From IMG/VR virus record IMGVR_UViG_3300034280_001150, positions 1 through 21,002 of that record: a DNA stretch of 21,002 nucleotides; one strand, given 5' to 3'. Made by a program: the position numbers and the translations under genes. The notes under the pieces were generated by a model. That model was not told where the DNA came from and did no database searches. It saw nothing but the letters and a program-made list of their open reading frames with translations. How positions within the stretch are numbered: position 1 is the first letter of the stretch; each line of letters begins with the position of its first letter. Source of the stretch: a virus. Positions 1 to 21,002 of this stretch are shown here, in pieces.

Positions 1-510
1 AAAAAGGGATGGTATCAAGCCATTAGTGATTTAATCCCAGAAATGCAGGATTGTGAGCTTGCGGACTGGCAGATTAAGCGATTGAATGAATTGGGATATT
101 TGCCAGAAAAAGCCTTGATTGATATTGGTAAACAACTCATTAGACAGGCTACAGTTCGGGAGTCAAACGATCCAAGTTTTACTATCGTAGGGGGTCACTG
201 TAATTCCCATTCTCCCATCCTATTAATCCCCCGTGCGGGAGCCTGTATTAAGAACATTTTACCGACTCCACAAAACAAGCCTTGTCCAACAATTCGAGCT
301 ATGGCGGGTGTTTCGACCCATTGGGCGGACATCGTACAGGGAAGTCAAATCAAACGGATTAGTCAAAAAGCGACGGCACGGCTCCAGACTTTCCCCGACT
401 CCTATCAATTCCCAGAATCCAAAACTTTAAGCCAACAAATAATAGGAAACGCCGTGCCTCCGTTATTGGCTAAAGAATTAGGTCTGGCAATCTTAAAATC
501 AATTAACTAA
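1..510 (+). CDS. C5 cytosine-specific DNA methyltransferase, C-terminal part (5' end outside window)
   Basis: The frame is open from the first base, so the gene starts upstream and only about 169 C-terminal residues are visible; the ATG at 43 is internal. The visible part matches the end of Dcm-type enzymes, which transfer a methyl group from SAM to carbon 5 of cytosine. A PCPTIRAMAG segment is followed by a motif IX-like stretch (KATARLQTFPDSYQFP) and then motif X (QQIIGNAVPPLLAKELG), the helix that completes the SAM pocket. The catalytic PC and ENV motifs would lie upstream, so activity cannot be judged. The segment between PIL and the QTFPD block is short, consistent with a compact phage or orphan enzyme. 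The next gene starts 2 nt after the stop, so the two are probably co-transcribed. A phage orphan methylase usually protects the genome from host restriction; the target site cannot be read from this. Confidence 0.9.
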   Translation, partial: KKGWYQAISDLIPEMQDCELADWQIKRLNELGYLPEKALIDIGKQLIRQATVRESNDPSFTIVGGHCNSHSPILLIPRAGACIKNILPTPQNKPCPTIRAMAGVSTHWADIVQGSQIKRISQKATARLQTFPDSYQFPESKTLSQQIIGNAVPPLLAKELGLAILKSIN

Positions 511-512
511 CC

Positions 513-956
513 ATGAAAACATCAACTAAAGCCAAAACCAAACCCGCTAAAAAAGGATTTCAACCCGCCCCTAAAATTCATGACAATGACTTACATATAT
601 TTTCTTGTGAGTGCCTTTGGTATGACTCAGAAACCGACGAGGAACTATTGACCGAATTGTGGACAGTCAAACTCGATAAACGACGGTTTCGGACTGATGT
701 CAGGCAAGCCATTATTACGGGGTTGATCTATTGCTTTCTTGAAACACCGGAAGCAACGGAACGGCATATTAACAGGGTGTTTTTTTGGAATAATAAATCC
801 CGTGCCTATGAGCCATTAGGGGCGGTGTCTGACGCGCCGATGGACGGATCTAGTCCGGTTGATTTTGAAGCCGATCCGGTGGTGGCTTATGAGCGATTAA
901 AAGCCCTTTGTGTCGAGATCGAAGTTATCAAGGTTGACGATTGCTTTTGCTCTTGA
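513..956 (+). CDS. Unknown 147-aa protein
   Basis: No family recognised. The first 20 residues are lysine-, alanine- and proline-rich and probably disordered. The remainder is acidic and aromatic (DNDLHIFSCECLWYDSETDE) with a strand/helix pattern and a Cys pair near the C terminus (DDCFCS). There is no signal peptide or membrane segment. The ATG is 2 nt after the methyltransferase stop, so translation is probably coupled and the two share an operon. It could be an accessory of the methylase, but position is the only hint. Confidence 0.7.
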   Translation: MKTSTKAKTKPAKKGFQPAPKIHDNDLHIFSCECLWYDSETDEELLTELWTVKLDKRRFRTDVRQAIITGLIYCFLETPEATERHINRVFFWNNKSRAYEPLGAVSDAPMDGSSPVDFEADPVVAYERLKALCVEIEVIKVDDCFCS

Positions 957-982
957 CTAATTTGATACTCAAGATGGGATGA

Positions 983-1135
983 TCACCCATTATTAATCCA
1001 ATATCTGACCAATTCCGAGAGGGATAGACTTCTTGATGATGCGATCGCCTCTAGCCTTTCCCTCTCAATCTCTGAAAGCATTACCAGAATAGCCTTTTGG
1101 CGTTTCTCGGCTTTTTTCCATTTACCCCTTGACAT
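983..1135 (-). CDS. Small ribbon-helix-helix (CopG/Arc-like) DNA-binding protein
   Basis: Fifty residues if started at the ATG at 1135. A basic tail (SRGKWKKAEKRQK) is followed by a strand (AILVML) and two helices (SEIERERLEAIASS, then SLSELVRYWINNG), the normal RHH order, ending with the usual L-S-x-S-E-L-x-R helix start. The frame stays open to an upstream ATG at 1228, but those 31 extra residues overlap the start of the plus-strand gene at 1203 and do not look like a conserved domain, so I prefer 1135. No clear Shine-Dalgarno is seen; an AT-rich TATATA stretch lies just upstream. It is the only minus-strand gene in the first 5.8 kb. It may be a small repressor acting on the divergent gene at 1203. 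The fold call is by pattern only. Confidence 0.6.
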   Translation of the reverse strand: MSRGKWKKAEKRQKAILVMLSEIERERLEAIASSRSLSLSELVRYWINNG

Positions 1136-1202
1136 ATTTTTAAATTTTATATATGATTTAAGAATAACAAATTTACAGGGTCGCCGCCAAATCGGGCTGA
1201 AT

Positions 1203-1811
1203 ATGAAAAACTCCACAACCACTGTCACTCAACTTTCTAAAAGAATCGCTCAACTAAATAGCTTGATTAGCAAGTTCCCCCGCGTCCGAAGCCTAATTCG
1301 GAAGTGGGCTTTTGAATTGACTGTTTTAGAGGGGCGGTTAGAAGCCCTGAAAGCGGTGGCGGTTGTGGAGACTCCAAAGCAGTTAACTATTTGGGATATG
1401 CCACAAAAAATTGACTGGTTTTTTCCTCCCCTTGTGGGGTCGGAAAAGCAAATTCAGTGGGCGGATAAACTCCGCCGTGATTTTGCTGAATATTATTCTT
1501 CTCTGGGTGGCGAACCTGGAGGTGGCGAAATCAAAATCAAGAAAGCGGTAGGCATTGCAGTTTCAGCCAAGTTCTGGATCGAAAACCGCGATTTTTGCGA
1601 AAAAATATCTTGGGAAAATATGACCAAGGTTTTGAGGGAATTGGCTGCCTTGGTTAACGAATGCCAACCTTGGTATAGCGATTCCGATCAGTCGGAATTT
1701 AAACAAATTCTGAAAGATAAAAAATCAATCCTCAGATTATTGAGGATTGACAAAGCAGGGATCGTCGCCTGTTGCAATCAACAGAGTCAAAACAGACGCT
1801 TCAATGGATAA
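1203..1811 (+). CDS. Unknown 202-aa protein with GSEKQIQWA motif
   Basis: The N-terminal 55 residues are helical and basic. Around residues 79-95 there is GSEKQIQWADKLRRDF, and further on AKFWIENRDF. I have seen this pairing (S-x-KQIxWAxxIR ... AxWWIDNR) in uncharacterised proteins of cyanobacterial phages and plasmids; its function is not known to me. The C-terminal third is charged and helical. The start ATG has no obvious Shine-Dalgarno; its 5' end lies opposite the divergent RHH gene. No membrane segment is present. Confidence 0.7.
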   Translation: MKNSTTTVTQLSKRIAQLNSLISKFPRVRSLIRKWAFELTVLEGRLEALKAVAVVETPKQLTIWDMPQKIDWFFPPLVGSEKQIQWADKLRRDFAEYYSSLGGEPGGGEIKIKKAVGIAVSAKFWIENRDFCEKISWENMTKVLRELAALVNECQPWYSDSDQSEFKQILKDKKSILRLLRIDKAGIVACCNQQSQNRRFNG

Positions 1812-1873
1812 TTTATGGGCTGGGTGCGATGCCTTAAATCCGCGCAAAAGTTAACGATATAAAGGTAGGAAAA

Positions 1874-2164
1874 ATGAATAAAAAATTGGTTGATTTGATT
1901 AAAATTATGCCTAATCCTAAAGCTACTTGGTTAGCTCTGGAAATGGGATTGCTAAATGATTCGGATGATAAATTTATTTTAGGGGGCGCGATATTAGAAA
2001 CCGTCCCCGAAAACAAGCGAGGCAATCCAAAAATTATCTCTGCGATATATGAAATCGCAGAGATAGCCTTAGAGCGTTATCAAAGCATTTACAAAGGATT
2101 GCCCTCAGAATGGAATAATCATCGCTTACAAGTCAGAAAGTCAGTGTTTGGATGGTTATTATGA
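1874..2164 (+). CDS. Unknown 96-aa protein
   Basis: Mostly helical with a mixed charge pattern; no domain recognised. An AGGA element lies 4-5 nt before the ATG. Its TGA overlaps the ATG of the next gene (ATGA at 2161-2164), a classic translational coupling, so both belong to one transcript. No signal peptide or membrane segment. Confidence 0.65.
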   Translation: MNKKLVDLIKIMPNPKATWLALEMGLLNDSDDKFILGGAILETVPENKRGNPKIISAIYEIAEIALERYQSIYKGLPSEWNNHRLQVRKSVFGWLL

Positions 2165-2445
2165 CTCAAAAACTTTTACACGCCCGTTACTGGAAGGCGG
2201 ACGGTACCGGAGAAAACCGAACATCCTACGACCCCCACGGATTCGGGTTAAAAACCCTAGAAACTATGGATGCCCTGATCAATGGCTTAGGCTTAAAACA
2301 AGTTGAGGGAGTGTCTTTGAATGGGGCTCTTGTCAATCATCACAAAGCCAAGCTCGCAGATATTGGGCATCAGGTTCATGTCGCGGCAACCGCCGAACAG
2401 TGGGAAGCCGCGAAAAAATATTGGGAATCAGGGGCTTTTGATTAA
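2161..2445 (+). CDS. Unknown 94-aa protein
   Basis: I place the start at the ATG at 2161, which overlaps the preceding TGA (ATGA), rather than the in-frame ATG at 2152. The protein begins MTQKLLHARYWKADG and ends with a short amphipathic helix (AEQWEAAKKYWESGAF). It is soluble and compact. No family recognised. Confidence 0.65.
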   Translation: MTQKLLHARYWKADGTGENRTSYDPHGFGLKTLETMDALINGLGLKQVEGVSLNGALVNHHKAKLADIGHQVHVAATAEQWEAAKKYWESGAFD

Positions 2446-2472
2446 GAAGTTAAAACCATTGGGACAAAAAAC

Positions 2473-2787
2473 ATGAACGCACTAACATTGAAAGACTTGG
2501 TATCTCAAACCGATAATTTTGAACCCGAAGCTATTGAATTGGTATTAAATCGCGTTGATGAATTTGACGCTTTGGGTTTTGGTATTGACGTTGTTGATTG
2601 GGAAGTCATAGGTACTGGCAACAGTAAACAGGTCGGAGTCTTGTTTGATATGAAAAATGACCGCTATGGCTACTACACCGATAATGGTCAAACCGTCTTG
2701 GTTAAGCTAGATAAAACCTATACAGAATTATCTGATTGGGGTAATTGTTGGGATGATTGCCCTGAAGTCTTGAAAAATTGGGATTAA
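2473..2787 (+). CDS. Unknown 104-aa acidic protein
   Basis: Strongly acidic, with a C-terminal Trp/Cys/Asp-rich stretch (SDWGNCWDDCPEVLKNWD). The centre looks like a beta-rich fold (VDWEVIGTGNSKQVGVLFD). Highly acidic small phage proteins are sometimes DNA mimics or host inhibitors, but nothing specific supports that here. It is the last gene before the integration site and its stop is followed directly by palindromic sequence. Confidence 0.65.
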   Translation: MNALTLKDLVSQTDNFEPEAIELVLNRVDEFDALGFGIDVVDWEVIGTGNSKQVGVLFDMKNDRYGYYTDNGQTVLVKLDKTYTELSDWGNCWDDCPEVLKNWD

Positions 2788-2810
2788 TTGATCAATAATT
2801 GAGATCTCAA
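2787..2810. repeat. Two adjacent palindromes left of attP
   Basis: ATTGATCAAT (2787-2796) and TTGAGATCTCAA (2799-2810) are perfect palindromes. The first shares AATTGATCA with the inverted repeat at 3015-3029 on the other side of the integration site. They could bind a dimeric regulator such as an excisionase; no direct evidence. Confidence 0.45.
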
Positions 2811-2862
2811 CTTCCTAAACACTCAGAAACCCCACAGTGAAAGGGTTTAACTACATTAGACA

Positions 2863-2908
2863 TACCTTGGGGTGGTAGGGGTCGCAGGTTCAAATCCTGT
2901 CGCTCCGA
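2863..2908 (+). other. attP: Probable attP core: 3' half of tRNA-Pro(GGG)
   Basis: The segment reproduces a tRNA from the anticodon arm to the discriminator base. It has anticodon loop TTGGGGT (2867-2873, anticodon GGG) on a stem with one end mismatch, a 5-nt variable loop, T stem GCAGG/CCTGT around TTCAAAT (2889-2895), acceptor strand CGCTCCG (2901-2907) and A2908. No D arm or 5' acceptor strand is found upstream, so this is not a functional tRNA. Tyrosine integrases commonly use the 3' half of a tRNA as the crossover region. After integration the tRNA next to int should be whole, so a half tRNA beside int with phage-like DNA on both sides reads as attP. Confidence 0.7.
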
Positions 2909-2915
2909 TAGACGC

Positions 2916-2948
2916 AAAAGCCAGATTCTATAAAGGGTCTGGCTTTTT
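2916..2948 (+). terminator. Rho-independent terminator after the tRNA half
   Basis: The stem pairs AAAAGCCAGA (2916-2925) with TCTGGCTTTT (2938-2947), with a 12-nt loop and a T tract that overlaps the 3' arm. The A-rich 5' side means it could work in both directions. It insulates the integrase from the upstream operon. Confidence 0.75.
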
Positions 2949-3014
2949 CCCGTCTGATGGTTGATAATCTTCTATTAGACAAGATTAGACAAAATTAGAC
3001 AAGGTTAGACCGAT

Positions 3015-3029
3015 AATTGATCATCAATT
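3015..3029. promoter_or_regulatory. Inverted repeat at the integrase start
   Basis: AATTGAT-C-ATCAATT is a perfect 7-bp inverted repeat ending at the base before the GTG start of the integrase. It replaces a normal Shine-Dalgarno, so bound protein or a hairpin here could limit integrase expression. Confidence 0.45.
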
Positions 3030-4166
3030 GTGACTCAGAAGAAAGCACCCAAGGGAAGCGTACAGGTCAAAACTACCATCAGTTCTGCGGGGGTGGGGTG
3101 GCTCCGGCTGGTTTGGAGTCACCAGGGCAAAAGATATTTTTTGAGCTTGGGATTGGAGGATAACCCCCTAAATCAGATGGTGGCACAACGGTTGGCTTTG
3201 CAGATTCAAGGGGACTGCGCCACGGGAAACTTTGATAGTTCCCTAACCAAGTACAAGCCACAATCAGAAATGGAAGTTAAACAGGCGACGGTTTCAGTTG
3301 TCGGATTAGTTGAACGGTATTTGAATTACAAGCAACAACAGATTGAATCAGAAACGCTTTATAAATACAATCATTTCTTGCCCAGGATTAAACAATATTT
3401 TGGTAATGATAGCCTGACTGAAAAATCCGCTTTTGGCTTTCGTGATTGGCTGCTACAACACAACGAACCCGCCACAGTTAGGGAAAGAATTGTATTCTTA
3501 AATGCTGTTTATGAGTGGGGTATTAAGAAGCAATTAGTTGAGGTCAATCACTGGACTGAGGTATCGGTAAAAGTTCCCCCAAAAAGAAGATTAAAACCTT
3601 TCTCAATTGAGGAAATCAAACGGATTTTAGAAGGGTTTGCAACGGATCAATATTATTCCCATTTTCTCCCCTACGTTGAGTTTTTACTGGGTACAGGTTG
3701 CCGCCCGGGTGAAGCAAACGGGCTCCAATGGAAACATTTCTCAGAAGACTGTGGAGAGGTTCTAATAGCCTGTAAATTAACGGTATCCGGTGAGCGGAAA
3801 TCGACTAAAACTAATCGTGATCGCTTAATTCCACTTCCCCCTCGCCTTCAAAATATTCTCAAAGCAATCCGTCCGATTGACCCCGACCCGGAGGCTCCGG
3901 TTTTCGTCTCCTTGACTGGATTGCCAATTGATTCCCACAACTTCAGGAATCGGGCATGGAAACAGGTTTTAGCTAAGGTTGGCGTGGAATATAGAAAGCC
4001 CGGAAACTGCCGTCATACTCTGATTTCCCACGGGTTATCACAAGGGAAAAGCCCTGCTGAAATGGCAGAACTCGCAGGGAATAGAATTGAGACTATTTAC
4101 AATAATTATGCTGGGAGCGTGATCCACCGACCATCTTTACCAGTATTGCTCCCAGATGACGAATAA
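3030..4166 (+). CDS. int: Tyrosine-type site-specific recombinase (phage integrase)
   Basis: 378 residues starting at GTG. Order: an N-terminal arm-binding domain (about 1-75, with GWLRLVWSHQGKRYFLSLG resembling the DUF3596-type domain of cyanobacterial integrases), a SAM-like core-binding domain (about 88-185) and a C-terminal catalytic domain. Catalytic residues: Arg225 in GTGCRPGEA, a Lys in the KSTKTNRDR loop (K257 or K260), Arg328 in NCRHT and Tyr360 in IYNNYAG. The two usual His positions are changed: HxxR reads GNCR, and the LGH motif reads AGN (Asn351). The second change recurs in this cyanobacterial integrase group, so it does not imply inactivity. The enzyme would recombine attP (2863-2908) with a host tRNA-Pro gene. 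No Shine-Dalgarno is seen; the start abuts an inverted repeat. Confidence 0.93.
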   Translation: MTQKKAPKGSVQVKTTISSAGVGWLRLVWSHQGKRYFLSLGLEDNPLNQMVAQRLALQIQGDCATGNFDSSLTKYKPQSEMEVKQATVSVVGLVERYLNYKQQQIESETLYKYNHFLPRIKQYFGNDSLTEKSAFGFRDWLLQHNEPATVRERIVFLNAVYEWGIKKQLVEVNHWTEVSVKVPPKRRLKPFSIEEIKRILEGFATDQYYSHFLPYVEFLLGTGCRPGEANGLQWKHFSEDCGEVLIACKLTVSGERKSTKTNRDRLIPLPPRLQNILKAIRPIDPDPEAPVFVSLTGLPIDSHNFRNRAWKQVLAKVGVEYRKPGNCRHTLISHGLSQGKSPAEMAELAGNRIETIYNNYAGSVIHRPSLPVLLPDDE

Positions 4167-4217
4167 ATTCCATAATCTGTTATAAACTGGGGAATAGTTA
4201 TATAGGATATTTTTTTT

Positions 4218-4415
4218 ATGAGACCCCACGAAAACAGACAAGAGATTAAGGCTAGACTCAAGCCAGAAGATAGAGAAAGGCTTAAAACCCTAGTTGTAGG
4301 CATGGGTTATCGGTACTGGAGACAGGAATCTCCAGAACCCGCATGGACAGAGTTTTTGGAGGCGATCGCAACGGGCGATATAATTCTTTACAAAAAAGTC
4401 GGGGGAGGCGGTTGA
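4218..4415 (+). CDS. Unknown 65-aa protein, possibly RHH-like
   Basis: The sequence runs RLKPEDRERLKTLVVGMG, then EPAWTEFLEAIATGDIIL. A charged first helix followed by a second helix ending near IATGDI resembles short cyanobacterial regulators of the Arc/MetJ type, but the N-terminal strand is not clear. A run of seven T's separates the AGGA element from the ATG. A glycine run (VGGGG) ends the protein. Its stop region contains the -35 box of the next promoter. Confidence 0.55.
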   Translation: MRPHENRQEIKARLKPEDRERLKTLVVGMGYRYWRQESPEPAWTEFLEAIATGDIILYKKVGGGG

Positions 4416-4440
4416 CATTTTGGGATAAGTGGGGTACAGT
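4412..4440 (+). promoter_or_regulatory. Sigma70-type promoter for the gene at 4477
   Basis: TTGACA (4412-4417), a 17-nt spacer, then TACAGT (4435-4440). The -35 box matches consensus fully and overlaps the TGA of the upstream gene. The predicted start of transcription lies about 30 nt before the ATG. Confidence 0.6.
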
Positions 4441-4476
4441 TATAAAAGTAGAAGGTTGAAATAAAGGAACAAGACG

Positions 4477-4707
4477 ATGACCACTCAAACCGAGCCAACT
4501 AAAATTTACTGCGACCGGAAATTTTCACTTTACGACGTAACACCCTGGACAGCCGCAAGGCTGACGAATTTCTTTAACTTGGTTGACGATGGTGAAGACG
4601 TGAAACGTGCCGTCAATGGGTTGAAAACCTGGAAAGGTAGTCAGTCCTACCGCTTGACAATGAGTGACAAAGCTTCGATTGATTACGTTATTGAATGCTA
4701 CGGTTAA
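4477..4707 (+). CDS. Unknown 76-aa protein
   Basis: A clear AAGGA lies 9 nt before the ATG and the gene has its own promoter. The protein is small and soluble (FSLYDVTPWTAARLTNFFNL near the N terminus). No family recognised. A 9-bp hairpin follows the stop. Confidence 0.65.
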   Translation: MTTQTEPTKIYCDRKFSLYDVTPWTAARLTNFFNLVDDGEDVKRAVNGLKTWKGSQSYRLTMSDKASIDYVIECYG

Positions 4708-4716
4708 AGATTAATT

Positions 4717-4746
4717 AACCGAGTAAGGTGGCTGCCCTACTCGGTT
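4717..4746 (+). terminator. Hairpin after the gene at 4477, possible terminator
   Basis: AACCGAGTA (4717-4725) pairs with TACTCGGTT (4738-4746) around a 12-nt loop. No T tract follows, so it is either a weak or factor-dependent terminator or an mRNA-stabilising structure. Confidence 0.45.
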
Positions 4747-4785
4747 GCAAGTCAATCATTTAAGTCAATTAATTAGAAGTATACC

Positions 4786-5127
4786 ATGAAAGTTAAAGTC
4801 TATTTCAATCTCCATAAGAGATGTTTTTCGGTAGTCGCCCTTGAAGGTGAAAATAAGGGGCGGGTAATAGCCCACGAAACAGAAGTTAAATTAATAAATG
4901 CTACATTCAAAGTTTCTGAAGCCGGACGGCAACGGGTGATCCGAGAGCAGCGAAAAAATGTCCACGCTTGCGTTGTAGGAACATTGACTGACACAGTGAA
5001 AAACTGTGATCAAGCTGTTACTTACAACCCCTACAAATACAACTCATTTGTATTTAAAAAGGATGAGTCTCCTGTGTTGACAGCTCAAAGTGTTCTACTG
5101 GTCAACAAGCAAATTTTTATCAACTAA
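4786..5127 (+). CDS. Phage-type conserved unknown protein, 113 aa
   Basis: The N-terminal half (VYFNLHKRCFSVVALEG ... GRVIAHETEV ... AGRQRVIREQRKNVHACVVG) has the look of a short protein I associate with many unrelated phages, in which YFNLHK and RKNVHA recur. No function is assigned that I can recall. The C-terminal third (VTYNPYKYNSFVFKKDESPV) continues the beta-rich pattern. It is the first of three genes on one strand with small gaps. No membrane segment. Confidence 0.7.
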   Translation: MKVKVYFNLHKRCFSVVALEGENKGRVIAHETEVKLINATFKVSEAGRQRVIREQRKNVHACVVGTLTDTVKNCDQAVTYNPYKYNSFVFKKDESPVLTAQSVLLVNKQIFIN

Positions 5128-5140
5128 ATAGGAGAATATT

Positions 5141-5647
5141 ATGGTAAGCAAAGAACAGGTCAAACAATCCCTTGAATTGGCATTAAGCCTTAGTCGCTCA
5201 CTGGGGGGACTAACTCAGAAAGAGGCGGCGGGGTTTCTTGAATTGGTTGACGAGATTAACAAAACTTTCAGCAAAACAATCGATCCTGAAGCCCATGAAA
5301 TTAAAGCTGAAATTAAAGCCACTCACCCCATTGATTCTCTGTTAAAAAAAGGTAAAGTTGAGTTACCGCAGGGACGCTACAAACAACTGATTCAGATTCA
5401 TGACGAGCTTTTAGTCCTCAAGATTAAATTCTTGGGTGCGAAGCAAAAGTTTGTCACTCAGATCACATGGTTTCCCCTTGAGTGGAACGGCGACAAATCC
5501 GCCGCGTTGTACTTGTCATCCTCTGAGTGGTCTATCGCTCCCATAAAGTACCGAGATGACAACGATTTGACGGGCGAGTGGGAAGGATTTGATCTTACTG
5601 AGTTCATGAGTATGAACTGCCCAGAGTTTGATCAAGACGAATATTGA
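5141..5647 (+). CDS. Unknown 168-aa protein
   Basis: A good AGGAG lies 7 nt before the ATG. The N-terminal half is helical (KQSLELALSLSRSLGGLTQKE), a proline/lysine linker follows, and the C-terminal part is acidic (ending CPEFDQDEY). No recognised domain. It is probably co-transcribed with the genes at 4786 and 5700. Confidence 0.65.
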   Translation: MVSKEQVKQSLELALSLSRSLGGLTQKEAAGFLELVDEINKTFSKTIDPEAHEIKAEIKATHPIDSLLKKGKVELPQGRYKQLIQIHDELLVLKIKFLGAKQKFVTQITWFPLEWNGDKSAALYLSSSEWSIAPIKYRDDNDLTGEWEGFDLTEFMSMNCPEFDQDEY

Positions 5648-5699
5648 TTTCATGGGAGGTCTTACCCTCCCTCCAAGAAGTAAAGCAGGAGAACAAATT

Positions 5700-5858
5700 A
5701 TGCTATATCGCATCACCCGAATCAAAACCGCACCCGACAGAAAAGACCGTCAAGGGTATTATTTAGAAGCCTTGAATGAGTTAGAGGCTTTGACAAGATT
5801 TCATAACCAATTCCCTGAATTTGTAGGGGAAGAATTAGAGTTAGAGGAATGGAATTAA
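5700..5858 (+). CDS. Unknown 52-aa protein
   Basis: I take the ATG at 5700 because AGGAG (5687-5691) sits 8 nt before it. The frame is open further up to 5628 but that part overlaps the previous gene and has no ribosome site. The protein (MLYRITRIKTAPDRKDRQGY then a glutamate-rich helix, VGEELELEEWN) looks like a compact alpha/beta fold. A strong terminator follows. Confidence 0.6.
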   Translation: MLYRITRIKTAPDRKDRQGYYLEALNELEALTRFHNQFPEFVGEELELEEWN

Positions 5859-5884
5859 AAGACCTCTAATTCAACTTAAAACTA

Positions 5885-5912
5885 ACCAGGGAATATAAAC
5901 CCCTGGTTTTTT
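5885..5912 (+). terminator. Rho-independent terminator between convergent genes
   Basis: ACCAGGG (5885-5891) pairs with CCCTGGT (5901-5907), followed by a T run to 5912. It ends the plus-strand operon just before the 3' end of tmk on the other strand. Confidence 0.8.
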
Positions 5913-5917
5913 GCTGT

Positions 5918-6514
5918 TTATCTAATCACAGGGACAGGAATAATCCCCATCAGAATGCCAGATATTTCCTGAAACATTCGCGTAGTTGTTTGCGTTGCGT
6001 CAATTATAATCCAGTTATTTTGCCTAGCCAATTCCAGATATCCGAAGCGAACCCGATCTAAAAAAAGCAAGTCTCGTTCAACCTTGTCCAGAGGTTTGTC
6101 GAGATCGCGGCGCACCGCCACCTCAACAGGACAATCGAACAAAATCACCATATCGGGATCAATTCCCCCCGTTGCCTCGTGATTTAGCTTCCTTAAATTA
6201 TCTAAATTAAGCCCGTGTCCATATCCCTGATAAGCAAGCGTTGAATCCGTGTATCGATCGCACAATACCAAATCAGAATCTTCTAACAAATATCTAATCG
6301 TGGGATTGTGTTTAATCCTATCCTTCAGGATTAATTTAAGCTGCTGCTCCGGTGTCAAAAGCCCATTCTTTAATTCAAACCGAACGTCATAATCACAGGG
6401 TTCTCTTGTGATGTAAAACTTTAACTTTAACGCCGTGAAATGATCATAAAGTTTTTTAACTTGAGTGGTTTTGCCACTGCGGTCAATACCTTCAAAAGCA
6501 ATCAATTTACTCAT
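5918..6514 (-). CDS. tmk: Thymidylate kinase (dTMP kinase)
   Basis: Phosphorylates dTMP to dTDP with ATP, supplying dTTP for phage replication. From the ATG at 6514 (198 aa): P-loop GIDRSGKTT (9-17), the REP motif of the dTMP site (37-39), DRYTDSTLAYQGYG (86-99) with the DRY catalytic motif, and a LID-like segment near DKPLDKVERD. The length is normal for the family, so it looks intact. The frame can be opened at a TTG (6529), but an in-frame TAA lies just before it and the ATG at 6514 overlaps the nblA-like stop (ATGA) with GAGG upstream, so I choose the ATG. It is the second gene of a two-gene minus-strand cassette in a plus-strand region. Host enzymes have the same motifs; the phage context makes it an auxiliary nucleotide gene. 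Confidence 0.93.
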   Translation of the reverse strand: MSKLIAFEGIDRSGKTTQVKKLYDHFTALKLKFYITREPCDYDVRFELKNGLLTPEQQLKLILKDRIKHNPTIRYLLEDSDLVLCDRYTDSTLAYQGYGHGLNLDNLRKLNHEATGGIDPDMVILFDCPVEVAVRRDLDKPLDKVERDLLFLDRVRFGYLELARQNNWIIIDATQTTTRMFQEISGILMGIIPVPVIR

Positions 6515-6675
6515 TTCATCCTCATCCAATTTTTAATCAAATCATCTTTAATCATACTCTGTTTTACTAATTCAATAATATGCTCCTTAGCTTGTTCCAA
6601 AGTTAGGTTGTCAACATCTCGCTTAATTATTGCGAGTTTGAATTGTTGCTCGGTTGTTAGTTGTATGGGTTGCAT
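6511..6675 (-). CDS. nblA: NblA-like phycobilisome degradation protein
   Basis: A 54-residue protein beginning MQPIQLTTEQQFKL, continuing VDNLTLEQAKEHIIELVKQ and ending SMIKDDLIKNWMRMK. NblA proteins are about 55-65 residues with the pattern QPIxLSLEQQF ... LSxEQAxxxLVxLxxQMMVKxxxxxxLLK, and this follows it throughout. NblA binds phycobiliproteins and brings them to the Clp protease, dismantling the antenna. The L-x-K near its C terminus (L46, K48) corresponds to residues I recall being linked to phycobiliprotein binding. AAGGA lies about 9 nt before the ATG; the TGA overlaps the tmk ATG (ATGA), so the two are coupled. NblA is known from several freshwater cyanophages. The usual HQWG-like end is lost, so the protein is slightly short. 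Confidence 0.85.
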   Translation of the reverse strand: MQPIQLTTEQQFKLAIIKRDVDNLTLEQAKEHIIELVKQSMIKDDLIKNWMRMK

Positions 6676-6758
6676 TTGTTTGATCCTTTAATTGGTTGGT
6701 TTTGGACTATATTACCTCTGGACATCGCAATACTATAGAGAGTTGATTCTATATATAG

Positions 6759-6764
6759 ATTATA
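6759..6764 (-). promoter_or_regulatory. Candidate -10 box for the nblA-tmk cassette
   Basis: On the minus strand TATAAT lies next to a 12-bp palindrome TCTATATATAGA (6748-6759). The -35 region is poor, which suggests an activator or a phage-modified polymerase. The leader before nblA would be about 75 nt. Confidence 0.35.
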
Positions 6765-6824
6765 CCCAGAAATAGTTGTTTTGTATCCGCCTGATACAGA
6801 ATTAAAAATAGTTTGTTTTACCTG

Positions 6825-6853
6825 TTGACACCTGTTGATGTTTTGTGTAGTAT
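6825..6853 (+). promoter_or_regulatory. Sigma70-type promoter for the gene at 6898
   Basis: TTGACA (6825-6830), a 17-nt spacer, TAGTAT (6848-6853). A direct repeat ACCTGTTGA (6820-6828 and 6830-6838) straddles the -35 box and could be an operator. Confidence 0.6.
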
Positions 6854-6897
6854 TGGAAAAGTAGACAGCAGCAATCAACGCATAGAGGACAAACGCC

Positions 6898-7326
6898 ATG
6901 ACAACCGCAACCGTAACCACAGCAACCCAGTTGATTGAAAAAATCAATTCTGAAGAAGAAGAATTAGTCATACTCTTTTTTAATCTCCCTGAGATTCATA
7001 AAGATTTTCAAATTGAGGGGGTTGTTCCCCTGACCGATAACTGGCAAATTGTTGCCACGACACAGTCGGTAGTAAACAAAATTAATCCGGCTGAAAACCG
7101 GAAGTCGGGATGGTTTGACATCCTAGAGAAATACGTCCCCGAAGATCAGTGGAACCTGTCCGCTGATGACCAGGACTACCCGGTCACTTGGTACCCTGTA
7201 GTACCGTTCGACTGTTGGTATATGACCGACAAAACTTTTTACCAGCAAGCCACATCTGCGGCCCTGGAAATCTTGAAGGGGCTCAAGCCCGATAAAGTGC
7301 CAGAGTGTTATCTGGACTTAGTTTAA
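6898..7326 (+). CDS. Unknown 142-aa protein
   Basis: GAGGA precedes the ATG and a good promoter lies upstream. The N-terminal 20 residues are threonine-rich, followed by an acidic patch (NSEEEELVILFF). The C-terminal half is rich in Trp, Tyr and Pro (YPVTWYPVVPFDCWYMTD), suggesting a globular domain. No family recognised. The tRNA-like element starts 10 nt after its stop, so it may be cut from this transcript. Confidence 0.7.
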   Translation: MTTATVTTATQLIEKINSEEEELVILFFNLPEIHKDFQIEGVVPLTDNWQIVATTQSVVNKINPAENRKSGWFDILEKYVPEDQWNLSADDQDYPVTWYPVVPFDCWYMTDKTFYQQATSAALEILKGLKPDKVPECYLDLV

Positions 7327-7336
7327 GACTAAGACA

Positions 7337-7383
7337 GCGACCGCAGGTTAGCCCCTGACTGGGTTCGATTCCCAGTGGTCGCA
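7337..7383 (+). ncRNA. 47-nt tRNA-like element lacking the normal central arms
   Basis: GCGACCG (7337-7343) pairs with TGGTCGC (7376-7382), a complete 7-bp acceptor stem with one G-T pair, followed by discriminator A7383. The T arm is ideal: CTGGG-TTCGATT-CCCAG (7359-7375). Between them is one small hairpin, CAGG-TTAGCC-CCTG (7344-7357), in place of both the D and anticodon arms. No CCA is encoded. A GAAA-tetraloop hairpin TCCC-GAAA-GGGA (7385-7396) follows. It cannot decode but could be recognised by RNase P, CCA-adding enzyme or EF-Tu; a deletion relic of a tRNA is the plain alternative. Confidence 0.65.
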
Positions 7384-7426
7384 TTCCCGAAAGGGATATC
7401 AACAACTACACAGAAGGGACAAGACA

Positions 7427-7630
7427 ATGACACTAGCAAAAGGACTGAAAATCTCCTCAGACTACAAAAAGGCGGTCGGGGCTTATCGTAGCCAGATGAC
7501 CAATGCTGGTTACGTCCTGAGTACCTTTAATGGTACTGACGTATTTATACACAAGGATTTTCTAGCTTTCGCCAAGAAAGCTGAGATGTATTCGGATTTC
7601 CCCGATGGGGCGATCCTAGAATATGTTTAA
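7427..7630 (+). CDS. Unknown 67-aa protein
   Basis: GAAGGGA lies about 7 nt before the ATG. The protein is small and lysine-rich at the N terminus (MTLAKGLKISSDYKKAVGAY) with an aromatic C-terminal half. No recognised family. A HIP1 octamer begins immediately after its stop. Confidence 0.6.
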   Translation: MTLAKGLKISSDYKKAVGAYRSQMTNAGYVLSTFNGTDVFIHKDFLAFAKKAEMYSDFPDGAILEYV

Positions 7631-7708
7631 GCGATCGCAGCCAAGCGAAAGCACCGCTTTTGATTCAGAGTATTCTCGGATTGACACACTCGGTTATTAA
7701 GGAGAATC

Positions 7709-7954
7709 ATGAGAACATTTGCATTGTTTACAAAAGAATACTGTCCTTTTCGAGTCGGAGAGTGGGTTGAGAAGACTTATACCAGGAAAACAATCTGTTA
7801 TAAATCTGTAACTACAAGAGCGGAAGTCGTTATAGAAACTGAAATCGATCCAAGCCCGTTCGATAGATGGATCGGGGATTATTGTACGATAATCAATTTA
7901 GATGTCAAAACAGAAACACCGTTAATAGACCAACTAGAGAGAGCAAAATCATGA
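7709..7954 (+). CDS. Unknown 81-aa protein coupled to the ring nuclease-like gene
   Basis: A good AAGGAG lies 4 nt before the ATG. Beta-rich, with three cysteines (YCPF, TICYK, DYCT). Its TGA overlaps the ATG of the DUF1874-type gene (ATGA at 7951-7954), so both are made together. There is no helix-turn-helix, so it is not an obvious anti-CRISPR-associated repressor. It may be a partner or a second inhibitor; only the coupling suggests this. Confidence 0.7.
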   Translation: MRTFALFTKEYCPFRVGEWVEKTYTRKTICYKSVTTRAEVVIETEIDPSPFDRWIGDYCTIINLDVKTETPLIDQLERAKS

Positions 7955-8331
7955 TTAAATTACTTTCTGCTATTCCTAACTCCATCCTCTCCCCTGGAGA
8001 TGGGTTTGAAGTATTGGTTTCTTCCCTCTCAGATGAAGATGTTAAAACAGAACTTTCAAAAAACAAATGGGAGTCATGCGTTGGGCATGACTCAACAGCT
8101 AAGTTATTCTCGGAAAAACTCGGATTAGATATTCAATTTAACCGCCAAAATATCATATTGCTTCCGAATGAAGCCTTGATTGTGGGAATGTTTACACCGC
8201 CCCGTCGATTGGGAGAGGGTGAGGTCTGGACGGAAGAAGAAATACTCGCAATGCCCATTAACTGGGTGAGGGTGGTTAAATACCCAAAAGGCTACTTGGT
8301 CGCTGTCCCTTCTGTGGAAGCGATCGTATAA
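7951..8331 (+). CDS. DUF1874 / AcrIII-1-type predicted viral ring nuclease (anti-type III CRISPR)
   Basis: AcrIII-1 proteins (DUF1874) cleave cyclic tetra-adenylate, the alarm molecule of type III CRISPR systems, and so switch off its effectors. In this 126-aa protein residues 42-58 read SCVGHDSTAKLFSEKLG, matching the family signature S-x-[IV]-GH-x-x-T-A-x-x-x-x-x-x-LG. His46 corresponds to the catalytic histidine. It is followed by QFNR (Arg65) and RRLGEGEVWTEEEI (85-98), matching the conserved RLxEGxxLTxEEI segment. The family domain ends near residue 110 (NWVRVVK). The last 13 in-frame residues do not resemble the family and overlap a zinc-ribbon frame. The start is the ATG at 7951, coupled by ATGA to the upstream gene; an open extension to 7867 is ignored. 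Family assignment is by eye; activity is inferred. Confidence 0.8.
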   Translation: MIKLLSAIPNSILSPGDGFEVLVSSLSDEDVKTELSKNKWESCVGHDSTAKLFSEKLGLDIQFNRQNIILLPNEALIVGMFTPPRRLGEGEVWTEEEILAMPINWVRVVKYPKGYLVAVPSVEAIV

Positions 8332-8399
8332 GGAAGTACGGACGCACCGAGTCCAAGAGACAGAGGTGGCATTGCAAAGATTGTGGAAAAATGTTTTAA
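8280..8399 (+). other. Zinc-ribbon reading frame in the -1 frame, possible frameshift extension or relic
   Basis: In the -1 frame relative to the ring nuclease-like gene, the DNA encodes a full four-cysteine zinc ribbon: CPFCGSDRIRKYGRT, then KRQRWHCKDCGKMF and a stop at 8397-8399. This pattern is typical of the N-terminal zinc finger of many transposases and some phage proteins. The open stretch starts after a TAA at 8277-8279 and has no ATG, GTG or TTG, so it cannot be an independent gene. A C-CCA-AAA heptamer (8283-8289) in the ring nuclease frame would allow a -1 slip, giving a fusion of about 149 aa (113 plus 36). Alternatives: an IS remnant, or a one-base indel in an ancestral fusion. 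Confidence 0.6.
8283..8289 (+). promoter_or_regulatory. CCCAAAA slippery heptamer
   Basis: In the zero frame TAC CCA AAA GGC, the heptamer C-CCA-AAA fits X-XXY-YYZ. It lies exactly where the DUF1874-like domain ends and before the -1 frame zinc ribbon. No strong stimulatory stem is evident downstream; only a short CTTC/GAAG hairpin is seen. Confidence 0.45.
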
Positions 8400-8405
8400 A
8401 ATCAA

Positions 8406-8434
8406 CCCCTCTAAATATTTAGAGGGTTATTTTT
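8406..8434. terminator. Bidirectional terminator, copy 1 of a repeated element
   Basis: CCCTCTAAA (8407-8415) and TTTAGAGGG (8418-8426) form a perfect stem with a 2-nt centre, followed by a T-rich tail (8430-8434). It separates the ring nuclease operon from the convergent gene at 8433-8879. Confidence 0.8.
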
Positions 8435-8879
8435 ATTTAGTTGGCTTGGGATTGGTAAGAATGCCTCCTTTTGGGGAACTCTTAAAATACTCACTTTCCA
8501 GTATGTCAAAAATACTTGCCTGTCCATTCTTGTCTCTTGGCAATTCTTTTGGCGGTGGTTTTATAATGTCGTCATCACAAATAAAAACAAGGTTAATTTT
8601 CTCGCCACCATAATAAGACTTAAACGCTTCAGTCAATGCGTTTGAATGGCGATGAGTAGATGCTAGTTCTTTTATAGTAGAGTTACCGATCTTTATAATG
8701 GCAACCCCTTCTACAACAGCTATTAAACGAGTTTGCTGTCTAAAAAGGGCTTTTGTACCCCGTGGCTGCACGTTATCTAATATCGCCTGATAATCAGGAA
8801 AGTGATAGGCTATTTGACCCCCCAGTGCTGTGAGTTCTTTTAGTGCGGATGCGTATCTATCCTTTGTTAGTGAATTCAT
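8433..8879 (-). CDS. Unknown 148-aa protein
   Basis: The N-terminal region is helical (SLTKDRYASALKELTALGG). The centre is beta-rich with RLIAVVEGVAIIKIG, followed by HRHSNALTEAFKSYYGGEK and LVFICDDDIIKPPPKEL. The central pattern suggests an alpha/beta fold, but I recognise no family. No Shine-Dalgarno is seen before the ATG. It is flanked on both sides by copies of the same terminator, so it reads as a self-contained inverted unit, perhaps acquired as a moron. Confidence 0.65.
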   Translation of the reverse strand: MNSLTKDRYASALKELTALGGQIAYHFPDYQAILDNVQPRGTKALFRQQTRLIAVVEGVAIIKIGNSTIKELASTHRHSNALTEAFKSYYGGEKINLVFICDDDIIKPPPKELPRDKNGQASIFDILESEYFKSSPKGGILTNPKPTK

Positions 8880-8907
8880 TTTTTATTAATGTTTACTCAT
8901 GGGATTA

Positions 8908-8939
8908 AACCCTCTAAATATTTTAGAGGGTTATTTTTT
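8908..8939 (+). terminator. Terminator-like hairpin, copy 2
   Basis: AACCCTCTAAA (8908-8918) pairs with TTTAGAGGGTT (8922-8932), then ATTTTTT. It lies upstream of the minus-strand gene start and of the plus-strand leader, so here it insulates rather than ends a known gene. Tail TTTTTTGATTAG is shared with copy 3. Confidence 0.7.
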
Positions 8940-8993
8940 GATTAGCTCATGCTCAATATAAACGCCTCTTGTTCATCTTCTTACCACTTATTA

Positions 8994-9072
8994 TATAATA
9001 ATAATTATTCCCCTGCAACAATGCAAATGTTCAGGGGATTGAGTCAACCTTAACTTAGTGAGCAGGTCAACT
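8994..9072 (+). promoter_or_regulatory. Promoter and structured leader, copy A
   Basis: TATAAT (8994-8999) is followed 9 nt later by a hairpin TCCCCTG (9009-9015) / CAGGGGA (9032-9038), then GAGTCAACCT and GCAGGTCAACTATG at the gene start. The leader is repeated at 10038-10118 with paired changes that keep the stem. The transcript would begin at about 9006 with the hairpin at its very 5' end. Confidence 0.6.
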
Positions 9073-9891
9073 ATGAACAATAATACATCAAAGACAATTA
9101 CTCAGGAAAGGATTCTCAAATCCCTAACTAAAGCCGGAAATTATTTCTTTGATCGTCCAGAGGTGATGATCACCGAGACTTTAGCGAGTATCGGGTTAAA
9201 GGGTCAATTTAACAATAAAAACCCCATTAGTACCAAAGACGAATTAGAACTCGCTTATCATGGTTTTACCGACCCGGAACAGATATTAAAACGCCTGTCA
9301 CGCTATCAAGATAAGAAAGGCTTAAATAGTTTTGAGGCTATTAAAGTGGCGTGGGGTAAATCGTTTAGGCACACACTAAGAAAACACTGGGAGCGCCGGG
9401 ATAAAATACTTAACATCCAAGTGAATAATAATATAAGCGGGTTAGAGCTTGAAACCGTAAATCTTGGGGATGTAGCGATTCAATACCATTCTCAGATTGA
9501 CGAACTAAAAACATTACCCCGTGACTTCAAAATACTCAAGAATGAGTGTCAATATGTTGCTGAAAGGTTCTGTGATGCCGTTGAAAAATACAACATGACT
9601 CTATGGTTCTTTGATGAAAAACAAGACTGTTGGGTGTCAGCAACTATTGAGCAAGTGATCGTTAGTTCTGAATTAAAGGATTTAGCAATTCCATCAGAAG
9701 ACAAATATTATATCAATCAGAAAGAACTGAACGAGCGCGGCGTAACTACCCAAAAACCAGAATTAGATTGTCTTCAGGATAAGATAATCTGGGAATTTCA
9801 TCTCATATTAGCCGATGAATCCTATCCAGACAAAGATTCGGGCTCTATTTGGTTCTGTGCAAATTTGGGGGATGAAAAGCCCTCAATGTAG
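9073..9891 (+). CDS. Unknown 272-aa protein
   Basis: I start at the ATG at 9073, placed just after the duplicated leader; a GTG at 9058 is in frame but lies inside the conserved leader. The N-terminal half is helical and basic (KSFRHTLRKHWERRDKIL), compatible with nucleic-acid binding. The C-terminal half is mixed, with several aromatic clusters (MTLWFFDEKQDCWV, IIWEFHLILADE). No domain recognised. It is flanked by terminator copies 2 and 3, so it forms a stand-alone transcription unit. Confidence 0.7.
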   Translation: MNNNTSKTITQERILKSLTKAGNYFFDRPEVMITETLASIGLKGQFNNKNPISTKDELELAYHGFTDPEQILKRLSRYQDKKGLNSFEAIKVAWGKSFRHTLRKHWERRDKILNIQVNNNISGLELETVNLGDVAIQYHSQIDELKTLPRDFKILKNECQYVAERFCDAVEKYNMTLWFFDEKQDCWVSATIEQVIVSSELKDLAIPSEDKYYINQKELNERGVTTQKPELDCLQDKIIWEFHLILADESYPDKDSGSIWFCANLGDEKPSM

Positions 9892-9912
9892 ATTTAACCG
9901 TTTTAAAAATCA

Positions 9913-9944
9913 AACCCTCTAAACATTTAGAGGGTTCTTTTTTT
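9913..9944 (+). terminator. Rho-independent terminator, copy 3
   Basis: AACCCTCTAAA (9913-9923) pairs with TTTAGAGGGTT (9926-9936), then a run of seven T's (9938-9944). It ends the gene at 9073-9891. The arms are identical to copy 2; only the loop differs. Confidence 0.85.
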
Positions 9945-10037
9945 GATTAGTGACTAATAACTAAAGTTGTGGTTTCTGGTAACTTCACCCCAGGATAGGT
10001 CACTCGCCAAACGTCATGAGAATATAGACGTTTATGT

Positions 10038-10118
10038 TATAATTATAGTAATTCCCTGCAACACTGTCAATGTCCAGGGAACGAGTCAACCTAAACACTA
10101 AACAGCAGGTCAACTAAT
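10038..10118 (+). promoter_or_regulatory. Promoter and structured leader, copy B, with no gene after it
   Basis: An extended -10 (TG-T-TATAAT, 10035-10043) is followed 8 nt later by hairpin TTCCCTG (10052-10058) / CAGGGAA (10075-10081), then GAGTCAACCT and GCAGGTCAACTA as in copy A. The ATG of copy A is replaced by AATTT and no open frame follows before the convergent methyltransferase. The stretch 9945-10152 holds only this element and a weak AATTACT/AGTAATT hairpin at its end. Confidence 0.55.
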
Positions 10119-10152
10119 TTAAACAATTACTTTACCTTATTTTAGCAGTAAT

Positions 10153-11499
10153 TTAAGCCACGTCAAACAAACTTAATTGCTTAAATTCCGGTTGCTTTAG
10201 TTCCATAATTTCTAACTCTGTTTCTGAATATTCCCTGGGTTGGGAGATGCGATCGCAAGCTATATCAAAGTATTCCTTTTCCTTCTCGATACAAATATAG
10301 TTACGTCCCAATTCTTTGCAAGCCACCGCAGTTGTGCCACTGCCACAGAAGGGATCTAAAACCGTTCCATTCTCAGGGGTAATCAAAGTTATTAAATATT
10401 TCATCAGATGACGGCTTTTGACTGTGGGATGAGTGTTTGCAATTTCTCCACTGTTTGACCTGTCACTAGGAGATGCCTTGGCTTGGTAATAGACGCTAGG
10501 GATGGTTTCGGGGTCAAAGGGGAGTTGCTTAAAGAATCGGGCGGCGGTTCCTATATCACTATGTCCGAAAGTGGTGTGAGCATATTCTTTTCCCTTAGCA
10601 ACACTTTTAAAGTCGCTGTTATTTCTTGGTCTATCACTACTCACACTAAATCCACTTTGCTCACCAATGACCGTCACCGGACAGTCATGGCTATGATTCT
10701 CGCCTTTACAGTTGGCTCCACAGGATAGGATTAAATTGGCGGGGTAGCGACCTGTTGTTCCGTATTTTGCTGCGTTATTTTCTCCGTCCCCATAAGTTCC
10801 CCATGATGCTGTATTATGATTTAGTCTAGCCAAGTTATCATCCGTCCCAATCCGACACGCCTCAATATTCAAACCACCAACCCCATGTTTTAGAATATTT
10901 CTAGCAATACTTGACTCACTGATAGGCTTCTGTACCAACCACCAACCCTCAACGGCTGGCTTCAGTGCTGGAGTTTTCCAACCGTCGTATTGTTTTGCTT
11001 CATGTGTTGCGGGTGCTGTTAGAATACCCGCGTCACCACTGCCTAACCTAGAGTTTTGCTGTTCAGGGTTGAAGTCGCTATTAAAAGCATATTTATAACG
11101 TTCACCTTGTTTTCTCCCTACGACTTCCCTCTCAGCCCCATAAATAGCGTCTATATGCTTACTAATATCCTGTGATTTTGGAAAGCCGCTACCAAAGCAG
11201 TGGTGAACACAATCAATTAATCTAAACCCTGCTAATTCTAAAGCCATTCCTGTCCAGTGAGAAGTACGGGGTAAAGACCAAACCAAGCCACACGCTCCGG
11301 GCTTCATTACCCTTAAACATTCCGCCATTATTTCAGATAGCCAATTAATCCAGTTAAGCATACCCCCTTTATTATGGTCAAAATCCTTATTCATAAAGCT
11401 AATTCCTGCGGGCGGGTCACTTATTAAACTATCAAAATAATTATCAGGAATATCCTTTAAAACTTCAAAACAATCACCGTGAATAATTTGATTAAGCAT
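10153..11499 (-). CDS. DNA methyltransferase, N4-cytosine / N6-adenine type (beta class)
   Basis: Transfers a methyl group from SAM to an exocyclic amino group in DNA. The N terminus reads MLNQIIHGDCFEVLKDIPDN, then catalytic motif IV as SDPPAGISFM (about residues 27-36). The SAM motif I comes late, VLDPFCGSGTTAVACKELGR (about 380-399), followed by NYICIEKEKEYFDIACDRI. Motif IV before motif I marks the beta class. The DPPA form instead of DPPY recurs in phage enzymes. The long middle part with several Cys and His (CGANCKGENHSHDC) should hold target recognition. I prefer M at 11499, the usual family start; an ATG at 11517 adds six residues but lies only about 12 nt from a TATAAT box (11529-11534). 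No cognate endonuclease is adjacent, so it is probably an orphan anti-restriction or regulatory methylase. Confidence 0.92.
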   Translation of the reverse strand: MLNQIIHGDCFEVLKDIPDNYFDSLISDPPAGISFMNKDFDHNKGGMLNWINWLSEIMAECLRVMKPGACGLVWSLPRTSHWTGMALELAGFRLIDCVHHCFGSGFPKSQDISKHIDAIYGAEREVVGRKQGERYKYAFNSDFNPEQQNSRLGSGDAGILTAPATHEAKQYDGWKTPALKPAVEGWWLVQKPISESSIARNILKHGVGGLNIEACRIGTDDNLARLNHNTASWGTYGDGENNAAKYGTTGRYPANLILSCGANCKGENHSHDCPVTVIGEQSGFSVSSDRPRNNSDFKSVAKGKEYAHTTFGHSDIGTAARFFKQLPFDPETIPSVYYQAKASPSDRSNSGEIANTHPTVKSRHLMKYLITLITPENGTVLDPFCGSGTTAVACKELGRNYICIEKEKEYFDIACDRISQPREYSETELEIMELKQPEFKQLSLFDVA

Positions 11500-11528
11500 A
11501 ATAATATTAATTGCCATTACCTATTTAT

Positions 11529-11534
11529 ATTATA
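11529..11534 (-). promoter_or_regulatory. -10 box for the methyltransferase
   Basis: TATAAT on the minus strand. Transcription would start near 11522, leaving almost no leader for the ATG at 11517 and a short one for the ATG at 11499. Confidence 0.4.
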
Positions 11535-11559
11535 ATACAAACCCAATATCTTCACCAAT

Positions 11560-11592
11560 AAAAAACCCAACAATCAATAAGATTCCTGGGTT
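11560..11592 (-). terminator. Terminator of the 11634-13764 minus-strand block
   Basis: Read on the minus strand, AACCCA (11592-11587) pairs with TGGGTT (11569-11564) and a T run (11565-11560) follows. It closes the six-gene block before the methyltransferase promoter. Confidence 0.7.
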
Positions 11593-11633
11593 AGTATCGT
11601 CCAATTTCATCAGTGTGCATCATTATTATAACA

Positions 11634-12035
11634 TCATATTTCATCATTAACTATTGCCGAAACCAAAGGTTTTCTTTTTGGAAATAAATCTTTAATTGAC
11701 CTGACAGCATCAGTATAACACTGACCGAGATATGTCCCATTATCCGTAAAACTAGCGCGGGTCTCGGCAACAGCCCACCATCCAGACCGACTCCTGAACT
11801 CAATATACCAATAACCATAGTCGGTATTTTCTCCCGTTGTTTGGGATATTAAATTATTTAATTGTTCCGTTTTTGTTCGCATTCGCAACATCATTTCCTC
11901 TCTAATTTTTCCTTGAAGTTCCCAGATATCTTTTTTTATAATGTCGTTCATCTGATTAGCTAATCTCATCTTATGCCTTGAATCCGTAACATCCTCGTAT
12001 TCGCTTATTAACATTTGCAACGACTTAATATCCAT
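11634..12035 (-). CDS. Unknown 133-aa protein
   Basis: GAGGTGA lies 6 nt before the ATG and the gene overlaps the previous one by 11 nt. The first 65 residues are helical and charged (coiled-coil-like, IIKKDIWELQGKIREEMMLR). The second half is aromatic and beta-rich (YGYWYIEFRSRSGWWAVAET). No family recognised. It is the last gene of the block. Confidence 0.65.
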   Translation of the reverse strand: MDIKSLQMLISEYEDVTDSRHKMRLANQMNDIIKKDIWELQGKIREEMMLRMRTKTEQLNNLISQTTGENTDYGYWYIEFRSRSGWWAVAETRASFTDNGTYLGQCYTDAVRSIKDLFPKRKPLVSAIVNDEI

Positions 12036-12252
12036 GTTCTATCACCTCAAAAGTAACAACGTTCCACTTTAATTCTACCTGTTCCCTAATCCATTTATCC
12101 ATACACGAATTAACAAAAACTTGATAATCTCCCCTAGAATTTAGCCAATGTTTAGGATATTTATCCTTCAATTCCTTAATCGTGAAAATCTCCTCAGATG
12201 CCGTCACCTCCCTGTTGAGTGCTATTAACTTAATTATAGTAGAATTTTTCAT
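12025..12252 (-). CDS. Unknown 75-aa protein
   Basis: Small, soluble and basic, with EIFTIKELKDKYPKHWLN in the middle. Its end overlaps the next gene by 11 nt. No recognised domain or motif. Confidence 0.6.
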   Translation of the reverse strand: MKNSTIIKLIALNREVTASEEIFTIKELKDKYPKHWLNSRGDYQVFVNSCMDKWIREQVELKWNVVTFEVIEHGY

Positions 12253-12267
12253 AATAAAAAGGATTCT

Positions 12268-12672
12268 TTATTGGTCAGGATGGTGTTTAACACTTTTTTT
12301 AAACTTATTAATAACTGCAATAGCTTTTTTATATTCTAAATTCAGCTTCTGATTTTTTTCTTGTAATTCAGCTATTTGATTACTAATACTTGAATTACTC
12401 TGCTCTTGTAATATGGTTAACTTTTCCTTTAAGTTAATATTCTCAGTTTCGATTTTGCGAAGATTGGTTTCTCTGTATTCAATCTCCCTTTCAAGAGTCT
12501 TAATCTTCCCTTGAAGTTCCACAATTATTTTAGCATTTTTAATATCAAAAATTCGATTAATAGCAATCCCGATTACGCTACTACCACTCAATAAAATACC
12601 AGTGACCCCCAGGACAGTTTGGACGGTTTGGTCTGGTGGTGTGGTTGTAGTAATCTGAAGAAAGGTCAACAT
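12268..12672 (-). CDS. Membrane-anchored coiled-coil protein (possible spanin-like)
   Basis: One transmembrane segment near the N terminus (about residues 17-38, LGVTGILLSGSSVIGIAINR) is followed by a long coiled coil (about 45-125) with regular Leu/Ile spacing and many Glu/Lys, and then a basic tail. An N-terminal anchor plus coiled coil is the architecture of inner-membrane spanins (Rz) in phage lysis, and the two neighbours upstream are multi-pass membrane proteins. I see no lipobox partner or endolysin, so this is a suggestion only. It starts 1 nt after the upstream stop, so translation is coupled. Confidence 0.65.
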   Translation of the reverse strand: MLTFLQITTTTPPDQTVQTVLGVTGILLSGSSVIGIAINRIFDIKNAKIIVELQGKIKTLEREIEYRETNLRKIETENINLKEKLTILQEQSNSSISNQIAELQEKNQKLNLEYKKAIAVINKFKKSVKHHPDQ

Positions 12673-12673
12673 A

Positions 12674-13174
12674 TTAGGACTTATAGGTATACTTTATAGA
12701 TAACACAATTCCCACAAGAGTTGAGAAAAAATTCCCGCAAATTAAAGCAGAAATATTCCCGTTTTGTTCAATTCCTATGGCTCCAAAAAAACCGAGAACA
12801 AACAACACTGAAAGGATGTGGCAGATATTCAATAGCAAATAGCAAGCCACCCAAACCGGAGAGCTAACATAATGATTTTTTTTCAACTTATAAACAAATA
12901 CCCAACAAATCACACCGCTAATCCCCACCCCCAACATCAAGGCGTTCAGGAAGTCTATGCTTTCGTTTACGAAATAAATGGAAGTTTTTGGCGGGGTAAA
13001 TATCACCCCAAAAAACCCTAATAAAATCATCACCAAGAAATGATGATTAAAAAACAATGCTTGACCCAAATACTTAATCTTAAAAACTGGTTTCTTGTAT
13101 CTCTCATATTCAATCAACGTCGGGAAAGTCCTGTTTTTTTCTCTTTCTTTCCTTAAGTTTTTTGTTCCGTTCAT
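12674..13174 (-). CDS. Four-segment membrane protein, unknown
   Basis: 166 aa. A basic cytoplasmic N terminus (NGTKNLRKEREKNR) precedes hydrophobic segments at about 44-61, 73-96, 106-132 and 141-161. GGGAG precedes the ATG, supporting this start even though it overlaps the previous gene by 65 nt. Larger than a usual holin but possible as one, given its place between a coiled-coil membrane protein and another membrane protein in a late-strand block. No family recognised. Confidence 0.65.
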   Translation of the reverse strand: MNGTKNLRKEREKNRTFPTLIEYERYKKPVFKIKYLGQALFFNHHFLVMILLGFFGVIFTPPKTSIYFVNESIDFLNALMLGVGISGVICWVFVYKLKKNHYVSSPVWVACYLLLNICHILSVLFVLGFFGAIGIEQNGNISALICGNFFSTLVGIVLSIKYTYKS

Positions 13175-13445
13175 AGTAATGCTCCCACACCAAAAACAAC
13201 GATAGAAAACTGATAAAAACCTGAATAACTAAAGTCGAAACCTTGATATATCCAAATTTTTGATAGCCAAATTTATTTAAACTATCAAATATCAGCATTA
13301 TACCACTGTTAATCAATAGCGTTGAACTCAAGTATTTATTTAATTTTCTATCATCAAAAAATAAGAAGATGCCATTAACAATAGAAATTAGTCCGGCAAA
13401 AAATAGCAGGAGAATATAGCCAGAATTGTCGATTGTCAATGGCAT
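13110..13445 (-). CDS. Three-segment membrane protein, unknown
   Basis: 111 aa with hydrophobic segments at about 8-30, 38-55 and 68-88, and a strongly basic C-terminal tail (NKKLKERKRKKQ). Size, three segments and basic tail fit a class I holin, but nothing sequence-specific confirms it. Its last 65 nt overlap the next gene in another frame. No Shine-Dalgarno is visible, so it may be translated by coupling to the gene ending at 13450. Confidence 0.6.
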   Translation of the reverse strand: MPLTIDNSGYILLLFFAGLISIVNGIFLFFDDRKLNKYLSSTLLINSGIMLIFDSLNKFGYQKFGYIKVSTLVIQVFISFLSLFLVWEHYYERNKKLKERKRKKQDFPDVD

Positions 13446-13449
13446 ATTA

Positions 13450-13764
13450 TTATTGTACTAACGGGTCGTTGTCCATAGATTCAAGTGCGACTAATTCCGC
13501 AGCTAATTTTTCTTTATACTCCTGCTCAAATGCGTCAATAAAAACAGGAACAAAAGCCTCAATAGCATCGTGTAGCCCTGGATATTTAGCTAGTGGAATC
13601 TTGATAATTCCGCTTTTATTTGTTGGGATTGTATGACCCGTTTCGTGGTCAACCATGACGATTACATAACAAGCCTCGATAAACTCTCGATTGACCTTTC
13701 CAGTTTGAGGATTTGCAGTTTCAAACTGTTGACGATAGACAATTCTATGCTCTTGGTAACTCAT
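13450..13764 (-). CDS. Unknown 104-aa protein downstream of the tail-fibre gene
   Basis: AGGAG lies 7 nt before the ATG, 2 nt after the tail-fibre stop. Features: ACYVIVMVDHETGHTIP in the middle and an acidic helical C terminus (FIDAFEQEYKEKLAAELVAL). Small proteins right after a tail fibre are often fibre-assembly factors, which is a reasonable but unsupported guess here. Confidence 0.65.
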   Translation of the reverse strand: MSYQEHRIVYRQQFETANPQTGKVNREFIEACYVIVMVDHETGHTIPTNKSGIIKIPLAKYPGLHDAIEAFVPVFIDAFEQEYKEKLAAELVALESMDNDPLVQ

Positions 13765-13766
13765 TT

Positions 13767-15740
13767 TTATGCTCCTATTAATCCGTGAGTTGTCAAATCA
13801 TCAATCAACGCTTTTACTCTTTCAGCTAATTGTGGAAGAGTGACGGTTGACGTGGCAAAAGTTGTGCGGGTTGCAGTTCCCGTTGGCGCTACCCATCCGG
13901 TTCTTCTAGTAGAAATAACCTGGGTTGCGTTTAAAGACAAAGCACCTCTGAAAAAGTTATTGGTAATATTTGAATCACCAAAAGACATCGTATTTGAGCC
14001 GTTTCCGGTAGCGTTACAACCAAAAACGTTCTCATTGGTTGCGTTTTGGGTTCCTTTTGTCGATGCACCTATAAAACAAGAGTTGTTGGTAACAGAAATT
14101 TCTGTTACACCGTCAGACTGAAATCTTCCTGCATTATCACCAAAGGCGGAGCAGCTACTACCTGTGGTATTAGCCCTGAGTGAATAAGCACCAAAGGCGG
14201 AGCAGTTAGTGCCTGTGGTATTAGCCTGGAGCGAACCAGCACCAAATGCGGAGCAGTTAACCCCTGTGGTATTAGCCCTGAGTGAACTAACACCAAATGC
14301 GGAGCAGCTACTACCTGTGGTATTAGCCCTGAGTGAATAAGCACCAAAGGCGGAGCAGTTAGTGCCTGTGGTATTAGCCTGGAGCGATTCAACACCAAAG
14401 GCGGAGCAGTTACTACCTGTGGTATTAGCCAGGAGCGAACTAACACCAACGGTCGTATTTGAACTTACCTCCCCTGCTCCCCTCCCGACAGGAATTAGAT
14501 TATAGGAATTAGCACTTATGGTATCCGCAAAAATAGCCCCCGTAATTCCCAAGCTAGCCGCACGAATCGCACCCGTTGTGGGACTGGTAGAAGTTGTTGC
14601 ACTGGTTGAAACTAAGTCACCTGTTACAGTTCCACCGGACAAGGGTAGGTAAGCTGCGGGTAGTCGGGCAGCATTCAAGGTTCCGGTTGAAATATTAGAA
14701 GCATTTAAACTGGTTAATGCTTCTCCAGAGCCAACATAGCCAGTAGCAGTAACTGTTCCTACCACATCAAGTTTAGTAGTAGGTGTAGTTGTACCAATTC
14801 CAAGACTTCCCCCATTCAAATAAGAATTTCCAGAAGCGGTGAGTGAAACAGTTGGTACGTTTACTGAACGAAGGGTCAAAGTTCCGATGTCATTTGTCGC
14901 GCTTGACCCCTGTAACTGAGCAACCGTAAACGCACCATTGGACACAGCAAAACCATTAAATTGATTGCTGCTGACGACAATAGCAACCCCCCCAACATTA
15001 ATAGTATTTGCAAAAATAGCACCCGTAATTCCCAGGGACGCACCACGAATCGCGCCCGTAGTGGTAGAAGTTGATGCAGTGACACTGGTTGAAATCAAGT
15101 CCCCCGTTACTGTCCCACCCGTTAGGGGAAGGTAAGAATTAATATCAATTGAATAAGTCCCGTTCCCTGTTTTCTTGAGAAATCCTGGGGTGTCAGATAA
15201 TGCCTGAATTGCAATTAATTCATTCCCTATACTATTAGTCGAAACCGCAGTTACTTGACCTTTGGCGTTAACAGTGACAACAGGAATAGCACTGACACTA
15301 CCAAAACTGCCAACATTGCTATTGACTGTCTGCAACGTCATCACACCCGAAACGTCAGCACTCCCATCGAAACCACTAATCGAACCAGTTATATCCCCCG
15401 TCGTTGAAATTGTCCGGGCATTTGTTAGTTTTAACGCCTCCCCCGCCGTTGCCGAGCTTGATATTTCAACATAAACAGAACCCGACCATCGGTAGGTTTT
15501 GTTGTTATCTTCGGTGACATAAATTTTGCCAGTCTCACCCGCAACCGGAAACGTTGCAAGGTTAGCAAAATTCAAGACATCATCAACATAGGATGGCAAA
15601 ACCGATGCTGAAATTGTGCCAGTCGCGGCGTTAACAGCCGTTAAGATTGTATTATTGGAAGTTAATGATTTTGTGAAACTGGCAACCGTTGGATCGGTTT
15701 CAGCTGTAATCACATTCCTAATTAATTGTCCAACGCCCAT
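13767..15740 (-). CDS. Tail-fibre-like / trimeric adhesin-like virion protein
   Basis: 657 aa, rich in Thr, Ser, Gly and Asn and poor in charged residues, as in trimeric beta-structured fibres. Residues 62-93 (GETGKIYVTEDNNKTYRWSG) form a segment common in phage fibres. A block of about 45 residues is duplicated (203-247 and 364-408, both with GGTVTGDL and SLGITGAIFA). Residues 435-536 are six 17-residue repeats of the type SLxANTTGxNCSAFGxx, like the head repeats of YadA-type adhesins. The C terminus (LPQLAERVKALIDDLTTHGL) is a helix I associate with cyanobacterial and cyanophage fibres. GGGGG precedes the ATG. It should mediate host recognition. A Cys in every repeat is unusual for an extracellular fibre. 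Confidence 0.85.
   Translation of the reverse strand: MGVGQLIRNVITAETDPTVASFTKSLTSNNTILTAVNAATGTISASVLPSYVDDVLNFANLATFPVAGETGKIYVTEDNNKTYRWSGSVYVEISSSATAGEALKLTNARTISTTGDITGSISGFDGSADVSGVMTLQTVNSNVGSFGSVSAIPVVTVNAKGQVTAVSTNSIGNELIAIQALSDTPGFLKKTGNGTYSIDINSYLPLTGGTVTGDLISTSVTASTSTTTGAIRGASLGITGAIFANTINVGGVAIVVSSNQFNGFAVSNGAFTVAQLQGSSATNDIGTLTLRSVNVPTVSLTASGNSYLNGGSLGIGTTTPTTKLDVVGTVTATGYVGSGEALTSLNASNISTGTLNAARLPAAYLPLSGGTVTGDLVSTSATTSTSPTTGAIRAASLGITGAIFADTISANSYNLIPVGRGAGEVSSNTTVGVSSLLANTTGSNCSAFGVESLQANTTGTNCSAFGAYSLRANTTGSSCSAFGVSSLRANTTGVNCSAFGAGSLQANTTGTNCSAFGAYSLRANTTGSSCSAFGDNAGRFQSDGVTEISVTNNSCFIGASTKGTQNATNENVFGCNATGNGSNTMSFGDSNITNNFFRGALSLNATQVISTRRTGWVAPTGTATRTTFATSTVTLPQLAERVKALIDDLTTHGLIGA
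14133..14438 (-). repeat. Six 51-bp tandem repeats inside the tail-fibre gene
   Basis: Each unit encodes 17 residues (SLxANTTGxNCSAFGxx). Units 2 and 5 are almost identical, as are 3 and 6, so the array probably grew by doubling a three-unit block. Recombination could change repeat number and thus fibre length. Confidence 0.85.
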
Positions 15741-16196
15741 CTAAAACCCCCTTATTAGTTCAACGGATGCCCCTTCTGGAATAACGATTGTGATGGCGGG
15801 ATGTCGCGCGGGTAAGCATGACTCCAAGTTAACAATATCGTTTATTCCATTTGTTGCTGTTTTTGTCAGCCCATTAATTGCTACAGTTCCGGTTAAAACA
15901 GTCATATAAACATAACAACTACCTGCGGGAATAGTTGTTGTGCCTGCTGTTAAAATCCTCCAATCTGCTGTTAAGTTGGTCGTGGGCAACTCAACCGGAA
16001 TCCTGTTATTAGAAAGACTGGGAATCTTGGCGTTAATCGCCGTTGTGGTGACTTCCGTGGCGAGTTCACCGCCAATATCCCCCACAGCTAAACTAACAGC
16101 AGCTAACTGCCCTATTGTTTTTTCAATATCCGGATCTGTTGCATTAGCTCTAGCCAATAAAGCCGTTTTTCTTGTTAGTAAAAATTCTTCGCTCAT
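15741..16196 (-). CDS. Virion-associated unknown protein, 151 aa
   Basis: Ends exactly where the tail-fibre gene begins, and its start overlaps the stop of the 53-aa gene (ATGA). Helical N terminus (about 1-55), then a beta-rich Thr/Ala domain (TAGTTTIPAGSCYVYMTVLTGT) ending IVIPEGASVELIRGF, resembling base-plate, fibre-adaptor or decoration proteins in composition. No family recognised; its place between portal and fibre suggests a structural role. Confidence 0.7.
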   Translation of the reverse strand: MSEEFLLTRKTALLARANATDPDIEKTIGQLAAVSLAVGDIGGELATEVTTTAINAKIPSLSNNRIPVELPTTNLTADWRILTAGTTTIPAGSCYVYMTVLTGTVAINGLTKTATNGINDIVNLESCLPARHPAITIVIPEGASVELIRGF

Positions 16197-16354
16197 TCTA
16201 TTTCCGGGGTTAAAATGTTTTCCATATCATTGCCTTTGTATTTTGCTTTCCAGTCTCTGATTGCTGTTTCTAAATCGTCTTCTGATACCTCACTAAGTTG
16301 GTCTAAATAATTAAACCCAGGCAAAGTATCATCGGGAAATATAATGTTTTCCAT
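16193..16354 (-). CDS. Small 53-aa protein overlapping the portal end
   Basis: Begins MENIIFPDDTLPGFNYLDQL, continues SEVSEDDLETAIRDWKAKY and ends MENILTPEIE. The start lies inside the portal gene (26-nt overlap, different frame), with AAGGG before it, and its TGA overlaps the next ATG. The middle resembles the portal C terminus (YLSSISKDKIESELARAL), and ATGGAAAACATT occurs twice, 126 nt apart, once in the portal end. It looks like a gene born by duplication of the portal 3' end with a frame change. Confidence 0.6.
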   Translation of the reverse strand: MENIIFPDDTLPGFNYLDQLSEVSEDDLETAIRDWKAKYKGNDMENILTPEIE

Positions 16355-17645
16355 TTAATGCCCTTGCTAATTCGGATTCAATCTTGTCTTTTGAAATAGA
16401 ACTTAAATAATCCAAATCCTGAATTTCTTGGGAGTTGGATTCATCATGTTCTGGGTTTAGCTGTTGTTTATACGGGTCAACATAGAATCTAGGCCAGATA
16501 ATTCTATAAAGCCAATCTTCTCGACTGTAGCCATGTAGTGCTAATTCAAGATTGAAAATATGTTTAAATCCCGATGATAAACAAGCTCTAAAATCATTAA
16601 TCAATCTGGCATGGGCACGTTCTGGCCCTCCCGATATTTCCCTCGCTCCGATACTGGGAAACCCTAACATCCAAGGGGGGATTCTTGACCGTCTGACAAA
16701 TCTTGCCATAAAAAATTGAGCAGATTCTAATAGGGCTTTGATGTCAGGGTTGACGTTTGAAAGTTTTTTAATATCACCTCCGTTATACATAAACAGATCG
16801 GTTAAAATCTTGGATTGCTTTGCGGATTCATACATTATTTTATACTCCTCCGCCTGTTGTTCATCATAATCACACGGGAGAATATGAACATTTGGATTAA
16901 TCCCGATACTATGCGCGGCTTCGGCAATATCATCAAGGATTTGCTCGATTCTGCCCCAATCCCTCAGACATTCAAGAAACAATCCCCTGCCATATAAAGT
17001 GTCTCGACGATAACGCCAATGTACGACCGATATGGGATGAAATTGGATAGGATCGGGATCTCGCATTAATGCCCTTTGCTCATATCCCAGCAACTCACCT
17101 TTCTTGGTTTCAAGTCGGAACATCTCCCAAGTTGGCAACAATAAAAGCCGTTCAATTCGCATCGCTCTTGTATTAACCCCTAAAGACACAAAAGCGTCAC
17201 CATAAGCTAATAATCTTTCCCCTATGATTTTAGGTTCAGAGGGTAGGATCACTTCTCGGATAACTCGCCTTAATATTTCCTGAATTTTGGGATCTACTTT
17301 GGTTGTGTTGTCGTTCAAAGTGTCGGCAATATCAAACCCTTGATCATCTCCATCGTGGCTAGTCCATGCGTCACCATTGATAGCGTCGTAAGCTGTTGCA
17401 GCCTCCGAACAATAGTACCTAAGTTCGATTAATTGCTTAGCGAGTGCAGGGCTTCTAACGGGGTTTTCAGGAATTTCTAAATCATAATCCCGACCCTCTT
17501 GAGTTCTATCGTCATAAGTCCAGTTTCTCCACCCAGAACGAGAGCGTTGTTGCCCTTCAATATCTGTTCGATTCCAAAAAGTTAGGAGTCGCCATATCTT
17601 TTCTAAAAGTTGGTTTCTCCCTGGGGTTGGGTAAGGCGATCGCAT
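16329..17645 (-). CDS. Phage portal protein
   Basis: The portal is the dodecameric ring at the head vertex through which terminase pumps DNA. This 438-aa protein has the middle pattern of tailed-phage portals: PISVVHWRYRRDTLYGRGLF (about 203-222), then a long helix with LRDWGRIEQILDDIAEAAHS, and IPPWMLGFPSIGAREISGGP (about 325-344), the region where portals list lipid-free nickel-and-hairpin-like loops. The length suits the family. It lies downstream of the terminase on the same strand, separated by a plus-strand cassette of 1.4 kb. AGGG precedes the ATG, and the start codon region contains a HIP1 octamer. The assignment is by pattern and position. Confidence 0.8.
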   Translation of the reverse strand: MRSPYPTPGRNQLLEKIWRLLTFWNRTDIEGQQRSRSGWRNWTYDDRTQEGRDYDLEIPENPVRSPALAKQLIELRYYCSEAATAYDAINGDAWTSHDGDDQGFDIADTLNDNTTKVDPKIQEILRRVIREVILPSEPKIIGERLLAYGDAFVSLGVNTRAMRIERLLLLPTWEMFRLETKKGELLGYEQRALMRDPDPIQFHPISVVHWRYRRDTLYGRGLFLECLRDWGRIEQILDDIAEAAHSIGINPNVHILPCDYDEQQAEEYKIMYESAKQSKILTDLFMYNGGDIKKLSNVNPDIKALLESAQFFMARFVRRSRIPPWMLGFPSIGAREISGGPERAHARLINDFRACLSSGFKHIFNLELALHGYSREDWLYRIIWPRFYVDPYKQQLNPEHDESNSQEIQDLDYLSSISKDKIESELARALNGKHYISR

Positions 17646-17714
17646 ATTATTAATAGCCCTATTATTTGTTTAATTCTATCACAATATTGTTAATAATTCA
17701 AAAGATTAATGATG

Positions 17715-17765
17715 TACAATAGAAAAGAGAAAAGCCGGAGTTCTCTAACTTCTCCAGCTTTTCTC
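17715..17765 (+). promoter_or_regulatory. -10 box and 5'-terminal hairpin before the dinD-like gene
   Basis: TACAAT (17715-17720) is followed 6 nt later by hairpin GAGAAAAGCCGGAG (17727-17740) / CTCCAGCTTTTCTC (17752-17765), with one C-A mismatch. The mRNA would start at the hairpin. On the minus strand the same stem is followed by a T-rich tail, so it might also stop antisense transcripts. No good -35 box is seen. Confidence 0.45.
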
Positions 17766-17801
17766 AAAAAACAATTTTCAAACCCAGTATAGGAGGGTTA
17801 T

Positions 17802-18638
17802 ATGTCTAGTTTAGCACTGTCTGACAATTATGATCGGTCTAAATCTCCCTTTGACTCCATTAAGCGCATTGACCGTGAAGGCTCCGAGTATTGGTTAGCA
17901 CGGGAGTTGATGAAACTCTTGGGGTATGGACAATGGAAAAGATTTGCTGATGCGATTCAACGGGCTATTGTGTCATGTCAAATTCAAGGAGAGTTGACGG
18001 AAAACCATTTTACCGGAGCCGACAATCTGGTGAAACGCCCACAAGGAGGGGGAAGTAGACAAGAGGATTATAAGCTATCTCGTTACGCGGCGTATCTCAT
18101 CGCGATGAATGGCGATGTCCGCAAACCGGAAATCGCTCAAGCTCAATCTTACTTTGTTGTTAAAACCCGTGAAGCGGAAACCGTCATTCCTCAGCAACAC
18201 GATGAATTAGAAGCACTCCGACTGCAAGTCCGAATTGCCGAAGCCCAAGCCAGTTCCATGAAAGATCAGCGATTTGTTTTAGAATCCAGTGCCTCTATCG
18301 TCACCATTCACGGTGCAGGAATGTTAGCACTCATTCAAGGGCGACCCGAGGCGGTGGTGAGAGAAACCGAAACCCAGTTTGAATCGGTTGTTATGAATGA
18401 AGATGGCAAGCAACTGGCTGTATTCCGTGGGAAGTCATTGGCTCAACTTGGCAAAGAATTAAAATTCAAGTCTGGCAAGGAGTTGGAAAAATGGTTAGAA
18501 TCTTGCGGACATGATCATCTAATTTCTAAAGCAATGCGTCCGGTTCAAACGGATTATATTCCGGCTGAATCTGTTGAATTGGTTCGGGAATTGTGGGCAA
18601 ATCAAAAAGGCGATCGCCAAATGATTATTGGTGAATAA
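17802..18638 (+). CDS. DinD / BRO-type antirepressor-like protein
   Basis: 278 aa with a perfect AGGAGG (17791-17796). The N-terminal domain (about 17-135) reads FDSIKRIDREGSEYWLAREL, LLGYGQWKRFADAIQRA, then DYKLSRYAAYLIAMNGD and AQSYFVVKTREAE. This is the arrangement of DNA-damage-inducible protein D and BRO-N-like phage antirepressors. A short coiled coil (HDELEALRLQVRIAEAQ) and a C-terminal region with a helical DNA-binding look follow. Such proteins counter a repressor or act in prophage induction. It sits with the RHH gene at 18751 in a plus-strand cassette between terminase and portal. Its target is not evident, since no CI-like repressor is in the window. Confidence 0.82.
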   Translation: MSSLALSDNYDRSKSPFDSIKRIDREGSEYWLARELMKLLGYGQWKRFADAIQRAIVSCQIQGELTENHFTGADNLVKRPQGGGSRQEDYKLSRYAAYLIAMNGDVRKPEIAQAQSYFVVKTREAETVIPQQHDELEALRLQVRIAEAQASSMKDQRFVLESSASIVTIHGAGMLALIQGRPEAVVRETETQFESVVMNEDGKQLAVFRGKSLAQLGKELKFKSGKELEKWLESCGHDHLISKAMRPVQTDYIPAESVELVRELWANQKGDRQMIIGE

Positions 18639-18654
18639 TTAACAAAATGCCCTC

Positions 18655-18716
18655 TTAATTAAAACCAAGTATTAAAAAGGGTAGAGGTTCAGTCTCTACT
18701 CTTTGGTTGTAATTAA
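18655..18716. terminator. Long nested hairpin between the two cassette genes
   Basis: The inner stem pairs AAGGGTAGAG with CTCTACTCTT (one G-T pair, 7-nt loop). The outer arms TTAATTA and AACCAA pair with TTGGTT and TAATTAA, leaving a bulge on the left. No T tract follows, so it is an imperfect terminator or an mRNA-processing or protein-binding structure. Confidence 0.5.
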
Positions 18717-18750
18717 TCTTAGTTAAATTAAAGGTTTTGAGAAGTAGACT

Positions 18751-19161
18751 ATGGCACATTATTTGCACAAAGAAGACTACAAAATTGTTATTAATTGGTT
18801 AAAAACTTTACCTAATAACTACGAAATTAAATCTAATTACCTAAAGAAACTAGGGTTTAAGATGGAAAAACGTACACGCATTTGTAGCCAATTAGCTAGA
18901 TGGGGATTACTTGAAAAGATCAAAACTCTATCTGAACACAATGGAAATCAACACAAAAGCACTCACTATATAAAAACTTTTCCACAAGATTTTGACACGG
19001 ACAATTTTTTAAATTCAAGAGGGGAGAATTGTACTAAGCCGGGGAAAACACGGTTTCTTGTTAATATAGAAAATGATCTATTAACAAAACTTGATGCGCT
19101 AATAGCTCAAGGGGGTGGGACTAGGAGCGATATCATAAACAGGTTACTGCGGGAAATATAA
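18751..19161 (+). CDS. Predicted DNA-binding protein with winged-helix-like N terminus and RHH C terminus
   Basis: 136 aa. The N-terminal half (KIVINWLKTLPNNYEIKSNY, then RICSQLARWGLLEKIKTLS) has a winged-helix-like order. The C-terminal 36 residues (RFLVNIENDLLTKLDALIAQ, then GGGTRSDIINRLLREI) form a textbook ribbon-helix-helix: strand, helix, turn, helix starting at TRSDIINRLL. A linker rich in Lys, Ser and Asn joins them. It probably represses its own cassette or the flanking late genes. It ends 25 nt before the convergent end of the terminase. Confidence 0.7.
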   Translation: MAHYLHKEDYKIVINWLKTLPNNYEIKSNYLKKLGFKMEKRTRICSQLARWGLLEKIKTLSEHNGNQHKSTHYIKTFPQDFDTDNFLNSRGENCTKPGKTRFLVNIENDLLTKLDALIAQGGGTRSDIINRLLREI

Positions 19162-19186
19162 TTACAAAAGGTTTTGCTGCATCGCC

Positions 19187-20638
19187 CTATAAAATATCCT
19201 TACCAGAAACCCCAATCCATGTCGCTCTAATCGAGTTTAATATTTCATGCGCTCCACTACTTGCATCCGTCAAATCATTAACCAATGGTTTTGATGAACC
19301 GTCAAAGTTGTGCAAAGCGTTAACATATTGGTCATTCCATGTTCCTCTTAACAGAAACACCCGATCATTTTGAGCCGCCGTTGCATAGGGTAAAGCCCTT
19401 TGAATCTTATCCCCTTGGGGTCTAACGGGTTTGCACCTAAATCCCTTGAGTGATGTCTTAATTTGTTCCATTGCCATTATCCCCGCACTCCCCGGCTCCT
19501 GTTCCCAACCGACTATCACGTTTTTCCCATCTCGTTCGGCAGTTTTACGGATTAAATTAATAGCTTCTGCCGGGGTTGTGCGTTCCCAAATTGCATCTAA
19601 AATCAGGATAGATTTATCTTTCAACAATGCCATTTTTACCCCTGCGGTGTAGTAGCTTAATTCCGTTTTGGTAGCCGCTAAATCCCAGAATCGCACAACT
19701 TTATTAACAGTATCTAATTCAAATTCATCGGAAACATTAAACCAACTTCTATTAAAGACTACTCCGGCTTCTGGTTTGATTTTCCAGTTTCCGAGTAATA
19801 ACCTTTGCTTGTCAATCTCATGCAGTGCGTAAAGGTTAGCTAAATAATCTGGGTCATTATCTAATAATATTTTGTTATCATAAATAGATGCAGGAATAAA
19901 AGTTAATGACTTTGGGGGGATATGGGGATATTTTGTTGTTAATTCAATCTTAGAATCTGCCCAAACCAAATCATTATTAATCCGAACAAACCACCGCAAC
20001 AAACCGCTTTTTTCTTTAATTGGCAATCCATCATCCCCAATCCACCAAGCCAACAAATCAGCAACCCAAGATTCAGCATCAGGGTTACAAGTTGCCCTGA
20101 CCTGTGGCTTGATTGGGAGCGTAGTCCGACATCTTGATAATAGATACCAAAACTGTTTCTCGGTGAACGTACAAAGCTCATCAAAGTACAGTCTAGCTAT
20201 CTGGGAACCATGCCACTGAGTTAAGGTTTTTTCGTGTTGTAAATGAGCAAACTGGATTTTTTCATTCTTAGGAAATATCCATCGGGCTTTAACTAAATTA
20301 GCTTCACCCCCTAACAATGGATACCAGCGTTGAGACTCATCAAATAAAGCCCCAGGGTTGAAAATCTCAGGAAATGTACGACGGAAAAATACGCAATTAT
20401 AATTAGGAACTTTACCAATAAATCTGATAGCGTCAATCAAACAGGCTGCACTCTTCCCCCCGCCCGCAGCCCCGCCATAAATAGCAATATCGGCAGTGGT
20501 TTCATAAAATGCAGTTTGGGGGCCGGGTTGGGTGACAGGAAAATCATCGGGGTTAAGAGTAGATCCTAACTGTCTAGCTAAAGTATCTTCCCTTTCCTTT
20601 ATAAATTTCTCGGCTTTTAATAGTCCTTTTATCCCCAT
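19187..20638 (-). CDS. terL: Terminase large subunit
   Basis: Packaging motor: an ATPase that pumps DNA into the head and a nuclease that cuts the concatemer. 483 aa, full length. Walker A GGAAGGGKS (55-63), Walker B RLYFDE (149-154, Asp153-Glu154), coupling motif ATCNP (182-186). The RNase H-like nuclease follows: RFWDLAATKT (Asp319), WEQEPGSAG (Glu380 or Glu381) and a late acidic motif NDLTDASSG (Asp455/Asp458). All expected acidic positions are present, so it looks active. Start ATG is 2 nt after the upstream gene's stop. The downstream late genes are reached only past a plus-strand cassette. Confidence 0.93.
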   Translation of the reverse strand: MGIKGLLKAEKFIKEREDTLARQLGSTLNPDDFPVTQPGPQTAFYETTADIAIYGGAAGGGKSAACLIDAIRFIGKVPNYNCVFFRRTFPEIFNPGALFDESQRWYPLLGGEANLVKARWIFPKNEKIQFAHLQHEKTLTQWHGSQIARLYFDELCTFTEKQFWYLLSRCRTTLPIKPQVRATCNPDAESWVADLLAWWIGDDGLPIKEKSGLLRWFVRINNDLVWADSKIELTTKYPHIPPKSLTFIPASIYDNKILLDNDPDYLANLYALHEIDKQRLLLGNWKIKPEAGVVFNRSWFNVSDEFELDTVNKVVRFWDLAATKTELSYYTAGVKMALLKDKSILILDAIWERTTPAEAINLIRKTAERDGKNVIVGWEQEPGSAGIMAMEQIKTSLKGFRCKPVRPQGDKIQRALPYATAAQNDRVFLLRGTWNDQYVNALHNFDGSSKPLVNDLTDASSGAHEILNSIRATWIGVSGKDIL

Positions 20639-20640
20639 AA

Positions 20641-21002
20641 TTAACCCGGACTTGTTAGTGCCACTTCTTGCATTTTAAACCCTAATTTATAACCATTCCC
20701 TAGATTTTCTTCTTTAATCTCAGGGATAGGAATAATCACATTACATCTAGGAAAATACTCAATTCTTTGACCAAAAATTACCTGATAGGGTTCGGTAGTT
20801 GCAGCCTTGGCACGGGTTCGATTTAATTCAATTAGCGATCGTATAACGTCATCACAAGTAATCTCATACCCAGTCCTGGGGGGTGTCCGTCTTTTGGTGT
20901 CTGAATATTCGACAGCCGCCCAAAATAAACTTCTACCTTGTGGTGATAAATGACACTCAATTTCCCATTCAAGTCTAGGGGTGAAACACTGACCCCGAAT
21001 CA
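20641..21002 (-). CDS. Unknown protein upstream of terminase, C-terminal part (5' end outside window)
   Basis: The frame is open to the window edge; about 120 residues are visible. They include LEWEIECHLSPQGRSLFWAA, the basic TKRRTPPRTG, RSLIELNRTRAKAATTEPYQ and a C terminus ending MQEVALTSPG. Its stop lies 2 nt before the terminase ATG, so the two are co-transcribed. The small terminase subunit is often at this place, but I see no helix-turn-helix and do not claim it. Confidence 0.6.
   Translation of the reverse strand, partial: IRGQCFTPRLEWEIECHLSPQGRSLFWAAVEYSDTKRRTPPRTGYEITCDDVIRSLIELNRTRAKAATTEPYQVIFGQRIEYFPRCNVIIPIPEIKEENLGNGYKLGFKMQEVALTSPG

Follow-up and report, generated by a model that had tools for sequence, protein, structure and literature searches.

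The window considered here is the whole stretch of DNA that was analysed, i.e. 21,002 nucleotides corresponding to positions 1 to 21,002 of the IMG/VR virus record IMGVR_UViG_3300034280_001150. It carries on its minus strand two overlapping genes, nblA and tmk, accompanied by several putative expression signals:

6511..6675 (minus strand): nblA, 54 aa, phycobilisome proteolysis adaptor (Pfam PF04485, structure-profile matches, AlphaFold)
5918..6514 (minus strand): tmk, 198-aa thymidylate kinase (Pfam PF02223, 124.8 bits)
6511..6514 (minus strand): ATGA shared by the nblA stop and the tmk start, kept in 34/34 IMG/VR loci and in PaV-LD
6520..6523 (minus strand): GAGG, probable ribosome-binding site of tmk, within the 3' end of nblA and 5 bases upstream of the tmk ATG
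6684..6689 (minus strand): AAAGGA, probable ribosome-binding site of nblA, 8 bases upstream of its ATG
6759..6764 (minus strand): TATAAT, candidate -10 of an nblA-tmk transcript, kept among upstream haplotypes
5884..5908 (minus strand): terminator-like hairpin 3' of tmk (9-bp stem, then a T-rich tail)

The NblA proteins are generally small helix-loop-helix adaptors that bring phycobiliproteins to ClpC (PMC7966870, PMC4103541). The 54-aa ORF that the first-pass annotation assigned to this family is indeed present, with the residues that had been quoted, and the Pfam search that had been proposed to verify it is positive, PF04485 (NblA) giving 51.1 bits for a cut-off of 25 (E 1.8e-13). The similarity had been said to run from end to end, which is accurate since residues 5-52 of the protein align with positions 1-48 of the 50 positions of the profile. 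The protein also matches, by sequence profile, the solved NblA 1OJH (from Anabaena), 2QDO, 2Q8V and 3CS5, the match with 1OJH being full-length (E 4.8e-19), and conserves L6, E9, Q10, F12, L14 and A29, the residues that do not vary in the viral set. The AlphaFold monomer is predicted to consist of a helix (8-22), a loop and a second helix (26-53), with a mean pLDDT of 91; a Foldseek search of the PDB with this two-helix model, which is short, gave no significant match. The record encodes only one NblA.

Both nblA and tmk are under purifying selection. For nblA, dN/dS is 0.06-0.14 against 14 of 15 relatives, the exception being L004, for which dS is only 0.07. These low values and the recurrence of the ORF, its length and its ATGA junction in all 34 IMG/VR loci indicate that nblA is more than a chance ORF. 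In PHROGs, the protein belongs to phrog_23930, labelled 'unknown function', and therefore an annotation relying only on PHROGs would miss it. The gene had also been considered short enough to be missed by length cut-offs, but the copy of the cyanophage PaV-LD was not missed, as it is annotated in the record of this phage. Other candidates around nblA were rejected. An 83-aa ORF (6440-6691, plus strand), antisense to nblA and tmk, is considered spurious as it crosses two conserved genes, and so is a 104-aa ORF upstream of nblA (6657-6971, minus strand), which overlaps the beginning of the 6898-7326 ORF in antisense and crosses the candidate promoter. A genome contig scan with the window NblA gave a single match, in a Desulfuromusa MAG, which covers only 26 residues and was also judged spurious.

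The match of the window Tmk to PF02223 (Thymidylate_kin) spans positions 1-185 of the profile, and both a P-loop (FEGIDRSGKTT) and a DRY motif (CDRY) are found. The gene starts at the ATG at 6514, inside the ATGA at 6514-6511, so that the overlap reported by the first-pass annotation is borne out; a TTG start at 6529 was set aside because the ATG at 6514 has a ribosome-binding site at the usual distance. In the upstream haplotypes that were compared, a TATAAT occurs at the position equivalent to 6759..6764 or only a few bases away, although the surrounding sequence differs. It is unproven as a promoter element, since the promoter scan found no good -35 upstream of nblA, and the hairpin is unproven as a terminator, since the terminator scan found 4 such sites for 1.7 expected. 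Both are consensus matches and not proof. Globally, the TATAAT, the putative tmk ribosome-binding site internal to nblA and the hairpin fit a single nblA-tmk transcript, whose existence is probable.

The window is matched by PaV-LD over 36% of its length (10 pieces, 91% identity), and the gene order is mostly colinear, with flanking genes that differ in part. On these grounds, the window phage is placed within the PaV-LD group, which supports the kinship with freshwater cyanophages that had been proposed, and its host, deduced from this shared DNA and gene order, is probably the bloom-forming cyanobacterium Planktothrix. In PaV-LD (NC_016564), ORF022L is annotated as 'phycobilisome degradation protein nblA' and ORF021L as a thymidylate kinase, so that the pairing is already public; a limited literature search found no work treating nblA and tmk as one unit. 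The pair of the window is therefore known in kind rather than new: its identification is correct and its novelty modest. As for the suggestion that the pairing is unusual, it holds against cyanophages at large but fails within the PaV-LD group, where nblA and tmk are regularly paired. Related tmk genes occur in Nodularia, Nostoc and Anabaena phages that are absent from the records matching the window NblA. PaV-LD-type nblA has also been reported in metagenomes of Lake Erie (PMC10343443).

The rest of the window encodes diverse functions. A tyrosine integrase (3030-4166, plus strand) is annotated in PaV-LD too, and members of the PaV-LD group may thus integrate. A protein with a Bro-N domain, akin to phage anti-repressors (17802-18638, plus strand; Pfam 40 bits, phrog_8036), and two DNA methylases are also encoded: a C5-cytosine methylase (43-510, plus strand, 155 aa), truncated close to the start of the window and matching the profile at its C-terminal end only, and an N6/N4 methylase (10153-11517, minus strand, 454 aa). 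A 657-aa structural protein (13767-15740, minus strand; phrog_3018, head decoration) contains repeated NTTGxNCSAFG-type units, which create long open frames in the complementary strand as well. Searches of the window found no tRNA and no Rfam family.

The conservation of the pair was examined by a scan of IMG/VR, which recovered 34 nblA loci, all ending in ATGA, although many of these contigs are near-identical. Wherever the DNA continues, nblA is followed by tmk (33/33) and, reciprocally, nblA precedes all of the 15 type-B tmk genes that have upstream DNA. Among 31 loci compared, including PaV-LD and the window, 17 distinct upstream haplotypes are found. The main neighbours of the pair lie on the opposite strand in the window, in PaV-LD and in the other loci inspected, so that nblA-tmk constitutes a self-contained two-gene unit, and the genes located beyond it vary from locus to locus, a layout reminiscent of cargo regions. 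Some relatives do without the pairing: L058, which is related to the window phage, carries nblA and tmk 2.2 kb apart in one record, and L088-L092 have a solo tmk without nblA at the locus.

The pair itself is mosaic. Between the window and L010, nblA has 31 differences over bases 1-117 and only 1 over the 45 bases 118-162, and tmk has 12 over 594 sites; Fisher's test of the 5' part of nblA against tmk gives p 3.9e-17. The comparison with L005 gives the opposite pattern, with 19/117 differences in the 5' part of nblA and 267/594 in tmk; for L003, the values are 6/117 and 162/582. In line with these site differences, the nblA and tmk gene trees disagree. The breakpoint lies near base 117 of nblA (window versus L010, L023 and PaV-LD), and the last 45 bases of nblA, which include the GAGG, follow tmk. 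Several tmk types are thus joined to several nblA types, always via ATGA. What is new here is that the pair is kept together throughout the group while its halves reshuffle between phages.

This location of the breakpoint suggests that an exchanged tmk must bring its own ribosome-binding site, the end of nblA coming along, and that a separation of the two genes would break one of them. The two genes could therefore act independently and be held together mechanically. Besides the behaviour of the last 45 bases, such a retention would agree with the solo tmk of L088-L092 and the unlinked tmk of L058, which indicate that the genes can live apart; however, recombination has repeatedly joined varied nblA and tmk types with order and overlap unchanged, and a free drift might predict more solo forms in the group. 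Mechanical retention appears nearly as likely as shared timing of expression, to which about an even chance is given as the reason for the pairing, and it is compatible with both antenna degradation and a single transcript.

A sister group has lost nblA at this locus. In L088-L092, the place of nblA and of the first part of the type-B tmk is taken by a solo tmk of another kind (about 202 aa), and the 3' part of the type-B gene persists downstream as a relic ORF of 76-79 aa. Three records of this group (87, 98 and 57 kb), devoid of standard nblA, encode elsewhere a 71-aa NblA-like protein, found in PaV-LD-type records at the following positions:

L096:2001-2213 (plus strand): loop-inserted NblA-like protein, 71 aa
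L094:2090-2305 (minus strand): loop-inserted NblA-like protein, 71 aa
L095:1659-1874 (minus strand): loop-inserted NblA-like protein, 71 aa

The loop that joins its two helices is longer by about 12 residues; AlphaFold places these helices at 12-34 and 43-69 (mean pLDDT 87), and the protein scores 29.7 bits for a cut-off of 25. It is encoded by 11 IMG/VR loci with 99-100% identity, and a search of the phage collection with it gave no match. Standard and loop-inserted NblA occur together in none of the records searched; a mutual exclusion of the two kinds is only suggested, because several of these records are fragments and they are related to each other.

According to the reading that is preferred here, to which a probability of about 0.75 can be given, nblA-tmk is an isolated bicistronic cargo unit of PaV-LD-type cyanophages that would combine antenna proteolysis and dTTP supply, coupled for timing. 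A host-type promoter upstream of nblA would drive the synthesis of one nblA-tmk mRNA ending at the hairpin located after tmk. NblA would bridge phycobiliproteins and the ClpC protease system of the host, leading to the dismantling of the antenna; the loss of the latter would decrease the absorption of excess light and free amino acids. The tmk gene would be translated from the shared mRNA, either through re-initiation at the ATGA or through the ribosome-binding site that it has in the end of nblA, and Tmk would phosphorylate dTMP for phage DNA synthesis. Antenna degradation by the window NblA is very probable. We infer the single transcript, the timing and the benefit of the pairing; the coupling would most likely serve shared timing of expression rather than a direct biochemical link.

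The window NblA could also have lost the binding of phycobiliproteins and have another role, such as that of an adaptor for a different Clp substrate. Indeed, little of the protein remains beyond the region of the C-terminal binding motif, to which Leu51 and Lys53 of Anabaena NblA belong, and these positions are aligned with Trp50 and Arg52, respectively, in the window protein. However, the last 14 residues are identical in the window and PaV-LD proteins, and the latter is reported to cause phycobilisome loss: PaV-LD nblA is said to degrade phycobilisomes in Synechocystis PCC 6803 and to be expressed in the course of infection while the phycobilin content falls, as cited in PMC4103541 and PMC9602691. 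A loss of binding is thus very improbable, and antenna degradation is retained as the probable role of the window NblA.

In several groups of phages, nblA lies near genes of dNTP metabolism. Besides tmk in the PaV-LD group and nrdA/nrdB in Ma-LMM01, ThyX and dUTPase genes are located at most 5 genes after two tandem NblA ORFs in L060 (2977-3368, plus strand; 56.8 and 27.9 bits, the second being divergent), and a dNMP kinase is encoded a few genes downstream of nblA in L059. Antenna breakdown directly supporting the synthesis of DNA precursors, as one co-selected programme, would account for these associations. However, early phage regions are rich in dNTP genes, L061 has no such gene near nblA in the DNA viewed, and dTMP phosphorylation is not fed directly by the release of amino acids, all of which makes this programme quite unlikely. 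Shared timing of expression would account for the pair no less well than a metabolic link, and so would the mere mechanics of the overlap. Given this richness of early regions and the small number of independent lineages, the proximity of nblA and dNTP genes constitutes a lead only. S-TIM5, in which a distant nblA is present according to others, gave no match to the Pfam NblA profile. More broadly, cyanophages might repeatedly and independently have put nblA in or beside dNTP clusters as one selected programme, the loss of tmk-linked nblA being offset by loop-inserted NblA elsewhere, but this wider proposal is doubtful.

The pairing lends itself to a testable idea, namely that phages time the digestion of the antenna with the synthesis of DNA precursors. 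Furthermore, the nblA-tmk unit of PaV-LD is not a one-off but a group-wide conserved, although recombining, cassette, which supplies many natural nblA alleles for tests against phycobilisomes. The analysis also brought up the divergent loop-inserted NblA, which is matchless in the phage records searched.

The fold predicted for the window NblA is the helix-loop-helix of the cyanobacterial proteins (1OJH, 2QDO, 2Q8V and 3CS5), from which it differs by a shorter C-terminus, by being encoded by a phage and by its pairing with tmk. In the Microcystis phage Ma-LMM01, NblA (MaLMM01_gp005) is 33% identical to that of the window. As in the window, nblA is near a dNTP gene and overlaps it as annotated: nrdA is followed by nblA, and nrdB is found three genes on. 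This nblA-nrdA overlap was already remarked (PMC4103541). Unlike in the window, the partner is a ribonucleotide reductase and not tmk, and the Ma-LMM01 genome has no Pfam tmk. The closest counterpart is the pair of PaV-LD, which displays the same order, the same 4-base overlap and the same orientation opposite to its neighbours. NblA is 78% identical between the two phages and Tmk about 90%, and the DNA differs at 32 of the first 117 bases of nblA against 45 of 582 in tmk, a recombinant pattern here too.

Follow-up and report, generated by a model that had tools for sequence, protein, structure and literature searches.

A 47-nt tRNA-like element at phage gene junctions, a candidate signal for RNA processing

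Structures of tRNA shape are found between coding genes of mitochondrial transcripts and of tRNA-mRNA operons in phages and bacteria, where cuts are expected at both ends (tRNA punctuation). The 3′ ends of the animal RNAs MALAT1 and NEAT1 carry mascRNA and menRNA, in which an acceptor, small middle hairpin(s) and a T arm build up a 12-bp stack with no encoded CCA. Cleavage by RNase P and RNase Z releases both, and CCA is added. A length of 12 bp is the span of the top half of tRNA, and such a stack with a T loop and a discriminator base, but without CCA, is recognised by RNase P, RNase Z and the CCA enzyme. In T4-type phages, short intergenic stem-loop cassettes (PeSLs) are situated where genes shuffle; reportedly, as described by Arbiol et al. 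in 2010, a paper cited in PMC4177764, they are mobile regulatory cassettes carrying early promoters. Some marine cyanomyoviruses (S-WAM1, S-SZBM1, S-SSM5) have tRNA genes at gene junctions in the order stop codon, tRNA, in some cases a hairpin, RBS and ATG. RNase P also processes RNAs other than tRNA, among them phage M3 RNA, the C4 RNA of phages P1/P7, polycistronic mRNAs such as that of the his operon, and intergenic sites of E. coli (PMC11143913), which gives a precedent on phage RNA and polycistronic mRNA. According to the citation of Ceballos-Chavez and Vioque (2005) in PMC3161902, a cyanobacterial RNase Z exists and was assayed on pre-tRNAs.

The window analysed here is the whole of a 21-kb stretch (21,002 nucleotides), an IMG/VR contig of a cyanobacterial virus related to the Planktothrix phage PaV-LD. 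On its + strand, positions 7337-7383 specify a putative 47-nt RNA made up of an acceptor helix, one small hairpin and a T arm, which reads GCGACC, G, CAGGTTAGCCCCTG, ACTGGG, TTCGATT, CCCAGT, GGTCGC and A. The 5′ strand of the acceptor helix (GCGACC, 7337-7342; fold and covariation) pairs with 7377-7382 of the 3′ strand GGTCGC, which together with a discriminator-like A7383 occupies 7377-7383 (sequence); no CCA is encoded. A single small hairpin, CAGG-TTAGCC-CCTG (7344-7357; fold), replaces the D and anticodon arms, and G7343 in front of it is either unpaired or forms a G.U pair with 7376. The T arm (7358-7376; sequence, covariation and fold) consists of a 6-bp stem (ACTGGG/CCCAGT) and the loop TTCGATT at 7364-7370. 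After one T, a GAAA-capped hairpin (TCCC-GAAA-GGGA, 7385-7396; sequence and fold) follows; in most related copies it begins 0-3 nt past the element. The element and this hairpin together fold at -30 kcal/mol (z -4.1). Sequence and fold thus bear out the coordinates and the anatomy of a tRNA-like RNA given in an earlier note on this DNA. The acceptor stem described there is indeed an intact paired helix. To a division into a 7-bp acceptor and a 5-bp T stem we prefer 6 + 6 bp, with A7358-U7376 in the T stem, because this pair (22:40) covaries between A-U and G-C; the stacked helix measures 12 bp under both readings.

At this junction the stop codon is followed after 10 nt by the element, and then come the hairpin, an RBS and an ATG. 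The upstream ORF (142 aa, 6898-7326, +) has no family match, and its TAA ends 10 nt before the element. The downstream ORF (67 aa, 7427-7630, +), also without a family match and homologous to PaV-LD ORF025R, starts 44 nt past the last acceptor nucleotide and is preceded by an RBS-like GAAGGG at 7413-7418. A promoter-like sequence, TTGACA-17-TAGTAT, resides upstream of the 142-aa ORF (6825-6853, +; a consensus match only), and a sigma-70 consensus scan gave no promoter between the element and the 67-aa ORF, though phage promoters may differ. As none was found at the element and a promoter-like site precedes the upstream ORF, the two genes and the element probably belong to one transcript. Directly after the 67-aa ORF we detected the remnant GCGATCGCAG (7631-7640, +), which corresponds to the initial 10 bases of another element. 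At that place the second element is complete in the relatives L004, L005 and L007, truncated in L006 as in the window, and furnished with an inverted T loop in PaV-LD.

Two further features of the window may be mentioned. At 2855-2908, close upstream of a gene for a tyrosine integrase (3030-4166, PF00589), the DNA resembles the 3′ half of tRNA-Pro(GGG), which is followed by a terminator-like hairpin. This feature was also seen in L004, L007, L009, L011, L014, L020 and PaV-LD, and it is probably the attP core used to integrate into a tRNA-Pro gene of the host. At 7867-8331 a 154-aa protein is encoded, one domain of which is STIV B116-like (PF08960); the family takes its name from a protein of an archaeal virus.

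ARAGORN reported no tRNA in the window, and the element, which is not a tRNA gene, cannot decode, as the earlier note had stated. An Rfam search of the window disclosed no family at gathering score. The features of RF00005 are shared as far as the acceptor stem, a T arm with a TTCRANY loop and G53-C61 are concerned; a D arm, an anticodon arm and a score above the cut-off are missing, and a single 14-nt hairpin is present instead. The closest Rfam shape in sense orientation is mascRNA (mascRNA-menRNA, RF01684), at a sub-threshold 24.3 bits against a gathering cut-off of 42.5. A longer tRNA reading (7298-7375; 22.3 bits, sub-threshold), whose 'D' and 'anticodon' arms fall inside the upstream ORF, was rejected because the relatives lack that upstream sequence. 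An integron attC site was likewise dismissed, the paired core sites RYYYAAC / GTTRRRY not being conserved across copies: GGTTAGC has no conserved partner by inspection and is missing from the first copies of L004, L006 and L009, whose small-hairpin loop is 4 nt shorter, and from most copies of the IMG/VR record IMGVR_UViG_2830687482_000004 (G406). A descriptor composed of the T loop, a 5-bp T stem, the outer 6-bp acceptor and a spacer of 6-30 matched shuffled windows 0.02 times per strand. At this rate a match alone is mildly unusual, and the case is made by conservation.

Homologues were identified in PaV-LD and 18 IMG/VR contigs, each with one or two clear full copies and all between ORFs. 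The genome of PaV-LD contains two copies and none further. The first is located at 14804-14850; in the second (15096-15142, L082) the T loop is exactly inverted, AGTCGAA for TTCGACT, with unchanged stem strands, and this copy is a stem-loop inversion caught in nature. Among 11 distinct sequences of the close family, 93.6% of the pairs were kept. The T stem is either ACTGGG/CCCAGT or GCACGG/CCGTGC, with both partners of a pair exchanged together; in the acceptor, the differences are G-U changes and one double change. One or two events might be enough to account for both T-stem types, so that covariation within the close family is modest evidence by itself. In every phage of this family the element is positioned just past a stop codon and ahead of an RBS and ATG, and the neighbouring gene families vary both upstream (266, 165, 105, 67 or 142 aa) and downstream (67, 93, 105, 126 or 94 aa). 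The earlier note had proposed a search for homologues with compensatory changes in related phages, and such changes were found in the acceptor and in the T stem. Broken pairing or missing conservation, which it had named as contrary signs, were restricted to single copies, namely the inverted T loop of PaV-LD copy b and the truncated second copies of the window and L006.

Beyond the close family, a genome scan revealed two divergent copies in the same layout on one contig of the cyanobacterium Symploca sp. SIO2E9 (L125), which is plasmid-like and was the only real member among initial matches that were mostly due to chance. G406 turned out to harbor 13 T arms, all of them on the strand that encodes its small ORFs; the opposite strand has none, with 0.34 expected per strand. 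Nearly all of them have a partner acceptor strand and a hairpin starting 0-3 nt later; in most, a stop codon lies at or near the 5′ end, and the ATG is mostly 21-42 nt downstream. At least one extra copy is devoid of the T loop and has the identical hairpin ATTCCCGAAAGGGAT. One G406 copy (L144/L145, reverse-complement 17300-17390), in which a TCGC tetraloop replaces the T loop, lies directly before a consensus promoter, TTGACA-17-TATAAT. A 189-aa protein of G406 had no relatives in phages or cyanobacteria. The phages L167, L180 and L197 show the same layout, and the copies of L206 and L192, in which the outermost pair is missing, are probably members too. In several copies of G406, L206 and L192 the stop codon resides inside the element.

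Scans R1 and R2 of 386 cyanobacterial genomes gave only the Symploca plasmid-like contig as members, and so did scan R2 of 40 genomes of the Symploca order; in scans of more than 40 genomes 15 candidates per genome were scored, and absence there is weak. A BLAST search against plasmids yielded nothing convincing. The other scan matches were true tRNAs, arrays of the HIP1 palindrome (L137) or a picocyanobacterial T-arm locus. The array of L137/L139 (contig C39 of G320) comprises tandem units of ~74 bp built on GCGATCGC (HIP1) with TTCGACTCC; it had no G-C closed T arm on inspection and is probably an unrelated repeat. In cyanobacterial genomes of ~2.3-2.7 Mb (L147, L148, L161, L165, L135) we noticed a locus that combines a T arm with an acceptor-like helix (6+6 bp in L147) and has a hairpin behind it; it gave no match with ARAGORN or Rfam and is possibly another minimal tRNA-like RNA.

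To what extent pairing is maintained was judged on ten divergent elements. Here, 97.5% of the cells were paired compared to 69.5% after shuffling, both sides had changed in 10 of the 12 pairs, and covariation reached 0.763 against 0.193±0.045 in shuffled sets, the T-stem share of these figures being inflated because many members had been found by stem-favouring searches. Sliding the pairing partners by 1-3 columns abolished the covariation signal. With the break point left free, 8 of the 13 G406 copies paired perfectly over 12 bp (null 0.15) and two over 13 bp; the acceptors had not been a search criterion there, but partners were chosen by eye or free search with some freedom, for which the null corrects only partly. 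The acceptor and T helices add up to 12 bp as 5+7, 6+6 or 7+5. Because pairing is mostly clean over 12 bp and seldom over 13, we concluded that what stays constant is a stack of 12 bp, the length also found in tRNA (7+5). In 25 curated elements, 15 non-Watson-Crick pairs were G.U and three A.C, an excess which points to an RNA of the + strand. The innermost T-stem pair, which closes the T loop, was G-C in all 25; in tRNA the corresponding closing pair is G53-C61.

Full tRNA genes were encountered at the same junctions. At the junction that holds the mini-element of L180, full tRNA-Arg/tRNA-Val genes follow the same oxygenase gene in the isolates S-WAM1 and S-SZBM1, and the acceptors of L180 (GGTCCTG/CAGGACC) and S-WAM1 (GGTCCAG/CTGGATC) exhibit a compensatory double change at position 6. 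A neighbouring junction contains tRNA-Arg in some phages and an unpaired remnant in L168, L166 and L195, of which only the T arm and the 3′ acceptor strand are left, running into the upstream ORF. Full genes, mini-element and remnants indicate that junction tRNA genes can shrink, some copies decaying and others keeping the paired top half. The three remnants and those of L174, L179, L189, L193 and L201, which lack a paired acceptor, were not counted as members; in all eight marine cyanomyovirus relatives, tRNA-Arg has seemingly decayed and the end of the upstream ORF reads through. Genuine phage tRNA genes from IMG/VR (L053-L081, L169-L205) often have a TTCCC-N4-GGGA hairpin within a few bases, at the same position as in the mini-elements, with a frequency that is biased since the search pattern selected for the hairpin.

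The element is probably a cis-acting RNA processing signal, a minimal form of tRNA punctuation between genes of one transcript. Among the functions suggested in the earlier note, sequence comparison gives most support to the processing signal, in the form of compensatory changes and a constant location between ORFs. We prefer it because those parts are kept that tRNA enzymes recognise, and because there are precedents for RNase P and RNase Z. The folded element, corresponding to the acceptor/T-arm half of a tRNA, would present its 12-bp stack and T loop to the host tRNA enzymes. As no CCA is encoded, RNase Z would be expected to cut after A7383; the discriminator-like base is mostly A across the elements. 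RNase P may additionally cut before G7337. The absence of a 3′ RCCA, which is the usual preference of RNase P, counts against this latter cut, and in elements with an internal stop codon it would remove that codon. These internal stop codons point to the 3′ cut as essential, or to folding that takes place after the ribosomes have left or competes with them. Cleavage would separate the two messages, the upstream one finishing at the stop codon or carrying a tRNA-like structure at its 3′ end that could receive CCA, the downstream one beginning with the GAAA hairpin close to the RBS, with a protected 5′ end and independent expression. Transcription through the joint, its cleavage and a benefit of cleavage are what we infer. 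At a given junction the element is dispensable, because single copies have lost the T loop or are truncated; most gene junctions in these phages are without it.

Being an identical, gene-free joint, the element also serves as a recombination site for the exchange of neighbouring genes. It is conceivable that this is its main role, small genes being shuffled at the DNA level by homologous or site-specific recombination and the RNA shape being inherited with little use. Pairs of phages indeed share the element but not one flank, on which identity drops to random: downstream identity of L019b and L011 is 1.00 and upstream 0.50-0.60, L019b and L010 show the reverse, identity between the window and L005 is random upstream past the first 40 nt, and L011 resembles a recombinant inside the two L019 elements. 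A DNA joint, however, requires identity and not pairing, yet pairing persists as the sequence diverges. Moreover, wobble changes are G.U rather than A.C, and copies within one phage are too dissimilar for recombination, and we regard a mainly DNA-level role as unlikely. A decaying tRNA gene or an integration scar at an intermediate stage is an even less probable explanation. Full tRNA genes and remnants at the same junctions of marine cyanomyoviruses, as well as the truncated or loop-inverted single copies, are in line with decay, but compensatory changes keep the acceptor and T stems paired across the window family, G406 and Symploca, and the 13 copies of G406, which share a strand and are situated at gene junctions, form a pattern not expected from decay. 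Pairing and conservation were lost in L168, L166 and L195, and not in the family.

A 47-nt RNA with an acceptor, T loop and A discriminator is about the minimum that tRNA enzymes bind, and a small RNA that is tRNA-like and stable is already known in mascRNA (to which similarity is sub-threshold). The product might therefore act in trans, as a mimic that ties up tRNA-handling enzymes (RNase P/Z, CCA enzyme, EF-Tu) or a host defence directed against tRNAs, but the fixed stop-start position, the adjacent hairpin and the many divergent copies per operon fit an action in cis better, and we think this role rather improbable. A decoy for host anticodon nucleases, as had been suggested, is unlikely for an RNA with no anticodon, and the related proposal of a small regulatory RNA leaves the stop-element-hairpin-ATG layout and the many different copies in operons unexplained. 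Stop codons overlapping the 5′ strand in several copies, with a start ~20-50 nt further on, imply that folding and translation compete; the element could hence control translation of its neighbours directly, by re-initiation or by insulating the RBS, without any cleavage. For this purpose a plain hairpin would suffice, and the T loop, the invariant G-C pair and the 12-bp span would not be accounted for, which makes such a control very improbable.

Compared with the described systems, the processing signal that we propose agrees with tRNA punctuation in its location between ORFs on the coding strand (13 versus 0 T arms on the strands of G406), but it has no D and anticodon arms, does not decode and is followed by a short hairpin, and its cleavage is a prediction. 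The junction tRNAs of S-WAM1, S-SZBM1 and S-SSM5, unlike the mini-element, are complete and decoding. mascRNA and menRNA belong to the processing of nuclear lncRNAs in animals, whereas the element is part of phage operons, has a hairpin and an RBS after it and occurs in many copies per genome. M3 RNA, C4 RNA, the his operon and the E. coli sites are isolated cases with other structures, whereas the element recurs between genes. PeSLs carry early promoters and are not tRNA-like; the element had no promoter in the sigma-70 scan. A search of the open-access literature, with subscription papers and preprints outside its scope, gave no description of the element. Each ingredient has a precedent; the minimal, non-decoding, multi-copy form in phages appears to be new.

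It is an open bet, with slightly less than an even chance, that phages and plasmids share a general, as yet unnamed class of operon signals that arose repeatedly from tRNA genes and serve to cut polycistronic phage messages by means of host tRNA enzymes; we would define it by a 12-bp acceptor/T stack, a T loop, zero or one extra arm and a downstream hairpin. Should the cleavage prove real, phages would process their transcripts with the host tRNA machinery, using a signal of less than 50 nt that is present in up to 13 copies per phage. This would account for a number of tRNA fragments, and possibly also for some of the junction tRNA genes that codon usage leaves unexplained, and would provide natural minimal substrates of RNase Z and RNase P as well as a compact tool for splitting operons. 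The element also represents a physical joint for phage mosaicism, recognisable by covariation instead of sequence.

What the first reader, a model, noticed from the sequence alone, without database searches (positions are those of the whole stretch)
7951..8331. Predicted viral ring nuclease (AcrIII-1 / DUF1874) in a cyanophage
Seen: SCVGHDSTAKLFSEKLG with His46, then QFNR and RRLGEGEVWTEEEI, in a 126-aa protein coupled to a small unknown gene. Known: DUF1874 / AcrIII-1 proteins degrade cyclic tetra-adenylate and block type III CRISPR immunity. Inference: this phage counters a cA4-based type III system, common in filamentous and colonial cyanobacteria. The coupled 81-aa gene at 7709 may belong to the same function.
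Basis: partly seen in the sequence, partly recalled or inferred. Interest (0 to 1): 0.85.

Follow-up and report, generated by a model that had tools for sequence, protein, structure and literature searches.

The report
Viral CRISPR-signal-destroying enzyme in a cyanophage
A temperate virus of cyanobacteria carries a small gene that is almost certainly a ring nuclease of the AcrIII-1 family, an enzyme that destroys the alarm molecule of type III CRISPR immunity; it is a new member of a known kind, notable because sister viruses have lost or never gained it and because its nearest isolated relatives are phages of bloom-forming Microcystis.

Summary
The ORF at 7951-8331 (126 aa, His46) passes Pfam STIV_B116-like (PF08960/DUF1874) at E 3e-11. 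Its AlphaFold model (pLDDT 87.5) has as best PDB match the AcrIII-1 entry 6SCF. H46 aligns with the catalytic histidines tested in SIRV1 gp29 (H47) and Csx1-Crn2 (H495), and the other near-invariant family residues are kept except N6 (Ser here). It is therefore an AcrIII-1/Crn2-family protein, most likely a cA4-degrading anti-CRISPR. The host is a cyanobacterium (HIP1 sites 6 against 0.09 expected; attP equal to the 3' half of cyanobacterial tRNA-Pro beside an integrase). The four genomes with the best attB matches carry type III-B Cas10 with CARF-HEPN effector genes beside it. New context: the gene and its coupled 81-aa orphan form a cassette absent from four sister phages and reduced to a 3' relic in a fifth. 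The closest isolated relatives are five Microcystis MaMV phages; MaMV-DC and LMM01 lack the gene at that site. The MaMV host has III-B/Csx1 systems with spacers against MaMVs (PMC11855584). No activity was measured. The 81-aa partner remains unexplained.

The parts
7951..8331 (+). AcrIII-1 / DUF1874 (PF08960) ring nuclease homologue, 126 aa, predicted catalytic His46
   Evidence: Pfam E 3.1e-11; PDB phmmer 2j6b, 2x4i, 6scf, 8y6z; profile hmmsearch; AlphaFold plus Foldseek best hit 6scf
8074..8145 (+). core motif S42-C-V-G-H46-x2-T-A-x3-S-x2-L-G-x5-N-R65
   Evidence: P0001 residues 42-65; invariant columns of alignments A1, A5, A6. Most of these positions were also in the DNA search pattern, so their 100% conservation in the pattern-derived set is partly by construction
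8206..8220 (+). second motif R86-L-G-E89-G90 (equivalent of R85 and E88 of SIRV1 gp29)
   Evidence: not used in the search pattern, yet R 97%, E 91%, G 94% in 155 members; alignment
7709..7954 (+). 81-aa orphan ORF, overlaps the acr start by 4 bases (ATGA); absent together with acr in sister phages; function unknown
   Evidence: no family or homologue; single-sequence model unreliable, pLDDT 48.7
8286..8399 (+). out-of-frame relic of an IS1595-type transposase zinc ribbon (RCPFCGSDRIRKYGRTESKRQRWHCKDCGKMF*), overlapping the last ~15 codons of acr
   Evidence: Pfam Zn_ribbon_IS1595 28.6 bits, cut-off 25.4; explains the C-terminal extension that homologues lack
8404..8434 (.). hairpin terminator-like element at the right boundary of the cassette; further copies at 8908 and 9913
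   Evidence: shared by L007, L008, L009 at the empty or altered site
7427..7630 (+). 67-aa conserved gene at the left boundary of the cassette
   Evidence: 91-94% identical in L007-L011
8433..8879 (-). 148-aa conserved gene at the right boundary; stand-alone relative of a C-terminal domain of cyanobacterial DnaX
2863..2909 (+). attP core, 47/47 identical to the 3' half of cyanobacterial tRNA-Pro(ggg)
   Evidence: no complete tRNA in the window
3030..4166 (+). tyrosine integrase beside attP
   Evidence: PF00589 and Arm-DNA-bind_2, PHROG integrase

Best explanation
The gene is a phage-encoded AcrIII-1 ring nuclease. The protein most likely forms the family's dimer, binds cyclic tetra-adenylate (cA4) made by Cas10 of a host type III CRISPR complex, and uses His46 of each subunit to cut it into linear di-adenylates, so that cA4-activated effectors such as Csx1 are not switched on and the infected or lysogenised cyanobacterium fails to clear the phage. 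Family membership, the kept catalytic residues, the fold and the cyanophage location are shown here. Dimerisation, cA4 cleavage and immune suppression are inferred from characterised relatives. The gene sits in a small exchangeable cassette that is gained and lost among closely related phages, as expected for an accessory counter-defence gene.
For: Profile hit above the curated cut-off; PHROG 5063; sequence hits to SIRV1 AcrIII-1, AFV3-109, STIV B116 and Csx1-Crn2 with H46 aligned to catalytic H47/H495 (PMC7213978, PMC7293037); profile hmmsearch to the same solved structures, E down to 3e-37. AlphaFold pLDDT 87.5, pTM 0.80, and Foldseek ranks 6SCF first (E 1.8e-9, TM 0.71-0.80), with no other fold below E 1. 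Of 155 non-redundant relatives, R86, E89 and G90 are 91-97% conserved and present here. Grouped in the tree with the Microcystis phage clade, support 94/98. Host side: HIP1 and attP; Cas10 in 91/386 cyanobacterial genomes; III-B with CARF-HEPN effector genes in the four best attB genomes. The family is rare in cyanobacterial chromosomes, 2 of 386 above cut-off, both in phage-like surroundings. Cassette absence or relic in sister phages and absence in MaMV-DC and LMM01.
Against: No biochemistry. The near-invariant N6 (83% N plus 12% gaps in 155 members; at least 90%) is Ser here, although an Asn follows at position 10; Q81 of SIRV1 gp29 aligns with a Gly. Overall identity to characterised enzymes is only about 20-30%. 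The host is not identified and no spacer match to this phage was demonstrated. The dimer was not modelled.
Confidence: 0.83

Rival explanations
1. The protein belongs to the family but acts as a cA4 sponge or a slow enzyme, or acts on another cyclic nucleotide of a different defence system; it keeps the fold but not fast cA4 cleavage.
For: N6 is replaced by Ser and the Q81 equivalent is Gly; the cyanophage clade sits on a long branch (1.1 changes per column); the family also occurs in many bacteria for which no type III system was checked here.
Against: The catalytic His and the Arg/Glu residues equivalent to H47, R66, R85 and E88 are kept; characterised relatives with these residues, including the bacterial Csx1-Crn2, are fast cA4 enzymes (PMC7293037).
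Confidence: 0.1
2. It works as a Crn2-type regulator: in the prophage it limits self-harm from the host's own type III signalling, or protects the lysogen, rather than acting mainly as an anti-CRISPR during infection.
For: The phage is temperate (integrase plus attP); Crn2 homologues occur beside type III loci and in a Csx1 fusion (PMC7293037, PMC12409355).
Against: The genes identified in this 21-kb window are phage genes, and the four sister phages that lack it look otherwise normal at the site. The same chemistry serves both roles, so this rival differs in timing and beneficiary, not in mechanism. Lytic Microcystis phages carry the nearest relatives (PMC9927357).
Confidence: 0.05
3. It is a decayed or non-functional gene: the C-terminus runs out of frame into a transposase relic and the cassette is on its way out, as in L009.
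For: The last ~15 residues overlap an out-of-frame IS1595 zinc-ribbon relic and are poorly predicted (pLDDT 50-73); a relic of acr codons 101-126 remains in L009.
Against: The whole PF08960 domain (residues 1-110) is open, with every catalytic-type residue intact and a confident fold; the extension lies outside the domain.
Confidence: 0.02

Closest known systems
AcrIII-1 of Sulfolobus islandicus rudivirus 1 (SIRV1 gp29; PDB 2X4I, 6SCF)
   Same: same Pfam family and predicted fold; H46 = H47, R65 = R66, R86 = R85, E89 = E88, S48 = S49 in the alignment; best Foldseek match
   Different: about 20-22% identity; bacterial phage rather than archaeal virus; Ser in place of the family Asn at position 6; C-terminal extension; activity untested
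AFV3-109 of an Acidianus filamentous virus (PDB 2J6B)
   Same: best single-sequence PDB match, E 1.4e-7; same fold
   Different: archaeal virus; about 24% identity
Crn2 domain of Csx1-Crn2, Marinitoga (PDB 8Y6Z, 8Y7F, 8Y7G)
   Same: H46 = H495, shown essential for cA4 cleavage (PMC7293037); same fold
   Different: fused to a host Csx1 effector; here stand-alone in a phage
Unannotated homologues in Microcystis phages MaMV-DH01, CH01, CH02, DL01, DL02 (e.g. UWV19715.1)
   Same: closest named relatives, 39.5% identity over residues 1-108; shared features such as PRRLxEGExW; grouped in the tree 94/98
   Different: large lytic myophages; no 81-aa partner seen; no C-terminal extension
Csx16 / other ring nucleases (PADLOC model PDLC01147)
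   Same: PADLOC's model named Csx16 also hits, E 2.9e-9; Csx16 is reported as structurally related to 2J6B (PMC12409355)
   Different: Pfam and PDB place it in STIV_B116-like/DUF1874; no other Pfam family scored at E <= 1 and NCBIfam gave no Csx16 hit

Membership tests
AcrIII-1 / Crn2 (DUF1874, PF08960) | significant match to the family profile | tested here: met
   43.7 bits, cut-off 26, residues 23-102, profile 19-98 of 101
AcrIII-1 / Crn2 (DUF1874, PF08960) | catalytic histidine in a GH..T motif, equivalent to H47 of SIRV1 gp29 and H495 of Csx1-Crn2 | tested here: met
   H46 aligned with both
AcrIII-1 / Crn2 (DUF1874, PF08960) | conserved NR and R..EG positions (R66, R85, E88; their contact with cA4 is recalled, not verified here) | tested here: met
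   N64-R65, R86, E89, G90
AcrIII-1 / Crn2 (DUF1874, PF08960) | Asn in the N-terminal L-N-[AST] motif (common rather than defining) | tested here: not met
   S6 in P0001; N in 83% of 155 members with 12% gaps and at least 90% in A5. An Asn occurs at position 10; I know of no paper that makes this residue a criterion of the family
AcrIII-1 / Crn2 (DUF1874, PF08960) | AcrIII-1 fold | tested here: met
   AlphaFold pLDDT 87.5; Foldseek 6scf E 1.8e-9, TM 0.71-0.80; no unrelated fold below E 1
AcrIII-1 / Crn2 (DUF1874, PF08960) | dimer with the cA4 site at the interface | not testable with these tools
   only monomer prediction available
AcrIII-1 / Crn2 (DUF1874, PF08960) | rapid cleavage of cA4 | not testable with these tools
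   needs biochemistry
AcrIII-1 (viral, as opposed to CRISPR-associated Crn2) | encoded by a virus and not by a type III CRISPR locus | tested here: met
   IMG/VR virus record with terminase, integrase and attP; the identified genes include no cas gene, though not every small ORF was scanned
AcrIII-1 (viral) | inhibits type III CRISPR immunity | not testable with these tools
   needs infection assays
Csx16 ring nuclease | match to a Csx16 family model | tested here: inconclusive
   PADLOC model named Csx16 hits E 2.9e-9; no other Pfam family than PF08960 at E <= 1 and no NCBIfam Csx16 hit; that model may itself cover DUF1874-like proteins

The most novel reading that the evidence does not exclude
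The 81-aa orphan and the ring nuclease form a two-gene counter-defence operon in which the orphan is itself a new anti-defence protein or a regulator of the ring nuclease, carried as an exchangeable cassette at a counter-defence locus of temperate cyanophages whose alternative occupant (the 71-aa ORF of L002/L009) is another such protein.
Probability: 0.2. Interest if true: 0.55.

Novelty: new member of a known kind. Interest (0 to 1): 0.42.

Why it matters
AcrIII-1 was defined on archaeal viruses and is known from some phages; I found no paper in the library that names one in a cyanophage. Cyanobacteria often carry type III systems, and Synechocystis Csx1 is a cA4-dependent RNase (PMC9676260). 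In Microcystis aeruginosa FACHB-524 two III-B systems, whose clusters carry Csx1, have spacers against MaMV phages that nevertheless infect it (PMC11855584); five MaMV isolates turn out to encode an AcrIII-1 homologue, while MaMV-DC, also targeted, lacks it at that site. This gives a ready natural comparison for how bloom phages escape type III immunity, and shows the gene coming and going in two unrelated cyanophage lineages.

Tried and rejected
A pattern with a variable gap was not accepted. The host was sought by matching the window DNA to 386 cyanobacterial genomes: this gave the tRNA attachment site, not spacers; each genome shows only its top matches there, so spacer matches are not excluded. 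The 81-aa gene: no Pfam, PHROG or NCBIfam family, no viral relative, no phage match, and a model too poor to interpret. A full-length zinc-ribbon gene was considered for 8286-8399 and rejected: no start codon, and upstream stops in that frame in the window and in the same DNA of L009. NCBIfam gave only a chance hit for P0001. Mis-filing as Csx16 was considered because of the PADLOC name and not adopted.

Full report
Observation. It starts inside the end of the 81-aa ORF 7709-7954 (ATGA overlap).

Identity. Pfam assigns it to STIV_B116-like (PF08960, formerly DUF1874) at E 3.1e-11 and 43.7 bits against a cut-off of 26; PHROGs gives family 5063. Against solved structures, phmmer finds AFV3-109, SIRV1 ORF114/gp29 (2x4i and 6scf), STIV B116 and the Marinitoga Csx1-Crn2 fusion and nothing else; a profile from 37 relatives finds the same set with E-values down to 3e-37 plus one marginal unrelated chain. 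In the pairwise alignments H46 falls on H47 of SIRV1 gp29 and on H495 of Csx1-Crn2. The H47A variant is described as inactive in PMC7213978, and H495A does not degrade cA4 in PMC7293037. R65, R86, E89 and S48 fall on R66, R85, E88 and S49; that these contact cA4 is my recollection of the original structure paper, which is not in the library.

Family survey. A degenerate DNA pattern for S-x-[VIL]-G-H-x2-T-A...S-x2-L-G-x5-N-R gave 57 stretches in genomes and 113 in viral contigs; with the loci already held, 177 protein rows were read. Positions in the pattern are conserved by construction, but R86 (97%), E89 (91%) and G90 (94%) were not in it and are present here. The one departure is S6, where most members have Asn. 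In a tree of 156 sequences the protein joins the Microcystis phage sequences with support 94/98 on a long branch; with so few columns the deeper branching is not reliable.

Structure. AlphaFold on a 37-row alignment gives pLDDT 87.5 and pTM 0.80; only the last ~15 residues are poor. Foldseek against the PDB puts 6SCF (AcrIII-1) first, E 1.8e-9, TM 0.71-0.80 for the AcrIII-1 chains; the 17 matches with E below 1 are all family members. The dimer could not be modelled.

Phage and host. The record is an IMG/VR virus contig of 21,002 bases, probably a fragment. It has a large terminase, integrase, Bro-N antirepressor, methyltransferases and thymidylate kinase. HIP1 octamers occur 6 times against 0.09 expected. 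Bases 2863-2909 are 47/47 identical to the 3' half of tRNA-Pro(ggg) genes in two cyanobacterial genomes, next to the integrase gene: an attP site, so the phage is temperate. Because tRNA genes are conserved, this fixes the phylum but not the species. Cas10 palm domains were found in 91 of 386 sampled cyanobacterial genomes, including all four with the best attB match. Reading their loci shows type III-B Cas10 with CARF-HEPN (Csx1/Csm6-type) proteins beside it in all four (the one in G263 is a weaker match). PF08960 itself is rare in cyanobacterial chromosomes: 2 of 386 above cut-off, both beside genes of phage type, which I judged by eye.

Cassette dynamics. Five sister contigs carry the flanking 67-aa and 148-aa genes at about 90% identity or more. 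In L007, L008, L010 and L011 the two genes are joined by about 70-230 bases without acr or the 81-aa gene; in L009 (same contig as L002) another 71-aa ORF stands there and only acr codons 101-126 survive, 96% identical. Since codons 101-110 belong to the family domain (MaMV ends ..INYILVK), the L009 sequence is best read as the remnant of an acr that was once there. The same pattern holds in unrelated Microcystis myophages: five MaMV isolates have the gene, whereas in MaMV-DC and LMM01 both flanks are present, similarity stops at the acr start codon, and the gene is missing. Repeated hairpin terminators (8404, 8908, 9913) may help such exchange; that is inference.

C-terminal extension. Residues after about 110 have no counterpart in homologues. 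They are read from DNA that, in another frame, encodes RCPFCGSDRIRKYGRTESKRQRWHCKDCGKMF*, an IS1595-type transposase zinc ribbon, so the acr reading frame runs into a transposase relic. This probably does not touch the enzyme, but it marks past mobile-element activity at the cassette.

Mechanism. The best-supported account is cA4 destruction by His46 in a dimer, blocking cA4-activated effectors. Cyanobacterial relevance is documented: Synechocystis Csx1 is a cA4-dependent RNase (PMC9676260), and the MaMV host FACHB-524 has III-B systems whose spacers match MaMVs, with Csx1 adding about tenfold protection in E. coli (PMC11855584). That paper's only anti-CRISPR mention is in its reference list, and the MaMV-DH01 genome paper does not mention CRISPR. 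A survey of ring nucleases found AcrIII-1 in 36 of 28,114 phage genomes (PMC12409355); its table was not readable here, so some MaMVs may already be in it.

Verdict. A genuine AcrIII-1 family member in a temperate cyanophage: new member of a known kind, with useful new context. Activity and the role of the 81-aa partner remain to be shown.

Noticed in passing
window 8286-8399 (+): Out-of-frame relic of an IS1595-type transposase zinc ribbon overlaps the 3' end of acr and has no start codon; also present in L009.
   Followed up: yes
window 8433-8879 (-): 148-aa protein resembling a C-terminal domain of cyanobacterial DnaX (gamma/tau), here as a stand-alone phage gene conserved among sister phages; it may touch the host replisome.
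   Followed up: partly
window 2863-2909: attP core identical to the 3' half of cyanobacterial tRNA-Pro(ggg), beside the integrase at 3030-4166.
   Followed up: yes
window 8404, 8908, 9913: Nearly identical hairpin terminator elements (AACCCTCTAAATATTTAGAGGGTT + T-run) in three intergenic places, also in sister phages; possible sites of cassette exchange.
   Followed up: partly
L002/L009, 71-aa ORF at L002:1826-2041: Orphan ORF that replaces the 5' part of acr in a sister phage; candidate alternative counter-defence gene, no family match.
   Followed up: partly
L010 and L011, about 5205-5260: The empty site carries a T-arm-like sequence (CACGGTTCGACTCCGTG) like the 3' end of a tRNA; L008 has it too.
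   Followed up: no
L003:2974-3324 (MaMV-DH01), L231 (MaMV-DC), L232 (LMM01): Microcystis phages differ by presence or absence of the AcrIII-1 homologue at one site; the gene is annotated hypothetical.
   Followed up: yes
window 13767-15740 (-): Repeated units (TTGSNCSAFG-like) in a 657-aa ORF of structural-protein type.
   Followed up: no
window 4786-5127 (+): 113-aa ORF matching Pfam Phage_L5_gp82 strongly (E 5.6e-43), a family named after a mycobacteriophage L5 protein.
   Followed up: no
L065 (Leptolyngbya sp. PCC 7375), 4293-4619 (-): A second, distant DUF1874 protein in a cyanobacterial chromosome, in phage-like surroundings, in a different branch of the tree.
   Followed up: partly
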